Positions 1 through 64,000 of a DNA stretch of 64,000 nucleotides are shown here, in pieces (the stretch's first letter is position 1; every line of letters begins with the position of its first letter). Source of the stretch: Streptacidiphilus jiangxiensis (lineage in GTDB: Bacteria > Actinomycetota > Actinomycetes > Streptomycetales > Streptomycetaceae); the NCBI RefSeq assembly GCF_900109465.1, contig NZ_FOAZ01000016.1, positions 133,628 through 197,627 of the forward strand, read 5' to 3'. The position numbers and the translations under genes were made by a program. The notes under the pieces were generated by a model. It searched no databases. It had not been told where the DNA came from and saw nothing but the letters and a program-made list of their open reading frames with translations.

Positions 1-190
1 GCACGAACTCCGCCCGGGCCAGGTCCGCGGTGGTCGCCGGGCCTTCGCGCAGCAGGCGCGCCGCGACGGACCGCTGCGAGGCGGTCAGCTCCGTGCCCGC
101 CGTCGCCGCGCGGGCGCGGCGGGTGAGGAGGCCGAGCACGGCGTGCAGCTCGACCGCGAGCTCGGCGGGGGAGGACTCGATCGGTGGCAT
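1..190 (-). CDS. MarR-family transcriptional regulator, N-terminal part (cut by window edge)
   Basis: Sixty-three codons are visible, starting at the ATG complementary to 188-190 and running off the left edge. The translation begins MPPIESSPAELAVEL and continues through TASQRSVAARLLREGP and TTADLARAEFV, which is the start of a MarR-type winged helix. It is divergent from the antiporter gene at 321, and an inverted repeat lies just upstream of its start, so it may regulate itself and its neighbour. No clear ribosome-binding site precedes the ATG, so the message may be leaderless. Family assignment is good; ligand and targets cannot be judged. Confidence 0.75.
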   Translation of the reverse strand, partial: MPPIESSPAELAVELHAVLGLLTRRARAATAGTELTASQRSVAARLLREGPATTADLARAEFV

Positions 191-242
191 AACTCAACCG
201 TAGGAGGTTGACAGGGCATATTGCAAGTTTGCCTGTTGAGTT
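191..242. promoter_or_regulatory. Inverted repeat in the marR/chaA divergent region
   Basis: AACTCAAC at 191-198 is exactly complementary to GTTGAGTT at 235-242. The repeat lies directly against the start codon of the MarR gene. This is a plausible MarR operator or promoter element; assignment to that regulator is inference from position. Confidence 0.4.
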
Positions 243-320
243 TGGCTGTCGATCCGTCGTGGAGGGTGGGCGCGGCCCGTCGTGCCGGGCAGAAGGTCCG
301 ACTATGGCAAGCTCATAGCC

Positions 321-1421
321 ATGAGTGATCGTTTGCGCCGTATTGCCCGACAATGGACCACTTTCATCCCGGCGCTCGCATTGCTCCTGCTCGTCGCCAC
401 CTGGGGACGCTCGATCCCCGCCGTGCTCGTCGGCGTCGTCGCCGTGTTCCTGGCCGCCGCGGTGCTGGCCGCCGTCCACCACGCCGAGGTGATCGCCCAC
501 CGGGTCGGCGAGCCGTTCGGCTCCCTCGTCCTCGCCGTCGCCGTCACGGCGATCGAGGTGGCCCTCATCGTCACGCTGATGGCGGGCGGCCCGGAGAAGA
601 ACGCGACGCTCGCGCGGGACACCGTCTTCGCCGCCGTCATGATCACCTGCAACGGGATCGTCGGCGTCTGCCTGCTGGTGACCTCGCTGCGGCACCGCAT
701 CGCGGTCTACAACAGCGAGGGCACCGGAGCAGCCCTGGCGACGGTCGCCACCCTCGCCACGCTGAGCCTGGTGCTGCCGAGCTTCACCACCAGCACACCC
801 GGCCCGCAGTTCAACACCACCCAGCTGACCTTCGCGGCGGTGGCTTCCGTCGGCCTCTACGCCCTTTTCGTGCTGACCCAGACGGTCCGCCACCGCGACT
901 ACTTCCTGCCACTGACCCGCGCCGGCGAGGTGATCGAAGGGGACGACCACGCCGATCCGCCCACCGCGCGCCAGGCGCTGGTCAGTCTCGGGCTGCTGGG
1001 CGTCGCCCTGGTCGCGGTCGTGGGCCTGGCCAAGGTGGAGTCCCCGACGATCGAGAAGGGCGTCGCGGCGGCCGGCCTGCCGTCCTCCGTCGTCGGCGTG
1101 GTGATCGCCCTGCTGGTGCTCCTGCCGGAGACGATCGCGGCGGTCCGTGCTGCGCGCCGCGACCGCGTCCAGACCAGCCTCAACCTGGCGCTGGGCTCGG
1201 CGATGGCCAGCATCGGGCTCACCATCCCGGCGGTCGCCATCGCCTCGGTTTTCCTGAGCGGCCCGTTGGTCCTGGGGCTCGACCCCACACACATGGTGCT
1301 GCTGGCCCTGACGATGATCGTCGGCACACTGACCGTCGTCCCGGGCCGCTCCACGCCACTACAGGGTGGCGTTCACCTTTCCATCTTGGCGGCCTACCTG
1401 GTGCTGGCGGCCAACCCGTGA
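321..1421 (+). CDS. chaA: ChaA-like calcium/cation:proton antiporter
   Basis: The 366-residue membrane protein has about eleven hydrophobic segments. It carries the two alpha-repeats of the CaCA exchanger superfamily: GEPFGSLVLAVAVTAIEVAL near residue 62, and LLPETIAAVRAARR followed by LNLALGSAMASIGLTIPAV in the C-terminal half. Both repeats contain the acidic residue used for cation binding. The expected role is sodium or calcium efflux coupled to proton uptake at the cytoplasmic membrane. The ATG at 321 is preferred over an upstream ATG at 282 because the family starts shortly before the first membrane segment. It stands alone, divergent from the partial MarR gene. Confidence 0.85.
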   Translation: MSDRLRRIARQWTTFIPALALLLLVATWGRSIPAVLVGVVAVFLAAAVLAAVHHAEVIAHRVGEPFGSLVLAVAVTAIEVALIVTLMAGGPEKNATLARDTVFAAVMITCNGIVGVCLLVTSLRHRIAVYNSEGTGAALATVATLATLSLVLPSFTTSTPGPQFNTTQLTFAAVASVGLYALFVLTQTVRHRDYFLPLTRAGEVIEGDDHADPPTARQALVSLGLLGVALVAVVGLAKVESPTIEKGVAAAGLPSSVVGVVIALLVLLPETIAAVRAARRDRVQTSLNLALGSAMASIGLTIPAVAIASVFLSGPLVLGLDPTHMVLLALTMIVGTLTVVPGRSTPLQGGVHLSILAAYLVLAANP

Positions 1422-1479
1422 AGACCGCAGGGGCGCGAGGCTCTGCTGATGTGCGGCTCCGCCGCGTGGGCGCGACAAT

Positions 1480-1540
1480 CCCCCAGCCTTCGGCCGGGGG
1501 TGCCCCCCATGTCGGTGGTTGCCCGCGCAGTTCCCCGCGC
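1480..1540. repeat. Streptomyces-type intergenic repeat with hairpin
   Basis: A hairpin at 1480-1500 pairs CCCCC with GGGGG and GCC with GGC around a TTC loop. It is followed at 1521-1540 by GCCCGCGCAGTTCCCCGCGC. From memory, this combination of a GCCTTCGGC hairpin and a CGCGCAGTTCCCCGCGCCC box recurs between genes in Streptomyces chromosomes. The element fills the gap (1422-1658) between the convergent antiporter and idi genes, so it may act as a two-way terminator. Its multicopy nature cannot be shown from one window. Confidence 0.5.
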
Positions 1541-1658
1541 CCTTGGAGGCTCCGTCGTTTCGAGCCTCATCAAATCGATTGCCCCCGCAGGGCCCCAGCG
1601 CGAACACTGGAGACGCGCGCCGGGCGGAATCGGGGGATCGCCCGGCGCGCGAAACGGG

Positions 1659-2225
1659 CTACCAGCCCGCGTTCGGGAACGTCGCGCGGATCGTCGGGAG
1701 CGCGGCATCCAGCACGGTGCCGAACCAGACCGAGAACGGCTTGGCCGCGCGCAGCGCGGCGAGCTCGGCCGCAGTGACGAACGCGGTGTCCGCGACCTCG
1801 TCCGGGTTCGGGGTGAACGCCGGCGCGGCCACCCCCACGAACAGGTGGTTGTACTCCTTCTCCACCAGTCCGGACGCCTCGTCGGGCAGGTCGTACGTCA
1901 CGGTCCCGGCCTGCTCCATGCGAACCGGCGCCGCGCCCAGCTCCTCCGCCGTGCGGCGCGCGGCCGCGACGAAGGGGGGCTCCTCGGGGTAGGGGTGTCC
2001 GCAGCAGGTGTTCGACCACACGCCGGGGGAGTGGTACTTGCTGAGCGCGCGCTGCTGCAGGAGCATCCGACCCTCGGAGTCGAACAGGAAAACGGAGAAG
2101 GCGCGGTGCAGCCGGCCGGGGGCCTGGTGCGCCGAGAGCTTCTCGGCCGTGCCGATCGTCCGGCCCTGCTCGTCGACCAGTTCGAGCAGGATCTCGGTCG
2201 TCGTCGTCACGGTTGTGGTGGTCAT
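1659..2225 (-). CDS. idi: Isopentenyl-diphosphate delta-isomerase, type 1
   Basis: The 188-residue Nudix enzyme interconverts isopentenyl and dimethylallyl diphosphate in isoprenoid supply. Diagnostic segments are visible: LHRAFSVFLFD, WSNTCCGHPYPEE with the active-site cysteine, RRTAEELG in the Nudix region, and EKEYNHLFVG containing the metal- and substrate-binding glutamates. The ATG at 2225 follows the ribosome-binding site AAAGGTG; an upstream in-frame extension to 2420 is not family-like. Idi is divergent from the lipid-type operon starting at 2419, so the two units share a roughly 190-bp promoter region and may be co-regulated. Confidence 0.95.
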   Translation of the reverse strand: MTTTTVTTTTEILLELVDEQGRTIGTAEKLSAHQAPGRLHRAFSVFLFDSEGRMLLQQRALSKYHSPGVWSNTCCGHPYPEEPPFVAAARRTAEELGAAPVRMEQAGTVTYDLPDEASGLVEKEYNHLFVGVAAPAFTPNPDEVADTAFVTAAELAALRAAKPFSVWFGTVLDAALPTIRATFPNAGW

Positions 2226-2418
2226 GAAGCACCTTTCGCGTCGGTCGCGCCATCTGGGGACAGTCACGGCCTCATCTCTGGCCAGGTACAGTCTGCCCCA
2301 AAAGGCCCCCGGATCTGCCTCGGCTTGTCCGGCGGCGCCACGGTCCGCAATGATGATCGGCACGATGGGGTGGGGGTGAACCCGTCGTGAACGAGACACC
2401 AGAACCTGGAGAATCCAC

Positions 2419-3174
2419 ATGATCGGCCTTGTCCCGGCCGCAGGCGCAGGCAGCCGCCTCCGTCCCTACACCGACACCCTGCCCAAGGCGCTGGTGCCGG
2501 TGGACGACGAGCGGACCATCCTCGACATCACCCTGCGCAACTTCGCCGAGGTGGAGATGCGCGACGTGGCGATCATCGTGGGCTACTGCGCCGACGCGAT
2601 CCGCGAGCGCAAGACCGCGCTGGAGAAGCGCCACGGCGTCACGCTCCACCTGGTGGACAACCCCAAGGCCGAGACCTGGAACAACTGCTACACCGTGTGG
2701 TGCGCGCGCGACCTCTTCAAGGAGGGCGTGATCCTCGCCAACAGCGACACCATCCACCCGGCCTCGGTCGAGCGGACCCTGCTGGAGGCCAACGCCAAGC
2801 TCACCGCCGCCGGTCAGCAGCCGGGCGTGCTGCTCGCCCTCGACACGGTCAAGAAGCTGGCCGACGAGGAGATGAAGGTCACGGTCGACCCCGAGAAGGG
2901 CGCCCGCCGCATCACCAAGCTGATGGACCCGGCCGACGCGACCGGCGAGTACATCGGCGTCACCCTGATCAACCCGTCCGCCGCCGACGCCCTGGCCTCC
3001 GCCCTGCAGGCCACCTTCGAGCGCGACCCGCAGCTGTACTACGAGGACGGCTACCAGGAGATGATCGACCGCGGCCTGCGGATCGACGTCCAGCCGATCG
3101 GCCAGGTCGACTGGGTCGAGGTCGACAACCACGAGGACCTCGCCCGCGGCCGGGAGCTCGCGTGCCGGTACTGA
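2419..3174 (+). CDS. Nucleotidyltransferase (sugar/alcohol-phosphate NTP transferase)
   Basis: The 251-residue protein opens with MIGLVPAAGAGSRLRPYTD and continues LPKALVPV, the G-x-G-x-R...PK signature of NTP-transferase-fold nucleotidyltransferases. Such enzymes couple a sugar or alcohol phosphate to CTP or UTP. The later ANSDTIHP segment would hold the metal-binding aspartate. Beside a CDP-alcohol phosphotransferase gene, a cytidylyltransferase making a CDP-alcohol is the simplest role, for example CDP-glycerol or CDP-inositol; this is inferred from context. The start has GGAG nine bases upstream. It is the first gene of a four-gene operon and overlaps the next gene by 13 bp. Confidence 0.8.
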   Translation: MIGLVPAAGAGSRLRPYTDTLPKALVPVDDERTILDITLRNFAEVEMRDVAIIVGYCADAIRERKTALEKRHGVTLHLVDNPKAETWNNCYTVWCARDLFKEGVILANSDTIHPASVERTLLEANAKLTAAGQQPGVLLALDTVKKLADEEMKVTVDPEKGARRITKLMDPADATGEYIGVTLINPSAADALASALQATFERDPQLYYEDGYQEMIDRGLRIDVQPIGQVDWVEVDNHEDLARGRELACRY

Positions 3175-4223
3175 CCCGTCTGGTCCCCTCGCCGCTGGTG
3201 GTCGACGTGCGCTCCGGCGCGCTCGACCACCTCGGCGAGGTGCTGGCCAACCCCGGCATCGCCTCCACCGGCCGGATCGCCGTGGCCGTCAGCAACGGCT
3301 CCGGCGCCACCCTGCGGCAGCGCCTCGCGCCCCAGCTGCCCGGCGCGGCCTGGTTCACCGTCGAGGACGGCACGCTCGACGCCGCGGTCAAGCTGGCCGA
3401 CCAGATCAAGGGCGGCCACTACGACGCGGTCGTCGGTCTCGGCGGCGGCAAGATCATCGATGTGGCGAAGTACGCCGCGGCACGTGTCGGACTGCCGGTC
3501 GTCGCGGTCGCGACCAACCTTGCGCACGACGGACTGTGCTCGCCGGTCTCCACGCTCGACAACGACGCGGGCCGCGGCTCCTACGGGGTGCCCAGCCCGA
3601 TCGCGATGATCGTCGACCTGGACGTGATCCGGCAGGCGCCCGCCCGCTATGTCGCCGCGGGCATCGGCGACGCCGTCTCCAACATCTCCTGCATCGCCGA
3701 CTGGGAACTGTCCCAGCGCGAGACGGGTGAGGCCGTGGACGGACTGGCCGCGGCGATGTCCCGCACCGCGGGCGAGACCATCCTGCGCCACCCCGGCACC
3801 ATCGCCGACAACGACTTCCTCGTGGCGCTCGCCGAGGCGCTGGTGCTCACCGGCATCTCGATGAACGTGGCCGGCAGCAGTCGCCCCGCGAGCGGTGCGT
3901 GCCACGAGATCAATCACGCGCTCGACATCCTCTACCCCGAGCGCAAGGGGCAGCACGGCGAGCAGTGCGGCCTCGGCGCCGCCTTCGCCACCTACCTGCG
4001 CGGCGACCTGCCGGTGGCCGGTCAGATGGTCGCGGCGCTGCGGCGGCACGGGTTGCCGGTGACGGCGGACCAGATCGGCTTCTCCGAGGAGGAGTTCGGC
4101 AAGGCCGTGCAGTTCGCCCCGCAGACCCGGCCGGGCCGCTACACCATCCTGGAACACCTCGATCTCAGCCCCTCCGCCATCCGGGACGCGTACTCCTCCT
4201 ATGTCAAAGACGTCTGCTCCTGA
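3162..4223 (+). CDS. Glycerol-1-phosphate dehydrogenase-like, iron-containing alcohol dehydrogenase family
   Basis: The 353-residue protein resembles the sn-glycerol-1-phosphate dehydrogenase/AraM branch of the dehydroquinate synthase-like alcohol dehydrogenases. It has the nucleotide-binding GLGGGKIIDVAKY near residue 87 and VAVATNLAHDGLCSPVS. Metal ligands fit the aspartate of AAGIGDAVSN and the histidines of SGACHEINHALD and KGQHGEQCG. The family reduces dihydroxyacetone phosphate to sn-glycerol-1-phosphate, the backbone of archaeal lipids, also made by some bacteria. A GTG start within the upstream gene gives translational coupling. Function as a true glycerol-1-phosphate dehydrogenase is likely but not certain; another phosphorylated ketone is possible. 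Confidence 0.82.
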   Translation: MPVLTRLVPSPLVVDVRSGALDHLGEVLANPGIASTGRIAVAVSNGSGATLRQRLAPQLPGAAWFTVEDGTLDAAVKLADQIKGGHYDAVVGLGGGKIIDVAKYAAARVGLPVVAVATNLAHDGLCSPVSTLDNDAGRGSYGVPSPIAMIVDLDVIRQAPARYVAAGIGDAVSNISCIADWELSQRETGEAVDGLAAAMSRTAGETILRHPGTIADNDFLVALAEALVLTGISMNVAGSSRPASGACHEINHALDILYPERKGQHGEQCGLGAAFATYLRGDLPVAGQMVAALRRHGLPVTADQIGFSEEEFGKAVQFAPQTRPGRYTILEHLDLSPSAIRDAYSSYVKDVCS

Positions 4224-4236
4224 GCGGGACGGTGCC

Positions 4237-5025
4237 ATGAAAGCCGGCAAGCCCACCCTCGCGGAGTTCCGTGCCGTCGCCCACCCGGAGGGCCTGCTCG
4301 ACCGGCGCTCCGGCGAGCACTGGGCCGGCCGCCTCTACATGCGGCGGATCTCCTCCCGGATCACCCGGCACCTGGTGAACGCGCCCGTCACGCCGAACCA
4401 GCTGACCTGGCTGATGATGGTCGCCGGCGTGCTGGCGGGCGCCGCCCTGCTGATCCCCGGGCTCTGGGGCGCGATCCTCGGCGCGCTGCTGATCCAGGTC
4501 TATCTGGGCCTGGACTGCGTGGACGGCGAGCTCGCCCGCTGGCGCAAACAGACCTCCACGACCGGCGTCTACCTGGACCGCATCGGCCACTACCTCTCCG
4601 AGGCGGCCCTGCTGACCGGCTTCGGCCTGCGTGCCGCGGACCTGTTCCAGCAGCAGGGCGCCCGCGCCTGGCTCTGGGCCTTCCTGGGCACCCTGGCCGC
4701 GCTCGGCGCCATCCTGATCAAGGCCGAGACCGACCTGGTCGACGTCGCCCGGATCCGCCGCGGCCTCGCGGCCGTCGAGGACTCCGCATCGGTGCCGCGC
4801 GCAGCTGGCGTCGCCAAGGCGCGGAAGATGGCCTCGGCGCTCAAGTTCCACCGGCTCATCGGCGGAGTCGAGGCCTCGCTGGTGATCCTCGCGGCCGGCA
4901 TCGCCGACGCCGTCCACGGCGACCTGTTCTTCACCCGCCTCGCGGTGGTCGTGCTTGCGGCGATCGCGCTGCTGCAGACCGCACTGCACCTGCTCAGCAT
5001 CGTCCTCTCCAGCCGGCTCAAGTGA
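4237..5025 (+). CDS. CDP-alcohol phosphatidyltransferase family protein with altered motif
   Basis: The 262-residue membrane protein carries the CDP-alcohol phosphotransferase signature as DCVDGELARWRKQTSTTG, then VYLDRIGH. The family motif is DxxDGxxARx8Gx3Dx3D; here the fourth, proposed catalytic, aspartate is histidine. Several membrane helices follow. The family transfers a phospho-alcohol from a CDP-alcohol to an acceptor alcohol at the membrane. The ATG at 4237, preceded by GAGCGGGA, is chosen; an ATG at 4201 overlapping the upstream gene by 23 bp is an alternative adding 12 residues. The probable donor is the product of the two upstream enzymes. The histidine may be a subfamily trait. 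Confidence 0.82.
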   Translation: MKAGKPTLAEFRAVAHPEGLLDRRSGEHWAGRLYMRRISSRITRHLVNAPVTPNQLTWLMMVAGVLAGAALLIPGLWGAILGALLIQVYLGLDCVDGELARWRKQTSTTGVYLDRIGHYLSEAALLTGFGLRAADLFQQQGARAWLWAFLGTLAALGAILIKAETDLVDVARIRRGLAAVEDSASVPRAAGVAKARKMASALKFHRLIGGVEASLVILAAGIADAVHGDLFFTRLAVVVLAAIALLQTALHLLSIVLSSRLK

Positions 5026-5918
5026 GTGAGATGTCAGAACCGAAAGAACTGAAGCTCGGCGCGGTCGTCATCACCCAGGGCACCCGCCCGGTGGAGTTGA
5101 AGGCGCTGCTCGACTCCGTCGCCGCACAGCACGGCCCGGCCGTCGAGGTCGCCGTCGTCGCCAACGGCGCTCCACTGCCGGAGCTCCCGGCGGGCGTGCG
5201 GGGCGTCGCCGTGCCCGAGAACCTCGGCATCCCCGGCGGGCGCAACGTCGGCATCGACCTGTTCGGGCCCGACGGCCGCGACGTCGACGTCGTGCTCTTC
5301 CTCGACGACGACGGCCTGCTGCCGCTGACGGACTCCGCGGAGAAGCTCCGGGAGATCTTCGCGGCCCACCCGAAGCTCGGCATCGTCTCCTTCCGCATCG
5401 CCGACGAGGAAGGGCTGACCCAGCGTCGCCACGTTCCGCGCCTGCGCGCCGCGGACCCGATGCGAGCCGGTCAGGTGACCACGTTCCTCGGCGGCGCGAG
5501 CGCGGTCCGCTCGGAGGTCTTCGCGACGGCCGGTCAGCTGCCGGCGGAGTTCTTCTACGGCCACGAGGAGACCGACCTCGCCTGGCGCGCGTTGGACGCG
5601 GGCTGGGAGATCGTCTACCTGCCGGACGTGGTGCTGCGTCACCCGCGCACGCTGCCCTCGCGGCACGCCACCTACAACCACAACATCGCCCGCAACCGCG
5701 TCTGGCTCGCCCGGCGCAACCTGCCCGCGGTGCTGGTCCCCGTCTACCTCGGCGTCTGGTTCCTGCTCACGGTGGCGCGCCGGCCCTCCGGCGAGGCGCT
5801 GCGTGCCTGGCTCGGCGGCTTCGCCGCCGGCTGGCGGGAGCCCGCCGGCCCGCGCCGCCCGATGCGCTGGTCCACGGTGTGGCGCATGACCAGGCTGGGC
5901 CGCCCCCCGGTCATCTGA
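5022..5918 (+). CDS. Family 2 glycosyltransferase
   Basis: The 298-residue GT-A fold enzyme begins LGAVVITQGTRPVELKALLD, has NLGIPGGRNVGI and a DDD metal-binding motif in VVLFLDDDGLLPL, and an acceptor/catalytic acidic segment in GHEETDLAWRALDAGW. A hydrophobic stretch (VLVPVYLGVWFLLTV) near residue 240 suggests membrane association. The GTG start overlaps the preceding stop by 4 bp, so it ends the four-gene operon. Placement after a CDP-alcohol transferase suggests it adds a sugar to a lipid- or polymer-linked intermediate. Sugar donor and acceptor are unknown. A strong hairpin follows immediately at 5934. Confidence 0.85.
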   Translation: MSEMSEPKELKLGAVVITQGTRPVELKALLDSVAAQHGPAVEVAVVANGAPLPELPAGVRGVAVPENLGIPGGRNVGIDLFGPDGRDVDVVLFLDDDGLLPLTDSAEKLREIFAAHPKLGIVSFRIADEEGLTQRRHVPRLRAADPMRAGQVTTFLGGASAVRSEVFATAGQLPAEFFYGHEETDLAWRALDAGWEIVYLPDVVLRHPRTLPSRHATYNHNIARNRVWLARRNLPAVLVPVYLGVWFLLTVARRPSGEALRAWLGGFAAGWREPAGPRRPMRWSTVWRMTRLGRPPVI

Positions 5919-5930
5919 TCCGACGTCGCC

Positions 5931-7208
5931 CTACCTCGGCCGTGCCGGGCCCTGCGCGGGCCTGGCACGGCCGAGGCGGTGGCCTGTTCCGGCCGAGGCC
6001 TCGACGTCGGCGGAGGTGCCGGCGGAGGTGCTGGTGATGTCGCGCATGCGGCCGTAGGCGTACACACAGCCGGCCAGCGCGACGTCGGAGAGCAGCATGA
6101 AGCCGATCGAGTAGGAGTGCTGGGCGCTGTAGACGGCCCCCATCACCAGCGGCGGCAGGAAGCCGCCGAGGCCGCCCATCGCCCCGACGATGCCCGTGAC
6201 GCTGCCGACCTGCGAGACCGGCGTGACCCGGGCGACCAGGGCGAAGACGGCGCCGCTGGCCGCCCCGAGACCGCCGGCCATGAGCAGCAGGACGACGGTG
6301 GCGCCCGGCGTCAGCCGAGGGTCGAAGGCCTGCACGATCGCGAGGAGCGCGACGGCGCCCAGCGCCCAGGCGGTGACCACCGCCGGGTGCACGCGGTCGG
6401 CGAGCCAGCCGCCGATCGGGCGGAGCACCACCGTGACCAGGGCGAAGCCGGCGGCCTTGGTGCCGGCTTCGGTGGCGCCGAGGTGGTACCAGGTCTTGAG
6501 GTACGTAGGCAGGTAGACCCCGAACGCGACGATCCCGCCGAAGCCGATCGCGTACAGCGCGGACAGTTCCCAGGTGACCCGCAGCCGTCCGGCCCGGGCC
6601 AGGCGGGCGGTCAACGGGGCCGAGGGGATCGGCCGGTCGGGTCGGTCCCGCAGGAGCGCGTAGGCGAGCACGGCGAACACTGCCAGGGCGATGGCGAGGA
6701 TCAAGAACGGCAGGTCGTGGCCGTGCTTGTAGATCCGGGGCGTCAGGTACCCGGACAGCGCCACGCCGCCCATGCCCATGCCGAACACACCGAGCGCCGC
6801 CCCGCGCCGGCCCGCCGGGAACCAGGAGTTGACCAGCGGCACGCCGATGGCGAAGGTGGTGCCGCCCAGGCCGAGCAGGAAGCCGACGGCGACCAGCGTC
6901 GGATACGAGCCCTTCGCGGGGATGATCAGCAGCACCGGGACAATGGTGAGGGCGCTGACCAGGGGGAACATCAGCCGGGCGCCGAAACGGTCGGTCAGGG
7001 CGCCCACCGGCACCCGGCCCAGGGAACCCACGAGTACCGGGACCGCGACCAGCACCGACTGGGCGAAGTCGGTCATGTGCAGCGTCTCGTCGAAGCTGCC
7101 CGCCAGCGGAGCGATCAGATCCCACGCCCAGAACGTCAGCGTGAACCCGACCGTGGCCACCGCGAGGTTCAGCCACGCCGCGGCGGGTGGACGTTCGGGG
7201 TCGGTCAT
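5931..7208 (-). CDS. MFS transporter, NarK-like nitrate/nitrite family
   Basis: The 425-residue protein has twelve predicted membrane segments. Features include GRVPVGALTDRFGARLMFPL (the MFS loop 2-3 motif), LLGLGGTTFAIGVPLVNSWF and GAMGGLGGFLPPLVMG, which resemble the glycine-rich nitrate signature of the nitrate-nitrite porter family. The usual role is nitrate uptake or nitrite export. The ATG at 7208 has GAGGAG upstream, and a longer in-frame start at 7298 is rejected. No nitrate reductase genes are in the window, so the substrate is inferred from family only. The C-terminal tail is encoded by the terminator hairpin. Confidence 0.8.
   Translation of the reverse strand: MTDPERPPAAAWLNLAVATVGFTLTFWAWDLIAPLAGSFDETLHMTDFAQSVLVAVPVLVGSLGRVPVGALTDRFGARLMFPLVSALTIVPVLLIIPAKGSYPTLVAVGFLLGLGGTTFAIGVPLVNSWFPAGRRGAALGVFGMGMGGVALSGYLTPRIYKHGHDLPFLILAIALAVFAVLAYALLRDRPDRPIPSAPLTARLARAGRLRVTWELSALYAIGFGGIVAFGVYLPTYLKTWYHLGATEAGTKAAGFALVTVVLRPIGGWLADRVHPAVVTAWALGAVALLAIVQAFDPRLTPGATVVLLLMAGGLGAASGAVFALVARVTPVSQVGSVTGIVGAMGGLGGFLPPLVMGAVYSAQHSYSIGFMLLSDVALAGCVYAYGRMRDITSTSAGTSADVEASAGTGHRLGRARPAQGPARPR
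5934..5976. terminator. Strong bidirectional hairpin overlapping the 3' end of the MFS gene
   Basis: CCTCGGCCGTGCC at 5934-5946 pairs perfectly with 5964-5976, and the inner GGCCC (5948-5952) pairs with GGGCC (5958-5962). The stem of about 18 pairs lies 16 bases after the glycosyltransferase stop codon. It also falls inside the last codons of the convergent NarK-like gene, encoding its low-complexity Arg/Ala/Pro tail. It probably terminates the operon reading rightward. Confidence 0.8.
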
Positions 7209-7267
7209 GGCGCTCCTCTTCGACGCACGGTCACGTCTTTGATGATCAGCGCCCGGGGTGACCCCCG

Positions 7268-7290
7268 CACCCGGAGGCCACCCCCGGGTG
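7268..7290. terminator. Possible hairpin downstream of the SDR gene
   Basis: CACCCGG at 7268-7274 is complementary to CCGGGTG at 7284-7290. It lies between the end of the leftward SDR gene (7398) and the start of the next leftward gene (7208). It is a weak terminator candidate with no T-tract. The rest of the 189-bp gap shows nothing clear. Confidence 0.3.
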
Positions 7291-7397
7291 TGCTGCATGC
7301 CAGGCCGCCATCGACCGGCCCCGGTGCTCCCCGCTCAGTGCCGTCGCGAGATCTCACGGCGTCAGCGGCGGCTCACGGGGCCGACCCAGGATCGGCC

Positions 7398-8156
7398 TCA
7401 GGCCAGGACGGAACCGCCGGCCACGTCCAGGACCACGCCGCTGATCCAGGACGCGGACTCGGCTGCGAGGAAGAGAGCGGCCTGTGCGACGTCCTCCGGG
7501 GTGCCGAGGCGGCGGACGGGGTGGGCGTCCACCAGGGTGCGCTGGACCTCGGCCGGTATCTGGCGCATGTTGCGCTCCGTCAGGATCGTCTCCGGCGCGA
7601 GGCAGTTGACCCGCACGCCGTGGGGGCCGGCCTGAAGGGCGAGGCCCTGGGTGAGCAGCTCGACGCCGGCCTTGGCCGCCGCGTAGCCGAAGGGGGTCTG
7701 CGCCGTCGGGCGGCGGGCCGCCGCGGAGGAGAGCGTGACGATGCTGCCGTGTCCGCGGGCCTTCATGCCGGGCAGGAAGCTCTTGACCGTCAAAAAGGTG
7801 CTGGTGAGATTGGCGTCCAGGCCGGCCCGCCAGCCCTCCTCGGTGATCTCCTCGATGGGCCCGGGGCGCACCGGGTTGCCCCCGGCGTTGGTCACCAGCA
7901 CGTCGACGGGCCCGAAGCTCTCCTCGACGCGTAGGCGCAGTGCCTCGATCTCCTCGAAGCGCGTGAGGTCGGCCGTCAGCGCCAGCACCTCGCCTCCGGC
8001 GGCGGAGATCTTCGCCCGGACGGACTCCAGGGCCTCGACGTCGCGCCCGTGCAGGACGACGCGCGCTCCCTCGGCAGCGAACAGTTCGGCGATGCCGGCG
8101 CCGATGCCGCGGGAGCTGCCGGTGACCAGGGCGACGCGGTTCTGAAGAGCGTTCAT
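7398..8156 (-). CDS. Short-chain dehydrogenase/reductase
   Basis: This 252-residue classical SDR has the cofactor motif TGSSRGIGAGIAELF at residues 12-26, the NAGG motif near 91, the catalytic serine in IVTLSSAAA, and YAAAK with catalytic tyrosine and lysine near 155. The arginine in HGRD after beta-strand 2 favours NADP(H). The C-terminal SWISGVVLDVAGGSVLA is typical of FabG-like members. A ribosome-binding site (AAGGGAGAA) lies just before the ATG. It is the second gene of a two-gene operon after the SnoaL-like protein, 37 bp downstream. The substrate is unknown. Confidence 0.85.
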   Translation of the reverse strand: MNALQNRVALVTGSSRGIGAGIAELFAAEGARVVLHGRDVEALESVRAKISAAGGEVLALTADLTRFEEIEALRLRVEESFGPVDVLVTNAGGNPVRPGPIEEITEEGWRAGLDANLTSTFLTVKSFLPGMKARGHGSIVTLSSAAARRPTAQTPFGYAAAKAGVELLTQGLALQAGPHGVRVNCLAPETILTERNMRQIPAEVQRTLVDAHPVRRLGTPEDVAQAALFLAAESASWISGVVLDVAGGSVLA

Positions 8157-8193
8157 GGTGGTTCTCCCTTTACTGGGTCGGTACGGACAACGT

Positions 8194-8577
8194 TCAGGAC
8201 GCGGCAGCAGGAGCCGCCGGCGGCGTGCGCAGGCTCAGGTGGGCGCCGAGCAGACGCCACTGGGGACCGCCGGTGAGTATCAGCGTCACCCGGAACGATC
8301 CGTCCGTCGGGCGGCCCTGGTAGCTGCCGGACTGCACCTGTGTGCCGATGACCACGGCGGTGCCCGTGACCTCCCGGATGTCGAAATCCGATGTGAAGGC
8401 GAACTCGGAGTAGTGCAGGCCGTCGGCGAAGCGCCGCAGCCACTGCTCGCGGTCGAGCACGAAGCCGAACGGGCCCACGCCGCGGAACTCCTGGTGCAGC
8501 AGGCCGTCGAGTGCGGCGGCGTCACCGCTGCGCTCGGCTGCCGCCCAGGCGGTGAGCCGCTCCATCAGGGCGCTCAT
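8194..8577 (-). CDS. SnoaL/NTF2-like (DUF4440-type) small protein
   Basis: This 127-residue protein has the cone-fold pattern of SnoaL/DUF4440 proteins: an N-terminal helix (MSALMERLTAWAAAERSGDA), LDGLLHQEFRGVGPFGFVLD, and alternating beta strands ending in WRLLGAHLSLR. Members act as small-molecule isomerases, cyclases or binding proteins. The ATG at 8577 follows an ideal AAGGAGG. It leads an operon with the SDR gene, and a large palindrome separates it from the divergent MarR gene at 8678. A role in detoxifying or converting a MarR ligand is plausible but unproven. Confidence 0.72.
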   Translation of the reverse strand: MSALMERLTAWAAAERSGDAAALDGLLHQEFRGVGPFGFVLDREQWLRRFADGLHYSEFAFTSDFDIREVTGTAVVIGTQVQSGSYQGRPTDGSFRVTLILTGGPQWRLLGAHLSLRTPPAAPAAAS

Positions 8578-8614
8578 GATGTGCCTCCTTGGGTCGGGAC
8601 CCTCTCCGGAAAAC

Positions 8615-8656
8615 ATAGACCTCGAACCCTTCGATGTCAAAGGGTTAGGTGTCTAT
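8615..8656. promoter_or_regulatory. Palindromic MarR operator between the SnoaL/SDR operon and marR
   Basis: ATAGAC (8615-8620) and AACCCTT (8625-8631) are mirrored exactly by AAGGGTT (8640-8646) and GTCTAT (8651-8656), giving a 42-bp dyad with equal 4-bp gaps. Inside it, TCGAA-CCC-TTCGA at 8622-8634 is another perfect palindrome. It sits between divergent start codons at 8577 and 8678, the expected site for the MarR protein to control both directions. Confidence 0.65.
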
Positions 8657-8677
8657 GAATCCTGGTACGCTCCCGGC

Positions 8678-9166
8678 ATGCAGACGCCGCAGCCCACACC
8701 CCCCACGGGCCCGCCGGTCGGGCCGCCGACGCGCCCGCCGACGGGGCTCGCGCTGGGCCGGGCCGCCCGCGTGGTGAGCCGCGCCTTCGACGAGGCCCTG
8801 GAGCAGGCCGGCGGCTCGCTGCCGGTCTGGCTGATCCTGCTCAACCTGAAGATCGGGCGCCCCGGCACCCAACGCGAGCTGGCGCAGGCGGTGGGCCTGC
8901 GCGAGGCCACCCTCACCCACCACCTGAACGCCCTCGACAAACGCGGTCTGATCTCACGTCAGCGCGATCCGGACAACCGCCGCATCCACGTGGTGACCCT
9001 CACCGAGGAGGGTGAGGCCGCGTTCCTGCGGATGCGCGAGGCGTCCATGGCCTTCGATGCGCGGCTCAACGACGGCCTCACCGACGTCGAGCGCGCCCTG
9101 CTGACCGATCTGCTGCGCCGCCTGACGGCCAACGTCGCCACCGAGGGGGAGCCTCCGGTCGAGTGA
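8678..9166 (+). CDS. MarR-family transcriptional regulator
   Basis: This 162-residue regulator has a proline-rich N-terminal tail (PTPPTGPPVGPPTRPPTG) followed by a MarR winged helix. The recognition region reads TQRELAQAVGLREATLTHHL and the wing includes RQRDPDNRRIHVVTLT. The ATG at 8678 is chosen because earlier in-frame codons would run through the operator palindrome. It is divergent from the SnoaL/SDR operon and probably represses both until an aromatic or phenolic ligand is bound; ligand class is a family-level guess. Confidence 0.85.
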   Translation: MQTPQPTPPTGPPVGPPTRPPTGLALGRAARVVSRAFDEALEQAGGSLPVWLILLNLKIGRPGTQRELAQAVGLREATLTHHLNALDKRGLISRQRDPDNRRIHVVTLTEEGEAAFLRMREASMAFDARLNDGLTDVERALLTDLLRRLTANVATEGEPPVE

Positions 9167-9212
9167 CCGCGGCCGGGTCCCGGATGCCCCTCGTGGCCGC
9201 GACGCCTGACCT

Positions 9213-9240
9213 GCATTGTCAACCGATTGGTTGACAATGC
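9213..9240. promoter_or_regulatory. ArsR-operon operator copy 1
   Basis: GCATTGTCAACC at 9213-9224 and GGTTGACAATGC at 9229-9240 form a perfect 12-bp inverted repeat around GATT. Its 14-bp core, CAACCGATTGGTTG, occurs again in reverse orientation 45 bp downstream. It lies 60-90 bp upstream of the ArsR start, so autoregulation is likely. Confidence 0.6.
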
Positions 9241-9260
9241 CGAGGAGCGGCGTAACGTTG

Positions 9261-9282
9261 TTCTCAACCAATCGGTTGAGAA
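9261..9282. promoter_or_regulatory. ArsR-operon operator copy 2
   Basis: TTCTCAACC at 9261-9269 and GGTTGAGAA at 9274-9282 form a perfect 9-bp inverted repeat around AATC. The core is the exact reverse complement of the core of copy 1. It lies just upstream of the ribosome-binding site at about 9290, placed to block initiation. Confidence 0.6.
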
Positions 9283-9300
9283 GGAACCTGGAGGGCAGCG

Positions 9301-9681
9301 GTGGCCGAGGACCAGCTCTCGCGGGCGTTCACCGCGCTCGCCGACCCGACCAGGCGGGACATCGTCGCCCGGCTGTCGCTCGGCGACGCCACGCCCGGCC
9401 AGCTGGCCGAACCCTTCGCCATGTCGCTCCAGGCGGTCTCCAAGCACCTCAAGGTGCTGGAGGAGGCCGGCTTGATCAGCCGGACCCGCGACGCACAACG
9501 CCGCCCGTGCCATCTGGAGACGGCCGTGCTCGACGAGATGACCGCCTGGGTCGACCGCTACCGGCGCAACGCCGAGGAGCGGTTCCGCCGTCTGGACGCC
9601 GTCCTGGCGGCCCTGGCCGAGGACGAAGAGCAGGATCAGGAAGAGACAGCTCAACAGGACGAAGGAGTTGCATCATCATGA
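9301..9681 (+). CDS. ArsR-family winged-helix regulator
   Basis: This 126-residue regulator starts at a GTG preceded by CTGGAGGG. The ArsR winged helix is clear: LSRAFTALADPTRRDIVARL, then the recognition helix in MSLQAVSKHLKVLEEAGLI, and a wing ending RRPCHLETAVL. No CxC metal-binding motif is present, so it belongs to the metal-independent group usually paired with START/AHSA1 proteins. Its stop overlaps the start of such a gene (ATGA), giving a two-gene operon. Two matching palindromes upstream are the likely self-operators. Confidence 0.88.
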   Translation: MAEDQLSRAFTALADPTRRDIVARLSLGDATPGQLAEPFAMSLQAVSKHLKVLEEAGLISRTRDAQRRPCHLETAVLDEMTAWVDRYRRNAEERFRRLDAVLAALAEDEEQDQEETAQQDEGVASS

Positions 9682-10172
9682 CCACCGAGCGTCCGGTCCA
9701 CGAGACCGCCATCGAGGCCGACCCGCAGCTGCCGACCATCCGCATCACCCGCGAGTTCGACGCGCCCGTCGCGGAGGTCTACCGGGCCTGGATCGAGCCC
9801 GAGCTGGTCGGCCAGTGGCTGGGCCCGAAGGACCTCTCCACCAAGTTCGACCACTGGGACCTGCGCACCGGCGGCAGCTACCGCTACCGGCAGCTGCGCG
9901 ACGGCGAGGAGATCGCCGCCTTCTACGGTTCCTTCCACGAGGTGCGCCCGGAGCGGCGCCTCGTCCAGACCTTCACCTACGAGGGCTACCCGGACGGCGT
10001 CGCCCTCGACACCGCCACCTTCGAGGACCTCGGCGGCGGCCGTACCCGGGTCACCATCCTCTCGCTCGTCGACTCGCTGGTCGCCCGCGACATGATCCTG
10101 GCCAGCGGCATGGATCGCGGTGTGACCGAGGGCTTCGAGAAGCTCGACGCGCTGCTCGCCACCCTCGGCTGA
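9678..10172 (+). CDS. SRPBCC/AHSA1-like START-domain protein
   Basis: This 164-residue helix-grip protein shows the AHSA1 family pattern: IRITREFDAPVAEVYRAWIE at the N-terminus, LVGQWLGPK, GGSYRYR, FHEVRPERRLVQTFTYEG and a C-terminal helix (GVTEGFEKLDALLATLG). Such proteins bind hydrophobic ligands in a deep cavity. The ATG overlaps the ArsR stop, with GAAGGAG upstream, so it is translationally coupled. ArsR/AHSA1 pairs are common in actinomycetes; the ligand is unknown. Confidence 0.85.
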   Translation: MTTERPVHETAIEADPQLPTIRITREFDAPVAEVYRAWIEPELVGQWLGPKDLSTKFDHWDLRTGGSYRYRQLRDGEEIAAFYGSFHEVRPERRLVQTFTYEGYPDGVALDTATFEDLGGGRTRVTILSLVDSLVARDMILASGMDRGVTEGFEKLDALLATLG

Positions 10173-10202
10173 CCGTCCTTCCGTGGTTGCGCCGGTGCCC
10201 GC

Positions 10203-11168
10203 TCAGCCGTTCTTGGCCAGGTCGGCGATCGAGGTCAGGTGGTACTTGTCCGCCGTGGCCTTGGTGACCACGATCGCGTCCTTGTCCTGTGCGGAGGACT
10301 GGTCCAGCACGGTGAGCGGCGCCGGCACGACCTTCTGCAGCGCCGCGTAGACGTCGGCCGAGGAGACCGCGGTCGCCTTGGGGTCGAAGTACTGCAGCAG
10401 CACGCCGCTGTACTCCGGGATCAGGTCGATCGAGCCGTCCTTCAGGCCCGGAATGTACGTCTCGCGGCTGCCGATGTTCAGGCGCGTGGTGACCGTCGCA
10501 CCCTGGTCGCGCAGCGCCTCGGCGTAGATCTCGGCGAGCAGCACGTTCTCCTGGAAGTTCGCCGACCCGATCTTGACGGACACTCCCTGGGCCGCCGTGC
10601 CGTGCTTGGCGAGGCCCACCTGGGTGAGCCAGCCCTGGGCGACGGCGGCCGGATCCTGCTTGTCGGTGATGACGTGGACGTTCAGGGTCGTGAGGGTGCT
10701 GGTGTCCAGCGTGTCCGAGACCGCCTTCAGGGTGGAGGTGACCCCCGGGGTCGCCTTCGCCTTGTTGATGAGCGGCAGCACGTTCTGTGCGGCGTAGAGG
10801 TTCTTCGGATCCTGCAGCACGACGAAGCCGTCCGCCTGGATCGACGGGTCGGTGGTGAAGATGTCGCCCGCGTCGATCTGACCGTTCTTCAGCGCGTTGA
10901 CGGTCAGTGGACCGCCGGCGTCCAGGGTCTTGTAGGAGCCGAACGTCACGCCGTAGACCCGCTCGAGACCGGGGATGCCGTCGGGTCGGGTCTTGAACTC
11001 CGGCGAGCCGCCGAGCACCAGCTTCGCGGCGATGGTCGAGCCGCCGCCCGAGGGGGAGGCGCCGCCGCTCGTGGAGAGTCCGTTGGCGCCACTGCTGCCA
11101 CTGCTGCCGCAGGCGGCCAGCGCCACCGCGCAGGCTGCGACGAGCGCGGAGGTGAGGGCCTTCTTCAT
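10203..11168 (-). CDS. OpuC-type osmoprotectant-binding lipoprotein, apparently circularly permuted
   Basis: This 321-residue lipoprotein has a signal peptide with lipobox LAAC (Cys20) and a Gly/Ser linker to about residue 45. The binding domain is in swapped order. Residues 46-185 (LVLGGSPEFKTRPDG, VYGVTF, DIFTTDPSI, VLQDPKNLY, WLTQVG) match what is normally the second half of OpuAC/OsmX domains. Residues 196-321 (VKIGSANFQENVLLAEIYAE, LNIGSRETYIPGLKDG, LIPEYSGVLLQYFD, ending LTSIADLAKNG) match the normal first half. The ends fit a cut at the usual SIADLAK/KLVLGGSPEF junction. It is the last gene of a quaternary-amine ABC operon, and presumably binds glycine betaine or a relative outside the membrane. 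Confidence 0.85.
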   Translation of the reverse strand: MKKALTSALVAACAVALAACGSSGSSGANGLSTSGGASPSGGGSTIAAKLVLGGSPEFKTRPDGIPGLERVYGVTFGSYKTLDAGGPLTVNALKNGQIDAGDIFTTDPSIQADGFVVLQDPKNLYAAQNVLPLINKAKATPGVTSTLKAVSDTLDTSTLTTLNVHVITDKQDPAAVAQGWLTQVGLAKHGTAAQGVSVKIGSANFQENVLLAEIYAEALRDQGATVTTRLNIGSRETYIPGLKDGSIDLIPEYSGVLLQYFDPKATAVSSADVYAALQKVVPAPLTVLDQSSAQDKDAIVVTKATADKYHLTSIADLAKNG

Positions 11169-11244
11169 GCTTTCTCCTGGTGAGTGAGGGATCCGGTGCA
11201 GGATCCGGTGAGTGGCGGGAGCGTCCGAGGGAACAGGGGCGGCC

Positions 11245-12042
11245 TCAGGCCGTGTGGGGGCTGGGCGGGGTCTCGGCGGTGACCGGCGGGCCATCCGCCG
11301 CGCCGCCGCCCTCGCCCCGCAGGTCGCCGCCGCCCGGCCCGTCCGCCGCCTCCGAGGTGCGACCGCGTGGAAAGCGGCCGGAGACGCCACGCGAGACCGT
11401 GTAGCGCTGGGCGAGCGCCAGCACGAGGTCGGCGGCGACCGCGAGCAGCGCGACCAGCACCGCCCCCGCGTTGCGCTCGGCGTAGTTCTGGCTGGCCTGG
11501 CCGTCGTAGACGAACCGGCCGAGTCCGCCGAGGCCCAGATAGGCGGCGACCGTGGCGGTCGCGATGACCTGGAGCGTCGCACTGCGCAGGCCGGAGAAGA
11601 CGAGCGGCAGCGCGTTGGGCAGTTCGACCCGGCGCACCACCTGGCTGCCGCGCATGCCCATCGCGGCCGCGGCGTCCCGCACGTCCGGCGCCACGTTCTC
11701 GACGCCGGAGACCGTCCCGGCCAGGATCGGCGGGATCGCCAGCAGCACCAGCACGATCTCCGTCGGCAGCAGGTAGACGGTGTCGCCCTTCCCGTGGATG
11801 TGTGGCGCGAGCATCACGTACAGCAGGATCAGCAGGCCGACGACGGGCAGCGCGCGCATCGCGTTGGCGACGGTGACCAGCCACCGCCCGCGGCCGGTGT
11901 GCCCGATGAGCAGGCCGACGGGCAGCGCCAGCGCGACGGCGATCACCAGCGCGATGATCGAGTACTGCAGGTGCGCGCGGAGCTGGTCGAGGATGCCGCC
12001 GGGTGCCGTCCAGTTGCCGGGGTCGTTGAGCCACTGGATCAC
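11245..12042 (-). CDS. Osmoprotectant (OpuC/ProW-type) ABC transporter permease
   Basis: This 265-residue permease has about six membrane segments. The MetI-type permease signature is seen around ENVAPDVRDAAAAMGMRGSQ and ELPNALPLVFSGLRSATLQV, which contains the EAA loop that docks on the ATPase. The GTG start overlaps the upstream permease stop by 4 bp. The C-terminal ~35 residues are low-complexity (Gly/Ala/Pro/Glu) and probably cytoplasmic. It pairs with the permease encoded at 12039 to form the transport channel. Confidence 0.88.
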   Translation of the reverse strand: MIQWLNDPGNWTAPGGILDQLRAHLQYSIIALVIAVALALPVGLLIGHTGRGRWLVTVANAMRALPVVGLLILLYVMLAPHIHGKGDTVYLLPTEIVLVLLAIPPILAGTVSGVENVAPDVRDAAAAMGMRGSQVVRRVELPNALPLVFSGLRSATLQVIATATVAAYLGLGGLGRFVYDGQASQNYAERNAGAVLVALLAVAADLVLALAQRYTVSRGVSGRFPRGRTSEAADGPGGGDLRGEGGGAADGPPVTAETPPSPHTA

Positions 12043-12737
12043 GAGCCGCTCACCGCCCGGCGCCAGGGGGTGGCGAGCCAGGTGGCGCCGACCACGAACA
12101 GGTCGAACGCCAGCGCCAGCAGCACGCACAGCACGATGCCGAGGGTGATCGGCGGGTAGTACGGACTGCCGACGGAGAGCTGGAAGCCGGTGGTGAAGAG
12201 CTGCCCGAGGTTGGGGACACCGATGGTCCCGGCGACCGCCACCAGACTCACGTTGGCCACGACCGCGACCCGGACGCCGGCCGCGATCACCGGCACCGCG
12301 AGCGGCAGCTCCACCTTGAGCAGCCGTTGACGTCGGGTCAGCCCCATCGCCGTCGCGGCCTGCGCGACGTCCGCCGACACCGCACCCAGCCCGTCGGCCA
12401 CGACGCGGACCAGCAGGGCGACGGTGTAGACGGTGAGGGCGACCGCCACGTTGATCGGGTCGAGGATCTGGGTGCCGATGATGGACGGGATGGAGACGAA
12501 CAGGGCGATCGAGGGGATGGTGTACAGCAGCCCTGCCGCGGTGACCAGCGGCGGGTAGGCCCACCGGTAGCGGTGCGCCAGCCAGCCCAGCGGCAGCGCG
12601 ACCAGCAGGCCCACGACCACCGGGACCGCGGAGAGCCAGGCGTGGTAGCCCAGCCAGTTCAGTACCTCGTCCTGGTGCTGGCGGAAGTAGTCGAACATGC
12701 CGAACGGGGAGGAGTCGACGGCGAGCAGACGCATCAC
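12039..12737 (-). CDS. Osmoprotectant (OpuC/ProW-type) ABC transporter permease
   Basis: This 232-residue permease has six predicted membrane segments and an EAA-type loop at DVAQAATAMGLTRRQRLLKV followed by ELPLAVPVIAAGVRVA. The start is GTG at 12737, overlapping the ATPase stop (GTGA); the next codon, ATG at 12734, is an equally acceptable start. It is the first of two adjacent permeases in the operon, an OpuCB/OpuCD-like pair that makes a heterodimeric channel. Confidence 0.88.
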   Translation of the reverse strand: MMRLLAVDSSPFGMFDYFRQHQDEVLNWLGYHAWLSAVPVVVGLLVALPLGWLAHRYRWAYPPLVTAAGLLYTIPSIALFVSIPSIIGTQILDPINVAVALTVYTVALLVRVVADGLGAVSADVAQAATAMGLTRRQRLLKVELPLAVPVIAAGVRVAVVANVSLVAVAGTIGVPNLGQLFTTGFQLSVGSPYYPPITLGIVLCVLLALAFDLFVVGATWLATPWRRAVSGS

Positions 12738-13879
12738 GACTCCCCACCCTGGGTCGAACGCTCGCCGGCCGCGCGTTGCTGTTCGATCCGGGCCAGGACC
12801 TCGGACGCGGTCACCGTGCCGAGCAGGCGGCCCGAGTCGTCGACGATCACGCCCCGGCCGCTGGGGGAGGAGAGCGCGGCGTCGAGTGCCTCGCGCAGTG
12901 TGGCGTTCTCCGAGGCGAGCGTGCCGCCCAGGTTGAGCTGCGCCTCCGTGACCGGCTCGGCGGGGGTGGACGGCGGCGGGTCCGCGTCGGCCTCGGCGCG
13001 CAGCCAGCCCTGGGGGCGCTGCGCCGCGTCCGTCACCAGCACCCAGCCGCCCTCGGCGGCGTCGCGTGCCTCGCCCGACGCGGCGCCGAGGGCGATCACC
13101 TGCTCCTGACGGACCGGCAGCCGGCCGGCCCCGGCGAAGCCGAGCGCCCGGTAGCCGCGGTCGCGTCCGACGAAGCCGGCGACGAAGGTGTCGGCGGGCT
13201 CCGAGAGCAGCTCGGCGGGCGGCGCCAGCTGCGCCAGCCTGCCCCCCACCTGCAGCACCGCGACCTGGTCGCCGAGCTTGATGGCCTCGTCGATGTCGTG
13301 GGTGACGAAGACGATCGTCTTGCCGAGCTCGCCCTGCAGGTTCAGGAACTCGTTCTGCAGCTGCGCCCGCACCACCGGGTCGACGGCGCTGAACGGCTCG
13401 TCCATCAGCATCACCGGCGGGTCCGCCGCGAGCGCGCGGGCGACACCGACGCGCTGCTGCTGTCCGCCGGAGAGCTGGGCCGGGTAGCGCTTGGCGAAGT
13501 GCGGCGGCAGCCCGACCCGCTCCATCAGTTCCAACGCCCGGCGCCGCGCCCGTTTCCTGTCGTGGCCGAGCAGCTCGGGCACGGTGGTGATGTTGTCCAG
13601 GACGGTCCGGTGCGGGAAGAGCCCGGCATGCTGGATGACATAGCCGATGCCGCGGCGCAGCTGGTGGGTGGGGACGGTGGCGGTGTCGCGGTCGTCCAGC
13701 CAGATGCGGCCGTCGGTCGGCTCGATCATCCGGTTGATCATGCGCAGGCTGGTGGTCTTGCCGCAGCCCGACGGCCCGACCAGGACGGTGATCGCGCCGG
13801 ACGGGGCGACCAGGTCGAGTCGGTCGACGGCGACGGTGCCGTCGGGGTACTTCTTACTGACGGACTCGAACCGGATCAC
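12734..13879 (-). CDS. Osmoprotectant ABC transporter ATPase with C-terminal CBS region
   Basis: This 381-residue ATPase has Walker A GPSGCGKTT, the signature LSGGQQQRVGVARAL, Walker B VMLMDEPF and an H-loop in FVTHDIDEAIKLGD. The C-terminal ~120 residues carry CBS-like segments (WVLVTDAAQRPQGWL; TLREALDAALSSPSGRGVIV; GRLLGTVTASEVL), which in OpuA/OpuC transporters sense ionic strength or nucleotides. The GTG at 13879 fits the usual family start (VIRFESVSKKYPDGT); an ATG at 13924 would add 15 residues. It leads the four-gene operon with two permeases and the binding protein. Confidence 0.9.
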   Translation of the reverse strand: MIRFESVSKKYPDGTVAVDRLDLVAPSGAITVLVGPSGCGKTTSLRMINRMIEPTDGRIWLDDRDTATVPTHQLRRGIGYVIQHAGLFPHRTVLDNITTVPELLGHDRKRARRRALELMERVGLPPHFAKRYPAQLSGGQQQRVGVARALAADPPVMLMDEPFSAVDPVVRAQLQNEFLNLQGELGKTIVFVTHDIDEAIKLGDQVAVLQVGGRLAQLAPPAELLSEPADTFVAGFVGRDRGYRALGFAGAGRLPVRQEQVIALGAASGEARDAAEGGWVLVTDAAQRPQGWLRAEADADPPPSTPAEPVTEAQLNLGGTLASENATLREALDAALSSPSGRGVIVDDSGRLLGTVTASEVLARIEQQRAAGERSTQGGES

Positions 13880-14181
13880 GAGGCCGCGACCCCCCTTTCG
13901 GCCGGAGACAGGTGCGGACACCATCGAACTGTCCGCGACGGCGCGGGGGCGGGCGACGCGCTCGAAGGCGTAGGCCGAACGGGTGAAGCAAAGGGCCGAA
14001 AATCGAGTGAGCGTGGCGTTCGGTGTGCGGCAGGACGACGCCGCGTGGATCCACCCCACCTGCCAGGTCGCCTTCTCCGTCGCCGCGAACCCCTCCCTCC
14101 CCGGCTCCGTGATGCGCGCCCGCCTGGGGTGAGGCGGCGGCCGGCCGGGGCGCTGTCAGTGGGGACGTGTTCAATGCCGTC
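13880..14181. other. Intergenic region upstream of the ABC operon
   Basis: These 302 bp separate the divergent ABC operon and the hypothetical gene at 14182. They presumably hold both promoters. I could not pick out a convincing promoter, riboswitch or palindrome, and the open frames here do not resemble proteins. Confidence 0.4.
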
Positions 14182-14841
14182 ATGACCGTTCACGACCTGG
14201 TGACCGCCCTCCCCGAACCCGACGTCCTGCGTGCGCGCTGTCAGGCGCTCGCGCTCCTCGACGTCGTGATCGACGGCTACGCCGAGACGTACGACTTCGT
14301 CCCGGAGTGGGGCGGCTCCGGCGTGCAGGTGGCCACGATGGACAACGGCTCGGGGGATCTGTTCCGCATAGCCTTCGATCCGGCCGGGGTCTTCCTCTAC
14401 GGCTTCGACCACGAGTGCGCCGCCACTCCGTGGCGCGACTGGCCACGCGCCCACTGGCCGGGCCTGCTCGACGGTCTGCCGGCCTCGCTGGCCCACTATC
14501 CCGCCGAGCCGGCGTTCCGCTTCGAGGACTTCTTCGACGCGACGGTCTGCGTGTGGCGTGAGGCGGGAGCACCCGCATGGCAGTGCGGGCCGGTGACGTT
14601 CGAGCCGGGTGAGACCGACGGCGCCGACTGGCTCTTCGAGCTGCTCGTCGACGGCGGCACGGATGCCGCCTGCTCGTACGTCGAGGACTACTACGAGCGC
14701 CCGGCCGACAGAGCCGCGGTTTCCGCGCTGCTGGCGCGAGCGCCGCTGACCCGGGCGACGGTCGGCGCGCTCAACCCGGAGGCGGACTTCGAGGCCGTGG
14801 CGGCGCGGGCGCGTGCGCTCGGGTACGAGACGGTGAACTGA
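14182..14841 (+). CDS. Hypothetical soluble protein
   Basis: This acidic 219-residue protein has no signal peptide or membrane segment. The composition is rich in Trp, Phe and Asp (GFDHECAATPWRDWPRAHWP, FRFEDFFDATVCVWREAG), and a gene for it is supported by strong codon bias. I do not recognise a family with certainty. The ATG at 14182 is preferred, and a GTG at 14167 would add five residues. It lies between the ABC operon and a TetR gene with no overlap to either, so context gives no function. Confidence 0.6.
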   Translation: MTVHDLVTALPEPDVLRARCQALALLDVVIDGYAETYDFVPEWGGSGVQVATMDNGSGDLFRIAFDPAGVFLYGFDHECAATPWRDWPRAHWPGLLDGLPASLAHYPAEPAFRFEDFFDATVCVWREAGAPAWQCGPVTFEPGETDGADWLFELLVDGGTDAACSYVEDYYERPADRAAVSALLARAPLTRATVGALNPEADFEAVAARARALGYETVN

Positions 14842-14872
14842 CGGGTACGGGGCGCGGCGGTAGATTTCGCGG

Positions 14873-15502
14873 GTGGAAACCGAGCGAGTGCGGACGCTGC
14901 CGCGTGGACATCACCACCTGAGCCGGGAGGAGGTCGGCGCGGCGCAGCGGGCGCGGCTGTTGGCGGCGATGGTGGCCGTGGTGGCCGAGCAGGGGTACGG
15001 CGTGGCGACGGTCGGTGCCGTGCTCAAGCGGGCGCGGATCTCCCGGCAGACGTTCTACGAGCACTTCGCCAACAAGGAGGAGTGCTTTCTCGCGGCGTTC
15101 GACCATTCCGCCGACCTGTTCATCGCGCGCATCGAGGCTGCGTTCGGTGCGGTGGACGATCCGGTGCTGGTGCGGCTGGAGCGCGTCATGGACGCCTACC
15201 TCGGTGTGCTGGAGGCGTCTCCCGCCTCGGCGCGGGTGTTCCTGATCGAGGTCTACGGCGCGGGCTACGGCGCGGTGGAGCGGCGGATGGCGCGTCAGGA
15301 GCGGTTCGCGATGCTCGTGGCGGACGCCATCGAGGCGGGTGGCCAGTGGCGGTCCGGCCTGGAGCCGCGCTTCATCGGGCGCACGATCCTCGGCGCGGTG
15401 AGCGCCCTGGTGACGGCCCGGATCGAGGCCGACGACATCGCCGGCCTGACCGACCTGCGCCCCTCGATCTCGGAGTTCGTCCGAGCCCTGCTGGAGCCCT
15501 GA
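14873..15502 (+). CDS. TetR-family transcriptional regulator
   Basis: This 209-residue regulator has a canonical TetR helix-turn-helix: QRARLLAAMVAVVAEQGY, then VGAVLKRARISRQTFYEHFA and NKEECFLAAFDH. The C-terminal ligand domain is helical and unassignable. The start is a GTG at 14873. A GTG two bases after its stop begins the next gene, so the pair is probably co-transcribed, although the downstream product is of unknown type. Confidence 0.85.
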   Translation: METERVRTLPRGHHHLSREEVGAAQRARLLAAMVAVVAEQGYGVATVGAVLKRARISRQTFYEHFANKEECFLAAFDHSADLFIARIEAAFGAVDDPVLVRLERVMDAYLGVLEASPASARVFLIEVYGAGYGAVERRMARQERFAMLVADAIEAGGQWRSGLEPRFIGRTILGAVSALVTARIEADDIAGLTDLRPSISEFVRALLEP

Positions 15503-15504
15503 CC

Positions 15505-16035
15505 GTGCATCTGGGCATCTCCGGTTTCGAACCGGTCTACGAGGTGGGACTCGACGCGGTCCGGCGAGCGCACGGCTCACGCCTGGCCGCCCTCGTCGGG
15601 CGCCGACTGACGGGCTTCGCCGTGGTCCGCTTCGTGGAGGACGGGGACTGGTACGCCGACTGCCCCGTGGTGCTCGACTTCGACGGCGTCCGGGTGGAGA
15701 TCTGCCACTCCCAGCTCGACCTGCTCTCGATCGGCTGGGACACGATCGACGTCGCAGCCGGCCTCGTCGGGTGGGAGTGGTTCGAGCTCACGCCCGAGTG
15801 GTCCCGCTGCGACGCTCGCCTCGAGCCTTTCGTCGGGCGGGAATTGCGTGAGACGACGCTGCTCGACTGGCGCCCGGCCGATCGTCGTGACCTGGCTGCC
15901 GGGACGGTGGCGGTGGAGTTCGCCTTCGGCGACGAGGAAGGCGACGGCTTCAGAATCCTCAACGGCCTGGACGAGAACCGCATCGAGACCGGGGTCGCCC
16001 CGCCGGAGTACGTGCGTCACCCGCTCACACGCTGA
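15505..16035 (+). CDS. Hypothetical protein, co-transcribed with TetR
   Basis: This 176-residue acidic protein lacks signal peptide and membrane helices. It is rich in beta-type segments (FAVVRFVEDGDWYADCPVVL, VRVEICHSQLDLLSIGWDTI, GTVAVEFAFGDEEGDGFRIL). Similar small proteins occur in streptomycetes but I cannot name the family. The GTG start follows the TetR stop by two bases. Its last 11 bp overlap the convergent methyltransferase gene. Confidence 0.6.
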   Translation: MHLGISGFEPVYEVGLDAVRRAHGSRLAALVGRRLTGFAVVRFVEDGDWYADCPVVLDFDGVRVEICHSQLDLLSIGWDTIDVAAGLVGWEWFELTPEWSRCDARLEPFVGRELRETTLLDWRPADRRDLAAGTVAVEFAFGDEEGDGFRILNGLDENRIETGVAPPEYVRHPLTR

Positions 16036-16804
16036 CCTCCGGTCGGCGACGGGCGAGGTGGGCGGTGATGTCGGCGGCGATCTCGACGGTCGCGGGCAGG
16101 GCCCGGGTGATGGCGGCGAAGGCCTGGTGGCGGGTCGGTTCCGGCAGTTGGAGGTAGGCCGAGACCGTCGAGAGGTAACCGACGTAGTCGGCCGCGCTCA
16201 TCGTCAGCCGCCGCTCGATGACGGACTGCCGCACGTCGGTGAACAGGTCGGAGTGCTGCAGCTCGGTGCCCGGCCACTGCATCTCCGCCTCGGGGGCGGT
16301 GCCGTCGGGGGAGGGGATGTCGTCGCTCTCCAGGTAGGGCGCCCGGGCTGCACGGACCGACTCCTCGACCGCCGGGTCGGCGAGTTGGACCGGGCCGCCG
16401 AAGCAGGCGACCACCCCGTCGGGTTCCAGGAGGGCGGCCACCCGGGCCCAGCGCTCCTCCGGGCGGGTCCAGTGCAGGGACGCCGCCGCGTAGACCACGT
16501 CGTAGGTGCGGCCGGGCTGCAGGTCCTCGAACGCGGCCTGCACGGTCCTCACGTGCGCGGGCACCGCCTTGCTCAGCTCGGCGAGCATCGCGGCGTCGGG
16601 ATCCGTCGCCGTGACCTCGACGCCGTGCGCGGCGAAGAGGCGGGTGGCCTTGCCGGTCCCCGCGCCGATCTCCAGGGCGGTGCGGACGCGGCGGCCCGCG
16701 AAGGTCAGCACCAGCTCGACGAGCTCGTCGGGGTAGCCGGGCCGGAACTCCTCGTAGGCGTGGGCGATCGCGCCGAAGCTCAGGGCTCTTGTCGAAGCGG
16801 ACAT
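16025..16804 (-). CDS. SAM-dependent class I methyltransferase
   Basis: This 259-residue methyltransferase has motif I ALEIGAGTGKATRLF, the acidic motif II in VTATDPDAAMLAEL, and the post-motif YDVVYAAASLHW typical of methyltransferase type 11/12 domains. The N-terminal FGAIAHAYEEFRPGYP is characteristic of a widespread actinomycete subfamily that acts on small molecules. The start is ATG 16804 with AGGA upstream; an ATG at 16813 would add three residues. The substrate is unknown. Confidence 0.85.
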   Translation of the reverse strand: MSASTRALSFGAIAHAYEEFRPGYPDELVELVLTFAGRRVRTALEIGAGTGKATRLFAAHGVEVTATDPDAAMLAELSKAVPAHVRTVQAAFEDLQPGRTYDVVYAAASLHWTRPEERWARVAALLEPDGVVACFGGPVQLADPAVEESVRAARAPYLESDDIPSPDGTAPEAEMQWPGTELQHSDLFTDVRQSVIERRLTMSAADYVGYLSTVSAYLQLPEPTRHQAFAAITRALPATVEIAADITAHLARRRPEVSV

Positions 16805-16872
16805 GCCGATCATCCTGGCACGACGCGGAAGTTGTACAGTCCGTCGCGAGCGAGCCGTACCGAGGAGCCCCG

Positions 16873-17190
16873 ATGATCCTGCCCGACGCCACCGCTGCCG
16901 TGACCGCGCGCACCACCGTCGGCACCGCCTCCGGCCTGCACGCGCGCCCTGCCTCGGTGTTCGTGCAGGCCGTGGTGCGCCACCCGCACGCGGTCCGGAT
17001 CGCCCGGCCGGGCGAGGAGCCGGTGGACGGCCGCAGTCTGCTCGCGGTCATGTCACTGGCGGCCACGTACGGCGAGGAGCTCGAACTGACCGTCGAGGAG
17101 GACCCGGCCGACGCCGAGCGGGCCCGGGCCGTCCTCGACGAGCTCGCGGCGCTGATGCGACAGGACCTCGAGGCCGCCGCTGCCGGATGA
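16873..17190 (+). CDS. HPr-family phosphocarrier protein
   Basis: This 105-residue protein contains the HPr active-site motif TASGLHARPASVFVQAV with phosphorylatable histidine at residue 23. The regulatory-site region is DGRSLLAVMSLAATYGEELE, where the serine matches the HPr kinase site position. HPr relays phosphate from enzyme I to sugar-specific PTS components. It has a ~13-residue longer N-terminus than classical HPr. No other PTS gene lies nearby, so it may be the general HPr or a second, regulatory copy. Confidence 0.85.
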   Translation: MILPDATAAVTARTTVGTASGLHARPASVFVQAVVRHPHAVRIARPGEEPVDGRSLLAVMSLAATYGEELELTVEEDPADAERARAVLDELAALMRQDLEAAAAG

Positions 17191-17200
17191 GCCGGAGGAG

Positions 17201-18424
17201 TCAGACCAGCGGCTGGTTCGGCACCAGCAGGTGGGAGAGGTCCTTGGCGATGTTGTTGCCTGGGTTCTGCACGCTCTGGTCGGTCTTGGGCGAGTAGGTG
17301 ACGGACACGGCGATCGACAGGTCCTCGGAGGGCAGGTAGGCCATGACCGCCGCGTAGCCGGAGAAGGAGGGGTTCTGCACGACCCAGCCGTTCACCACCA
17401 GGACGGAGACGCCGTAGTGCACCTGTTCGGTCTGCGGCAGGCAGACCCCCGGCGGGCACTTCTTGGTCGGCGTGCCCAGCCCGATCGTGCCGGGGTCGAG
17501 CAGCGTCTTGTAGCTCTTGCGGCTGATGGTCCGCCCGGACCCGATGCCGGCGCCCGCGCGGGCGAGATCGCAGATGTTCTGGGTGATGACGGCGCCCGGC
17601 GCCGTCGTCCAAGACGGGTTCCAGAACGTCGACTCCTCGTACTTCCCGCGCTCGGAGGTGAAAGCGTGCAGCACGGGAGTGGGGATGTCGGGGGTGTAGC
17701 TGTTCGAGGTCGCGTGCAGCCCCAGCGGACGGTAGATGCGCTGCTCCAGCAGGCGGTCGAGCCGGGTGTGGGTGATCCGCTCCAGCGCCGCGCCGAGCAG
17801 CACGAAGTTGCCGTGCGAGTAGCTGAAGTTGGTGCCGGGCTTGTAGAGCAGGTCGTGCAGATGGGCGTAGGCGAGGACGTCCTTCGCCGTCCAATGCCTG
17901 AACGGGTGGGCCTCCAGCTCGTTCACGAACGCCGGGTTGGTCACGTAGTCGTGGTAGCCGGAGGTGGTGTCGGCCAGCTCCCGCAGCGTGATCTCCTTCG
18001 CGTGCGGGATCTCGGGCAGCCAGCGCGAGATGCGGTCGTCCAGGCTCACCCGCTTCTCGTCGACGAGCTGCAGCAGGATCGTGCCCATGAAGGCGATGCC
18101 CACCGACCCGACTCGGAACTGCATGTCGGGTCGGGCGGGCACCCCGGTCATCGACGGCCCCACCGCGCCCGTCCACACGTCGCGACCGTGCTGGGTGACC
18201 CGGCCGACGACGGCCCGCAGCTTCAGCTCGCGCCGGTCCCGCTCGATCACGTCGAGGATCGCCTTCGCCCTGCCGCCGGTGGGGGTCGGCGAGGCGGCAC
18301 AGTCGTGACCGTGCGACATCGAGGCCGTCGCGACGGTCGCGGACGCGGCGGTGCCGGCCAGCGCCGGAGCGGAGGAGAGCAGCAGGGTGGCGGCGCAGAG
18401 CAGTGCGGTTCGCTTGTGAGTCAT
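17201..18424 (-). CDS. Secreted beta-lactamase/D,D-peptidase-fold protein lacking the catalytic lysine
   Basis: This 407-residue protein has a Sec signal peptide (LLCAATLLLSSAPALAGTA) and aligns with serine beta-lactamase/class C esterases. The active serine region, normally SxxK, reads RVGSVGIAFMG: serine 107 is present but lysine is isoleucine 110. The second motif is YSHGNF (usually YSNxxY; Tyr202 present). The final KTG/HTG motif is not recognisable; NPSFSGYAAVM is at that place. It has the usual length and no frameshift. It may bind peptidoglycan or act by an altered mechanism; ordinary hydrolase activity is doubtful. Confidence 0.8.
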   Translation of the reverse strand: MTHKRTALLCAATLLLSSAPALAGTAASATVATASMSHGHDCAASPTPTGGRAKAILDVIERDRRELKLRAVVGRVTQHGRDVWTGAVGPSMTGVPARPDMQFRVGSVGIAFMGTILLQLVDEKRVSLDDRISRWLPEIPHAKEITLRELADTTSGYHDYVTNPAFVNELEAHPFRHWTAKDVLAYAHLHDLLYKPGTNFSYSHGNFVLLGAALERITHTRLDRLLEQRIYRPLGLHATSNSYTPDIPTPVLHAFTSERGKYEESTFWNPSWTTAPGAVITQNICDLARAGAGIGSGRTISRKSYKTLLDPGTIGLGTPTKKCPPGVCLPQTEQVHYGVSVLVVNGWVVQNPSFSGYAAVMAYLPSEDLSIAVSVTYSPKTDQSVQNPGNNIAKDLSHLLVPNQPLV

Positions 18425-18590
18425 GGATCACCATGTCCACACCAGGGTCCCGATCTCCGGCAGGACACCCCGGCATGCACTCCGACGGCGCACACCGCAG
18501 GGGCTCGCACCGGACCCGCCCGCGCGGCATGATGTGGCCCGAGCACCGATCCTTCCGTCCTCCGTCCTCCGTCCCCGGCAAGGGGGAAGC

Positions 18591-19616
18591 ATGTCCCGGC
18601 AGAGCCTCCGACCACAGGTGTGGACACCGCCGCCGCGCGGTGGCCGGGCACGGGTGTGGAAGCGGTACCGCTCACTTCCCGAGCTGACGCTCGTTCCGCT
18701 CTCCGGGCTCGGCCCGGAGGACGTCGTGGTGGACGGGGCCGGACGGGTCCTGTGCGGTGTCGCCGACGGACGCCTGCTGCGACTCAGCCCCGACGGCCGC
18801 GAGGCCGTCACCCTCGCCGACATCGCTCCGGGCCGCCCCGCCGGGCTGGAGGTGCTGCCCGACGGGCGCGTCCTGGTCTGCGACGCCCGCCTCGGGCGGC
18901 TGCTGCGCGTCGACCCCGACACCGGCGCCGTCGAGACCCTCGCCTCGAGCGCGGGCGGCGAGCCGCTGCGCCTGGTCAGCAACGTCGTCGCCACCGCCGA
19001 CGGGACGGTGTACTTCACCGAGTCCAGTCGCCGGTTCACCATCGACGACTGGCGGGCCGACATCCTCGAGCACTCCGGCACCGGCCGGTTGCTGCGCCTG
19101 CGCGCCGAGGACGAGGGCGGCGAGCCCGAGGTCCTGTTGGACGGGCTGCAGTTCGCCAACGGTCTCGCCGTCGGCCCGGACGGCTCCTATCTGGCGATCG
19201 CCGAGACCGGCAGTTACCGCGTCATCCGCTACCTGCTCACCGGGGAGCGCGCCGGAACCAGCGAGCCCTTCGTCGACCTGCCGGGCTTCCCCGACAACCT
19301 CGGCGCCGGCACGCACGGCCTGCTGTGGATCGCGATGGTCGCGCCCCGCGACCCCCTTCTGGACCGCCTGCACCGCAGCCACCCGCTCGCGCGTCAGGCC
19401 CTGTGGCGCGTCCCGCAGGGGCTCCTGCCCGGGCCCAAGCCCACTGTCTGGGTGATGGCCGTCGACACCGCCGGCCGCGTCGTCCATGACCTGCAGGGCC
19501 CGAGCGCGGCCTTCCGCGCGGTCACCGGAGTCGCCGAGCACGACGGCCGGCTCTGGCTCGGCACCCTCACCGAACCCGCCCTCGCCTCCCTCGACCTGGC
19601 CGCCGTCCGGATCTGA
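18591..19616 (+). CDS. SMP-30/gluconolactonase or strictosidine synthase-like beta-propeller protein
   Basis: This 341-residue protein has repeating beta-propeller blades: GPEDVVVDGAGRVLCGVADG, LEVLPDGRVLVCDARLGRLL, NVVATADGTVYFTESSRRF, FANGLAVGPDGSYLAIAETG and NLGAGTHGLLWIAMV. ESSRRF plus the GERAGTSEPFV segment match strictosidine synthase-like/SMP-30 lactonases, which hydrolyse lactones using a calcium site. No signal peptide is evident. The ATG at 18591 follows AGGGGGAAG. It is divergent from the beta-lactamase-fold gene; the substrate is unknown. Confidence 0.82.
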   Translation: MSRQSLRPQVWTPPPRGGRARVWKRYRSLPELTLVPLSGLGPEDVVVDGAGRVLCGVADGRLLRLSPDGREAVTLADIAPGRPAGLEVLPDGRVLVCDARLGRLLRVDPDTGAVETLASSAGGEPLRLVSNVVATADGTVYFTESSRRFTIDDWRADILEHSGTGRLLRLRAEDEGGEPEVLLDGLQFANGLAVGPDGSYLAIAETGSYRVIRYLLTGERAGTSEPFVDLPGFPDNLGAGTHGLLWIAMVAPRDPLLDRLHRSHPLARQALWRVPQGLLPGPKPTVWVMAVDTAGRVVHDLQGPSAAFRAVTGVAEHDGRLWLGTLTEPALASLDLAAVRI

Positions 19617-19715
19617 CCGGCCGCGCGGTAGCGGCGGCGCGGCGGACCACCCGTCAGGGTGAGCCCACGCGCGTTGCCGCGCGCGGGGCCGGGGGCGGCG
19701 TGAGACCGTCGTGGG

Positions 19716-20621
19716 GTGACCGACGCCGTTGTCGATGTGACGGAACGCGCGGACGAGGGCCTCACCCCCGCCGAGCTCGCGGCCAAGTACGGCCTGACCC
19801 TGAGCGGTCGCCGCCCCCCGCTGTCCCAGTACACCGCGCAGCTGTGGGCCCGTCGTCACTTCATGCTGGCCTTCGCCACCGCCCGCCTGACGGCGAACTA
19901 CAGCTCCGCCCGCCTCGGCCAGATCTGGCAGGTGATGACGCCGCTGCTGAACGCGGCCGTCTACTACCTGGTCTTCGGCCTGCTGCTGCAGCAGAACCGG
20001 GGTATCCCCAACTACATCGCCTACCTCTGCACCGGCATCTTCACCTTCCAGTTCACCCAGTCCGCGGTGCTGGCGGGGACCCGCTCGATCTCCGGCAACC
20101 TCGGCCTGATCCGCGCACTGCACTTCCCGCGCGCGTGCCTGCCGGTCTCCATGACGATCCTCCAGCTGCAGGAGCTGCTGGTGTCGATGTCGGTGCTGGG
20201 GGCGATCATCCTGCTGACCGGCGAGCCGTTGACGGCCAAGTGGCTGCTCATCATCCCGTCGCTGTTCCTGCAGACGGTCTTCAACGCGGGACTGGCGATG
20301 CTGCTGGCGCGCTGGGGCTCCAAGACGACGGACCTCGCCCAGCTGATGCCGTTCATCATCCGCACCTGGATGTACATGTCCGGGGTCTTCTGGAGCGTCC
20401 AGTCCCTCAGCGCGCACATCCCCGCGTCGATCCGGACCCTTCTCTACCTCAACCCGGCGCTGATCTTCAACGAGCTGATGCGCTACGCCCTGATGGCCTC
20501 GGTCCCGGCGAGCAGCCTGAGCCCCCACATCTGGGCGACCGCCCTGGGCTGGGCGGTGGTCGCCGGTGGCTTCGGGTACGTGCACTTCTGGCGGGCCGAG
20601 GAGCAGTACGGCCGCGGCTGA
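19716..20621 (+). CDS. ABC-2 type permease, TagG/RfbA polysaccharide-exporter family
   Basis: This 301-residue permease has a ~55-residue cytoplasmic N-terminus and six membrane segments. TANYSSARLGQIWQVMTPLL with VYYLVFGLLLQ is the classic N-terminal pattern of TagG/Wzm permeases, and YMSGVFWSVQSL and LNPALIFNELMRYALM follow the family. Such permeases export teichoic acid or O-polysaccharide when joined to a TagH/Wzt ATPase. No partner ATPase gene is beside it; the only ABC ATPase in the window belongs to the osmoprotectant system. It may export the product of the operon at 2419-5918, which is an inference. Confidence 0.85.
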   Translation: MTDAVVDVTERADEGLTPAELAAKYGLTLSGRRPPLSQYTAQLWARRHFMLAFATARLTANYSSARLGQIWQVMTPLLNAAVYYLVFGLLLQQNRGIPNYIAYLCTGIFTFQFTQSAVLAGTRSISGNLGLIRALHFPRACLPVSMTILQLQELLVSMSVLGAIILLTGEPLTAKWLLIIPSLFLQTVFNAGLAMLLARWGSKTTDLAQLMPFIIRTWMYMSGVFWSVQSLSAHIPASIRTLLYLNPALIFNELMRYALMASVPASSLSPHIWATALGWAVVAGGFGYVHFWRAEEQYGRG

Positions 20622-20647
20622 TCGCTCCCCTCCGGTATCGTGCACGC

Positions 20648-21019
20648 GTGCGAACCGAGGGAGTGCGCGACGCGCTGCGGGCGACGGCGGCGATCTTCGC
20701 TTTCGTGGTCCAGGCAGTTGCCCTGTTCGCGATCACGAGCGCCGTGGTGGAGGCGTCGAACGTCTCCCCCGGCGACTGCGGCTACGACGGCACCTGCACC
20801 GAGAACGGCGTCTTCGAGGCGGTGATCCGGGTCGAACTCGCGGTGCCCGCTGCGGAGCTCGCGCTCGGCCTGTTCTGGTGGGCGCTTCCGCTGTGGCGGC
20901 GCCGACTGGCGCCGGGGGTCGACGAGTGGTGGGACCTCGTGGCGGTGCGGCTGCCCCGGATCTTCATCGCGACCGGCCTGTTCTCCCTGCTCGTCCTCGC
21001 CGTCTCGCTGCTGCGCTGA
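20648..21019 (+). CDS. Small membrane protein of unknown function
   Basis: This 123-residue protein has three likely membrane helices (AAIFAFVVQAVALFAITSAV, LAVPAAELALGLFWWALPLW, IFIATGLFSLLVLAVSLL). An extracytoplasmic loop has two cysteines (GDCGYDGTCTENG) that could form a disulfide. The GTG start lies 27 bp after the ABC-2 permease stop, so the pair may be one transcript. I do not recognise a family. Confidence 0.55.
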   Translation: MRTEGVRDALRATAAIFAFVVQAVALFAITSAVVEASNVSPGDCGYDGTCTENGVFEAVIRVELAVPAAELALGLFWWALPLWRRRLAPGVDEWWDLVAVRLPRIFIATGLFSLLVLAVSLLR

Positions 21020-21039
21020 GCCCGCCGAAAGCTCGCCGA

Positions 21040-22089
21040 CTACTCCTGCTCCCGGGCGCCGTAGCGGTGGGCGAGGTTGGGGTCGTCGAGCCACCAGGGG
21101 CGCATCATCTCCGGGTCGTCGTCCGTCGCCGTCGCCGTCGCGGTCGCGACGGAGCCGGGAGTGGCCACGGTGGCCTTGGCGGCGGCGGCCTCCTCCCGCT
21201 GGCGGGCGATCTGGGCGTCGATCGCGGCGTCGACCTCCGCGGTCTCCGCGCGGCCCTTGACCATCCAGCGGCGGACCAGCGCGGCGATGAAGGGCAGGCC
21301 CGCCATGTCGCCGAGAGCCCACAGGGTGCAGCCGCCCCAGACCTGGTCCTCGCGGATCGTCGGGCCCCAGGGACGGCCCAGTGCGGTGTAGTAGTGCTCG
21401 GCGATCGTCGTGTGTCCGTAGACGATGAGGATGCCCAGGCCGGCGTCGAAGATGACCTCGGCCATGGTGATGAACAAGCCGACCATCTGCGGGTACTCGT
21501 GAGCGACCGGGTCGACCTGCAGACGGGGCCAGAAGTAGGCGAGGCCCAGCGCCACCAGCACGACGTGCAGGCCGATGTTCCAGCTCTGGTCGGTCAGCGT
21601 GTGCTCGTACCAGGGGGTGAAGTAGAGCAGCCACGGCGGCAGCATCAGCAGGGCCGTCGAGATCGCCGGGAACATCAGGATCTTCGACGGCCAGCTGCGC
21701 AGCACCCGCATCAGGCGTGCGCGGCCGCGCTCGCTGACCGACTCCGCGACCAGCGAGACCGGCGCGCCCATGCCCAGCAGCAGCGGCACGATCATCAGCA
21801 GGGTGACGACCTGCGCCGCCCGGTCCGTGAACAGGATCCGCTCGTAGACGCCGACACCGGACATGGTGACCCACGCCCACAGGGCCAGGCCGCCGAACCA
21901 GGCGGCGCTGCGCCCGGGGGACCAGCTGCCGCCCTTGCCGCGCACGCGGACCAGCCCCAGCGCGTAGAGCGCGCCGAGCACCACGCAGAGCGCGAGGACG
22001 ACCGGTTCGAGCTGCCAGCTCGTGAACAGGTCCGACCACTGCCAGGCCGGCGGGCCGCTGTACCCCGCCGCGAGCGTCGTTCCCGTCAT
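21040..22089 (-). CDS. CtaG-like cytochrome c oxidase assembly protein
   Basis: This 349-residue membrane protein fits the caa3-type CtaG family: eight or so helices, QVVTLLMIVPLLLGMGAPV, MLPPWLLYFTPWYEHTL, LHVVLVALGLAYFWP and GLFITMAEVIFDAGLGILI. Histidines in the helices (HVVLV, HTTIAEHYY) could bind copper. The family helps deliver copper to cytochrome oxidase. The C-terminal ~70 residues are a charged, alanine-rich cytoplasmic tail. It is a single gene, convergent with the small membrane protein and divergent from exonuclease III. Confidence 0.85.
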   Translation of the reverse strand: MTGTTLAAGYSGPPAWQWSDLFTSWQLEPVVLALCVVLGALYALGLVRVRGKGGSWSPGRSAAWFGGLALWAWVTMSGVGVYERILFTDRAAQVVTLLMIVPLLLGMGAPVSLVAESVSERGRARLMRVLRSWPSKILMFPAISTALLMLPPWLLYFTPWYEHTLTDQSWNIGLHVVLVALGLAYFWPRLQVDPVAHEYPQMVGLFITMAEVIFDAGLGILIVYGHTTIAEHYYTALGRPWGPTIREDQVWGGCTLWALGDMAGLPFIAALVRRWMVKGRAETAEVDAAIDAQIARQREEAAAAKATVATPGSVATATATATDDDPEMMRPWWLDDPNLAHRYGAREQE

Positions 22090-22230
22090 GGTCCTCGCCT
22101 GCCTCAGTACCGTGCGTCCGCCTACGTAGCGCAGACCATCATGACGGACGGGGGACGAAGCGGACGCACCGACCCCCCGATGCGGTGGAGCTACGGCTCG
22201 CTGTCGGTGGCGGGCGGTAGGTTGGGGCGC

Positions 22231-23058
22231 ATGACGGTTCGCATCGCCACCTGGAACATCAACTCCGTGAACGCCCGGCTCGAGAAGCTGTTGGAGTGGC
22301 TCCGCTCCGCGCAGCCGGACGTGCTGTGCCTGCAGGAGCTGAAGTCCACCACGGACGCCTTCCCCTTCGAGGCCGTCCGCGAGCTCGGGTACGAGACCGC
22401 CGCGCACGGCACGGGCCGGTGGAACGGCGTGGCGATCCTCTCCAGGATCGGCATCGAGGACGTGGTGCGGGATCTGCCGGGCCAGCCCGGCTACCTCGAC
22501 CCGGCCGCCGCCGCGGAGGCGACGCTCGTCCCGGCCGAGCCGGAGCTCGAACCCCGCGCCGTCGCGGCGACGTGCGGTCCGGTCCGGGTCTGGTCGGTCT
22601 ACGTACCCAACGGGCGCGAGGTCGACCACGCCCACTACGCCTACAAGCTGAAGTGGCTCTCCACCCTGCGCGACGCGGTGGTCGCGGACGCGGCGGGGGA
22701 GCGACCCTTCGCCGTGCTCGGCGATTTCAACATCGCGCCGACGGACGCGGACGTGTGGGACGTGTCGAAGTTCGAGGGCGCCACGCACGTGACGCCCGCC
22801 GAGCGGGCCACACTGGCGGATCTGCAGGCGGTGGGCCTGGCGGACGTGTTCCCGCGCCCGCTCAAGTACGACCACCCCTACACCTACTGGGACTACCGCG
22901 GGCTGAGCTTCCCGAAGAACTACGGGATAAGGATCGACCTGGTCTACGGCAACAAGCCGTTCACCGAGGCCGTCTCCGACTCCTACGTGGACCGCGAGGC
23001 CCGCAAGGGCAAGGGCACGTCCGACCACGCCCCGGTCGTGGTGGACCTCGCGCTCTGA
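22231..23058 (+). CDS. xth: Exodeoxyribonuclease III (AP endonuclease)
   Basis: This 275-residue enzyme has all signatures of the exonuclease III/APE1 family: RIATWNINSVNARLEKLLEW, the metal-binding glutamate in VLCLQELKST, the tyrosine/asparagine of VYVPNGREVDH, the catalytic GDFNIAPTDADVWD and the C-terminal TSDHAPVVVDL. It excises 3' blocked ends and cuts abasic sites in base-excision repair. The ATG at 22231 is close to the first strand. The last 76 bp overlap the convergent lysoplasmalogenase-like gene. Confidence 0.95.
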   Translation: MTVRIATWNINSVNARLEKLLEWLRSAQPDVLCLQELKSTTDAFPFEAVRELGYETAAHGTGRWNGVAILSRIGIEDVVRDLPGQPGYLDPAAAAEATLVPAEPELEPRAVAATCGPVRVWSVYVPNGREVDHAHYAYKLKWLSTLRDAVVADAAGERPFAVLGDFNIAPTDADVWDVSKFEGATHVTPAERATLADLQAVGLADVFPRPLKYDHPYTYWDYRGLSFPKNYGIRIDLVYGNKPFTEAVSDSYVDREARKGKGTSDHAPVVVDLAL

Positions 23059-23693
23059 GACCCGCTCACGGCCCCCGTCGCCAGCAGGTACTGGCCGACG
23101 AGGTAGGTGAGCATGATCCAGAAGTCGGCGGCGGGCAGCTGCGGCCAGTGGGCGAGTCCCGTGGCGATCAGCGAGTCCGAGAGCAGGAACAGCGCGCCGC
23201 CGACCCCGGTCACCGAGTTCGTTGCTGCCGAGGTGGCGGCGGTGCCGGCCAGCAGCAGGCTGTAGCAGGCGACGGGGATGCGCAGGCCGGCGGGCAGGTC
23301 CGGCCAGAGCAGGGTGATCAACGCCGCCCAGACGAGGGCGTAGCCGCCGAGCGCGAGCCCGGCCCGGCGGGTGAGCGGCCGCAGGGCGCCCGCGCGGGTG
23401 AAGAGCGTGATGTAGCAGACGTGCGCGGCGGCGAAGCCGCCCATGCCGACGAGGAACCAGGCGCCGCCGAAGAGCAGCGCGGTGTCACCGACACAGGAGG
23501 CGATCAGCGCGCCGAGCAGCAGCCGCGGCGCGCGCCGCGGCAGCACGGCGAACGCGAGCGTGGGCATCAGCAGCGGCTTGAGCACGTCCTGGGCCAGGTG
23601 CAGGCCGAGCAGGGTGAGGACGAGGTAGACCGCCGAGAGCGCCAGGTAGCCGAGCAGGCGTCGGTCGGCGGTAGGGGTGGGGCTGCTGCTCAC
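22983..23693 (-). CDS. YhhN/TMEM86-family lysoplasmalogenase-like membrane protein
   Basis: This 236-residue protein has about eight membrane segments in the YhhN pattern: LKPLLMPTLAFAVLPRRAPR, GALIASCVGDTALLF, LVGMGGFAAAHVCYITLF, and a C-terminal ALFLLSDSLIATGLAH plus IMLTYLVGQYLLA. Family members include mammalian TMEM86B, which cleaves the vinyl-ether bond of lysoplasmalogens. The polar residues of CVGDTALL and LLSDSLIA are the conserved acidic pair. The GTG start overlaps the preceding hydroxylase gene stop by 4 bp, so the two are coupled. The last ~25 residues extend beyond the family core and overlap xth. Confidence 0.85.
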   Translation of the reverse strand: MSSSPTPTADRRLLGYLALSAVYLVLTLLGLHLAQDVLKPLLMPTLAFAVLPRRAPRLLLGALIASCVGDTALLFGGAWFLVGMGGFAAAHVCYITLFTRAGALRPLTRRAGLALGGYALVWAALITLLWPDLPAGLRIPVACYSLLLAGTAATSAATNSVTGVGGALFLLSDSLIATGLAHWPQLPAADFWIMLTYLVGQYLLATGAVSGSQSARSTTTGAWSDVPLPLRASRST

Positions 23694-24601
23694 GCGGTGG
23701 CCTCGGCCTTCGGGGTGGTGACGGGTGTGGCGGTGACTGCTTCGACGGCGACTGCTTCGACGCTCGTGGCGGAGGCGGGCGCCCAGCCCGGCCCCCGGAG
23801 AAGGTAGCCGAACCGCTCACGCCAGCCGTGCGCGGAGGCCAGGTCACGGCCGATCGAGGCGTACTCGTGGGTGGCGACCCGGAGCGGGTTGTAGGTGGTG
23901 ATGTTCTTCGTCAGCCCGTAGACCGGCCGCTCCGTCTCGGCGGTGAAGGTGCGGAAGAGCCGGTCCCAGACGATGAGGATGCCGCCGAAGTTGCGGTCCA
24001 GGTAGCCGCCCTGCGAGGCGTGGTGGACGCGGTGGTGCGAGGGCGTGTTGAACACGGCCTCCACTGGTCGCCCGAGCCGGTCGATCCGTTCGGTGTGGAT
24101 CCAGAACTGGTAGACCAGGCTGATCGAGCCGCAGAAGGCGACGGCGGCGGGGGAGATGCCCAGCAGCACCATCGGCAGGTAGAACACGCCGAAGCTGAGG
24201 TCCGTCCACGGCTGCCGCAGGGCTGTGGAGAGGTTGTAGTGCCGGCTGGAGTGGTGCACCACGTGCTGCGCCCACAGCAGCCGCACCCGGTGGTTGCTCC
24301 GGTGCGACCAGTAGTAGCAGAAGTCCTGGAGCAGCAGCATCAGCGGCACCGTCGTCCAGTGCACGCCGATCCGCAGCGGGGTGAGCGCGTAGACGGCGTT
24401 GTAGAGGAGGACGGTCGGGATCTTCCAGAGCAGGTTGGTGAAGAGGCTGCCGAGCCCCATGCCGAGGCTGGTCGCGGTGTCCTTGCCGGCGTAGCCGACC
24501 TCCTCCTCGTCCGGATGGACCAGGAAGGAGATCAGCTCGACGACCGTGAGCAGGATGAACGCGGGGATCGACCAGAGCACGGGGTCGGGCAGCTTCGGCA
24601 T
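23690..24601 (-). CDS. Fatty acid hydroxylase superfamily protein resembling alkylglycerol monooxygenase
   Basis: This 303-residue di-iron membrane enzyme has the histidine boxes HRSNH (residues 100-104), HVVHH (113-117) and HRVHH (190-194), with HTE at 169-171. The sequence around them (HHSSRHYNLSTALRQ, VYQFWIHTERI, FNTPSHHRVHH, LDRNFGGILIVWDRLFRTF, VYGLT) looks, from memory, close to vertebrate AGMO (TMEM195), which oxidises the ether bond of alkylglycerols. It is more specific than a generic sterol-desaturase label. It is coupled to a lysoplasmalogenase-like gene, which supports an ether-lipid role. Substrate and electron donor are unproven. Confidence 0.85.
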   Translation of the reverse strand: MPKLPDPVLWSIPAFILLTVVELISFLVHPDEEEVGYAGKDTATSLGMGLGSLFTNLLWKIPTVLLYNAVYALTPLRIGVHWTTVPLMLLLQDFCYYWSHRSNHRVRLLWAQHVVHHSSRHYNLSTALRQPWTDLSFGVFYLPMVLLGISPAAVAFCGSISLVYQFWIHTERIDRLGRPVEAVFNTPSHHRVHHASQGGYLDRNFGGILIVWDRLFRTFTAETERPVYGLTKNITTYNPLRVATHEYASIGRDLASAHGWRERFGYLLRGPGWAPASATSVEAVAVEAVTATPVTTPKAEATA

Positions 24602-24644
24602 GGCCCGCAGCGTAGAGCTGCGGGAACGCGCTGGCTAGATCCCG

Positions 24645-25916
24645 TTACCGGGACGTAGCGCCCTGCTTGCGGCGGCGGGTCACCGCGACGGTGCCGGCAC
24701 CGAGCGCGATGACGGCCGCGCCCGCGCCCAGCAGCGCGGTGGTGTCGTCCCCGCCGCCGGTGTGGGCGAGCGAGCCGCCCGTCGTGCCGCCGCTGCTCCC
24801 GCCGGTCGAACCGCCCGTGGAGCCGCCGGTCGAACCGCCGGTGGTGGTGCCGGCGGAGTGGGACGGCGTCGGGGTCGGCGTGCCGGGGTGGGACGGTGAC
24901 GGTGCGGGGGAGTGCGAGGGGGAGCCGGGGGTCGTCGAGGTCGGCGGGACGCAGCCGGTGTAGCTGAAGTGGTGGGTCTCCGCCCCTCCCGCACTGGTCA
25001 GTGAGGCGGCGACGACTTCGCCGTTCTGGTTGCCGCTGCCCAGGTGAACGGCCGCGTTCGGTGCGAGCAGGCTGCCCGGCCAGGCCGTCCCGTCCCGCTT
25101 GACGACGGTGGTGGCGTCGGGGAGGTTCCACAGCAGCCCGCCGCGGATGCCCGCGAGCGCGGCGTCCGGCTCGGTGTAGTCCTCCTCCTGCCAGCCGCCG
25201 GTGGTCGGGTCCTTGAGGAAGAAGGCGCTGGTCTGTCCGGCGTTCATGTCGTACGCCGCACCGGTCACGTTGACCACGGTGCTGGAGCCGGCCGGTACGG
25301 CGATCCGGATCTCGTGCGCGCCCTGGAGCTGCTGGGCGCTCAGGGTGAACACGTTGAGCCGGGCGGCGGTGCCGGTCAGGGTGAGCACGGTGTTGCCACC
25401 GTCCTGGCCGAGCGCGGCGACGCCGTTGGCGGGCAGCGCGGCCAGCGACGCGGAGGTGGCCCGCAGCGCGGCGAAGGCTTGGCCGAAGTCGATCGGAGCG
25501 GCGCCCTGGGTGGCCTGCCCGCCACCGTTCATCCACAGGTGGCCGCTGCCCTGGAGTGCCCCGTAGACGGCGTTGCCGTGCTCGACCTCGACGTTCGCGC
25601 CGCCCAGCTGCAGGGTGCCGCCGACGACGAGCGCGGCGCCGCCGGGCAGCGCGGCGGCCTGAGCGGCGGTCAGCTTGGCGCCGAGGCTGAAGCCGTGGGT
25701 GAAGTCGGCGTTGCCGCCGACGGCGACGGCACCTTCGGCGTCGGCGGTGCGCTGTGAGTCGCCCGCGACGAACTCGGTGTATCCGGCGGCGACCCCGAAC
25801 GGGTTCGTGCAGGAAGTGCTGGTACTGGTGCTGGCGATCGCGGCCACCGGGGTGATCAGGGCGGCGAGGGTGAGGGAGCCGCCGAGCACGAGGGCGGCGG
25901 AAGCGGTGTGGCGCAT
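24645..25916 (-). CDS. Secreted choice-of-anchor A protein with LAxTG sorting signal
   Basis: This 423-residue protein has a signal peptide (AALVLGGSLTLAALITPVAAIA) and a choice-of-anchor A-type domain (GVAAGYTEFVAGDSQRTADA, EGAVAVGGNADF, NVEVEHGNAVYG, LWMNGGG, GGLLWNLPDAT, GSLLAPNAAVHL). A Ser/Pro/Thr-rich stalk with GGSTGG repeats follows. The end is a cell-wall sorting signal: LAHTG, a hydrophobic helix (ALLGAGAAVIALGAGTVAV) and RRRKQG. LAxTG is the motif used by class E sortases of actinomycetes. A surface or spore-coat role is plausible. No sortase gene is in the window. Confidence 0.82.
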   Translation of the reverse strand: MRHTASAALVLGGSLTLAALITPVAAIASTSTSTSCTNPFGVAAGYTEFVAGDSQRTADAEGAVAVGGNADFTHGFSLGAKLTAAQAAALPGGAALVVGGTLQLGGANVEVEHGNAVYGALQGSGHLWMNGGGQATQGAAPIDFGQAFAALRATSASLAALPANGVAALGQDGGNTVLTLTGTAARLNVFTLSAQQLQGAHEIRIAVPAGSSTVVNVTGAAYDMNAGQTSAFFLKDPTTGGWQEEDYTEPDAALAGIRGGLLWNLPDATTVVKRDGTAWPGSLLAPNAAVHLGSGNQNGEVVAASLTSAGGAETHHFSYTGCVPPTSTTPGSPSHSPAPSPSHPGTPTPTPSHSAGTTTGGSTGGSTGGSTGGSSGGTTGGSLAHTGGGDDTTALLGAGAAVIALGAGTVAVTRRRKQGATSR

Positions 25917-25953
25917 GCGCGTGATGCTGTCGGCGACTCCCGGGCACGGGCAA

Positions 25954-25983
25954 CGGCCATGTCGGACTTGCCCGACATGGCCG
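25954..25983. terminator. Hairpin between the two secreted-protein genes
   Basis: CGGCCATGTCGG at 25954-25965 is perfectly complementary to CCGACATGGCCG at 25972-25983 with a 6-nt loop. It lies downstream of the leftward gene ending at 26039 and upstream of the leftward gene starting at 25916. It is most likely a terminator, though an operator is possible. Confidence 0.55.
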
Positions 25984-26025
25984 CTGCTTCTTGTGCGCGA
26001 TTTAAGGATCGCTTAGGGGGACGAC

Positions 26026-26042
26026 GTGAAGATCATCTTCAC
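26026..26042. terminator. Palindrome spanning the stop codon of the secreted protein
   Basis: GTGAAGAT (26026-26033) and ATCTTCAC (26035-26042) form a near-perfect palindrome across the stop codon of the leftward gene. With GCGAT/ATCGC at 25997-26012 and the hairpin at 25954 it makes a run of three dyads in under 90 bp. Confidence 0.4.
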
Positions 26043-26821
26043 AGGGCTGCGCACTCGCCCAGCTTGGTGCCGTTGACCGCGTTCGGGATGTGCGGTCCGT
26101 CGCCGAACTGCGCGGCCGGACTGTTGTTGTAGCACCCCAGGTCGCCGTTGGCACGGTTGGCCGCGACCTCGTTCCCGTCCGGATCGGCGGTCCTGTCGTC
26201 GGAGATGAGGATGTTCGTGCCGACGTGGTTGCGTTCCATGCCCATCCAGCAGGAACGCAGCCCGCTCGACGTGATGTAGCCGCCGACCGTGTTGTCCTCG
26301 AACGCGTCGTAGGCCGGCGTCGTGCCCAGCCTGGCGATGCCCTTCACCAGCGAGGACGGGTCGGTGCAGCTGAGGCCCGGCCCGTCGTTGAGCGTGGTGA
26401 TGTCGCCCTTGACGGTGTCGCTGTGGAGGATCACCGCGGTGGAGTGATCGCTGTTGATGTTGCCGTCGACCTCGTCCATGGTCGGCGTCGTGCACTTGGT
26501 CTCGGTGTTGCAGCCGAGGCCGAGGACGGCGCCACGCCCGACCTGGAGGTTGCCCTTGACGTGCACGCTCGCGGTGGTGACGGCGTCGAGGGTCGAGCCC
26601 GCGGTGACGTAGAGCTGGGTCTCGACAGTGACACTTGCGCCATCAGGCACCTGGCAGGTGCCGTGGACGACGACCTCGTAGTAGTCGCCGGAGGCCAGCG
26701 TGCCGCCGCTGCACTGCGTGACGGTGCGGTGGGTGGCGTGGGCAGCGGGCACGCCCGCGAAGGCGAGGGCGGAGATGGTGGCGACGGCCACCGGAGCAGC
26801 GCGAAGAATGCTACGGAACAA
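26039..26821 (-). CDS. Secreted cysteine-containing repeat-type protein of unknown function
   Basis: This 260-residue protein has a Sec signal peptide (AAPVAVATISALAFAGVPAAHA). The mature part alternates short beta segments (YYEVVVHGTCQVPDGASVTV, LYVTAGSTLDAVTTASVHVK, NLQVGRGAVLGLGCNTETKC), suggesting a right-handed beta-helix. Paired cysteines (GCNTETKC, LSCTD, RSCWMG, LGCYNN, GECAAL) are likely disulfide-bonded. Similar secreted proteins occur in streptomycetes, function unknown. It stands upstream of the LAxTG surface protein but hairpins separate them. Confidence 0.7.
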   Translation of the reverse strand: MFRSILRAAPVAVATISALAFAGVPAAHATHRTVTQCSGGTLASGDYYEVVVHGTCQVPDGASVTVETQLYVTAGSTLDAVTTASVHVKGNLQVGRGAVLGLGCNTETKCTTPTMDEVDGNINSDHSTAVILHSDTVKGDITTLNDGPGLSCTDPSSLVKGIARLGTTPAYDAFEDNTVGGYITSSGLRSCWMGMERNHVGTNILISDDRTADPDGNEVAANRANGDLGCYNNSPAAQFGDGPHIPNAVNGTKLGECAAL

Positions 26822-26997
26822 CGTCGTTCTCCTCGGAAGGCCCCCCAGCTTGACTGACGCCAGTCACGCTAGGTGGGCCCTCCCGGGGTCGCCAGGCGGG
26901 GCCACCTGTTCGTGACTCTCCGTGACGGTCCGACGGGTCGGGATTGTCAGTGCCGCCTGGCAGGATCGGAATCCACCGATGGACGGGGGAGGTCGAC

Positions 26998-27525
26998 GTG
27001 AGGGTTCTGGTCAGCGGCGAGGTGCACGTGAACTACGGCCAGATCTACGTGGAGAGCGACGAGGACGGCGACGGTACGGACCTGCACGACGCCTTCACCG
27101 GCCAGGGCGGCGTCGGGCTCTGCGGGGGCGGGCAGGCGGGCGCGCTGTTCCTGATCACCGGCCTCCACACCGGGAGCGTCGGTTTCACCGTCGAGTCGCA
27201 CGACAGCCCGCCGCCGCTGGACGAAGCCTGGGAGGAGGTCGTCGAGGTCCCGTTCCGGCCGCTGTCGGAGAAGACGGTGCTGGTGGAGTGGGGCGGTGGC
27301 ACCTGCCGGGAGCTGGGCCTGACGATACGTGACTACCGGGCGCGGTACTGCGCCATCGGCATGGAGGCCGGGCGGGAGCTGGACACCCGGGTGGCCGGAG
27401 AGCCCCAGGCCGACCGCTACCTGCTGCAGTTCTGGCCGGCACCGCCCGAGCCCGCCCGGGTGGTCAGGCAGTCCGGCGACACGGCCGCCTACTGGCACGA
27501 CTTCGCGGGCGGGCTGACCGCCTGA
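26998..27525 (+). CDS. Hypothetical actinomycete protein
   Basis: This acidic 175-residue protein begins VRVLVSGEVHVNYGQIYVES and is predicted to be mostly beta. Notable segments are GLCGGGQAGALFLITGLHTG, KTVLVEWGGGTCRELGLTI and a YWHDFAGGL end. Proteins with this layout recur in streptomycetes but have no assigned role as far as I know. The GTG at 26998 follows an excellent GGGGGAGG. It is a single gene followed by a convergent terminator. Confidence 0.6.
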   Translation: MRVLVSGEVHVNYGQIYVESDEDGDGTDLHDAFTGQGGVGLCGGGQAGALFLITGLHTGSVGFTVESHDSPPPLDEAWEEVVEVPFRPLSEKTVLVEWGGGTCRELGLTIRDYRARYCAIGMEAGRELDTRVAGEPQADRYLLQFWPAPPEPARVVRQSGDTAAYWHDFAGGLTA

Positions 27526-27549
27526 CAGGTTCGTGAGCCGTCGGTCCGG

Positions 27550-27580
27550 GTGTGGGAACGCCGAGACGGCATTCCCACAC
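27550..27580. terminator. Bidirectional terminator between convergent genes
   Basis: GTGTGGGAA (27550-27558) pairs with TTCCCACAC (27572-27580), and GCCG (27560-27563) with CGGC (27567-27570), leaving a 3-nt loop and one mismatch. The hairpin lies between a rightward stop at 27525 and a leftward stop at 27597. Confidence 0.8.
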
Positions 27581-27596
27581 CGGTGGTGAGGTGTCA

Positions 27597-28841
27597 TCAC
27601 CAGACCCGCACCGAGGCCCCCTTCGCGAAGACCGGGCTCGTCGCCCCCGGGGGCACCTCCGTCAGCGGCTGGGCCACCTCGTCGACGAGCGGGCCGACCT
27701 TGGTCGCCACGGCGTCCAGCGCGTCGAGGTCGAAGCCGTAGACGCGCGCGGCGTTGCCGCCCACCATCGCGGCGACCTCCTCGAACGGCACGCCCGCGAA
27801 GGACGTACGCAGTGCCTCGGTCGTGAACGGATAGGTCCCCTCGTCGTGGGGGAAGTCGCTGCCCCACATGATCTTGTCGAGGCCGATCTGGTCCCGCATC
27901 GGCACCTCGTGCGCGCGCATGAAGCTCGCGCCCACGAAGCAGTTCCGCTCCCACGCCGCGCGCGGGCCGTCGCCCATCAACTCCGCCAGCCCCACGCCGA
28001 ACTTGGACTCCGCAGTCGCCGCCCGCGTCGCCGCGCCGACCAGGCGCCGGTGGTAGTACTCCAGCATGTCCAGCACGCCCGGGATCCAGCCGGACCCCTG
28101 CTCGGTCAGGACCAGCTTCAAGGCGGGGTGCCGGTGGAAGACGCCCGCGAAGGCAAGGTGCCACAACGCCCGGTGGGAGAACCACGTCGTCTCCACCATG
28201 AACACCGCCCGCGCGGCCGGCTCCTCGCCCAGCTGCGGACTGGCGGAGCCCGCATGGTGGTTGACGGGTACGTCCAGCTCCGCGCAGACCGCCCACAGCG
28301 GCTCGTACACCTCGGACCACAGCTCCGGCACCGACGACCCCGGCGGCACGCCCGGCAGCACCAGACCGCCCGTCAACCCCGACGCGTGGCAGCGTCGTAC
28401 CTCGGCGACGGCCGCGTCCACGTCGTTCAGCAGGATCTGGAACGTCCCCGCGCGGCGGCCCTGCGCCTTCGCGCAGAAGTCCGCCATCCAGCGGTTGTGC
28501 GCCTGCAGGCCGGCCCAGCGCAGCTCGAACTCCGCTGCGGTCGGCTGCACGGCCGTCAGCGACGCGCTCGGGAAGAACGGCGGCACCGTGTTGGGGAAGA
28601 CCACCTCGGCGACGATCCCGTCCTGCTCCAGCTCCGCCAGCCGGCGGTCGGAGTCCCAGTTGCGGGTGGCCTCCGGTGCCATCAGGTCGGTGAACGGGTT
28701 GACGTAGTCGGCGGCCCACGCGTCGAACGCCTCGTGGTACCGCTGCGGCAGGTAGGGGCGGTAGTCCAGCAGGTCCGCACCGGCATGGCAGTCGGCGGAG
28801 ACGACGGTGTACCGCTCCGGTCCGTCCAGGCGTCGGGTCAC
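27597..28841 (-). CDS. Amidohydrolase-2 family metal-dependent hydrolase/decarboxylase
   Basis: This 414-residue TIM-barrel protein has VVSADCHAG at the first strand, a mid-barrel metal/catalytic HHAGSA (residue ~205), and IMWGSDFPHDEG followed by NAARVYGFD at the end. This is the amidohydrolase-2 layout shared with ACMS decarboxylase and relatives, and the actinomycete subfamily often acts on ring-cleavage or polyketide-like acids. The GTG start overlaps the stop of a paralogous gene upstream. It is the last gene of a four-gene operon; the true reaction is not known. Confidence 0.8.
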   Translation of the reverse strand: MTRRLDGPERYTVVSADCHAGADLLDYRPYLPQRYHEAFDAWAADYVNPFTDLMAPEATRNWDSDRRLAELEQDGIVAEVVFPNTVPPFFPSASLTAVQPTAAEFELRWAGLQAHNRWMADFCAKAQGRRAGTFQILLNDVDAAVAEVRRCHASGLTGGLVLPGVPPGSSVPELWSEVYEPLWAVCAELDVPVNHHAGSASPQLGEEPAARAVFMVETTWFSHRALWHLAFAGVFHRHPALKLVLTEQGSGWIPGVLDMLEYYHRRLVGAATRAATAESKFGVGLAELMGDGPRAAWERNCFVGASFMRAHEVPMRDQIGLDKIMWGSDFPHDEGTYPFTTEALRTSFAGVPFEEVAAMVGGNAARVYGFDLDALDAVATKVGPLVDEVAQPLTEVPPGATSPVFAKGASVRVW

Positions 28842-30148
28842 AGTGTCCGTCCTTCCGTGGGCGCGGCCGTCCCCAGGAACGGGAAGTCGTGGCCCGTCAG
28901 CCAGTGGCGGCCGACCTCGCGGGCCGGCGCCCAGGCCGCCTCGACGGCCGACTGGTCCTCCGGCTGCCCGAGATCTGCCGGACGCGGCCCGATCCGCTCC
29001 GCGATGGGCGTCAGCTTCGCGGTGTCGAAGCCGAAGACCTCCGCGCAGTTCAGCCCGAGCATGCGGCGCGTCTCGTCGATCGGGATGTCGTGGAAGGTGG
29101 TGCGCATCCACTGTCGCGTGTTGGGCCAGGTGCCCTCGGGGTGCGGGTAGTCGCTGCCCCAGCAGATCGTGCCGACGCCGATCTCGTAACGGTGCGCGAG
29201 CTCGCGGCGCTTGGTGTTGGTGGCGGCGATGAAGCAGTTACGGTCCACGTAGGCGCTCGGCGCCATGGTCAGCTCGCTGAACGGCGAGAGCTTCTTGCCG
29301 CCGTGAGCGCCGAGGTAGAGCCGGTCCATGAACCACAGCAGGTTCGGCAGCCACCAGCAGCCGGACTCGGCGACCCCGAACCGCAGGCCCGGGAACCGCT
29401 CGAACACCCCCGACCAGAGCAGGAACCACAGCGGCCGGGCCGGCCAGAACGTCACCTCGGTCACGTAGATGCCCAGGTGGTCCCCGTACTCGTGGCGCGG
29501 CGCGGCCCCGGAGTGGGTGACGATCGGCATCCGCAGTTCCTCGCAGACGGCCCACACGGGGTCGTAGCGACGGTCGTGGTACGGCGCCTTGTCCACCCAC
29601 ATCGAGGGGATCATCACCGCCCCGAGCCCGTCCGCGTGCGCGCGCCGCACCTCGGCGACGACGAGTCCCGGCTCCGCCGTGATCGGCAGCAGGGCGACGC
29701 CGCAGCGCCGCTCCGGGCTGCCGCCGGCGCGGATGAAGTCCGCGAGCCACCGGTTGTGCGCGCGGGCTCCCGCCATGCCGAGCACGGGATCCTGATCGCC
29801 GCTCAGGCCGAGGCCCACACCGAAAGGCGCGGCGGTGCGCGAGTCGACCGCGTCGGCATCCGGGAACACGACCTCGGCGGCGACCCCGTCCCCGTCGAGC
29901 TCCTTGTCCCGCTGGGCGGCGTCCCAGCCGCCGCGCAGGCCCTCCTCGTGCTCCTCGAACCACTTCTGCGCGAACGCCTCGTTCCTCACCCCGAGCCGCG
30001 TCGCCTCCTCCCGCCGCGCCTGCGCCTGCGCGAGGAACTCGTCGAACGCACGGTGCTGCGCGGCCTCCAGGTAGGGGCGGTACTCCTCGGTCGGCAGGCC
30101 GGCGTGGCAGTCGGAGGAGATGACGAGGTACGGATCTTCGTAGGACAT
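28838..30148 (-). CDS. Amidohydrolase-2 family metal-dependent hydrolase/decarboxylase
   Basis: This 436-residue paralogue of the downstream gene has VISSDCHAGLPTEEYRPYLE, VTHSGAAPRHEYGDH, ESGCWWLPNLLWFMDRLYLG and ICWGSDYPHPEG, then NCAEVFGFD. These are the amidohydrolase-2 metal and catalytic positions. Both copies share DCHAG and the RPYL segment, so they may form a heteromer or act in sequence. The ATG at 30148 follows GGAGGTATCCCC. A perfect hairpin separates it from the SDR gene upstream. Confidence 0.8.
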   Translation of the reverse strand: MSYEDPYLVISSDCHAGLPTEEYRPYLEAAQHRAFDEFLAQAQARREEATRLGVRNEAFAQKWFEEHEEGLRGGWDAAQRDKELDGDGVAAEVVFPDADAVDSRTAAPFGVGLGLSGDQDPVLGMAGARAHNRWLADFIRAGGSPERRCGVALLPITAEPGLVVAEVRRAHADGLGAVMIPSMWVDKAPYHDRRYDPVWAVCEELRMPIVTHSGAAPRHEYGDHLGIYVTEVTFWPARPLWFLLWSGVFERFPGLRFGVAESGCWWLPNLLWFMDRLYLGAHGGKKLSPFSELTMAPSAYVDRNCFIAATNTKRRELAHRYEIGVGTICWGSDYPHPEGTWPNTRQWMRTTFHDIPIDETRRMLGLNCAEVFGFDTAKLTPIAERIGPRPADLGQPEDQSAVEAAWAPAREVGRHWLTGHDFPFLGTAAPTEGRTL

Positions 30149-30173
30149 GGGGATACCTCCTTCCAAAGGGTTC

Positions 30174-30200
30174 GTTGCACTCCCCTCAGGGGAGTGCAAC
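30174..30200. promoter_or_regulatory. Perfect 12-bp hairpin between SDR and amidohydrolase genes
   Basis: GTTGCACTCCCC at 30174-30185 is an exact inverted repeat of GGGGAGTGCAAC at 30189-30200 around TCA. It starts right after the SDR stop codon and ends before the ribosome-binding site of the next gene. It could be an attenuator/partial terminator or a processing hairpin that sets the ratio of gene expression in the operon. Confidence 0.6.
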
Positions 30201-31091
30201 TCAGTCGTCGCCGAGAATGAACCGTTCCAGGTAGCCCGGGTTCTGTCGGTCCAGCATCGACTGCGAGCGTGCCCGGATCTGGCGGTCGCTGTGCTCGCTC
30301 GCCGGCAGCAGCCAGAAGCGGTCGGCGCGGATGCCCTCGGCCACGAAGTCCGCGACCTCCTCCACCGGCGTGAACTCGATCTTCTGCCCGGCCGCCTCCA
30401 TCGCCGCCTCCCACTGCGCCAGCGACCGGTACGGCGTGCGGCGTGGCCGCTCCTTCGCGAAGCGGTCGGGGCGGTTGCGGTGGGACTCCCACAGTCCGGT
30501 GCGCAGCATGTGGGGGCCGGGGAAGAGGACCGACGCGCCGATCGACGCGCCCTCGGCGCGCAGGTGGGCGTAGAGGGACTCGGTCATGGTGACCACCGCC
30601 GCCTTGGTGACCGCGTAGACCGACGCGGTCGGCAGCGGGGCGATGCCGCCGTCGCCGGAGGAGGTGTTGACGACGTGTCCGGGCTCGCCGGCCGCCAGCA
30701 TGCGCGGCAGGAACGCCTGGACGCCGTGGAAGACGCCCCACACGTTGACCGCGAAGGCCCACTTCCAGTCGTTGGGCTCGTGCTCCCACATGCGCCCTTC
30801 GGCGCCCGAGCCGACGCCCGCGTTGTTGCACAGCACGTGGACCGCGCCGAACGCGCCGTACGCCGCGTCCGCCAGCGCCTCGACACTGTCGCGCTCGGAG
30901 ACGTCCGTGACGTGGCCGATCGCCTCCGCGCCGCTCTCGCGCAGGCCCGCGACGGCCTTGTCGAGCGCGGTCTCCTCGACGTCCGCCAGGACGATCCGCA
31001 GGCCGTCGGCGGCGAAGCGTCGGGCCATCGCGAGGCCGATGCCGCTGGCCGCGCCGGTGACGACGGCGACCTGGCCCTCCCTCAGCTCCAT
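30201..31091 (-). CDS. Short-chain dehydrogenase/reductase
   Basis: This 296-residue SDR has [15 protein letters not shown] (cofactor motif), aspartate in LADVEET (NAD preference), NNAGVG, the catalytic VNTSSGDGG and YAVTK. A long C-terminal extension (from about residue 200) containing PGPHMLRTGLWESHRNRP is typical of a catabolic actinomycete SDR group. It is second in the operon, 3 bp downstream of the acetoacetate decarboxylase-like gene. It likely oxidises a hydroxyl made or consumed in the same pathway. Confidence 0.85.
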   Translation of the reverse strand: MELREGQVAVVTGAASGIGLAMARRFAADGLRIVLADVEETALDKAVAGLRESGAEAIGHVTDVSERDSVEALADAAYGAFGAVHVLCNNAGVGSGAEGRMWEHEPNDWKWAFAVNVWGVFHGVQAFLPRMLAAGEPGHVVNTSSGDGGIAPLPTASVYAVTKAAVVTMTESLYAHLRAEGASIGASVLFPGPHMLRTGLWESHRNRPDRFAKERPRRTPYRSLAQWEAAMEAAGQKIEFTPVEEVADFVAEGIRADRFWLLPASEHSDRQIRARSQSMLDRQNPGYLERFILGDD

Positions 31092-31094
31092 AGC

Positions 31095-31904
31095 TCACGC
31101 CTCCCCGGACTGGGGAGGCAGCGGCACGGAGTCCAGCACCTGCGCCGGGTCGTCGTAGCGCTGGTGGACGAACGGCAGCAGCGCCTCCGCGCTGACGCGT
31201 TCGACCACGCGGCCGCGCTGGTCGGAGGTCTTCTCGCCGATGGTGATCTCCAGCAGGCGCCGTACCGGCAGGTCCGCGACGGGGTCGAACGCGGACTCGC
31301 GCAGGATCACCTCGCCGTCGACCGCCTCCAGCTTCCGCACGCGCTCGACCCGGGTGCAGTGGACCAGGACCGGGTCGAGGTCGAAGCCGTCGCCGTCCAC
31401 CGCGGGCAGGAACTTGAAGTAGAAGTCGACCTTCTCGGCCGGCGCAGGGGGCTCCAGCTCGCCGCTCACCCGGCCGTGGACCTCGACGAAGTCGATGCCG
31501 TGGCGGCCCAGGCGGGCGGTGACCGCGTCCCCGTCGCGGGCGACCGCGACCTCCCCGAGCTTCTTCGGCTCGCCGAAGACCTCGCGGCCGCCGATCAGGG
31601 CGCGCTCGGTGGTCATCGGCATGACCAGCGGGTACCAGCCGGACTGCGCGCCGTGCTGCGCGGCCACGGCGAACGAGCCCGCGCCGAGTGGGCTGCCGAA
31701 GATGTCGACCTGGCTGATGTTGACCCGGACCAGCGGCCGGTCGGCCGGCTTGAGGGGCGCCGGCAGTACCTGGGCGACGGCGTCCGGGTCGCTCTCCCAG
31801 ACGGCCACCACCCCGGTGGACCAGATGTCCGGCAGGACCGAACGGGCCTGCTTCGCCGCGCGGATCTCGTCCTCGGTGCGCGGGCCGTAGCGTACGCGTG
31901 CCAT
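31095..31904 (-). CDS. Acetoacetate decarboxylase family protein
   Basis: This 269-residue protein has the acetoacetate decarboxylase hallmark FGEPKKLGEV, with the Schiff-base lysine at about residue 115, preceded by MPMTTERALIGGREV. Two further segments (RVNISQVDIFGSP; VDFYFKFLPAVDG) match the family fold. Relatives decarboxylate or condense beta-keto acids; acetoacetate itself is only one option. It is the first gene of the operon, and a TetR-type palindrome lies 27-39 bp upstream of its start. Confidence 0.85.
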   Translation of the reverse strand: MARVRYGPRTEDEIRAAKQARSVLPDIWSTGVVAVWESDPDAVAQVLPAPLKPADRPLVRVNISQVDIFGSPLGAGSFAVAAQHGAQSGWYPLVMPMTTERALIGGREVFGEPKKLGEVAVARDGDAVTARLGRHGIDFVEVHGRVSGELEPPAPAEKVDFYFKFLPAVDGDGFDLDPVLVHCTRVERVRKLEAVDGEVILRESAFDPVADLPVRRLLEITIGEKTSDQRGRVVERVSAEALLPFVHQRYDDPAQVLDSVPLPPQSGEA

Positions 31905-31930
31905 GGCGGTGCCGTCCCTTCGCTCGCTCT

Positions 31931-31943
31931 GTAACGGTGTTAC
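31931..31943. promoter_or_regulatory. TetR-type operator upstream of the decarboxylase operon
   Basis: GTAAC (31931-31935) and GTTAC (31939-31943) form a dyad around GGT, in the AT-rich stretch upstream of the leftward operon. The shape is typical of operators of TetR repressors controlling catabolic genes. No tetR gene is adjacent, so the regulator is elsewhere or one of the four TetR genes in this window. Confidence 0.5.
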
Positions 31944-31988
31944 TTACTACTCCGAACCGCGCGAAGGGTGAAGAGGTTTGACGATGAT

Positions 31989-32834
31989 TCAGTACCGGTG
32001 CGCGGCCCGCTGGGTGGCCGCGATGCAGGCGAGCACGAGCAGCGCGGCGACGGGGGCGGCCGCGGGGATGGTCTCGTGCAGCAGCACGGCCGCCCAGAAC
32101 AGGTTGAGCAGCGGCTGCGCGAGCTGGATCTGCGCGGCGCGCTGCACGCCGATCAGGGCCATGCCCCGGTACCAGGGGATGTAGCTGACGAACTGCGAGG
32201 CGCCCAGGAACAGCACCCCGGACAGCGCCGTCGCGCCGAGCCGCACCGGTTCGTGGCCCAGGGCCGTCCATGCCAGCGTCGCGGTGACGGGCAGCACGGC
32301 GACCAGGGCCCACCCGATCACCTGCCAGCCCGGGAGCTCGCGTGCGAGTCGGCCACCCTCGGCGTAGCCGGCCGAGCAGAGCAGCAGGGCGGCGAACAGG
32401 TAGAGGTCGGCGCCGCTGGGGGCGCCGCCGTGCTCCAGCAGCGTGAAGGTGACGACCGTGGCCGCGCCCGCGACCGCCGCGAGCCAGAACGCGCGGGGCT
32501 GGCGGCCGCGGGTGCGCACGGCCGAGTAGCAGGAGGTCGCCAGCGGCATCAGCCCGATGACGACGGCGGAGTGGGCGGTCGTCGCCGTCTGCAGAGCCAG
32601 GGTGGTCAGGGCCGGGAAGCCGACGACGCAGCCGAGTCCGACCGTCAGCAGCCCGGCCCAGTGCCGGCGTTCGGGCACCCGCACCCGCCGCAGTGCGAGG
32701 CAGAGGCCGGCGATCAGCGCGGCGATCGCGCCGCGCAGGCCCACGGTGCTCCACAGGCCGAAGCCGCGCAGGGACCACTCCGTGGCGGCGAAGGAGAGCG
32801 AGAAGAGGCCGACGCCAGACCCGGCCAGCAGCAT
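31989..32834 (-). CDS. EamA-family transporter (DMT superfamily)
   Basis: The protein has ten predicted membrane segments in two five-helix EamA repeats (first LLAGSGVGLFSLSFAATEW to FWLAAVAGAATVVTF; second LYLFAALLLCSAGYAEGGRL to PVAALLVLACIAATQ). The ATG at 32834 gives 281 residues; a longer start at 32915 adds 27 polar residues but would overlap the divergent regulator's start codon. EamA exporters move amino acids or metabolites. Pairing with a MocR gene is common and suggests control by it. Confidence 0.82.
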   Translation of the reverse strand: MLLAGSGVGLFSLSFAATEWSLRGFGLWSTVGLRGAIAALIAGLCLALRRVRVPERRHWAGLLTVGLGCVVGFPALTTLALQTATTAHSAVVIGLMPLATSCYSAVRTRGRQPRAFWLAAVAGAATVVTFTLLEHGGAPSGADLYLFAALLLCSAGYAEGGRLARELPGWQVIGWALVAVLPVTATLAWTALGHEPVRLGATALSGVLFLGASQFVSYIPWYRGMALIGVQRAAQIQLAQPLLNLFWAAVLLHETIPAAAPVAALLVLACIAATQRAAHRY

Positions 32835-32892
32835 CCCGCGACCGCCGCGGGCGGGGGTGTGGACGCTGCCGACTGCTATCGGATGGCGGAGA

Positions 32893-32928
32893 GTAGCGCT
32901 ACCATGTGTCTTCATGAACGACGGTAGC
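32893..32928. promoter_or_regulatory. Dyad region at the MocR/EamA divergent promoter
   Basis: GTAGCGCTAC at 32893-32902 is a perfect palindrome. GCTACC (32898-32903) is also mirrored by GGTAGC (32923-32928) across the MocR start codon. TACCAT at 32900-32905 could be a -10 for a leaderless MocR transcript. This is the likely MocR binding site. Confidence 0.45.
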
Positions 32929-34344
32929 AGTGTTGCTGATCTGGTGGAAACTCTTCGTCGGGAGTGGGAGCGCTACCCCACCGGTGAGAAGCTGCCGTCC
33001 TCCCGTGCGCTGATGGAGCGCCATCGGGTCAGCCCCGTCACCGTCTCCCGGGTCATCTCCGCCCTGGTCGCCGAGGGCCTGGTGGTCAGCCGCCCCGGCG
33101 CCGGTGTCTTCCGGGCCGAGCGGCGAGTCCCGCGTGCGATCGCCGGTGACGTGTCGTGGCAGGAGGTCACGCTCGGCGCGCACGACGCGCAGGCCGCGCC
33201 GCGCGCGGAGGCGAGTGGGCTGCTGGCCACGCTGACCGTGCCGCCCGCCGACGTCGTCGACCTCGGGGGCGGCTACCCGCATCCCTCGCTGCTTCCCGAG
33301 CGCGCCCTCGCCGACGCCCTCGCCCGGGCGGCCCGCCGCCCGGATGCGTGGGGGCGGCCGCCGGTGGAGGGACTGACGGAGCTGCGTTCCTGGTTCGCTC
33401 GCGAGATCGGCGGTCCGGACGGGAGCGTGACCGCGGCGGACGTCCTGATCACCGCGGGCGGGCAGGCCGCGCTCACCGCGGCGCTGCGTGCGCTCGCCCC
33501 CGCGGGTGCACCCGTGCTCGTCGAGTCGCCGACCTACCCGGGCGTCCTCGGCGTCGCCCGCGCCGCGGGCCTGCGGCCCTTCCCCGTGCCCGTCGACGGC
33601 GACGGCCTGCGCACCGACCTGCTCGCCGACGCCTTCGCCGTGACCGGCGCGCGGCTGCTCGTGTGCCAGCCGCTCTTCCACAACCCCACCGGCGCGACGC
33701 TCACGCCCGACCGCCGCGCGGAGGTGCTGCGGCTGGCTCGCGCGGCCGGCGCGTTCGTCGTCGAGGACGACTACGCCCGACTGCTCGCCCACGCCGACGC
33801 GCCCGCACTGCCGAGGCCGCTGGCGGCGGACGACCCCGACGGGGTCGTCGTGCACGTCCGCTCGCTGACCAAGGCCGCGTCCCCCAGCCTGCGCATCGCC
33901 GCGGTGACGGCGCGCGGCCCGGCGTTCGAGCGGCTGCGCGCGACGCAGGTGGTGGACAGCTTCTTCGTGCCGCGCCCGCTCCAGGAGGCCACCCTCGCCC
34001 TGGTCTCCTCCCCGGCCTGGCCGCGCCACCTGCGCGCGCTCGCCGCCGCCCTCCAGGAGCGCCGGGTCACGCTCGGCGCGGCCCTCGCCCGCCACCTGCC
34101 GGACCTCCCAACCGCACGGCTCGCCCCCGGCGGCTACCTCGCCTGGCTCCGCCTGCCACCGGGCACGAACGAGTCCACCCTGGCCGCTGCGGCCTTCCGC
34201 GCGGGCGTCGAGGTCACCCCGGGCGCCCCGTACTTCGCCGCAGAACCCCCGGCCCCCCACCTGCGTCTCACCCACGCGGCCGCCGGCACCGCGACCCAAC
34301 TGGCGGAGGGTGTCGCCCGTTTGGCATCGGCCTGGCCGGCCTGA
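32914..34344 (+). CDS. MocR/PdxR-type regulator: GntR helix-turn-helix fused to aminotransferase-like domain
   Basis: This 476-residue fusion has an N-terminal GntR winged helix (LPSSRALMERHRVSPVTVSR VISAL, residues ~28-50) and a fold-type I aminotransferase domain. In the latter, HNPTGATLTP, VEDDYARLL and HVRSLTKAASPSLRIA carry the PLP-binding residues, with the Schiff-base lysine in LTKAA. MocR proteins use PLP or an amine-PLP adduct as a signal. It is divergent from an EamA transporter. No Shine-Dalgarno precedes the ATG, in line with leaderless translation. Confidence 0.88.
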   Translation: MNDGSSVADLVETLRREWERYPTGEKLPSSRALMERHRVSPVTVSRVISALVAEGLVVSRPGAGVFRAERRVPRAIAGDVSWQEVTLGAHDAQAAPRAEASGLLATLTVPPADVVDLGGGYPHPSLLPERALADALARAARRPDAWGRPPVEGLTELRSWFAREIGGPDGSVTAADVLITAGGQAALTAALRALAPAGAPVLVESPTYPGVLGVARAAGLRPFPVPVDGDGLRTDLLADAFAVTGARLLVCQPLFHNPTGATLTPDRRAEVLRLARAAGAFVVEDDYARLLAHADAPALPRPLAADDPDGVVVHVRSLTKAASPSLRIAAVTARGPAFERLRATQVVDSFFVPRPLQEATLALVSSPAWPRHLRALAAALQERRVTLGAALARHLPDLPTARLAPGGYLAWLRLPPGTNESTLAAAAFRAGVEVTPGAPYFAAEPPAPHLRLTHAAAGTATQLAEGVARLASAWPA

Positions 34345-34532
34345 GGCCCCCTTGCCGGGTGAGGTGCCCGGGCCTGCTCGTAGGTGTCTCGGCGCGGGCC
34401 GGGCCCGGCTCTGGTTCGGGGCTCGGCTTCGGCCGGAGCCGACGGGTGGGGGCGCGCCTGCCCGGGCTCGGGTCTGCCGGGGGGCGTTCTGGCGTGGCCC
34501 CGGGACCCCGGACCGTTCCTCCCGCCGCGGGC

Positions 34533-35531
34533 TCAGGTCGCGAGGGTGCGGCGTAGCCAGTCGGTGCGCGCGGCGAGCGCCCTGCGGCTGATGATCGCGC
34601 TGGGCGCGTAGGTGTCGAAGCCGTGGCAGGCGCCCGGCCAGACGTGGAGTTCCGCGTCGCCGCCCGCGCGCCAGAGGGCGTCGGCGTAGGCGACGGTCTC
34701 GTCGCGGAAGGTCTCCGCCGAGCCGACCTCGACGTAGGCGCGGGGGAGGCCGGAGAGATCCGTGGCGCGGGCGGGCGCCGCGTAGGGGGAGACGTCGGAG
34801 CGGCCGTGGCGATCGCCCAGCAGGGCCAGCCACGCGGTCGCGTTGGAGGTGCGGTCCCAGGTGTCGTGGCCGTCCATCTGGCGCGCGGAGAAGCTGTCGT
34901 TGCGGTCGTCCAGCATAGGGCTCAGCAGCAGCTGGCCGATCGGCACGGGGCCGCCGCGGTCGCGGGTCAGCAGGGCGAGCCCGGCGGTGAGGCCGGCGCC
35001 TGCGCTCTTGCCGCCGAGGACGATGCGGTCCGCGTCCACGCCGAGCGTGGCCGTGTGTTCGGCCAGCCAGGTGAGGCCCGCGTAGCAGTCCTCCACCGGC
35101 CCGAGATGCCGCGCCTCGGGCGCGAGCCGGTACTCGACCGACACGACCGCGATCCCCAGCGGCGCCGCCCACTCGCGCAGCAGCCGGGGCAGCACGGACC
35201 AGGCGTTGCCCGAGATCATGCCGCCACCGTGCAGGTAGTACAGGACCGGCAGCACGCCGGTCAGCCCGGTCGGCCGGGCTGCGACCAGGGTGACCTCCCG
35301 GCCGTCGGCCGGGGCACGCAGCTCCGCCACCTCGAACCGGCCGTCGGCGCGCAGCTCGCCGAGCGTCGGTCGCGGTCGCGCCGCCGCGTCCCGCTCCTGC
35401 CAGGCGGCGAGATGCTCCGGCGTGAGCGACTCCGCCCCGACCGTCACTCCCGCCGTGGCGAGCGCGGCCGCCAACTCCGGGTCGAGCCTGGGCGCCTGTC
35501 GCGCCGCCCGATCTTCCGCTCCCAGCACCAC
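34533..35531 (-). CDS. Alpha/beta hydrolase, hormone-sensitive-lipase type esterase
   Basis: This 332-residue esterase has the HSL oxyanion motif YLHGGGMISG, the nucleophile elbow GGKSAGAG (Ser in GxSxG), an acid region VGSAETFRDE and the catalytic histidine in GACHGFD. EYRLAPE is the typical family IV box. The start is taken as GTG 35531 after GGGAGGGG; a longer frame to 35675 reads as low-complexity and lacks a ribosome-binding site. It acts on short-chain esters; the physiological substrate is unknown. Confidence 0.85.
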   Translation of the reverse strand: MVLGAEDRAARQAPRLDPELAAALATAGVTVGAESLTPEHLAAWQERDAAARPRPTLGELRADGRFEVAELRAPADGREVTLVAARPTGLTGVLPVLYYLHGGGMISGNAWSVLPRLLREWAAPLGIAVVSVEYRLAPEARHLGPVEDCYAGLTWLAEHTATLGVDADRIVLGGKSAGAGLTAGLALLTRDRGGPVPIGQLLLSPMLDDRNDSFSARQMDGHDTWDRTSNATAWLALLGDRHGRSDVSPYAAPARATDLSGLPRAYVEVGSAETFRDETVAYADALWRAGGDAELHVWPGACHGFDTYAPSAIISRRALAARTDWLRRTLAT

Positions 35532-35753
35532 GACCGGTTCCCCTCCCACGGGCCGCCGGGCGGCGTCCCCCGAGGACAGCTTGCCCGTCCCGGAGAACCG
35601 CCCGGCGCGGGGGCGTTCGGTGGGTGCGGTGGCAGACGGTCGCGCCGGCCCGGCGTGATCGACGACGCCGACCACCGCGCGCCCGAGGGGGCAGGCGAGC
35701 AGGCGTCGGTGCTGATCGCGGCGCGTCGGCGGGCGGGCCTGCCGCTGGCCGCT

Positions 35754-36425
35754 TCAGTACGCCAGGGCCATCACGGCGTGCCCGGACTCGGGCATCGTGA
35801 GGCTGCGGAGCATCAGGTCCGCCACGTCCGCCCGGGAGATCTTCGTGCCGCCGCGCAGGTTCTGGCCGTAGGCGGTGCGGTAGGCGCCGGTGAGCGGCTT
35901 GTCGGTGAGCTGGGGCGGGCGGATGATCGTCCAGTCGAGGCGGCTGGCGCGGACCTCGTCCTCCATCGTCGCCAGGTCGGCGTAGTGATCCCGCAGGACG
36001 CGCTTGACCATGGGGTTGAGCACGTGGCGCATGACGAAGCCGTCGCCCTCGTCGTAGCGCGGCGGGTTGGGGCGGGCCGGAGAGGCGACGGTGCCGATCG
36101 GCGCGGCGCTGACGACGACGAGGCGCTTGGTGCCGACGGCGTCCATGGCCTCGATCAGGGCGCGGGTGCCGCGGGTGGCGACGCCGTAGTCGGTCTTGGT
36201 GCGGGCGCCGAGCCCGGACAGGACGGCGTCCGCGCCCTGGACGGCGCTGCGCAGGGCCTCCGACTGGCCGTTGACGTCGGACAGGTCGACGGCGACGGCC
36301 TTCACGTCGACGTCCAGGCGGGACGGGTTGCGGACCACCGCGGTGACCTCGTGTCCCGCGGCGAGCGACTGGGCGAGGAGCTGGCGGCCGATGCCGCCGG
36401 TGGCCGCGACGATGGTGAGCTTCAT
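35754..36425 (-). CDS. NAD(P)H-binding atypical SDR (NmrA-like)
   Basis: This 223-residue protein starts MKLTIVAATGGIGRQLLAQS, the G-x-x-G-x-G motif of NmrA-type atypical SDRs, and has VVRNPSRLD, GADAVLSGLG, and DWTIIRPPQLTDKPLTG. It lacks the YxxxK pair. Such proteins act as flavin/quinone reductases or redox sensors. It is divergent from a MarR gene, with a long inverted repeat between them, so the MarR protein probably controls it. Confidence 0.82.
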   Translation of the reverse strand: MKLTIVAATGGIGRQLLAQSLAAGHEVTAVVRNPSRLDVDVKAVAVDLSDVNGQSEALRSAVQGADAVLSGLGARTKTDYGVATRGTRALIEAMDAVGTKRLVVVSAAPIGTVASPARPNPPRYDEGDGFVMRHVLNPMVKRVLRDHYADLATMEDEVRASRLDWTIIRPPQLTDKPLTGAYRTAYGQNLRGGTKISRADVADLMLRSLTMPESGHAVMALAY

Positions 36426-36467
36426 GGATTTCCCCTGCCGACGTGTGATGTGCTGCGGGTAAAGTTC

Positions 36468-36514
36468 CTTTGTAAGCCGTACTCTATGAGAACCGTAACA
36501 TACGGATTCCAAAG
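36468..36514. promoter_or_regulatory. Inverted repeat between NmrA-like gene and marR
   Basis: CTTTGTAAGCCGTA at 36468-36481 is mirrored by TACGGATTCCAAAG at 36501-36514 (12 of 14 pairs). Inside lies CCGTA-ACA-TACGG at 36493-36505. The segment is unusually AT-rich for this DNA and lies between divergent starts at 36425 and 36533. Confidence 0.6.
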
Positions 36515-36532
36515 TATCCAGGGGAGATCGCG

Positions 36533-37000
36533 ATGCAGAGCGAGGCACGCCGTGACGGGCGGCGCGAGGTCCGCGAGGGGCTCCGGGAGCTAGGGGTCCA
36601 GCTCGCCCAGCTCAACCGTCGGGTCGGTGGACGGCTCGGCATGCGGGACGCCGACCTGGACTGTCTGGACCTGATCGGTCGGATCGGCCCGATCGGCGCG
36701 GGCCCGCTGGCCAGGGCGGCCGGCCTGCACCCGGCCACGCTCACCGGCGTCCTCGACCGGCTGGAGCGCGCGGGCTGGATCGTCCGCGAACGCGACACCG
36801 AGGACCGCCGCGCGGTCCGCATCCGCGCGCTGCCCGAGCGCGGCAAGGAGGTCCTGGCGCAGTTCGCCGGTATGAACGGCGCGGTGCAGGAGATCTGCTC
36901 CCGCTACGACGAGGAGCAGCTCGCCGTCATCACCGACTTCCTCGGCCGCGTCGCCGAGGCCGGCCGCGTCGAGGGCATCGCCCTGGACGCACGCGGCTGA
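36533..37000 (+). CDS. MarR-family transcriptional regulator
   Basis: This 155-residue MarR regulator has the winged helix at GPLARAAGLHPATLTGVLDR LERAG with wing RERDTEDRRAVRIRAL, flanked by dimerisation helices. It lies 107 bp from the divergent NmrA-like gene. The two share an AT-rich dyad-rich promoter, a common arrangement for a MarR repressor controlling a redox enzyme and itself. The ligand is unknown; no cysteine sensor is evident beyond two Cys in DLDCLDL and EICSRY. Confidence 0.87.
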   Translation: MQSEARRDGRREVREGLRELGVQLAQLNRRVGGRLGMRDADLDCLDLIGRIGPIGAGPLARAAGLHPATLTGVLDRLERAGWIVRERDTEDRRAVRIRALPERGKEVLAQFAGMNGAVQEICSRYDEEQLAVITDFLGRVAEAGRVEGIALDARG

Positions 37001-37115
37001 CAAGCGGACGCGCCACTGTCATCTTCAGCTCCCCAGGGCACAATTGGCTCTCCATCGGCTTCTCGCGGGCCGGGGGTCACGACGACGCACGGCGAGCGGG
37101 CGGGAGGCGGGCGGG

Positions 37116-37820
37116 ATGCCGGTGAGGGACGGACTCAGCCGGGACGCGGTGCTCGATGCCGCGGCCGAGCTCGTCCGGGCCAACGGGCCCGGCGCGCTGA
37201 CGATGCGTCGGCTGGCGGCGGAGCTCGGCTGCGCGGTCACGGGGATCTACTGGCACGTCGGCAACCGCGAGGCCCTGCTCGACGAGCTGGTCGCGCGGAC
37301 GGTCAGGGAGATGGGCGAGATCCGCGCCGAGGGCCGGACGCCCGCGCAGCGGGCCGAGTCCGTCGCGCACGCGCTGCGCCGCAAACTGCGCGCGCGACCG
37401 CACCTGATCGCCCTCGTCCACGAGCGGGGGCTGACCGAGGTGATGATGCTCCCCGCGCAGCGCGCCCTGGTCCACGAGGCCCACGCGGCGGGCCTGCGCG
37501 GCGCGGCGGCCGCGGAGGCGGTGCGTGCGCTGCAGTTCCAGGTCGTGGGCTTCGTCTTGGTCGAGCGCAACCGCGAGCGCGCGCCCGCGCAGCACCCCGG
37601 CGAGCCGGACCTGTGGACCGCCGAGACCGCCGAGCAGGACCCGGAGCTGGCCTCCGCCTTCGCCGCCGCTCCCGACCTCGACACACTCTTCCGCGCCACG
37701 GTCCGCGGCCTGGTCGCCGCCCTGTGGCACCGACCGACCGGGGCAGCCGAGTCGGGCGGGACCGTCGGAGTCGCCGACACCGTTGGGGCCGACTACCTGT
37801 CCCCGAACGGGGCAGGATGA
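37116..37820 (+). CDS. TetR-family transcriptional regulator
   Basis: This 234-residue regulator has the TetR helix-turn-helix LTMRRLAAELGCAVTGIYWH VGNREALLDEL. WHVGNR and the helical C-terminal domain with VVGFVLVERNRER resemble TetR_C_33-type ligand domains. The ATG at 37116 overlaps no neighbour upstream. The stop overlaps the next gene's start (ATGA), so it is transcribed with the PPOX protein and may regulate that operon. Confidence 0.85.
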   Translation: MPVRDGLSRDAVLDAAAELVRANGPGALTMRRLAAELGCAVTGIYWHVGNREALLDELVARTVREMGEIRAEGRTPAQRAESVAHALRRKLRARPHLIALVHERGLTEVMMLPAQRALVHEAHAAGLRGAAAAEAVRALQFQVVGFVLVERNRERAPAQHPGEPDLWTAETAEQDPELASAFAAAPDLDTLFRATVRGLVAALWHRPTGAAESGGTVGVADTVGADYLSPNGAG

Positions 37821-38275
37821 TCGGCATGACCACGCCCGGGTTCGACGTCGACTCCTTCCTGCACCAGCCCCTGACCGCGCGCCTGGCGACCAACGGGCCC
37901 ACCGTCCGCCCCGTCTGGTTCCTGTGGGAGGACGACGCCTTCTGGGTACTGACGGGCCCGTGGGCCCGGCTCCTCGCACGGGTCCGGGCCGATCCGCAGG
38001 TCGCGATCGTCGTGGACGAGTGCGACGTCGACACCGGCCGGGTCCGGCAGGTGATCGGCCGCGGCCGCGCGGAGCTCCTGCCGTTCGACGTGGCGCGCGG
38101 CCGGCGCAAGCTGGTCCGCTACCTCGGCCCGGACGAGTCGCGCTGGGACCGCCGCTTCCTCGACTACCTGCACGACGACCCGGCCGAGCGCGGCCAGCTC
38201 TGGCTGCGTCTGGAACCCGCGACCCTGACCGTGGACGACCTCAGCTACGAGATCCCGGCGGCTCCTCGACCGTGA
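37817..38275 (+). CDS. Pyridoxamine 5'-phosphate oxidase-fold (PPOX/F420-type) protein
   Basis: This 152-residue split-barrel protein has LTARLATNGPTVRPVWFLWE, the typical strand pair, then LARVRADPQVAIVVDECD and GRGRAELLPFD. It is the size of the PPOX class of F420-dependent or flavin-binding proteins of actinomycetes. No catalytic specificity can be read. It is coupled to a TetR gene by a 4-bp overlap, and its 3' end overlaps the convergent GntR gene by 35 bp. Confidence 0.8.
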   Translation: MIGMTTPGFDVDSFLHQPLTARLATNGPTVRPVWFLWEDDAFWVLTGPWARLLARVRADPQVAIVVDECDVDTGRVRQVIGRGRAELLPFDVARGRRKLVRYLGPDESRWDRRFLDYLHDDPAERGQLWLRLEPATLTVDDLSYEIPAAPRP

Positions 38276-39053
38276 GGTGGGCGGTGAAGCTGAAGCGGTC
38301 GCCCCGGTAGAGCGAGCGCACGCACTCGACCGGGCGCCCGTCGCGGTCCCGGGTGACCCGGTTCAGCAGCAGCATCGGCAGCGCCGGCGTGGTACCGACC
38401 AGCTGCACCTCGCGCGGGGAGGCCAGGACGGTCTCGATCCGCTCGTCCGCGTCGGCGAAGACCACGCCCGCCGCGTGCAGGTATGCGTAGAGGGAGGTGC
38501 GCGGGTCGAACTCGGCGGCCAGGGCCGGGAACCGCTCCGCGGACAGGTAGGTGCTCTCCAGGCCGACCCGCTCGTCGTCGGCCAGCAGCACGCGTTCCAG
38601 GTGGAACACGGGCGCCCCGACCGCGACCTGCAGCCCTGCCGCGAGCGCCTCGTCGGCGGCGATGCGTTCGAACACCACCAGCTCGCGCCCCGGGTTGCGG
38701 CCCTGACGGCGCACGCCCTCGGTGTAGCTCGCCAGGATCAGCGGCTGCACCATCTTCGGTCCGGCGGCCACCGTCGACCGCCCGCTGCGCCGCACCCGCC
38801 CCTCGAGCCGCAACTCGCGGATCGCCTGGCGCACCGTCATCCGCGACACGCCGAACCGCTCCGCGAACTCCCGCTCGGTCGGCAGCGGCGTGCCCTGGCC
38901 CAGCTCGTCCAGGACGGCGTCGATCTTCTGCTTGACCTGGAAGTACTTGGGTGGCCGGCCGTGCTCCGGCACCCCGGCCCGCACCGCGGCCAGCGTCGCG
39001 GGTGGTGCGCCGGGCGACGTGACGGACGGCGGTTCGACGGGCAGACTGCTCAC
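38241..39053 (-). CDS. GntR-family (HutC/DasR subfamily) regulator with UTRA domain
   Basis: This 270-residue regulator has an N-terminal GntR winged helix (PPKYFQVKQKIDAVLDELGQ, LPTEREFAERFGVSRMTVRQ AIREL) and a UTRA ligand domain (LILASYTEGVRRQGRNPG, VFHLERVLLADDERVGLEST, VECVRSLYRGDRFSF). The arrangement and residues match DasR-like regulators, which sense phosphorylated amino sugars. The start is GTG 39053. It is a single gene here; target genes are not obvious. Confidence 0.88.
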   Translation of the reverse strand: MSSLPVEPPSVTSPGAPPATLAAVRAGVPEHGRPPKYFQVKQKIDAVLDELGQGTPLPTEREFAERFGVSRMTVRQAIRELRLEGRVRRSGRSTVAAGPKMVQPLILASYTEGVRRQGRNPGRELVVFERIAADEALAAGLQVAVGAPVFHLERVLLADDERVGLESTYLSAERFPALAAEFDPRTSLYAYLHAAGVVFADADERIETVLASPREVQLVGTTPALPMLLLNRVTRDRDGRPVECVRSLYRGDRFSFTAHLTVEEPPGSRS

Positions 39054-39262
39054 GGCCGCGAGCCTAGCGCCTGCGGGCGGACCCGACGGTCAGCCCGTCC
39101 ACCCGCGCGCCCGGCGCTCTCCCGGACGCGGTGCGCGCCGTCGGCGAGCCTCCGCACCACGCATCCCGGCGGGTGACCTGTCGCCGAGCCGCCGTCCACG
39201 CCCGGAGCCGGCATCGATACTGGGGTCTGCCCGACACGCCCACGGCCGGGAGGCACGTCTCG

Positions 39263-39748
39263 ATGCTGGCACCGGAGGTCTTCGCCGCACGCCTGCCCCG
39301 GCACGTCATGTCGGCCTGCGTGCTGGTGACCGACCCGGCCGACCGGATCCTCATGCTGCACCAGGCACACGGCTATCCGGGGCATCCGCCGTGGTGGCAG
39401 CTGCCCGGTGGGCTCGCCGATCTCGACGAGAAGCCGCACCAGACGGCCCTGCGGGAGGCGTACGAGGAGAGCGGCATCGAGCTGCCCGCGGCGCCGCGGC
39501 TGCGGGTCGTCGACTACCGCTCGTCCGTGGACGGCTGGCCGCCCGTGATCGACTTCTGCTTCGACGCCGGGCGGGTGCCGACGGACACGCCGGTCGTGCT
39601 CAGCGCGGAGCACGACCGGGCCGCGTGGCGCTCCCACGCCGAGTGGCAGCCGCACCTTCAGCCCGACCAGCGCGACTGGTTCGCGTCCGTGTGGCGCGCC
39701 CGGACCGCCGGGGTCGTGCTCCACCTCAACGACGGCCGGGAGCTGTGA
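39263..39748 (+). CDS. Nudix hydrolase
   Basis: This 161-residue protein has a complete Nudix box: G-LADLD-E-KPHQTAL-RE-AY-EE-SG-I, with metal-binding glutamates in REAYEES, and the preceding WWQLPGG strand. It is most like small Nudix proteins acting on nucleoside diphosphate derivatives; the substrate cannot be read. The ATG at 39263 follows GGGAGG by ten bases. It is convergent with the zinc-finger regulator, 3 bp apart. Confidence 0.88.
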   Translation: MLAPEVFAARLPRHVMSACVLVTDPADRILMLHQAHGYPGHPPWWQLPGGLADLDEKPHQTALREAYEESGIELPAAPRLRVVDYRSSVDGWPPVIDFCFDAGRVPTDTPVVLSAEHDRAAWRSHAEWQPHLQPDQRDWFASVWRARTAGVVLHLNDGREL

Positions 39749-39751
39749 GGA

Positions 39752-40165
39752 TCACTCCTCGCCGGAGAACCGCTCCCACGCCGACTGCCGGGTGACGCCG
39801 AGCGACTCCCCGATGCGGAGCCAGGTGACGCCGCGCCGACGCAGCTCCTGCACCCAGGCGCGCAGGTCCGCCTCCGCCTGGTCGATGTGCGAGGCGACGC
39901 GCGGGATGTGACCGAGCATCTCCTCGTCCGACAGTGCCGCCCAGACGGGCTTCGGCGCGCCGGACGGGCCTGGACTGCCGTCGATGATCGACGCGGCCAG
40001 AGCCACGCACTCGTTGCAGATGTAGACACCGGCGCCCGCCACGAGCTTGGCGACCTGCGCGTCGGGCTTGCCGCAGAAGGAACAGCTCGCGGTCGCGGCA
40101 GCGGAGGGCTCGGTCAGGGTCGCGGCGGGCGTCCCGATGGGGGCTGCCTCCGGCTGTGCCGTCAT
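39752..40165 (-). CDS. ClpX-type C4 zinc-finger protein with C-terminal helix-turn-helix
   Basis: This 137-residue protein joins an N-terminal ClpX-type zinc finger ([19 protein letters not shown] then YICNECV, i.e. two CxxC pairs) to a helical C-terminus. The latter ends [20 protein letters not shown], a helix-turn-helix like those of small actinomycete regulators. It has no ATPase. The start has clear operators and promoter elements upstream at 40187-40232. It likely represses itself and maybe the divergent SDR gene. Confidence 0.75.
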
Positions 40166-40186
40166 GGTGGTGGACCCTTCTCTTCG

Positions 40187-40230
40187 GTCAGGGTGACCCT
40201 GACAGCGTACGGCGTCAGGGGTGGCCTGAC
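40187..40230. promoter_or_regulatory. Tandem operators overlapping the zinc-finger gene promoter
   Basis: Two 17-bp dyads fit GTCAGG-N5-CCTGAC: 40187-40203 (GTCAGGGTGACCCTGAC) and 40214-40230 (GTCAGGGGTGGCCTGAC), 27 bp apart. On the minus strand TTGTCA (40232-40227) and TACGCT (40209-40204) are spaced by 17 bp, a good housekeeping promoter reading toward the zinc-finger gene at 40165. Confidence 0.65.
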
Positions 40231-40346
40231 AACGATCCGGCACCCGCGTCAATGACCGGCGTCGGCGACCACCCCCGCGCCGCCGCATCGCCCACGCGCC
40301 CGCGTCGTTGAAGCAGGGGACGACACGAGCGCGAGGGAGCGGTGCG

Positions 40347-41180
40347 GTGACGGTGGCGGAACCGCTGGTGGAGCTGGCAGGGCGGTCGTGTCTGGTGACC
40401 GGCGCGGCCAGCGGGATCGGGCGGGCGACGGCGGAGCTGTTCGTGCGGATGGGCGCACACGTCGTGGGCTCGGACCTGGACGAGACCGGGTTGCAGCGGC
40501 TGGTCGGCCGCCTGGCCGACGAGGGCGCGCCGGGACGGCTCGTGCCGGTCGTCGGCGACGTCTCCGTCCCGGCGGACGGCCGCCGGATGGTCGACGCGGT
40601 GGTGGAGAGGTTCGGGCGGCTGGACGTGGCGGTCGCCAACGCCGGGATCCTGCCGCTCTCCGACGTGCTGGAGACGGGCCCGGAGGAGTGGGACCGGGTG
40701 ATGGCCGTTGACGGCCGCGGCATGTTCCTGACCTGCAAGTACGCGATCGAGGCCATGCTCTCGAACGGCGGCGGGGAGGCCGACGGCGAAGGGGGACGCG
40801 GGCCGGACGGGCGCGCCCGCGGCGCGATCGTCTGCGTCTCCTCCATCTCCGGGCTGGCCGGGCAGGCCCGGCAGGCCGCCTACGGCCCGGCGAAGTTCGT
40901 CGCTTCCGGCCTGACGATGCATCTGGCCGTCGAGTGGGCGCCCCGTGGCATCCGCGTCAACGCGGTCGCGCCCGGCACGATCACGACCGAGCGGGTCCGC
41001 GCCCTGCGCGACGAGCCCGGCGGGCCCGCCTACCTGGAGGAGATGGCCAAGGCCCATCCCCTCGGCCGGCTCGGCCGCCCGGAGGAGGTGGCCCGCGCCA
41101 TCGCCTTCCTCGCCTCGGACGCCGCCTCGTTCGTCACCGGCGTGGTGCTCCCCGTCGACGGCGGCTACCTGGCTCGCTGA
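40347..41180 (+). CDS. Short-chain dehydrogenase/reductase
   Basis: This 277-residue SDR has [15 protein letters not shown], aspartate in GSDLDET (NAD-type), NAGILP, catalytic VCVSSISG and YGPAK, and the C-terminal [16 protein letters not shown] of FabG-like enzymes. An unusual Gly/Asp/Glu-rich insertion of about 18 residues ([18 protein letters not shown]) precedes the catalytic strand. The start is the GTG at 40347 behind GAGGGAGC. A MarR gene follows 70 bp downstream in the same direction. The substrate is unknown. Confidence 0.85.
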
Positions 41181-41250
41181 CCGCGGCGCCCCTCCCTGGT
41201 CCGGTCTTGACATACTGACCTGCAGGGACGAGGAATCGGAGACGGGCGCG

Positions 41251-41721
41251 ATGGACAAGCCGGGGACGCCGGGCAGGCCCACGGAACTGATCGAGTACGA
41301 GATGATGGTGCTCGGCCGCCACGTGCACATGGGCGCGCCCAGCAAGCGCACCAGCGCGAACCTGGAGCGCAGCGCGTACATCCTGCTCAGCCGCCTCCAG
41401 GGCCAGGGGCCCATGTCCATCGGCCAGCTGAGCGAGGCCTTCGGCCTCAACGCCTCCACGCTGAACCGCCAGACCGCCGCGCTGGTCACCGCGGGCCTGG
41501 CCGAACGCATCCCGGACATGGACGGCGGCATGGCCCGCAAGTTCCGGATCACCGCCGAGGGCACCCGGCGCCTCGACGAGGCACGCGCCGAACTCGTCTC
41601 CGGCCTCGACAAGGTCCTTGCCGGCTGGTCGCCGGAGGACGCCTCCGCCTTCGCCGACTACCTCAAGCGCTTCAACGCCTCCATCGAACACATCGACGGC
41701 CGACCCTGGCCCCGCCCCTGA
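41251..41721 (+). CDS. MarR-family transcriptional regulator
   Basis: This 156-residue MarR protein has the winged helix MSIGQLSEAFGLNASTLNRQ TAALV with a wing at DMDGGMARKFRITAEG. The ATG at 41251 is family-consistent. TTGACA at 41207-41212 could be a -35 of its own promoter, but a clear -10 is not seen. It is downstream of the SDR gene and convergent with a TetR gene ten bases away. Confidence 0.86.
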   Translation: MDKPGTPGRPTELIEYEMMVLGRHVHMGAPSKRTSANLERSAYILLSRLQGQGPMSIGQLSEAFGLNASTLNRQTAALVTAGLAERIPDMDGGMARKFRITAEGTRRLDEARAELVSGLDKVLAGWSPEDASAFADYLKRFNASIEHIDGRPWPRP

Positions 41722-41731
41722 GCGGTTCCGC

Positions 41732-42328
41732 TCAGGCCGCCGGGTAGGCGACGCGGGTGGTGATCAGGGCGATGCGGGCGGCCGACTGCTCGGGGGCGCC
41801 GTGGGGTTGGACGATGTGGCTGACGGTGAGGCGGACGATCGTCTCCACCGCGAGGCTGCGGGAGTGGGCGTCCACCTCGGGCCAGGCGGTTTCGGCGTAG
41901 GCGTCGAGGAGAGCGGTGGCCACGTCGAAGACAGGTTCCTGGCGGATGGTCAGGTAGCTGAGCAGCCCCTCGTCGGTGCCGCCTCGGGCGGCCGTGAGGA
42001 CCGCTTTGACCAGGGAGTTGTCGGCGGCCTGGCGCAGTACGAAGGTCACGCCCGCGGTTGCGGCGGGCAGTAGGCCCTCGGGGTGGGCGTCGAGTTCGGC
42101 GACGATGCCGGTCATGAAGCGGTCGACCTCGCGGGCGACCAGGGCGTCGGCGATGGCCTCCTTGGTGCCGAACTCGTTGTAGACGGTCTGCCGACTCACG
42201 CCGGCCTCGCGGGCGAGGCCGGCGATGCCGAGTTTGCTCCAGCCGACTGCCGCCACCTGGGCGTAGGCAGCGTCGAGCACCTGCTCGCGGAGCAGGGCGC
42301 GGGCGGCCTGTTGGTATCGCGTCGTCAT
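41732..42328 (-). CDS. TetR-family transcriptional regulator
   Basis: This 198-residue regulator has the TetR helix-turn-helix LGIAGLAREAGVSRQTVYNE FGTKEAIADALV and a helical ligand domain with SHIVQPHGAPEQSAARI. TetR_C_7-like helices are plausible. The ATG at 42328 follows GAAGG; a GTG at 42340 is possible. It is convergent with the MarR gene and divergent from nothing adjacent, with 350 bp of gene-free DNA upstream. Confidence 0.85.
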   Translation of the reverse strand: MTTRYQQAARALLREQVLDAAYAQVAAVGWSKLGIAGLAREAGVSRQTVYNEFGTKEAIADALVAREVDRFMTGIVAELDAHPEGLLPAATAGVTFVLRQAADNSLVKAVLTAARGGTDEGLLSYLTIRQEPVFDVATALLDAYAETAWPEVDAHSRSLAVETIVRLTVSHIVQPHGAPEQSAARIALITTRVAYPAA

Positions 42329-42678
42329 CGTGGCCTTCACTGTAGTGCCGCGTGCGCCCCACCCTGGCGGGCAGCGGGGCAGCGGGGAGCGCAACGCGCT
42401 TGCCCGCGTGCCCCGCCGAGCACGCCCCGGGGTGCCGCGCTCGCGCGACCGGCCGTGCGCGCGCCCGAGCGCGTTGCGCGCCAGCCCCGACCGGCCTGGG
42501 CTGACCCGTCGCGCTCGACCCGTCCGGGCGGACCCGCCGCGTCCGACCCGTCCGGGCTGACCAGCCGCGCCCGGCTCCGGCTGGGCCTGACCCGCCGTGC
42601 TCGGCGCGCGGCCCGGGCGGAGCCGGGGGAGTGCGGGGCCAGCGTCGTTCGGCCGCGCCTGCGCGTGCGGCTGCGCGC
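42329..42678. other. Gene-free GC-rich region with degenerate repeats
   Basis: These 350 bp lie between the TetR start and the amidohydrolase stop. From about 42480 to 42620 the units GACCCGTC, GACCCGCC and GACCCGTCCGGGC recur irregularly. I see no convincing gene; the open frames have low-complexity Arg/Pro/Ala translations. The promoter of tetR should be near 42340-42400. Confidence 0.4.
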
Positions 42679-44307
42679 TCAGCGCAGGCGGTGTGTGACC
42701 ACGCCGTTCGACATCGTCAACGGCACCGGCGACTGCGCGAGTTCGTCCGGGTCGGCGGTCAGCGGGTCGAGGGCGAGGGCGGTCAGGTCCGCGCGCAGGC
42801 CGGGGGCGATGCGTCCGGCGGTGTCCGCCTCGCCCGCGGCGAGGGCCGCGTGGGTGGTGAAGCCCTCCAGGGCCATGAGCGGGGTGAGGGCCTGGTCGGG
42901 GGCGACCGGCGGGGTGTCGGTGCCCGCGTGGCGGCGCAGCTGCGCGTAGGAGAGGACGCCGCGTGCGTCGTAGTGGGCGATCGGCCAGTCCGAGCCGAGG
43001 GCCAGGACCGCGCCCGCGTCGCGCAGACTGCGGCAGATCCAGGCGCGCCCGGCGCGTTCGGTGCCGAGCCGCAGCGACCACTGGTCGGTGTGGTCGGCGC
43101 GTGTGTACGCGGAGTGCGTGGGCTGCATCGAGGCGATCACGCCGAGCTCGCGGAAGCGGGCGGCCTGGGCGTGCGGGAGGGTCTCGATGTGCTCGACGCG
43201 GTGCCGCATCCGCCCGTTCGGGCCGAGCGCGGCGACGGTGTCGAGGACGTGGCGCACGCCCGCGTCGCCGATCGCGTGGGTCGCGGTGCGTACGCCGGCG
43301 GCGTGCAGCTGGTGGACGGCCTCGCTGTAGGCGGCCGGGTCGAGCCAGAAGCTGTCACGGCTCTGGCCGTGGCAGTCCGGGTGCTCCAGCCACGCGGTGC
43401 CGCCCTCGACGGTGCCGTCCATGAAGAACTTCACGCCGCCGACCAGCCAGTTGCGGCCCGCCTCGCGCTGCAGCGCGACGAGCTCGGCGAGCCCGTCCTT
43501 GTCGGTGCCGGGCATGCACCACGGGGCGAGGCGCAGCCGTAGCGGCAGCGCCTGCTCGGCCTCGACGCCGCGCAGCAACTCCAGCACGTCGCCGCCCGCG
43601 TCCATGACGTGGGCGCCGGTCAGGCCGGTCGCGGCCATGCCGGAGAGCAGCGCGAGCAGCGCCTCGCGACGCTCGGCGAGGGGGCGGCGCGGCATGACGG
43701 CGACGACCAGGTCCATCGCGGCGGGCTCGATCAGGTGGCCGGTCGGGGTGCCGTCCGGCTCGCAGGCGATCAGCGCGCGCTGCGCGAACGCGCGTGGGCC
43801 GTCGACGCCGGCCAGGCGCAGTGCCGCGCCGCTCGCCAGGGCCGAGTGGCCGTCGTAGAGGCGGACGAAGGCGGGGGTGTCCGGGCCGAGCACGGCCTCC
43901 AGGTGCTCACGGTGGACGGGCCGACCGCCGAACACGTTGTGGTCGAGGCCCCAGCCGATCACCCACCCGTCCGTGCGCGGCGCGGTGGTCAGCGCGGCGC
44001 GTAGGCCGTCCAGGTCGCGGACGGCGGTGAGGTCGGCGCCGCTCGCCAGGTCCAGGCCGAGGACGGGGTGGCTGTGACCGTCGGTCAACCCGGGGACCAG
44101 GGTGGCCTCGCCGAGGTCGATCACCTCGGTGGCGTTCCCGCGCCACGCCCGCGCGTCGGCCGCGTCGCCGACGGCCGTGATCAGCCCGTTCCTGACGGCG
44201 ACGGCACCGACCGGTGCGGCGCCGGGCGAGAGCGTGTGGATCCGGGAGGCGAGCACGATCGTGTCCGGTGCGGCGGAGGAGGGGCGGACGGAGGGTGCGG
44301 AGGACAA
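42679..44307 (-). CDS. YtcJ-like metal-dependent amidohydrolase
   Basis: This 542-residue amidohydrolase-3 (YtcJ/TIM-barrel) protein has the metal HxH in LTDGHSHPVLGLD, GWGLDHNVF, VKFFMDGTVEGGTAW, THAIGDAG, HIETLP and the catalytic aspartate in ALGSDWPIAHYD. Such enzymes hydrolyse exocyclic amides or similar bonds. A TTG start at 44307 is supported by GAAGGAG eight bases upstream. It follows an APC permease in a two-gene operon; a second permease-YtcJ pair lies at 49.9-53.0 kb. Confidence 0.85.
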   Translation of the reverse strand: MSSAPSVRPSSAAPDTIVLASRIHTLSPGAAPVGAVAVRNGLITAVGDAADARAWRGNATEVIDLGEATLVPGLTDGHSHPVLGLDLASGADLTAVRDLDGLRAALTTAPRTDGWVIGWGLDHNVFGGRPVHREHLEAVLGPDTPAFVRLYDGHSALASGAALRLAGVDGPRAFAQRALIACEPDGTPTGHLIEPAAMDLVVAVMPRRPLAERREALLALLSGMAATGLTGAHVMDAGGDVLELLRGVEAEQALPLRLRLAPWCMPGTDKDGLAELVALQREAGRNWLVGGVKFFMDGTVEGGTAWLEHPDCHGQSRDSFWLDPAAYSEAVHQLHAAGVRTATHAIGDAGVRHVLDTVAALGPNGRMRHRVEHIETLPHAQAARFRELGVIASMQPTHSAYTRADHTDQWSLRLGTERAGRAWICRSLRDAGAVLALGSDWPIAHYDARGVLSYAQLRRHAGTDTPPVAPDQALTPLMALEGFTTHAALAAGEADTAGRIAPGLRADLTALALDPLTADPDELAQSPVPLTMSNGVVTHRLR

Positions 44308-44353
44308 CGGTGTCTCCTTCGAGCGGGAAGCGGAGAGGGGTGGACGCAGGCGG

Positions 44354-45841
44354 TCAGGACGTGGCGACGGGCGCTGCGGCGTCGGTCTCGGCGTCGGCTT
44401 CCGCGTCGGGCGCGGACTCCGACGCGGGCTCCGCGGCGAACCGCGCGTACACGCCGGGCCGGGAGGCGCGGACCCGCAGCGCGTAGCCGAGACCCGCCGC
44501 GAACGCGCACGGGACGAGCAGGATCAGCGTCAGGTTCACGGCGTCGGACGCGCCGGTCAGCAGGCCGATGTTGGCGACGACCAGCCACAGCGCGGCGCCC
44601 AGCAGCAGCGTGGCCACGGCGGGGGCGACGACGGTGCGCAGCACACCCTCGCCGTGGGCGACCCGGCGGAAGTAGAGCGGCACCGCCACGGCGGCGAGCA
44701 ACTGGAGTGCGACCAGGGCGAGCATGCCGGGGGTGTTCACCCACAGCAGCAACTGCGTGTACGGGTCGGCCCCGGCGGCGGCGAAGGCGACGACGACCAC
44801 CACGGCCAGCACCGTCTGCGCGACGCCCGCGACGTAGGGGGAGCGGTGCCGGGGGTGGATCCGGCCGAGGGCGGCGGGCAACACGCCCTCCTCGGCCATG
44901 GCCAGTCCGTAGCGGTTGGTCGCGTTGTGGAAGGCCAGCAGCGAGGCCAGCAGGCTGGTGACGATGAGGACGTGCATCGCGTCGGCCGCCCAGGGACCGA
45001 CGTAGCTGCCGATCGCGGAGAAGAAGAGCCCCGTCGGGTCCTTGGCGGCGGCCGCGACGACCTCCTTGTCGCCGTAGGCCTGGATGATGGTCCACACGAT
45101 GAAGGCGTAGAACAGGCCGAGGAAGGCGACCGCGATGTAGGTGGCGCGCGGGATGGTCCGGGCGGGGTCCTTGGCCTCGCGGCGGTAGATGACGGTCGAC
45201 TCGAAGCCGGTGAAGGCGGCGAAGGCCATCGCCAGTACGCCGGGCATGCCGCCCGCGCTGATCCTGCCCGGCGCGAAGGCGCCGAGGGAGAGGCCGTGGG
45301 CGCCGCCCTTGGCCAGCACGGCGACCGCCAGCAGCACCAGGATCGCGGTCTCCGCGAGCAGCAGGACACCGAGGACCTTGGCGCCGAAGTCGATCGAGCG
45401 GTAGCCGCCGAACCAGATCACGGCGACACCGACCAGGGCGAGCACGGGCCAGGGGATGTTCCAGCCGACGAGCGACTGCAGGGTGTCGTGCGTGGCCGAG
45501 CCGAGCAGGCCGTAGACGCCGATGTTCATGGCGAGGTAGCCGAGCAGGGCGAGCAGCGCCGCGCCGAAGCCGGCCGGGCGGCCCAGACCGCGGGTGATGT
45601 AGGCGTAGAAGCCGCCGCCGTGGCGCACGTGCCGGCTCATGGTGGTGAAGCCGACGGCGAAGACGGCGAGTGTGACGCCGGCGGCGAGGTACGCGGCCGG
45701 TGCGCCGATGCCGCCGACCAGCAGGGCCAGCGGGGCGACCCCGGCCATGACCGTGAGCGGCGCGGCCGCGGAGACGACGAAGAAGGCGATGTCGGCGGTG
45801 CCGAGCGTGCCCCGGCGCAGTGTGGGTGTGGCGTCGGTCAT
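44354..45841 (-). CDS. APC-superfamily amino acid/amine permease
   Basis: This 495-residue permease has twelve or so membrane segments, with the APC N-terminal block FFVVSAAAPLTVMAGVAPLA, RHVRHGGGFYAYITRGLGRP, FAAFTGFESTVIYRREAKDP and LLAFHNATNRYGLAMAEEG. The last ~30 residues are an acidic tail. It takes up an amino acid, amine or related compound. It leads an operon with the YtcJ-type amidohydrolase, which probably processes the imported substrate, and is divergent from a TetR gene. Confidence 0.87.
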   Translation of the reverse strand: MTDATPTLRRGTLGTADIAFFVVSAAAPLTVMAGVAPLALLVGGIGAPAAYLAAGVTLAVFAVGFTTMSRHVRHGGGFYAYITRGLGRPAGFGAALLALLGYLAMNIGVYGLLGSATHDTLQSLVGWNIPWPVLALVGVAVIWFGGYRSIDFGAKVLGVLLLAETAILVLLAVAVLAKGGAHGLSLGAFAPGRISAGGMPGVLAMAFAAFTGFESTVIYRREAKDPARTIPRATYIAVAFLGLFYAFIVWTIIQAYGDKEVVAAAAKDPTGLFFSAIGSYVGPWAADAMHVLIVTSLLASLLAFHNATNRYGLAMAEEGVLPAALGRIHPRHRSPYVAGVAQTVLAVVVVVAFAAAGADPYTQLLLWVNTPGMLALVALQLLAAVAVPLYFRRVAHGEGVLRTVVAPAVATLLLGAALWLVVANIGLLTGASDAVNLTLILLVPCAFAAGLGYALRVRASRPGVYARFAAEPASESAPDAEADAETDAAAPVATS

Positions 45842-45876
45842 CGGGTGGTGCCTGCCTTTCTGCGGCGACAGCCAAA

Positions 45877-45907
45877 AACCTAAAGGTTGATGGTTTCGGC
45901 ACCTTAG
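45877..45907. promoter_or_regulatory. Dyad elements upstream of the permease operon
   Basis: AACCT-AA-AGGTT at 45877-45888 is a small dyad, and CTAAAGGT (45880-45887) is partly mirrored by ACCTTAG (45901-45907). They lie between divergent starts at 45841 and 45992 and are candidate sites for the TetR protein encoded at 45992. Confidence 0.4.
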
Positions 45908-45991
45908 ACCGCGCGGCTACCCTCTGGGAAGACCCGAATTCGAGACCCGGATTCGCGCCCGAATTCCTCGATCACGCGGAGGGGATCCGCC

Positions 45992-46603
45992 ATGGGGCGC
46001 CCCAGCAAGGCCCTGCTCGACCGGCAGCGGATCGCCGCCACCGCCCTCGACCTCGTCGACGCCGAGGGCGACTTCAGCGTGCCCAAGATCGCCAGGCGGC
46101 TCGGGGTGCAAACGGCCTCCGTGTACCACCACGTCGAGGGCCGCGCCGGGATCGTCGAGCTGCTGCGCGTGCGCATCGCCGAGGACATCGACGCCGCCAC
46201 GCTGGAGCTGCGCCCCTGGGACGCCGCGCTGGAGGCCTGGGCCCGCTCCTACCGCGCCGCCTTCGCCGCCCATCCGCGCGCCATCCCGCTGCTGACGACC
46301 TCCCAGATCGCCGCGCCCGAGGTGCTGGCCCAGTACGAACGCGGGGTCGCCACGCTGCTGGAGGCGGGCTTCGCCCTGGAGTCCGTGATGCCGGTGATCA
46401 CCGCTCTGGAGAACCTCGTGCTCGGCTCCGCGCTGGACCTCGCCGCCCCCGAGGTCATGTGGGAGCTCGCCCCGGACGGCTCCACGCCCCTGCTGGCCCG
46501 GGCCCTCGCCGCCGCCCCGGGTCCGGGCCGGGCCGACCAGGCCTTCGAACTGGCCCTGGGGGCCTTCATGGCCCACGTCCGGGGGCTCCTGCGGGAGGGC
46601 TGA
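45992..46603 (+). CDS. TetR-family transcriptional regulator
   Basis: This 203-residue regulator begins MGRPSKALLDRQRIAATALD and has the recognition helix in FSVPKIARRLGVQTASVYHH VEGRAGIVELL. The C-terminal domain (PLLTTSQIAAPEVLAQYERG, MPVITALENLVLGSALDLAA) is TetR_C_1-like, as in regulators of drug or amine export/uptake. It is divergent from the APC permease-amidohydrolase operon and probably controls it. Confidence 0.87.
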   Translation: MGRPSKALLDRQRIAATALDLVDAEGDFSVPKIARRLGVQTASVYHHVEGRAGIVELLRVRIAEDIDAATLELRPWDAALEAWARSYRAAFAAHPRAIPLLTTSQIAAPEVLAQYERGVATLLEAGFALESVMPVITALENLVLGSALDLAAPEVMWELAPDGSTPLLARALAAAPGPGRADQAFELALGAFMAHVRGLLREG

Positions 46604-46681
46604 AGAGACCCCTGCCGGCGGGCGGTCCGCGCGGCGCGGATAGGCTGGCGTTGATCTGAATATCCGTCAAAGGGGGAGGAT

Positions 46682-47908
46682 ATGGACGGCTTCCGCGCAC
46701 CGTCGGCTACGGATTTCACGTCCTATGCCAGTCTGATGGGGCTCCAGGGAGACCACCTGAACCAGCTGGACCAGTGGTGCTCAGGGCAGTGCGCCAATGC
46801 CCAGGGCCTCGGCGAGGGACTGCTCGCCCCGGTGCAGCCGGTCGTGCCGATGGTCGCGCAGTACCTCGGGGACAAGCTGCAACAGGGCACTCGGGGCATG
46901 CACCTGGTGGTCGACAAGATCCACCGCACCAGCGCGGACTACCAGCGCACCGACCAGAGCACGGCGGCCGACCTGCGGTCGCTCTATCCCGCCGCCTACG
47001 GGGGTTTCCCCGACATCGGTGAGCTGCCGGGGGCCGGCGCTCTCGGAGACTTCCGGGACGAGGACGTCTCCCTCACGCCGCCGCAGGACAGCGCCTCGGA
47101 TGACACGACCAAGGCCGTCCACGAGATGCTCATGGGCCCGTTCCACACGGCCGGAGTCCGGGCCGCCGACCACGTCTTCCAGTGGCTCACCGGGCAGAGC
47201 CTGGTCGACCTGCTGATGAAGCCGCTCTTCGGCGACTTCGGCCGGCTCAAGTACCTCTCCGAGGTCTACGACCAGCTCGGAGACGGCTGCTACACCGTCA
47301 CGGGCACCATACGGAAGGGCTCGTGGAAGCTCGGCGGGGAGTGGCAGGGCGACACCGCCACGGCGTTCGACCAGTACCTCTTCCTGTGGAGCATGGGCGT
47401 CGGCGGGGTGGGTGACGCGGCCAAGATCGCCTCGAAGGCGTTCCACGACGGCTACGACGTCATCTGCGGTCTGGTGGCCGCCGCCCTGCGGGGGATCGGC
47501 TGGATGCTGGACACCTCCATCAAGGCCCTCTCCGACTGGGCCGCGAAGGCTCTGGAGGGTGATGCGGTGATCGAGGCCGTCGGCCTCGGCCCGGAGGACC
47601 CCTTCGCTGACATCGTGGCCGGCGTCTTCACGGCGGCCGTCGGCCTCTACGAGGCGTACCAGATCGTCACGCAGATCATCAACGACATCGGGAAGATCGA
47701 GGCGATCTACCGTGCGATCGTCGAGGCCGTCCACAAGATCCAGGACGACGTGCACAAGGTGATGGCCTTCCTGAGCAAGGGCTTGCAGATCCCGAGCATC
47801 GGTAGCCTGATCGACGACGTGGAGCAGCGAGGCTTCGAGTTCGAGAAGAACGGGTTCTGGTCCCCGGAGCTGGGAGCGGCGCGGATGGAGATGATGCCGA
47901 GTGCGTGA
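46682..47908 (+). CDS. WXG100/ESX-type large helical protein, putative type VII-associated
   Basis: This 408-residue protein is mostly alpha-helical with no signal peptide. A region around residue 215 reads SWKLGGEWQGDTATAFDQYL, the W-x-G...A-F pattern of WXG100-type proteins. Hydrophobic helices (VGLYEAYQIVTQIINDIGKI; KVMAFLSKGLQI) follow. The first 100 residues include paired helices (LQGDHLNQLDQW; MVAQYLGDKLQQG). Such proteins are typical substrates or partners of type VII secretion in actinomycetes. No ESX core gene is present here. The ATG follows GGGGGAGGAT. It leads a three-gene operon. Confidence 0.6.
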   Translation: MDGFRAPSATDFTSYASLMGLQGDHLNQLDQWCSGQCANAQGLGEGLLAPVQPVVPMVAQYLGDKLQQGTRGMHLVVDKIHRTSADYQRTDQSTAADLRSLYPAAYGGFPDIGELPGAGALGDFRDEDVSLTPPQDSASDDTTKAVHEMLMGPFHTAGVRAADHVFQWLTGQSLVDLLMKPLFGDFGRLKYLSEVYDQLGDGCYTVTGTIRKGSWKLGGEWQGDTATAFDQYLFLWSMGVGGVGDAAKIASKAFHDGYDVICGLVAAALRGIGWMLDTSIKALSDWAAKALEGDAVIEAVGLGPEDPFADIVAGVFTAAVGLYEAYQIVTQIINDIGKIEAIYRAIVEAVHKIQDDVHKVMAFLSKGLQIPSIGSLIDDVEQRGFEFEKNGFWSPELGAARMEMMPSA

Positions 47909-48125
47909 CGAGCAGACCGAGGCCGAGCAGCGTCGTGACGCGGTGCTGGAACGGGTCGGCCAGGAGTTGCTGGCCGGGCGCAGCCCGCGCCAGGCCCAGC
48001 TGGCGGACGGCATCTACCGGCGACTGAAGGACGGCGCCCGGGTGGAGGACGTCAGGAACCTCATCGACGATCTGAGCCGCGTCGCCACGGACGACTTCCG
48101 CCGACGCGCTCGGGAGGGGAAGTGA
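47901..48125 (+). CDS. Small helical protein in the WXG-type operon
   Basis: This 74-residue, highly charged protein (RDEQTEAEQRRDAVLERVGQ, YRRLKDGARVEDVRNLIDDL SRV) is predicted to be two or three helices. The GTG start overlaps the preceding gene by 8 bp and the stop overlaps the next gene by 4 bp. Size and position suit a chaperone or ESX-adapter partner, but this is inference from context. Confidence 0.6.
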   Translation: MRDEQTEAEQRRDAVLERVGQELLAGRSPRQAQLADGIYRRLKDGARVEDVRNLIDDLSRVATDDFRRRAREGK

Positions 48126-48799
48126 CAGGGGAGGCGCAGATCCTGCGGGAGCTACGGGAGTTCACCGTCACCCATGACGTCGGCCGGGAGCACTCGACGT
48201 ACTGGGTGCGGGTGGGCGGGCACGCCGACCCGGTGGTGTTCCTGCACAAGGACGTCCCGGTCCACGTCGAGGTCCGCCCCTACCACGCGGCTCCGGCGGG
48301 CGAGCCCGGTCGGCTGCTCGGTTACGTGAAGCTGGGCAAGGCCTGGGACGCGCAGCAGGTGGAGATCGGCTCGGTGCAGCTGGGCAAGCGGCGCACGGAC
48401 ATCCACCGTGCCCCGGTCACCCAGCACGGACTCGGCACGCTCACCCCGCGGCTCGAGGGCGTGGGAGCCGTGGTGCACAAGGTGGCCAAGGTGGTGGAGT
48501 GGTCCGACCTCGGACTGTTGTCCGCGCGCCAGATGGAGGCGATGGCCTCCGTCCACGTGCGCTGCCAGGGCAGCACCTCGCTCGGCTTCGAACTGACCCG
48601 CCGCGCGGGGACCACGGGCGTCTTCGATGTGGTGGTGCACGATCCGAACCTCTCCCGGCTGCTGGTGCTCGCCTACCTCGACCGCTTCAACGTCTCCGCG
48701 TTCGATGCCCGCCGGGCCGGCATCGGGCTGACCACCAACCCGTTCCGGGCTGTCGGTGAGCGGCGCCGGATGGCGGAGGAGCGGCGGCAGCAGGGATAG
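48122..48799 (+). CDS. Hypothetical protein, third gene of the WXG-type operon
   Basis: This 225-residue protein is rich in beta segments with no signal peptide. Segments such as VVFLHKDVPVHVEVRPYH, RLLGYVKLGK and VFDVVVHDPNLSRLLVLAYL DRFN recall, weakly, the twelve-stranded scramblase/tubby-like fold. It ends in a basic helix (ERRRMAEERRQQG). The GTG start overlaps the 74-residue gene (GTGA). I do not claim a function; a membrane-associated partner of the first gene product is possible. Confidence 0.55.
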   Translation: MTGEAQILRELREFTVTHDVGREHSTYWVRVGGHADPVVFLHKDVPVHVEVRPYHAAPAGEPGRLLGYVKLGKAWDAQQVEIGSVQLGKRRTDIHRAPVTQHGLGTLTPRLEGVGAVVHKVAKVVEWSDLGLLSARQMEAMASVHVRCQGSTSLGFELTRRAGTTGVFDVVVHDPNLSRLLVLAYLDRFNVSAFDARRAGIGLTTNPFRAVGERRRMAEERRQQG

Positions 48800-48838
48800 T
48801 GCCACTGGACGACCGCTCGAACGACCCCGGAGAACCGC

Positions 48839-49750
48839 ATGCTCGACGCCACCGACGCCGCCCTGGTCGCCGCGCTGCAGCGCGACGGGCGGGCGAGTTT
48901 CCAGGAGCTGGCAGCCGAGGTCGGGGTGTCGCGGGAGGCCGCGCGGGCGCGGGTGCAGCGGCTGTTGGACCGGCGGGAGGTGCGGATCGTCGGCATCGTC
49001 GCACCCGACGTGCTGGGCCTGGGCGCGCTCGCGCACGTCTCGGTCGAGGTGGTCGGTGACAGCACCGCCGCCGCGCGGGCGCTGGCCGGGCGGGACGCCG
49101 TCATGTTCCTCTCCCGCACCGCCGGCCGGCGCCAGCTGGTCGCGGACGTGCGGGCCCGCGACGCGGTCGCGCTCGACGACGAACTGACCGCGATCCGGGG
49201 CGTGCCCGCGGTGCGGGGGATCGAGGTGTTCCGCTGTGTGGAGCTGGTCAAGGACGCCTACTCCTCGGCGCGGCCGGAGCTGCCGCCCCGCCCGCACTCC
49301 GCGCCCGACCCGGACGAGCGCGACCGCGCCCTGCTCGCGCTGCTCCAGCGCGACGGGCGGACGAGCTACACCGAGCTGGCCGAGCGGGTCGGTCTCTCGC
49401 AGGCGGCCACTCGGGCCCGGGTGCTGCGGCTGATCGAGACAGGGGCGGTGCACGTGACGGGGCTGGTGGCCTCGGCCGCGGTCGGGGTGCGGGAGGCCGC
49501 CGGCATCGGGCTCGGCGTCGACGGCTCCGCCGCGCCGGTCGCCCGGGCCGCCGCCGCGATCGACGGCGTCAACTTCGTCATGACCGGGCACGGCCGCTTC
49601 GACGTGGTCTGCGGCGTGGACGCCCCCGACCGGTCCCGGCTGCTGGCGATCCTGGACCGGCTGCGGGCCACGTCGGGCGTGGTGCGCTCCGAGAGCTGGG
49701 TCCACCTGGAGATCGCCAAGGAGGACTACGCCCACATTTCGCCGGTCTGA
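48839..49750 (+). CDS. Tandem Lrp/AsnC-family regulator
   Basis: This 303-residue protein contains two complete Lrp/AsnC units: helix-turn-helix DAALVAALQRDGRASFQELA AEVGVSREAARARVQRLLD with an effector (RAM) region, then RALLALLQRDGRTSYTELAE RVGLSQAATRARVLRL with a second RAM (AAAAIDGVNFVMTGHGRFD). Single-unit Lrp proteins are about 150 residues, so this is a fused duplication. It precedes an APC permease and amidohydrolase that it probably controls. Confidence 0.9.
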   Translation: MLDATDAALVAALQRDGRASFQELAAEVGVSREAARARVQRLLDRREVRIVGIVAPDVLGLGALAHVSVEVVGDSTAAARALAGRDAVMFLSRTAGRRQLVADVRARDAVALDDELTAIRGVPAVRGIEVFRCVELVKDAYSSARPELPPRPHSAPDPDERDRALLALLQRDGRTSYTELAERVGLSQAATRARVLRLIETGAVHVTGLVASAAVGVREAAGIGLGVDGSAAPVARAAAAIDGVNFVMTGHGRFDVVCGVDAPDRSRLLAILDRLRATSGVVRSESWVHLEIAKEDYAHISPV

Positions 49751-49751
49751 C

Positions 49752-49768
49752 GGGCCATTCCATGGCCC
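49752..49768. promoter_or_regulatory. Palindrome after the Lrp gene
   Basis: GGGCCAT (49752-49758) and ATGGCCC (49762-49768) form a perfect dyad around TCC immediately after the Lrp-type stop codon and upstream of the permease. It may terminate the regulator transcript or be an Lrp site. Confidence 0.4.
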
Positions 49769-49909
49769 TGGTGGCCATTAGCAAGTGATCGGCCGAAATC
49801 AGTGCCGCTGACCTGCAATTCCATGTCTTGGACACCTTGACGCCATCTTTTCGCCTGCCCTGTAATGGCCGGACCACCCCGTCCGCGTCCAGCAGAGAGC
49901 CCGATACGG

Positions 49910-51373
49910 ATGACGTCCCCCACCCACGAGACCCACGAGCTGCCCAGATCGCTCGGCGTCTTCGGCGCGGTCATGCTGACGCTCTCCTGCGTCACCCCCG
50001 CCTCGTCCCTCTTCATCGTCGTCCCGCCGCTGCTGATGACCCTCGGCAGCGGGACGGTCCAGGCCCTGGTCATCGCCGCCGTCCTCTCGCTCGGCGTCGG
50101 CCTGTGCTACGCCGAACTCGGCACCCTGGTGCCGAGCGCCGGCGGCGAGTACTCGATCGTCGGGCAGTTGCTCGGCCGGATGACCGGCTGGCTGGTCTTC
50201 GTCATCTCGATCGTGTCGCTGGTCGTGATCCCGCCGATCATCGCGCTCGGCACCTCCGACTACATCGGCTCGATCGTCCACGTCGACGCCCGCTACGCCG
50301 GCGCCGTGGTGATGCTGATCGCGGTCTGCGTCGGCGTCCTGGACATCAAGTCCAACGCCCTGATCACCGGCATCTTCCTCGGCATCGAGGTGCTGGCGGC
50401 CGGACTCGTCAGCGTCCTCGGCTTCGCCCACGCCAAGCAGCCGCTGTCGACGCTGCTGCACGCCGGTGTCCCCGACGGCCACGGTCACACCTCACCGCTG
50501 ACCGTGGCCCTGCTCGTCTCCGGCCTCGCCGTCGCGCTCTTCACCTACAACGGCTTCGGCACCGCGATCTACCTCTCCGAGGACCTGATCGACCCGCGCC
50601 GCTCCGTGGCCCGCACCGTGCTGTGGTCGCTGCTGGCGGGGGTCGTTGTCATCACCGTCCCGGTGACCGCGATCTGCCTGGGCGTCAGCTCGCCCGACCA
50701 GCTGGCGGCCGGAGACCTCGTCGCGATCGTCGACTCGTGGGCCGGCACCGGCGTCGGCACCTTCGTCAGCCTCTGCATCGCGGCCGCGATCCTCAACGCC
50801 GTCATCGTCATGGTGCTGCAGAACGGCCGCGTGCTGTTCGCCTCGGCCCGCGACCGCACCTGGCCCGACCCGGTCAACCGCGCCCTCGGCCGGATCCACC
50901 CGCGCTGGGGCTCGCCCTGGGTGGCCACCCTCGGCATCGGACTGCCCGGCGTCGTGCTCGCGCTCGCCGTCGACATCAACCAGCTGCTCGGCTTCACCGG
51001 TGTCGTGGTCGCCGTCATCTACCTGCTCCTCGGCGTGGCCGCGCTCACCGCGCGCACCCGCCGTCACCGCGCCACTCGCGCCTGGCGGATGCCGCTGTGG
51101 CCGGTCGCGCCCGTCGTCACCGTCCTGTCGCTGGCCTACGTGCTGACGCAGCAGACCGCGCACGATCTGATCATCACCGGCGTCGTGCTCGCCGTGGGGG
51201 CCGCCTACTGGCTCTGCTACCTGCGCCCGCGCACCGCCACCCACTGGCAGCTCAGCCTGCCCGCCGACGAGCGCGAAGCCGAGCCCGTCGCCGGCGTGGC
51301 CGCCGAACCCGTCACCGCGAGCACCGCACGCACCGCAAGCACTGCAAGCACTGCAAGCACGGAGATCCTGTGA
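49910..51373 (+). CDS. APC-superfamily amino acid/amine permease
   Basis: This 487-residue permease has twelve or more membrane helices: LGVFGAVMLTLSCVTPASSL, AGGEYSIVGQLLGRMTGWLV, FTYNGFGTAIYLSEDLIDPR and MVLQNGRVLFASARDRTWPD are APC landmarks. The ATG at 49910 is chosen over 49865 because the MTSPTHET start fits the family. The C-terminal tail contains GCAAGCACT-type codon repeats (TAS/STA). The amidohydrolase gene starts inside its stop (GTGA), so both are translated together. Confidence 0.87.
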   Translation: MTSPTHETHELPRSLGVFGAVMLTLSCVTPASSLFIVVPPLLMTLGSGTVQALVIAAVLSLGVGLCYAELGTLVPSAGGEYSIVGQLLGRMTGWLVFVISIVSLVVIPPIIALGTSDYIGSIVHVDARYAGAVVMLIAVCVGVLDIKSNALITGIFLGIEVLAAGLVSVLGFAHAKQPLSTLLHAGVPDGHGHTSPLTVALLVSGLAVALFTYNGFGTAIYLSEDLIDPRRSVARTVLWSLLAGVVVITVPVTAICLGVSSPDQLAAGDLVAIVDSWAGTGVGTFVSLCIAAAILNAVIVMVLQNGRVLFASARDRTWPDPVNRALGRIHPRWGSPWVATLGIGLPGVVLALAVDINQLLGFTGVVVAVIYLLLGVAALTARTRRHRATRAWRMPLWPVAPVVTVLSLAYVLTQQTAHDLIITGVVLAVGAAYWLCYLRPRTATHWQLSLPADEREAEPVAGVAAEPVTASTARTASTASTASTEIL

Positions 51374-53034
51374 ACCGCCCCGCCGACCTGATCGTCCACA
51401 ACGCCCACGTCCACACCGTCGACCCCGACCTCCCGCGCGCCGAGGCCGTCGCCGTCCGCGACGGCGAGATCGTCTGGGTCGGTGACGCGGACGGCTGGAC
51501 CGCGTGGCAGGGCCCCGCCACCGAGGTCGTCGACGCCCGCGGCCGCCTGCTGCTGCCCGGCTTCATCGACGCGCACAACCACGTCCGCCTCGGCTCGGAC
51601 GCCGCCTGCGTCCAACTCGCCGGAGCCCGCAGCCTGGAGGAGATCGGCGCGCGGATCACGGCCTGGCTGGCGCAGCACCCGGACGCCGACTGGGTCGAGG
51701 CCGAGGCCTTCGACTACTCCGCGATCCCGGACGGCCGGATGCCCACCGCCGCCGACCTCGACGCGTTCACCGGCGACCGCCCCGCGCTCGTGCTGAGCTA
51801 CGACGTGCACACCGCCTGGCTCAACACCGCCGCACTGCGCCGCCTCGGCATCGACGCGGCCACCGTTCAGACGGCCTACGGCACCGTGCAGAAGCACCCG
51901 GAGACCGGCGAACCCACCGGCTTCCTCACCGACTTCGCCGTCCGCGGCCTCTCCCGCGCCGGCCACCGCGCGCTGCGCGAGGCGGGGGTGCCCTGGGCCC
52001 ACCCGGACCGTCAGTACCAACGGCTCTGCGGCAGCCTCGACATGGCGGCCGCCTACGGCATCACGACCGTCGTCGAGCCGCAGAACTCCCTCGACGACCT
52101 GGAGCTGTTCGAGCGGGCCTCCGCCGAGGGGCGGCTGCGTTCGCGGCTCGTCGCCGCACTGTTCCACCCGCGCGGCACCACCGAGGCGGACCTGGCCGAG
52201 TTCGCCGAGGCCGCGCAGCGCTTCGACGGCGACCGCATTCGGGTCGGTCCGCTCAAGCTCTACATCGACGACGTCGTCGAGCCGCACACCGCCGCCCTGC
52301 TGGAGCCCTACGCCGGCCACGCCCACCACCGCGGCGAGACCTTCTACCCGCCGGCCGAGTTCGCCACGACCGTCGCCGCGCTGGACGCGGCGGGCTTCCA
52401 GCTCTTCGTCCACGCCACCGGCGACCGCGGCATCCGCACCGTCCTCGACGCTTTCGAGCACGCCCGCACGGTCAACGGCCCGCACGACGCCCGCCACCAG
52501 GTCGTCCACGTCGAGTGCCTGGACCCCGCCGACACCCCGCGCTTCGCGCAGCTCGACGTCGTCGCCTGCATGCAGCCGCGGCACTGCGCGCCGGACATCG
52601 CCGGCCCCGGACAGGACTGGGCGGAGGCCGTCGGCAAGGAACGGTGGACCAAGGCCTGGCCGATGCGCACGCTGCACGCGTCCGGCGCGCGTCTGGCCTT
52701 CTCCAGCGACTGGAACGTCGCCGAGATGGACCCGATGGTGGGCCTGTTCACCGCCGTCACCCGCGAGGGCCTGACCGGCGGCCCCGCCTGGATGCCCGAG
52801 GAGACCGTCGACCTGGCCACCGCGATCCACGGCTACACGATGGGCAGCGCCTGGGCCAACCATCTCGACCGGCGGCTCGGCTCGATCACCGTCGGCAAGC
52901 AGGCCGATCTCGTCCTGCTCTCCCGGGACCTCTTCGCGATCGAGGACCCGCGCGAGATCCTCGACACCGTGGTCGACCTGTCGACCGTGGGCGGCCAGAT
53001 CGTCGTCGGCCAGATCGTGGCGCGCCGCCCCTGA
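51370..53034 (+). CDS. YtcJ-like metal-dependent amidohydrolase
   Basis: This 554-residue amidohydrolase-3 protein has HxH in FIDAHNHVRLGSDAA, GPLKLYIDDVVEPHTAALL, FVHATGDRGIRTV, HVECLDP and the catalytic aspartate in AFSSDWNVAEMDP, then GKQADLVLLSRDLF. It shares the order of motifs and its permease neighbour with the gene at 42679, although the two sequences have clearly diverged. The GTG start overlaps the permease stop by 4 bp. Its substrate is presumably what the permease imports. Confidence 0.86.
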   Translation: MNRPADLIVHNAHVHTVDPDLPRAEAVAVRDGEIVWVGDADGWTAWQGPATEVVDARGRLLLPGFIDAHNHVRLGSDAACVQLAGARSLEEIGARITAWLAQHPDADWVEAEAFDYSAIPDGRMPTAADLDAFTGDRPALVLSYDVHTAWLNTAALRRLGIDAATVQTAYGTVQKHPETGEPTGFLTDFAVRGLSRAGHRALREAGVPWAHPDRQYQRLCGSLDMAAAYGITTVVEPQNSLDDLELFERASAEGRLRSRLVAALFHPRGTTEADLAEFAEAAQRFDGDRIRVGPLKLYIDDVVEPHTAALLEPYAGHAHHRGETFYPPAEFATTVAALDAAGFQLFVHATGDRGIRTVLDAFEHARTVNGPHDARHQVVHVECLDPADTPRFAQLDVVACMQPRHCAPDIAGPGQDWAEAVGKERWTKAWPMRTLHASGARLAFSSDWNVAEMDPMVGLFTAVTREGLTGGPAWMPEETVDLATAIHGYTMGSAWANHLDRRLGSITVGKQADLVLLSRDLFAIEDPREILDTVVDLSTVGGQIVVGQIVARRP

Positions 53035-53174
53035 CCCCCACACCAGATCCAACTGCGGGGACGACTCGATCGTTCCCGTTCCGGATGTGATGTTCCACCA
53101 GCCCCGCCGCCCTGGTGCCACCCCATGTGACCTGCGCATACTCCTCGTCGGACGAACCGACGTGAGGGGACGCA

Positions 53175-54089
53175 GTGGGGGACGCAGTGGTCGCGGCGAC
53201 GACGGCAGCAGCAGCGGCGGGGACGTGGAAGCTGGGGGATCTGGTGGTCAACCGCATCGGCTACGGCACGATGCGCCTGACCGGCAACGGCATGATGGGC
53301 AACTCCGACGGCGCGCCCGTCGACCGCGACGGCGCCGTGCGGCTGCTGCGCGACGCGGTCGAACAGGGCGTCAACCACATCGACACCGCCTCCTTCTACT
53401 TCTCGGCGCTGCGCTCCGCGAACGAGCTCGTCAACCGGGCACTCTCGTCGCGCTACGACGAGCTGGTGGTGGTCACCAAGGTCGGCCCGGGCCGCGACCC
53501 GTCCGGCCAGTGGACCGACACCGCCCGTCCGGACCAGTTGCGCGGCCAGGTCGAGGAGAACCTGCGTCAGCTCGGCCGCGACCACCTGGACGTGGTGAAC
53601 CTGCGCCGCAACGGTCCGACGACGGACGATGTCACCGAGCACTTCGGTGCACTGGCCGAGCTGCAGCAGGCCGGCCTGATCCGGCACCTCGGGATCTCGG
53701 CCGTGCGTCCGGAGCATCTGGCCCAGGCACAGCAGATCGCCCCGGTGGTGTGCGTCCAGAACGCCTACAGCCTCGACCGGCGCACCGCCGACAACAACGG
53801 GCTGACGGAGCTGTGCCGGGAGCAGGGGATCGCCTTCGTCCCGTTCTTCGCGGTCTCCGGCCTCAAGCGCGAAGCGGCGGCCGGGGACGAGCTGGACGCC
53901 CGCGTCCTGCAGGTGGCCGGCGCCCACGGCGTGACGCCCGCCCAGGTGCGCCTGGCCTGGACCCTGCACCAGGGCCCGAACGTCCTGGCCATCCCCGGCA
54001 CCACCAACCCGAAGCACCTCGCCGAGAACATCGCCGCAGGCGCGCTGCGCCTGACCGACGAGGACCTGGCCGTGCTCGACCGGGCCTGA
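53175..54089 (+). CDS. Aldo/keto reductase
   Basis: This 304-residue reductase has IGYGTMRLTG, the catalytic aspartate and tyrosine in HIDTASFYF, and lysine in VVVTKVGPG. The usual histidine position reads DVVNLRRNG, arginine or asparagine instead of His. QNAYSLDRR and IPGTTNPKHLAENI support the NADPH site. This is similar to a known AKR subgroup lacking the histidine, so activity may be retained. The start is GTG 53175. It is a single gene; substrate unknown. Confidence 0.87.
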   Translation: MGDAVVAATTAAAAAGTWKLGDLVVNRIGYGTMRLTGNGMMGNSDGAPVDRDGAVRLLRDAVEQGVNHIDTASFYFSALRSANELVNRALSSRYDELVVVTKVGPGRDPSGQWTDTARPDQLRGQVEENLRQLGRDHLDVVNLRRNGPTTDDVTEHFGALAELQQAGLIRHLGISAVRPEHLAQAQQIAPVVCVQNAYSLDRRTADNNGLTELCREQGIAFVPFFAVSGLKREAAAGDELDARVLQVAGAHGVTPAQVRLAWTLHQGPNVLAIPGTTNPKHLAENIAAGALRLTDEDLAVLDRA

Positions 54090-54155
54090 CGCCTCACACC
54101 TGACGCCTCAGCCTCACGCCCCAGCGCACCCGCTCACCCGCCCGCCCGGTCGCCG

Positions 54156-55421
54156 TCAGACGGTGACCGGGACGGCGGCGTCCTCCCGAGCCGCCGCCTC
54201 GGCGAGTGCCGCGTCGATGCGGCTGTTGCTGGTGAAGCGCGCCGCGACGACCACCATCACGCCCAGCACCGCCGCGCCGAAGAGGAACGGGGCCCGCAGC
54301 CCGGCCACCGTGGCCAGCCAGCCGCCGAACAGGGCGCCGGCCGGGCCCGCGCTGCGCGACAGCAGGCGGGAGGCGGCGGTGACCCGCCCCATCAGCTCGT
54401 CCGGGACGATCGCCTGACGGGTGGAGCCGCCGAGCACCATCGTGGCGCCCATGGCGGCGCCCAGCACGGCGAATCCGGCGCCCGCCACGACGGCGTTCGG
54501 GGCCAGCCCGATGCCGAGAAGCGCCACCGCCTCCACGGCCGCCGTCAGGGTGAGCGTGCCGCCGGTGCCGAAGCGGTCCGAGAGCCACCCCGCGAGCGCT
54601 GTCCCCGAGAGGCCGCCCACCGCCTCGGCGGTGAGGAAGACACCGTAGAGGGCGGCGCCCAGGTGCAGGGTGTCGTGCACGTACAGGGCCAGCACCGCGC
54701 CGACGCCGAGGAAGGCGAAGTTGCCGACGGCCGGACGCAGCGCCAGCCCCAGCAGCAGACGGTGTCGCAGCAGGTAGAGCGCGCCCTCGCGGGCGTCCGC
54801 CAGCACGGAGGTGCGGGAGGCCCGCGGCTTGGCCGGGGTCGGCGGCAGCGAACGGATCATCAGCGCGCTGAACAGGAACGTCGCGGCTTCGACCGCGAGT
54901 GGTACCGAGCGTCCGAGCGCGAAGAGCAGGCCGCCGGCGGGCGGGCCCACGAAGCCCTCCAGTGCCTGGCCGGTGCCCTGGAGCCGGGAGTTGGCCCGCT
55001 GCAGCGTCTCCGGATCCCGCCCGAGGAGGGTGGGGAGATAGGCCCCGGAGGCGCTGTCGAAGAAGATCTGGCCGACCCCGAGCAGGAACGCGGTCGCGCA
55101 CAGCACGGCGATGTTCGCCCCACCGGCGGCCGCCACCAGGGCGAAGACGCCGATCAGGGCGAACCGGGCACTGTCCGTCACCCACAGCACCCGGCGCCGG
55201 TCCCAGCGGTCCACCAGCGCGCCGCCGATCAGGCCGAGGAAGAGCCAGGGCAGCAGTGCGCAGGCCTCGACGGTGCTGAACACCATCGGATCGTGCGTCA
55301 GCCCGAGGGCCAGCAGCGGGAGTGCGGTGTAGTAGATGCCGTCGCCGAGCGCGGAGACGCCGGAGGCGGCCCAGATGCGGTGGAACTCGGACGGCAGGGG
55401 AGCCTTCGTGCGTATCGTCAC
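54156..55421 (-). CDS. MFS transporter, enterobactin-exporter (EntS) type
   Basis: This 421-residue protein has twelve membrane segments, with IWAASGVSALGDGIYYTALP at the first helix and GGALVDRWDRRRVLWVTD as the loop 2-3 motif, the layout of MFS_3/EntS-like exporters. The start is GTG 55421, overlapping the stop of the upstream ArsR-type gene, so the pair forms an operon with the regulator first. It probably exports a small molecule sensed by that regulator. Confidence 0.85.
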   Translation of the reverse strand: MTIRTKAPLPSEFHRIWAASGVSALGDGIYYTALPLLALGLTHDPMVFSTVEACALLPWLFLGLIGGALVDRWDRRRVLWVTDSARFALIGVFALVAAAGGANIAVLCATAFLLGVGQIFFDSASGAYLPTLLGRDPETLQRANSRLQGTGQALEGFVGPPAGGLLFALGRSVPLAVEAATFLFSALMIRSLPPTPAKPRASRTSVLADAREGALYLLRHRLLLGLALRPAVGNFAFLGVGAVLALYVHDTLHLGAALYGVFLTAEAVGGLSGTALAGWLSDRFGTGGTLTLTAAVEAVALLGIGLAPNAVVAGAGFAVLGAAMGATMVLGGSTRQAIVPDELMGRVTAASRLLSRSAGPAGALFGGWLATVAGLRAPFLFGAAVLGVMVVVAARFTSNSRIDAALAEAAAREDAAVPVTV

Positions 55422-56005
55422 TCGCCGCCACTTTCGCTGTCAGTGCTGCCCGGCCGGTCCTCGGCGGCCGCACGCTCCGCGGCCAGCGGGTCGTTGGGCC
55501 GGTAGAAGGCCAGGAGCAGGTCGGCCGCGGGCTCGGCGGGGTCGCTGGCGGCGGCCAGCTCCTCGGCCAACGCCCGGACCTTGACCTTGAATGCGTCGAA
55601 CGCGGAGACGCTGAGCCGGGCGTGCTTGAGGTGCACGAGACGCTGGTCCACGTTCGGCGAGGCCTCCATGTCCGCCAGCGCGTGGCGCACCAGGTGCTCG
55701 GTCGAGCCGTCGCCCGCCGAGGGGAGCCGGATCGCCTTGGCGGCGATGGCGTAGTACCGCTCGGTCACCCCGCGCACCTGGCGGGTCTCCACGACGTGGA
55801 CCAGGCCGGCCTTGGCCAGCACCTTGACGTGGTGGTTCGAGCTGCCCTTGGCGATGCCGAGACGTTCGGCGATCTGGGTGATGGTCGCCGGGCCGTCGCG
55901 CAGGACGCGCAGGACCCGGTGGCGGGCGAGGCTGCCGACGGCCTTCAGCTGTTCGTCGGTCCGGACGTCGAAGACGTCCTCGGGGGGTTCTTGTTGATCA
56001 ACCAC
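55418..56005 (-). CDS. ArsR/winged-helix transcriptional regulator
   Basis: This 195-residue protein has an ArsR-type winged helix: LKAVGSLARHRVLRVLRDGP, then ITQIAERLGIAKGSSNHHVK VLAKAGLV and wing ERYYAIAAKAI. The C-terminal ~85 residues are helical and similar to the DUF5937-free, MFS-linked ArsR group. The GTG at 56005 is chosen; no ribosome-binding site is visible, so it may be leaderless. Two identical-type dyads lie just upstream (56016-56050). It is coupled to the MFS gene. Confidence 0.82.
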   Translation of the reverse strand: MVDQQEPPEDVFDVRTDEQLKAVGSLARHRVLRVLRDGPATITQIAERLGIAKGSSNHHVKVLAKAGLVHVVETRQVRGVTERYYAIAAKAIRLPSAGDGSTEHLVRHALADMEASPNVDQRLVHLKHARLSVSAFDAFKVKVRALAEELAAASDPAEPAADLLLAFYRPNDPLAAERAAAEDRPGSTDSESGGE

Positions 56006-56015
56006 GGCACAATGG

Positions 56016-56050
56016 TCAAGGAGTCTTGACCGACAGTCAAGAGATTTTGA
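56016..56050. promoter_or_regulatory. Tandem TCAA-N6-TTGA operators
   Basis: TCAA (56016-56019) and TTGA (56026-56029) form one dyad, extended to GGTCAAG-GAGT-CTTGACC at 56014-56031. TCAA (56037-56040) and TTGA (56047-56050) form a second. Their centres are 21 bp apart, two helical turns. They are immediately upstream of the ArsR-type start at 56005. Confidence 0.65.
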
Positions 56051-56085
56051 CCATTCGTCGCGCGGGTTGCTCCGGGCCGCGCCCG

Positions 56086-56604
56086 CTAGGCCCCGGATCG
56101 CTCCAACAGGCCACGCACGTAGGCGGCCTGACCCGCATGCTGGAGATCGTCCGAGACCACGCTGACCAGCCGTACGGCCGCCGTGACCGGCGGGTCCCAG
56201 CGGGTGTCCACGACCCGGTCGAGGTGGTGGATCCCGGGGCCGCGCAGGAAGACGAGGGTGCGCTCGTGCACGTCGTCGTGGTAGCCGAGCAGCAGCTCCG
56301 GGCCGATCCCGTGCACCGCGGCGACCTGGCGCGCGGTGTGCGCGTAGCCGGTGGCCTCGGGTGCGAACGGCAGCCCGAACCGCTGGTGCCAGCCGTCCTC
56401 GGTCCAGGCCTGTTGACGCTCCGCCAGGTCGCTGACGTGGTCGTCCTGGATCCGGGTCAGGTGCCACACCAGCCAGGCGATCGAGTTGGCCGCGTCGTCC
56501 GGCTGGAAGGCCAGCTGTTCGGGCGAGAGGCCGGCGACGGTCTCGTGGACGATCTCACGGACCCTGTCGAAGGAGTCGCCGAGCAGCTCGGTCGCGATGG
56601 TCAA
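56086..56604 (-). CDS. DinB-family (DUF664) protein
   Basis: This 172-residue protein has the DinB four-helix bundle pattern with putative metal-binding histidines at AWLVWHLTRIQDDHVSDLAE and SDDLQHAGQAAYVRGLLE, the classic DUF664 end. The TTG start at 56604 is supported by GGGAGAG upstream and overlaps the MFS stop by 4 bp. DinB-type proteins include mycothiol- or bacillithiol-dependent S-transferases, a plausible role in an actinomycete making mycothiol. Coupled to an MFS exporter, so a detoxification role is possible. Confidence 0.83.
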   Translation of the reverse strand: MTIATELLGDSFDRVREIVHETVAGLSPEQLAFQPDDAANSIAWLVWHLTRIQDDHVSDLAERQQAWTEDGWHQRFGLPFAPEATGYAHTARQVAAVHGIGPELLLGYHDDVHERTLVFLRGPGIHHLDRVVDTRWDPPVTAAVRLVSVVSDDLQHAGQAAYVRGLLERSGA

Positions 56605-57884
56605 GGCTCTCTCCCGTCCACCAGGCCGTCCCCCGAAGCGACCATAGCCCGCGCCTCGCCCACCCGCGCGGGCAGCGGCGCCGGTGCGGCCGTCGGCGGG
56701 ACGTCCCGGGTGACCCGAAGGTGGACCGCGGCCAGCACCACGCAGAGCCCGGCGGAGGACGACCACAGCAGGCCCGCGCCCGCGCGGGCCAGCAGTTGCG
56801 TGCCGACCAGCGGTGCGAGCGTGGCCGCCACGCCCCAGCTGGAGCCGAAGACGGCGAGGTAGCGGCCGCTGCCGCCGGGTGGCGCGAGGTCGGCCACGAG
56901 CGCGTAGGCGCGTCCCATCACCAGCAGGTCGCCCACGCTCCAGACGGCGGAGGCGACCGCGAGCGCCGGCAGCGACCGTCCGACCGCGTAACCGAGCAGC
57001 CCGGCGGCGAGCAGCAGGTGGGCGAGCGCCAGGGCGACGGGGGTGGTCAGCCGCGTCAGCCAGGGGAGTCGGACGAGGGGCTGGGCCAGCACTGCGGCGG
57101 CCGCGGCGGCCGTGAACAGCAGCCCGGCGTCGGCGGCGGGCCGGCCCTGGCGGGCGAGGGCGAGCGGCAGCGTCATCACGGTGAGCTGGTTGACCAGCGC
57201 GTAGGCGGAACCGGTGGCGAGCAGGGTGCGCAGCGCCCGGTCCCGCAGCGGGCGCACGTCCTGCTGCGGTCGCGCGTCCTGCCGCGGCGTCGGCGCGGGC
57301 GAGGCGGGTGCGCGCGTCGCCGGCCGGTCGTGGGGCAGGGCGAGGCGGACGAACAACGCGCACAGCAGGCACGTCCCGGCGTCGGCGACGAAGAGCAGCC
57401 GCAGGTCCCAGTGCCCGAGCAGTGCGGCGAGCAGCCCCGCGCCGATCGCTCCCGCGGCCAGTGCCCCGCTGAACAGGCTGAACGCGCGCACTCGCTGTGA
57501 CGGCGGGACGGACTCGCTGATGATCGCTTGGCTGGGCGGCTCGTACAGCTCGAAGGCCAGGCCCAGCAGGACGGCCCCGGCCACCGCCCAGCCCAGCGAG
57601 GCCGAGGCGGCGAGCGCCAGTTGGGCCAGGGCGCAGCCGCACAGCCCGAGCGCGATGGTGGCCCGCGGACCGATCCGGTCGGCGAGCCGGCCGCCGGCCA
57701 GTCGGGAGGGGATCGTCGCGAGCCCGAACGCGGCCGTGACCAGCCCGGCCGTGGCCAGGCCCGCCCCGTGGACGGCGCAGACCAGCGCTGTCAGGAACGG
57801 GAGCGAGAAGGCGCCGAGGCGGTTGACGACGCGCGCGAGCAGGAGCAGCCGCACCGTGCGGGGGAGTGGTTCGGCGGCCGTCAC
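56601..57884 (-). CDS. MFS transporter
   Basis: This 427-residue protein has twelve membrane segments, with SRLAGGRLADRIGPRATIAL (loop 2-3) and AFELYEPPSQAIISESVPPS QRVRAFS (periplasmic/central signature). A charged central loop (PTPRQDARPQQDVRPLRDRA) separates the halves. The profile is a drug or metabolite exporter of the MFS_1 family. It is upstream of and coupled to the DinB gene, and divergent from the CGNR gene at 57964 across a 16-bp-spaced dyad (57900-57929). Confidence 0.84.
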   Translation of the reverse strand: MTAAEPLPRTVRLLLLARVVNRLGAFSLPFLTALVCAVHGAGLATAGLVTAAFGLATIPSRLAGGRLADRIGPRATIALGLCGCALAQLALAASASLGWAVAGAVLLGLAFELYEPPSQAIISESVPPSQRVRAFSLFSGALAAGAIGAGLLAALLGHWDLRLLFVADAGTCLLCALFVRLALPHDRPATRAPASPAPTPRQDARPQQDVRPLRDRALRTLLATGSAYALVNQLTVMTLPLALARQGRPAADAGLLFTAAAAAAVLAQPLVRLPWLTRLTTPVALALAHLLLAAGLLGYAVGRSLPALAVASAVWSVGDLLVMGRAYALVADLAPPGGSGRYLAVFGSSWGVAATLAPLVGTQLLARAGAGLLWSSSAGLCVVLAAVHLRVTRDVPPTAAPAPLPARVGEARAMVASGDGLVDGREP

Positions 57885-57899
57885 GGCGGCATCCTCCCG

Positions 57900-57929
57900 G
57901 TCACTGGTGAATCGGATAATGTCAGTGAC
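57900..57929. promoter_or_regulatory. Divergent promoter region with dyad and -10 element
   Basis: GTCACTG (57900-57906) is mirrored by CAGTGAC (57923-57929). GATAAT at 57915-57920 is a likely -10 for the rightward CGNR gene. The dyad brackets this -10, a repressor layout. Confidence 0.45.
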
Positions 57930-57963
57930 GATGACCGTAGGTCGGAGAGAGGTAACTGGTCAA

Positions 57964-58527
57964 GTGTTGTTCGACAGTCACATGAGTGCCCTGCTGGACG
58001 CCTCCGTCGCGCTCGTCAACGCCCTCACCGACGGCGAGGCGCGCGGGCGTGAGTACGCCGCGCCCGAGGGGGTGGAGCGCGTCGGCGCGGTCCGGGTGGT
58101 CCTGAACGCCGGGCCGGATCTCGATGCCCCGGCCGCCGATCGACTCGCTGCCACCGCCGGCGAACTGCGCACCGTCTTCGAGGCCGTGGCCGCCGACCGG
58201 CTCGACGACGCCGCGCGTGCACTCAACGCCCTGCTGCGCGACACCGGCGCCCGGCCTCAGCTCGACCGGGCCCCCGGCGAACCGTGGCAGGTGCACTTCC
58301 ACGGCGCCGACGACTCCTACGCCGTCGGCTGGAGCGCCGGCTGCGCCACCGGCCTGGCCATGGCCGTCGGCGGCGACTACGCCGGTCGCCTCGGCGTCTG
58401 CGCGGCCCCGCGCTGCGACCGCGTGTACGTGGACACCTCGCGCAACGCCGGTCGCCAGTTCTGCTCGACGGCCTGCCAGAACCGGGTCAAGGCGGCCGCA
58501 TTCCGCGCCCGCCGCACGGACGGCTGA
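57964..58527 (+). CDS. CGNR zinc-finger protein with ABATE domain
   Basis: This 187-residue protein has an N-terminal ABATE-like domain (VLFDSHMSALLDASVALVNA; VHFHGADDSYAVGWSAGCAT) and a C-terminal CGNR-type zinc ribbon: CAAPRCDRVYVDTSRN, then CSTACQNRVKAAAF (C-x4-C...C-x3-C). CGNR proteins bind DNA and ABATE senses small ligands, so it is a likely one-component regulator. The start is GTG 57964 or ATG 57931. It is divergent from the MFS-DinB operon, a probable target. Confidence 0.85.
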   Translation: MLFDSHMSALLDASVALVNALTDGEARGREYAAPEGVERVGAVRVVLNAGPDLDAPAADRLAATAGELRTVFEAVAADRLDDAARALNALLRDTGARPQLDRAPGEPWQVHFHGADDSYAVGWSAGCATGLAMAVGGDYAGRLGVCAAPRCDRVYVDTSRNAGRQFCSTACQNRVKAAAFRARRTDG

Positions 58528-58565
58528 CCGAACCCGGATCGCTGTGCGGCTGAGCGCCACAACGC

Positions 58566-58603
58566 GGACGGGGGCGTGGGGCAGAAGCCCCACGCCCCCG
58601 TCC
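58566..58603. terminator. Strong bidirectional terminator
   Basis: A perfect 17-bp stem pairs 58566-58582 with 58587-58603 around AGAA. It sits between the rightward CGNR stop (58527) and the leftward MFS stop (58616), and should end both transcripts. Confidence 0.88.
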
Positions 58604-58615
58604 GGGTGTCGCCGA

Positions 58616-60199
58616 TCAGGCGGCGGCGTCGCCCACCGACTCCGGCTCGGCCGCCGCGTCGGTCTCCGAGGCCGGCTGGACGCCGCCCTTCAGGCCCAGT
58701 AGCGCGACCACCGCGGCCAGCGCCATCAGGCCGGACATGATGTAGAAGACGTACTGCACGCCGTGCGCGAAGTCCTGCCGGATAAAGGTCGGGATGTCCG
58801 CGAGCGAGCCGCTGCCGCTGCCGAAGCTGCTGCTGGAGCCGCCACCGGCCTTCGCGCCGGCCGAGGCGGCGGCCGCGTGGGCCTGCGGGTCGGCCGCGAC
58901 CCGGTTCTGGAACACCGAGATCATCACCGTGCCGAGCACGGCGAAGCTGAGGCTCGACGCGTAGTTGCGGACCGTCTGGGTGATGCCCGTCGCCTCGCCG
59001 TACGAGACGCTGGAGGCGCGGTTGATCGCGTCGGTGTTGGACGGGCCGACCATCATGCCCATGCCCGCGCCGGAGATGATGATGGGCCAGGTCAGCTGGC
59101 TCATGTCCAGCGAGGTGACCTTGCTCGCCCACAGGTAGAAGCCGACGGCGGCGATCACCGAGCCCATGAAGACCGGGCGCTTGGCGCCGACCTTGTCCAG
59201 CAGCCGGCCGCCGATCTGGGAGGTGACCATGAAGCCGACGAAGAAGTACAGCAGCGTCACGCCGGACTTCTGGGTGTTCTGTCCCAGCGACACCGCTGCG
59301 TACTCGCTGGCGAAGAAGAACATGGGGAGGAAGACGGCCATCGAGATGGCCAGGATCACGCACTGCACCGTGAAGGCCCGGTTGCTGAAGATCGCCACGT
59401 CGATCAGCGGCGCCTGGCGCCCGCGTTCGTAGCGGTAGAAGATCACCAGCAGGACCGCGCCCGCCGCGATCGACAGGCCGATCAGCGGGTTGTGCCAGCC
59501 CCACACCTTGGACTGCTGGAAGCCGAAGACGCTCAGTGCCACACCGAAGGCGATCAGCAGCAGGCCGGTCCAGTCGATCGGCGCCGGGCGGTAGCGGGTC
59601 GTGGGCTTCGAGATCGCGATCAGCAGCAGCGCGACCAGGGCCACCGGGATGTTGACCCAGAAGATGCCGCGCCAGGTCCACTCCGTCAGATAGCCGCCCA
59701 GCACCGGGCCGACGGCCGTCAGGCCGCCCGCGATGCCGAAGAACAGCGCGAGGGCGCGACCGCGCGAGCGCAGGTCGTAGGTGTTGACGACGATCGCCAG
59801 GGCGGCCGGGTACATCAGCGCGCCGCCGAGGCCCTGCACGGCGCGGAAGGTGATGATCCAGGCCTGGGCGAGGGAGCCGGTCGGCGTCAGACCGCACAGG
59901 GCCGACGCGCCGGCGAAGACGATGACACCGATGACGGCCATCCGGGTGTGCCCGAGCGTGTCGGACAGACGCCCGCCGAGGGCGAAGAAGGCGGCCATGG
60001 CCAGCAGGTAGGCGTTGACCGCCCACTGCACGCCGGTGCCGCTCAGGTTCAGTTCGTGCTGGATCGTCGGAGCGGCGATCGAGACGATGGTCTGGTCGAT
60101 GAAGGTCATCGCCACGGCGCAGATCATGGCGGCGAGGACAAGGCCCTTGCGTCCGCCCGTGGATGATCCTGCGTCGGATGTGAAGCCGGTGGCAGTCAT
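58616..60199 (-). CDS. DHA2-family MFS drug transporter (EmrB/QacA type)
   Basis: This 527-residue protein has fourteen membrane helices. AVAMTFIDQTIVSIAAPTIQ is the DHA2 first-helix motif with the acidic residue, GGRLSDTLGHTRMAVIGV is motif A, and FRAVQGLGGALMYPAALAIV and GPVLGGYLTEWTWRGIFWVN are motifs B/C of 14-TMS exporters. A Gly/Ser-rich insert (AGGGSSSSFGSGSGS) lies near the end. The ATG at 60199 is used. It is divergent from the DUF488 gene. The substrate is presumably cationic or amphiphilic drugs. Confidence 0.9.
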   Translation of the reverse strand: MTATGFTSDAGSSTGGRKGLVLAAMICAVAMTFIDQTIVSIAAPTIQHELNLSGTGVQWAVNAYLLAMAAFFALGGRLSDTLGHTRMAVIGVIVFAGASALCGLTPTGSLAQAWIITFRAVQGLGGALMYPAALAIVVNTYDLRSRGRALALFFGIAGGLTAVGPVLGGYLTEWTWRGIFWVNIPVALVALLLIAISKPTTRYRPAPIDWTGLLLIAFGVALSVFGFQQSKVWGWHNPLIGLSIAAGAVLLVIFYRYERGRQAPLIDVAIFSNRAFTVQCVILAISMAVFLPMFFFASEYAAVSLGQNTQKSGVTLLYFFVGFMVTSQIGGRLLDKVGAKRPVFMGSVIAAVGFYLWASKVTSLDMSQLTWPIIISGAGMGMMVGPSNTDAINRASSVSYGEATGITQTVRNYASSLSFAVLGTVMISVFQNRVAADPQAHAAAASAGAKAGGGSSSSFGSGSGSLADIPTFIRQDFAHGVQYVFYIMSGLMALAAVVALLGLKGGVQPASETDAAAEPESVGDAAA

Positions 60200-60335
60200 G
60201 CCGTTCAGTTCCCCCTGGATGATTCGTGTGGCGCGCAGACCCTAGCACCCGGGTCATACCCGCGGGGAGCGCGCGGGCGCAGGCTTGCGGGCGTGGCGGC
60301 GTGCTGACACGTGCCGTCCGCGCGAGACTTCCCCC

Positions 60336-60710
60336 ATGAGCCCCACCGCGCACCCCGGTGTCCGGATCCGCCGCGTCTACGACCCACCGGACCCGGAGGA
60401 CGGCGCCCGCGTCCTCGTCGACCGGCTGTGGCCGCGCGGACTGTCCAAGGAGGCGGCGGAACTGGACGACTGGCCCAAGGCGGTCACCCCGTCGACGGAG
60501 CTGCGCCGCTGGTACCACGCCACGGACGAGGGGGACGCCGCGTATGCGGAGTTCCGCGAGCGCTACCTCGCGGAGCTCGCCGAGCCCGAGCCCGCCGCCG
60601 CCCTCGACGCGCTCCGCGCCCGCGCCGCGGCCGGTCCGGTCACCCTGCTGACGGCCTCCAAGCACCCGGACCACAGCCACGCGTCGGTCCTGCTGGAACG
60701 CCTGCGCTGA
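60336..60710 (+). CDS. DUF488 family protein
   Basis: This 124-residue protein matches the DUF488/YeaO family: IRRVYDPPDPEDGARVLVDR LWPRGLSKEAAELDDW, STELRRWYHATDEGDAAYAEF RERY and LLTASKHPDHSHASVL. The family is widespread and of unknown function, with conserved Arg/Trp/His residues that suggest a nucleic-acid or metal-related activity. The ATG at 60336 fits the family start. It is divergent from the DHA2 exporter. A small palindrome (60712-60725) follows the stop. Confidence 0.85.
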   Translation: MSPTAHPGVRIRRVYDPPDPEDGARVLVDRLWPRGLSKEAAELDDWPKAVTPSTELRRWYHATDEGDAAYAEFRERYLAELAEPEPAAALDALRARAAAGPVTLLTASKHPDHSHASVLLERLR

Positions 60711-60845
60711 CGGACGGGCCCGTCCCGGGCGGTTCACACGCCTGAGGTGTCGCTCCGCGCCCGACAGGACCGGGGCGGCTGTGCCGGGTTCACATGCTCA
60801 GGCGCGCGGCGCGTGCTCACACCGCCATGCGGCACGCCGCTCGGT

Positions 60846-62120
60846 TCACGCGGCGAGCTCCTGGCGCCGGGCCCAGCGGACGGTCGGGGCCATCGCCAGG
60901 CCGCCCACGGTGAACAGGGTTGCCAGTAGGGCCCAGCCGAGGATGCCGTGCCCGACGACCAGCCAGGCGACGACCGCCGGGCCGAGCATCATCGCCGCTG
61001 CCTGGCCCGTGTTGAAGACACCCTGGTACGCGCCGTGGGCGCCCTCCGGAGCGAGCGCGTAGCTCAGGGCCCAGCCGCCGGCCTGGCTCACCACCTCGCC
61101 CAGCGCCTGCAGGCCGACGCCCGCCGCGAGCACCACCGCGGCGACCCAACCGGGCAGGCCGTGCGCGAGTGCGAGGACCGCGCAGGAGCCGGCCAGCAGC
61201 AGGCCGCCGCGTCCGCAGGCCCGTGCGGCCGTGCCGACGCGCTCCGTGCCGTGCGTCGCCCGAACCTGGAGCAGCACCACCAGCACGGTGTTCACGAGCA
61301 TCGAGCCGGACACCATCCACCGCGGAGCCGACGTCTCGCGCACCAGCCAGAGCGGCACACCCACCTCGATCATCGAGAACTGAAGGCACAACAGGCCGTT
61401 GAGCGCCGTGACTGCGAGGAACGGCAGGTTGCGCAGGGCCGGGTTGGGCCCGGCGGCCTCGGCCGCCGCGCGGTCCGCACGCTTCGGGGGCGAGGGAAGC
61501 ACCACTGCGAACAGGGCGATCACCACGAGGTAGGAGAAGGCGTCCGCGAGGATCGCCACGCTGTAGGCGGCGCGGGTGTCGGCCTGCAGGGCGAGCGCCG
61601 CCAGGCAGGTGCCGACGCCGATGCCGACGTTGGTGACGGACCGGAGGTAGGCCCGTCCCTCGACGCGCTTCTCGGGCGGCAGCACCTCCGCGTACAGGGC
61701 GTTGCGTACGGCCCCGGAGCCGCGGTCGGCGGTGGCGACCAGGCAGGCCAGCACCACCAGGACGGGGAACGAGCCGACCAGCGTGTAGCTCGCGGTGCCG
61801 ACGGCCTCGACGGCGATCAGAGCGATCAGCACCGGCTTGGATCCGTACCGGTCCGCGGCGCGTCCGGCGGGCACGCCGGCGAGCACCCCGCACAGGCCCG
61901 CGGCGGTCAGCGCCAGGCCGACCCGACCCGCGCCGAAGCCGAGAACCCGGGTGAAGAACAGAACCGTCAGCGTCATGGACAGGCCGTTGCCGAGCGTGTT
62001 CACCAGGGTGATCCCGGCCAGGCGGCGGACCAGGCGGTCCTCGTGCAGCAGCCGGGGCCGGCGGGGTGGGCGGAGGCGACGCGGCGTCCGGGTCGACGCT
62101 TCGACAGTGGTGGTGGTCAT
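60846..62120 (-). CDS. MFS transporter
   Basis: This 424-residue protein has twelve membrane segments: LAGITLVNTLGNGLSMTLTV, GVPAGRAADRYGSKPVLIAL (motif A), and VFNTGQAAAMMLGPAVVAWL in the C-terminal half. The N-terminal ~25 residues are Thr/Arg-rich and cytoplasmic. The ATG at 62120 is chosen over a further upstream ATG. It is divergent from the ArsR-type regulator at 62192, which probably controls it. The substrate is unknown. Confidence 0.85.
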   Translation of the reverse strand: MTTTTVEASTRTPRRLRPPRRPRLLHEDRLVRRLAGITLVNTLGNGLSMTLTVLFFTRVLGFGAGRVGLALTAAGLCGVLAGVPAGRAADRYGSKPVLIALIAVEAVGTASYTLVGSFPVLVVLACLVATADRGSGAVRNALYAEVLPPEKRVEGRAYLRSVTNVGIGVGTCLAALALQADTRAAYSVAILADAFSYLVVIALFAVVLPSPPKRADRAAAEAAGPNPALRNLPFLAVTALNGLLCLQFSMIEVGVPLWLVRETSAPRWMVSGSMLVNTVLVVLLQVRATHGTERVGTAARACGRGGLLLAGSCAVLALAHGLPGWVAAVVLAAGVGLQALGEVVSQAGGWALSYALAPEGAHGAYQGVFNTGQAAAMMLGPAVVAWLVVGHGILGWALLATLFTVGGLAMAPTVRWARRQELAA

Positions 62121-62159
62121 GTGGGGATCAGACCGTGCACCGAGGGTCCGCCGGAACTG

Positions 62160-62177
62160 ATTTAGGCTGGGCCTCAA
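62160..62177. promoter_or_regulatory. Dyad in the MFS/ArsR intergenic region
   Basis: TTTAGGC and GCCTCAAA flank TGG, an imperfect dyad upstream of the ArsR-type gene and downstream of nothing else in the 71-bp divergent gap. It is a possible regulator site or promoter element. Confidence 0.35.
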
Positions 62178-62191
62178 AGACGGGGGTTCAC

Positions 62192-63175
62192 GTGCACCGG
62201 TTCCGGCTCGGCCTGGAGGATCTGGCCGCCGCTTCGTTCGCCTGCTCGCCGATGCAGGAGGCCGTGCTGAGCCTGCGGTTGTGGTCGCATCCGGGCGTCT
62301 ACGTCCACCAGACCCGCTGGTTCGAGCGGATGCGGCCCGACTTCGAGCGGCTCGACACCCGGCTCCTGCGCGCGTTGGTCGCGAGCAACCGCTTCATGCC
62401 GGACTTCCTGACGCCGCGCCCCACCACCCCGTTCCCCGACTTTCACGCCCAGCTCGCCGTCGTGCGCGCGTTCCCGCCGGAACGGCTGCACGCCGAGCTC
62501 GCGGCCGCGCACCTGCCGCACGACCGGGTGATCCCGCAGGTCCTGGTCGACGGGCTGGACGACCCGGCCGCCCTGCTGACCCGGATCACCGACGCGATCG
62601 AGGAGTACTGGGAGCGCTGTCTGGCCCCCGAGTGGTGGCCGCGCGCCCGGTCCGTGCTCCACGCCGACATGGTCCACCGCTCGCGGACCCTCGCCGAACG
62701 CGGCGCCGCCGCGCTCTTCACCGACCTGGACGGCCGCATCAGCTGGGCCGACGGCGATCTGACGATCCGCAGGGACTGGGGCAACGGCGACGCGGACATC
62801 GTCGTGGACGGCCGCGGCCTGATGTTCCTGCCGACCTTCTTCGCCCGCGGCGCGATCACCGCCATCGACGACGGCTACCCGCCGGTGATCAGCTATCCCG
62901 CCCGCGGCCAGGCGACGATGGACGGCGGCACCTTGCCGCCGCCGACCCCGCACGCGCTCGAACTCCTCGTCGGCGCGCCCAAGGCGCGGCTCCTCGCGCT
63001 GCTCGCCGAACCGACCTCCACCACCGAGCTGGCCCGCCGCCTGGAGGTCACCCCGGGCGCGGTCAGCCACCACCTCGCGGTCCTCGCCTCGACCCGCCTG
63101 GTGACCCGCGCCCGCCACGGCCGCATGGTCCTGTATGCCCGCAGCCCCCTCGGCGACGCCCTCTGCCAGGGGTGA
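62192..63175 (+). CDS. DUF5937/ArsR-type transcriptional regulator
   Basis: This 327-residue protein has a large N-terminal domain (LASFACSPMQEAVLSLRLWS, then DADIVVDGRGLMFLPTFFAR) typical of the actinomycete DUF5937 group, and a C-terminal ArsR winged helix (TTELARRLEVTPGAVSHHLA VLASTRLVTRARHGRMVLYA). The wing is at the end of the protein, unlike normal ArsR. The GTG at 62192 gives the usual VHRFRLGLEDLA start. It is divergent from the MFS gene. Confidence 0.82.
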   Translation: MHRFRLGLEDLAAASFACSPMQEAVLSLRLWSHPGVYVHQTRWFERMRPDFERLDTRLLRALVASNRFMPDFLTPRPTTPFPDFHAQLAVVRAFPPERLHAELAAAHLPHDRVIPQVLVDGLDDPAALLTRITDAIEEYWERCLAPEWWPRARSVLHADMVHRSRTLAERGAAALFTDLDGRISWADGDLTIRRDWGNGDADIVVDGRGLMFLPTFFARGAITAIDDGYPPVISYPARGQATMDGGTLPPPTPHALELLVGAPKARLLALLAEPTSTTELARRLEVTPGAVSHHLAVLASTRLVTRARHGRMVLYARSPLGDALCQG

Positions 63176-63217
63176 GGCTGTCAGGACCGAGACTCTCGCG
63201 ACTGTGGCTGTCAGGAC
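63176..63217. repeat. Short direct repeat between convergent genes
   Basis: GGCTGTCAGGAC occurs at 63176-63187 and again at 63206-63217, 30 bp apart. The second copy overlaps the stop codon of the leftward ATP-grasp gene. Its meaning is unclear; it may be a chance duplication. Confidence 0.35.
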
Positions 63218-64000
63218 TGAGGCGCGTCCGCCAGGAAACGGCGCAGCGAGTCCGTCATGGCAGCCACGAAGTCCTCGCGGGTGCGGTCCGGGAGGAGGTC
63301 GAGGGAGAGGTAGGGATTGAGGTCCTCCAACTCGACCAGCAGCAGCTCGCCTTCCTGCGTGCGGCAGGCGTCCACCCGCTGGATGCCGTGCCGCAGCGTG
63401 TTCCACTCCACGAACCGGCGGGCGAAGGCGAGATCGGCCTCGCTCGCCTCGTAGGGCTCCAGGACCCAGCGCCGCTCGGGGTCGGGAGCGTGCAGCGCGT
63501 ACTGGAACGCGTCTTCCACGAAGTAGAAGGAGACCTCGTAGCGGAAGTCGATCCGCGGCTGGACCAGGATCCCGCCGTAGTCGAGACCGTCCAGCTCCTC
63601 CGGCGGCACGAAGGCGAGGCCGATGGAGTCGGCGCCCACCTTCGGCTTGACCGCGTAGCTCGCGGCGGCGGGCAGCAGCGGCAGGTCCTCGCGCCGGTCC
63701 ACGGTGGGGATGACGGGGTGGCCGGCGGCCGTCAGGTCCAGCAGGTACTGCTTGCCGGCCATGTCACCGCGCCCGCAGAGCGGGTTGTAGACACGGGTGC
63801 CGCGTTCGGCGGCGCGCGCCCGGAAGGCGTCGTACTGCGCCTGGTAGTGCAGCACCGGCCCGCTGTTGCGGACCACCACCGCGTCGAAGCCGTCCATCAG
63901 CGCCGCCGCGTCCAGGGGATGGCACAGGGCCAGGTCGAAGCTCTCGCGCAGCCGGGACGTCAGGAAGACGTCCTCGTCGCCGTAGCGCCGACCCCGCGCC
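63211..64000 (-). CDS. ATP-grasp family protein (5' end beyond window)
   Basis: The visible 262 codons continue past the right edge, since the frame stays open beyond the internal ATG at 63897 (upstream residues include YGDEDVFLTSRLRESFDLAL). The sequence looks like an ATP-grasp domain: ASYAVKPKVGADSIGLAF (ATP-binding lysine), VQPRIDFRYEVSFYFVEDAF, and the metal ligands in GELLLVELEDLNPYLSLDLL. Such ligases join acid and amine groups using ATP. The N-terminal part and any neighbours are outside the window, so no substrate is given. Confidence 0.75.
   Translation of the reverse strand, partial: ARGRRYGDEDVFLTSRLRESFDLALCHPLDAAALMDGFDAVVVRNSGPVLHYQAQYDAFRARAAERGTRVYNPLCGRGDMAGKQYLLDLTAAGHPVIPTVDRREDLPLLPAAASYAVKPKVGADSIGLAFVPPEELDGLDYGGILVQPRIDFRYEVSFYFVEDAFQYALHAPDPERRWVLEPYEASEADLAFARRFVEWNTLRHGIQRVDACRTQEGELLLVELEDLNPYLSLDLLPDRTREDFVAAMTDSLRRFLADAPQS

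Follow-up and report, generated by a model that had tools for sequence, protein, structure and literature searches.

The window analysed here, a stretch of 64,000 nucleotides from Streptacidiphilus jiangxiensis, encodes a substrate-binding lipoprotein, P0002, whose binding domain seemed on initial annotation to run with its two halves in reversed order. This locus thus raises the questions of (i) whether the halves are exchanged in an intact gene; (ii) whether the arrangement is confined to one genome and has a counterpart among solved structures; and (iii) how, and how often, it may have arisen. The gene, for which no strand had been given, lies on the minus strand; direct reading of the sequence places its ATG at 11168 and its TGA at 10203–10205 (Table 1). 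The signal peptide, lipobox and operon on account of which it had been called unbroken were all seen, as was a motif resembling a ribosome-binding site, and the lipobox cysteine, C20, is invariant in both alignments used (A1 and A2).

Table 1. Features of the permuted lipoprotein gene and its operon (window positions)
Feature	Position	Strand	Basis or remark
Permuted OpuAC-family substrate-binding lipoprotein gene, P0002, 321 aa	10203..11168	minus	
RBS-like motif AGGAG, 5 nt from the P0002 ATG	11174..11178	minus	direct sequence reading
Signal peptide, residues 1–20, ending in lipobox LAAC	11109..11168	minus	translation, by eye
Gly/Ser-rich tether, residues 21–44, mostly low pLDDT	11037..11108	minus	translation and predicted structure
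OpuAC C-half in first place, residues 45–187 (Pfam 114–257 on 49–183)	10608..11036	minus	
New linker from old C-terminus to old N-terminus, residues 188–196, KHGTAAQGV	10581..10607	minus	
OpuAC N-half in last place, residues 197–321	10206..10580	minus	
Second permease, 265 aa, BPD_transp_1 E 1.4e-22	11245..12042	minus	start inferred at VIQWLND
First permease, 232 aa, BPD_transp_1 E 6.4e-15	12039..12737	minus	
ABC ATPase with CBS-like C-terminal part	12734..14059	minus	true start probably downstream of 14059

The Pfam OpuAC profile (PF04069) matches P0002 in two stretches, with an E-value of 1.9e-51 and a whole-protein score of 175.6 bits (gathering cut-off, 21.2 bits). Residues 49–183 correspond to profile positions 114–257, and in the whole-genome search the later part of the protein corresponds to positions 2–124, the last few of which lie beyond the stop codon. 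When the protein was rotated in silico, a single stretch resulted (residues 6–269, profile positions 2–257 of 257) and the score was 189.1 bits; C57, a canonical paralogue from the same genome, has a single match to positions 2–257 at 157.1 bits. A. fulgidus ProX (1sw1), when compared with native P0002, aligns best to residues 44–188, with a weak second piece of 11.0 bits, and when compared with the rotated protein aligns in one stretch (chain positions 7–275), the whole-sequence scores being 83.1 bits for the native and 91.8 bits for the rotated order. Hence both halves are homologous to those of canonical proteins, their order is exchanged, and coverage is nearly complete once the protein is rotated. 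These results bear out the reversed half-order, and the boundaries originally proposed (residues 46–185 and 196–321) agree with the Pfam and 1sw1 stretches. The three-dimensional topology predicted by AlphaFold is also the permuted one. Against the NCBIfam OsmF equivalog model (NF049931), for which 400 bits are required, P0002 scores 89.6 bits in a split match. Profile, homologs, operon and predicted structure together support the view that P0002 is an intact, circularly permuted substrate-binding protein (SBP) in an intact operon.

Upstream of the gene, on the same strand, are genes for two permeases and an ATPase, which with the SBP make up an operon of the kind known from Opu/Osm ABC importers; the CBS match in the ATPase reaches 21.1 bits, under the Pfam cut-off of 24. 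Among the best 80 of 578 confirmed loci from a contig scan of named genomes, each sorted by the SBP that brought it in, the order ATPase, first permease, second permease, SBP was found in 29 of 31 loci with a permuted SBP and in 45 of 49 with a canonical one. Of the loci that depart from this order, both with a permuted SBP and three of the four with a canonical SBP are at a contig end. Raw sorting gives 28/30 and 45/50, as L107 then falls under another SBP, canonical in order, that lies closer to its start.

All 120 of the nearest proteins (query included; the best 120 of 7043 matched) have the same order, as do 5 of 14 Streptacidiphilus genomes, the source genome included. This recurrence excludes chance or local mis-assembly, and the reading that the order is unique to this genome was rejected on the same 120 of 120 nearest proteins listed. 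At a threshold of E 1e-60, the order was found in 6 of 200 genomes of the family, 3 of 197 of the order and 5 of 394 of the class, again counting the source genome each time, and its occurrence among whole genomes is thus patchy. As the gene has an intact signal peptide, ribosome-binding motif and operon, and as the order recurs in independent genomes that include named isolates of several families, the probability that we are dealing with a pseudogene, a mis-assembly or an annotation artefact is negligible. Nor do all homologs combine this order with a standard topology, an outcome that the initial annotation had named as decisive against it, because remoter relatives from operons of this type have the canonical order and the topology predicted for P0002 is permuted.

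To describe the orders, we used segment profiles for the N-half (N), the first 33 residues of the C-half (C1) and its remainder (C2). Of 360 proteins listed, 218 read C1-C2-N (type A, that of the window), 120 C2-N-C1 (type B) and 17 are canonical, while two consist of the C-half only (P0283 and P0319) and three are odd; these counts reflect the three queries used and not natural frequency. Type B proteins start about 34 residues later than type A, and the six that have source names come from Acidimicrobiales or Iamia, type B occurring in 2 of 148 genomes of the corresponding class (E 1e-30). Type C is a single locus, L072, whose cut lies about 31–33 residues beyond that of type B and which has kept its lipobox. 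All three cut points, the only ones known, seem to be located in lobe 2. Across the phylum (396 genomes), we counted at least 12 cases of type A, at least two of type B and at least one of type C, plus one split by a contig end. Named hosts include Streptacidiphilus, Catenulispora, Modestobacter, Pseudofrankia, Streptomyces, Aeromicrobium, Marmoricola and Nocardioides; the permuted SBP is a widespread subfamily and not a peculiarity of one genome.

Although the initial annotation could not place the boundary in a known case, one exists: B. subtilis OpuAC (PDB 2B4L, 2B4M, 3CHG, 5NXX), for which the 2B4L chain starts and ends at residues equivalent to the cut in P0002. The two proteins are nevertheless only 15% identical in a structural alignment made with the AlphaFold model of P0002, and B. 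subtilis OpuAC groups by sequence with OpuA (the L. lactis OpuA SBD being canonical), whereas P0002 is of the OsmX/ProX type. A phmmer search of the PDB with P0002 returned 27 sequences to E 0.01, all of the ProX/OsmF/OpuCC/EgtU type or sensors derived from it, and 2b4l was absent; the same search with OpuAC returned eight to E 0.001, none of them common to the P0002 list. Sequence kinship with the B. subtilis OpuAC subfamily was therefore not found for P0002. The best 50 VIA-align rows for the P0002 model contain no canonical ProX/OpuCC chain, which is expected because that alignment is sequential and says nothing against kinship with such chains. The closest solved sequences are those of the A. 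fulgidus ProX/OpuCC/EgtUC type (cluster F-III), which belong to the same Pfam family as P0002 but are canonical in order.

Circular permutation among the glycine-betaine-binding proteins 2b4l, 1r9l and 1sw1 has been reported in work on CPSARST (PMC2395249, available in part), so that permutation in this functional group is already known, as is a solved structure with the window's cut. The available part of that text treats structure pairs only, with no actinobacterial family, repeated origins or other cuts, and the extract of PMC2861598 makes no mention of permutation, swap or dislocation. In our literature search, which covered few subscription journals, permuted OpuAC proteins of actinobacteria were not the subject of any paper listed. 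Within the literature searched, the actinobacterial OsmX-type family, its repeated origin, the two further cuts and the canonical close relatives that share the operon type all look new.

The initial annotation also described the protein as osmoprotectant-binding, which stands as a family label and no more. The four tyrosines of the A. fulgidus ProX cage map to P0002 as follows: Y63 to Y253, Y190 to F104, Y111 to D297 and Y214 to Q128. Of further ProX positions, K13 maps to A203, R149 to R61 and D109 to D295; the ProX numbers other than Y63 are those that we take to apply, and they fit the letters of the aligned chain. One cage tyrosine is thus kept, one is replaced by phenylalanine and two are lost. 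A rule of four tyrosines has been given for the cage of cluster F-III glycine-betaine SBPs (PMC9732360, seen in excerpt), and three of the four are absent from P0002; betaine as a ligand, the other part of the claim, is therefore not supported. The ligand of P0002 is probably common to it and its canonical actinomycete relatives.

Trees were built on re-ordered proteins, for which an N match of at least 100 and a C2 match of at least 85 profile positions were required. The 465 distinct sequences were thinned to 58, and removal of two long branches (L009_can and L109_can) left 56 rows. In the resulting tree, the window clade (nine rows, support 88/75) lies among canonical actinomycete proteins, and the remaining type A proteins, together with types B and C, lie beyond a 100/99 branch, where they are mixed with canonical proteins, P0307 and P0337 being closest. 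Forcing all type A proteins into one clade cost 248.8 log units (AU p 1.3e-5), and forcing all permuted proteins together cost 246.7 (p 3.7e-7), both groups being defined by order alone. Six type A rows of the second group do not form one clade either (26.7 units; p 0.0028, which is too favourable since this subset was picked after the tree had been seen), and there may therefore have been a further switch or reversal there. A tree of the ATPase and both permeases from 46 loci shows the same split as the SBP tree. Trees of the N-half and of the C-half are weaker: both separate the two groups, save for L044, which switches sides in that of the N-half, but with either half alone the window clade is not cleanly one group.

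The re-ordered window protein is 69.5% identical to the nearest canonical relative found, which belongs to the same operon type, whereas the window group (147 permuted proteins, each at least 50% identical to the window protein) is at most 51% identical to the other 104 permuted proteins. Position 297 is D in 147/147 proteins of the window group and in 59/59 canonical proteins at least 50% identical to the window protein, but N in 104/104 of the second A group and 115/115 of type B. Likewise, position 128 is Q in 147/147 and 54/59, respectively, and D or E in 102/104 and 115/115; the other 39 canonical proteins have mixed residues at both positions. These pocket positions track lineage.

A motif at the new start, T-[IV]-A-S before LxLGG, is frequent in both A groups (83/147 in the window group, 70/104 in the second, 0/98 canonical proteins), and without insistence on the serine it is found in 137/147 and 75/104. 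It corresponds to about residues 45–48 of P0002 and their equivalents. The motif might point to a single origin with later conversion of the rest of the protein: the permuted gene would have spread horizontally, and gene conversion from canonical genes present locally would afterwards have replaced both halves, with only the junctions remaining. The near-identical cut fits such a history, as does L109, which, in holding both SBP orders in tandem, shows that conversion partners exist. However, one-clade trees cost about 247–249 log units; the ATPase and permeases, which would not have been converted along with the SBP, split identically; the pocket residues follow lineage; and the cut recurs in B. 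subtilis OpuAC, which is of another subfamily and has a canonical close relative in L. lactis. We thus consider this history very unlikely. The trees reject a single origin, and the permutation of the window clade appears to be separate from that of the second permuted clade. By inference, B. subtilis OpuAC is a third case of the same cut, since it shares the cut and yet groups with the canonical L. lactis OpuA.

With high confidence, we therefore favour the reading that P0002 is a permuted importer receptor with its two-lobed fold and pocket kept, which arose from a canonical ortholog in an event of its own, most likely by duplication. The source of the permuted gene would have been an ortholog from an operon of the same type, carried by an actinomycete ancestor, and the event would be distinct from those behind the second permuted clade, found in other actinobacterial lineages, and behind B. 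subtilis OpuAC. Most probably, the SBP gene was duplicated in tandem, the copies fused in frame and the outer pieces were lost. Saposin/swaposin and DNA methyltransferases, proteins unrelated to P0002, are cases of permutation by duplication with expected partial intermediates, and the route predicts tandem and partly duplicated forms (PMC3320104, consulted in part). Tandem SBP genes occur in Allobranchiibius (two permuted, L108:4929-6904), in genome G249 (two canonical, L208:4967-6866) and in Marmoricola sp. URHB0036 (L109:4038-6905), where a permuted SBP is followed directly, on the same strand, by a canonical one that forms a long branch. In a genome of the same genus as the window, G003, an 873-aa ORF (L081:5020-7641, minus strand) joins a permease-like part to two canonical OpuA-type domains; this N-C-N-C state could be a starting point for permutation by duplication.

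Two proteins have the expected 1.5-domain forms: P0267 (C-N-C, 465 aa, on a contig of 1531 bp) and P0279 (N-C-N, 442 aa, no contig listed). In P0267, the first C-half shares 87% identity with permuted L036 and the last shares 69% with canonical P0307. This protein resembles a mosaic built from one permuted and one canonical gene, which may reflect crossover or a chimeric assembly. The pieces of P0279 match permuted proteins best, at about 79–91% identity, and it too may be an assembly chimera. Given the mosaic identities and possible chimeras, we rejected both as proof of a duplication intermediate.

Alternatively, the gene might have been split into two half genes that were later joined in the other order. 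The lobes of a type II SBP are individually compact, and the C-half-only proteins P0283 and P0319, two of the 360 listed, are what such a split would leave; both, however, are without a listed contig and may be fragments. No half-only ORF of at least 120 aa was found in the loci examined, and the cuts appear to lie inside lobe 2 rather than between the lobes. We regard fission and fusion as unlikely, and duplication as the preferred route.

In importers of this kind, the SBP, held at the membrane by its lipid tether, closes around its ligand and docks onto both permeases. P0002 would be the working receptor of such an importer, consisting of an ATPase, two permeases and the lipid-anchored SBP. 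By homology, its cut would lie inside lobe 2, between the helix SIADL and the strand LVLG, and joining the old ends through about 10 residues would turn a D1-D2-D1 chain into D2-D1-D2, in which the predicted two-lobed fold and the pocket residues of the lineage are kept. Since the cuts would lie in lobe 2, the N-terminal lipid anchor would be carried by lobe 2 and no longer by lobe 1. The Treponema protein TpMglB-2 is likewise a naturally permuted, membrane-tethered SBP, for which a link to anchoring has been suggested, but it differs from P0002 in its type I fold, glucose ligand and cut (PMC4990184, in the part available).

Whether the shift matters is a question about the meaning of the permutation, not its reality. 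The pseudo-symmetric two-lobed fold may simply tolerate the change, the position of the anchor being irrelevant, and for this we see even chances. Neutrality would fit the observations that canonical and permuted forms are found in one operon type and have identical pocket residues, that the order occurs patchily and that canonical forms are interspersed with permuted ones in the second group; on the other hand, all three cuts, though only three are known, seem to lie in the same lobe, and the order is kept in 120/120 nearest proteins listed. A bolder proposal, to which we lean somewhat less than to its negation, is that the OsmX-type SBP of Actinomycetota is a permutation hot spot, in which the same cut arose at least twice alongside two others in different lineages, genes switched back and forth between the canonical and permuted states via tandem or 1.5-domain forms, each cut shifted the lipid anchor from lobe 1 to lobe 2, and selection on the lobe that carries the tether drove the repeats.

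Natural permutations are often inferred between distant proteins, which makes the event itself hard to study. Here its cost, benefit and route are directly testable, because relatives about 70% identical share the kind of operon and the pocket residues. The permuted proteins are also natural scaffolds for biosensor design, in which rearranged binding proteins normally have to be engineered, and profiles that expect colinear domains split this family.

Two further canonical-order SBPs were observed. The source genome's own paralogue C57 (L006:1727-2770) may be an orphan SBP, as no match to the window's own ATPase or permeases was found within the 6 kb examined. In L107, a second, canonical-order SBP ORF lies within the same 10.8 kb as the permuted SBP.
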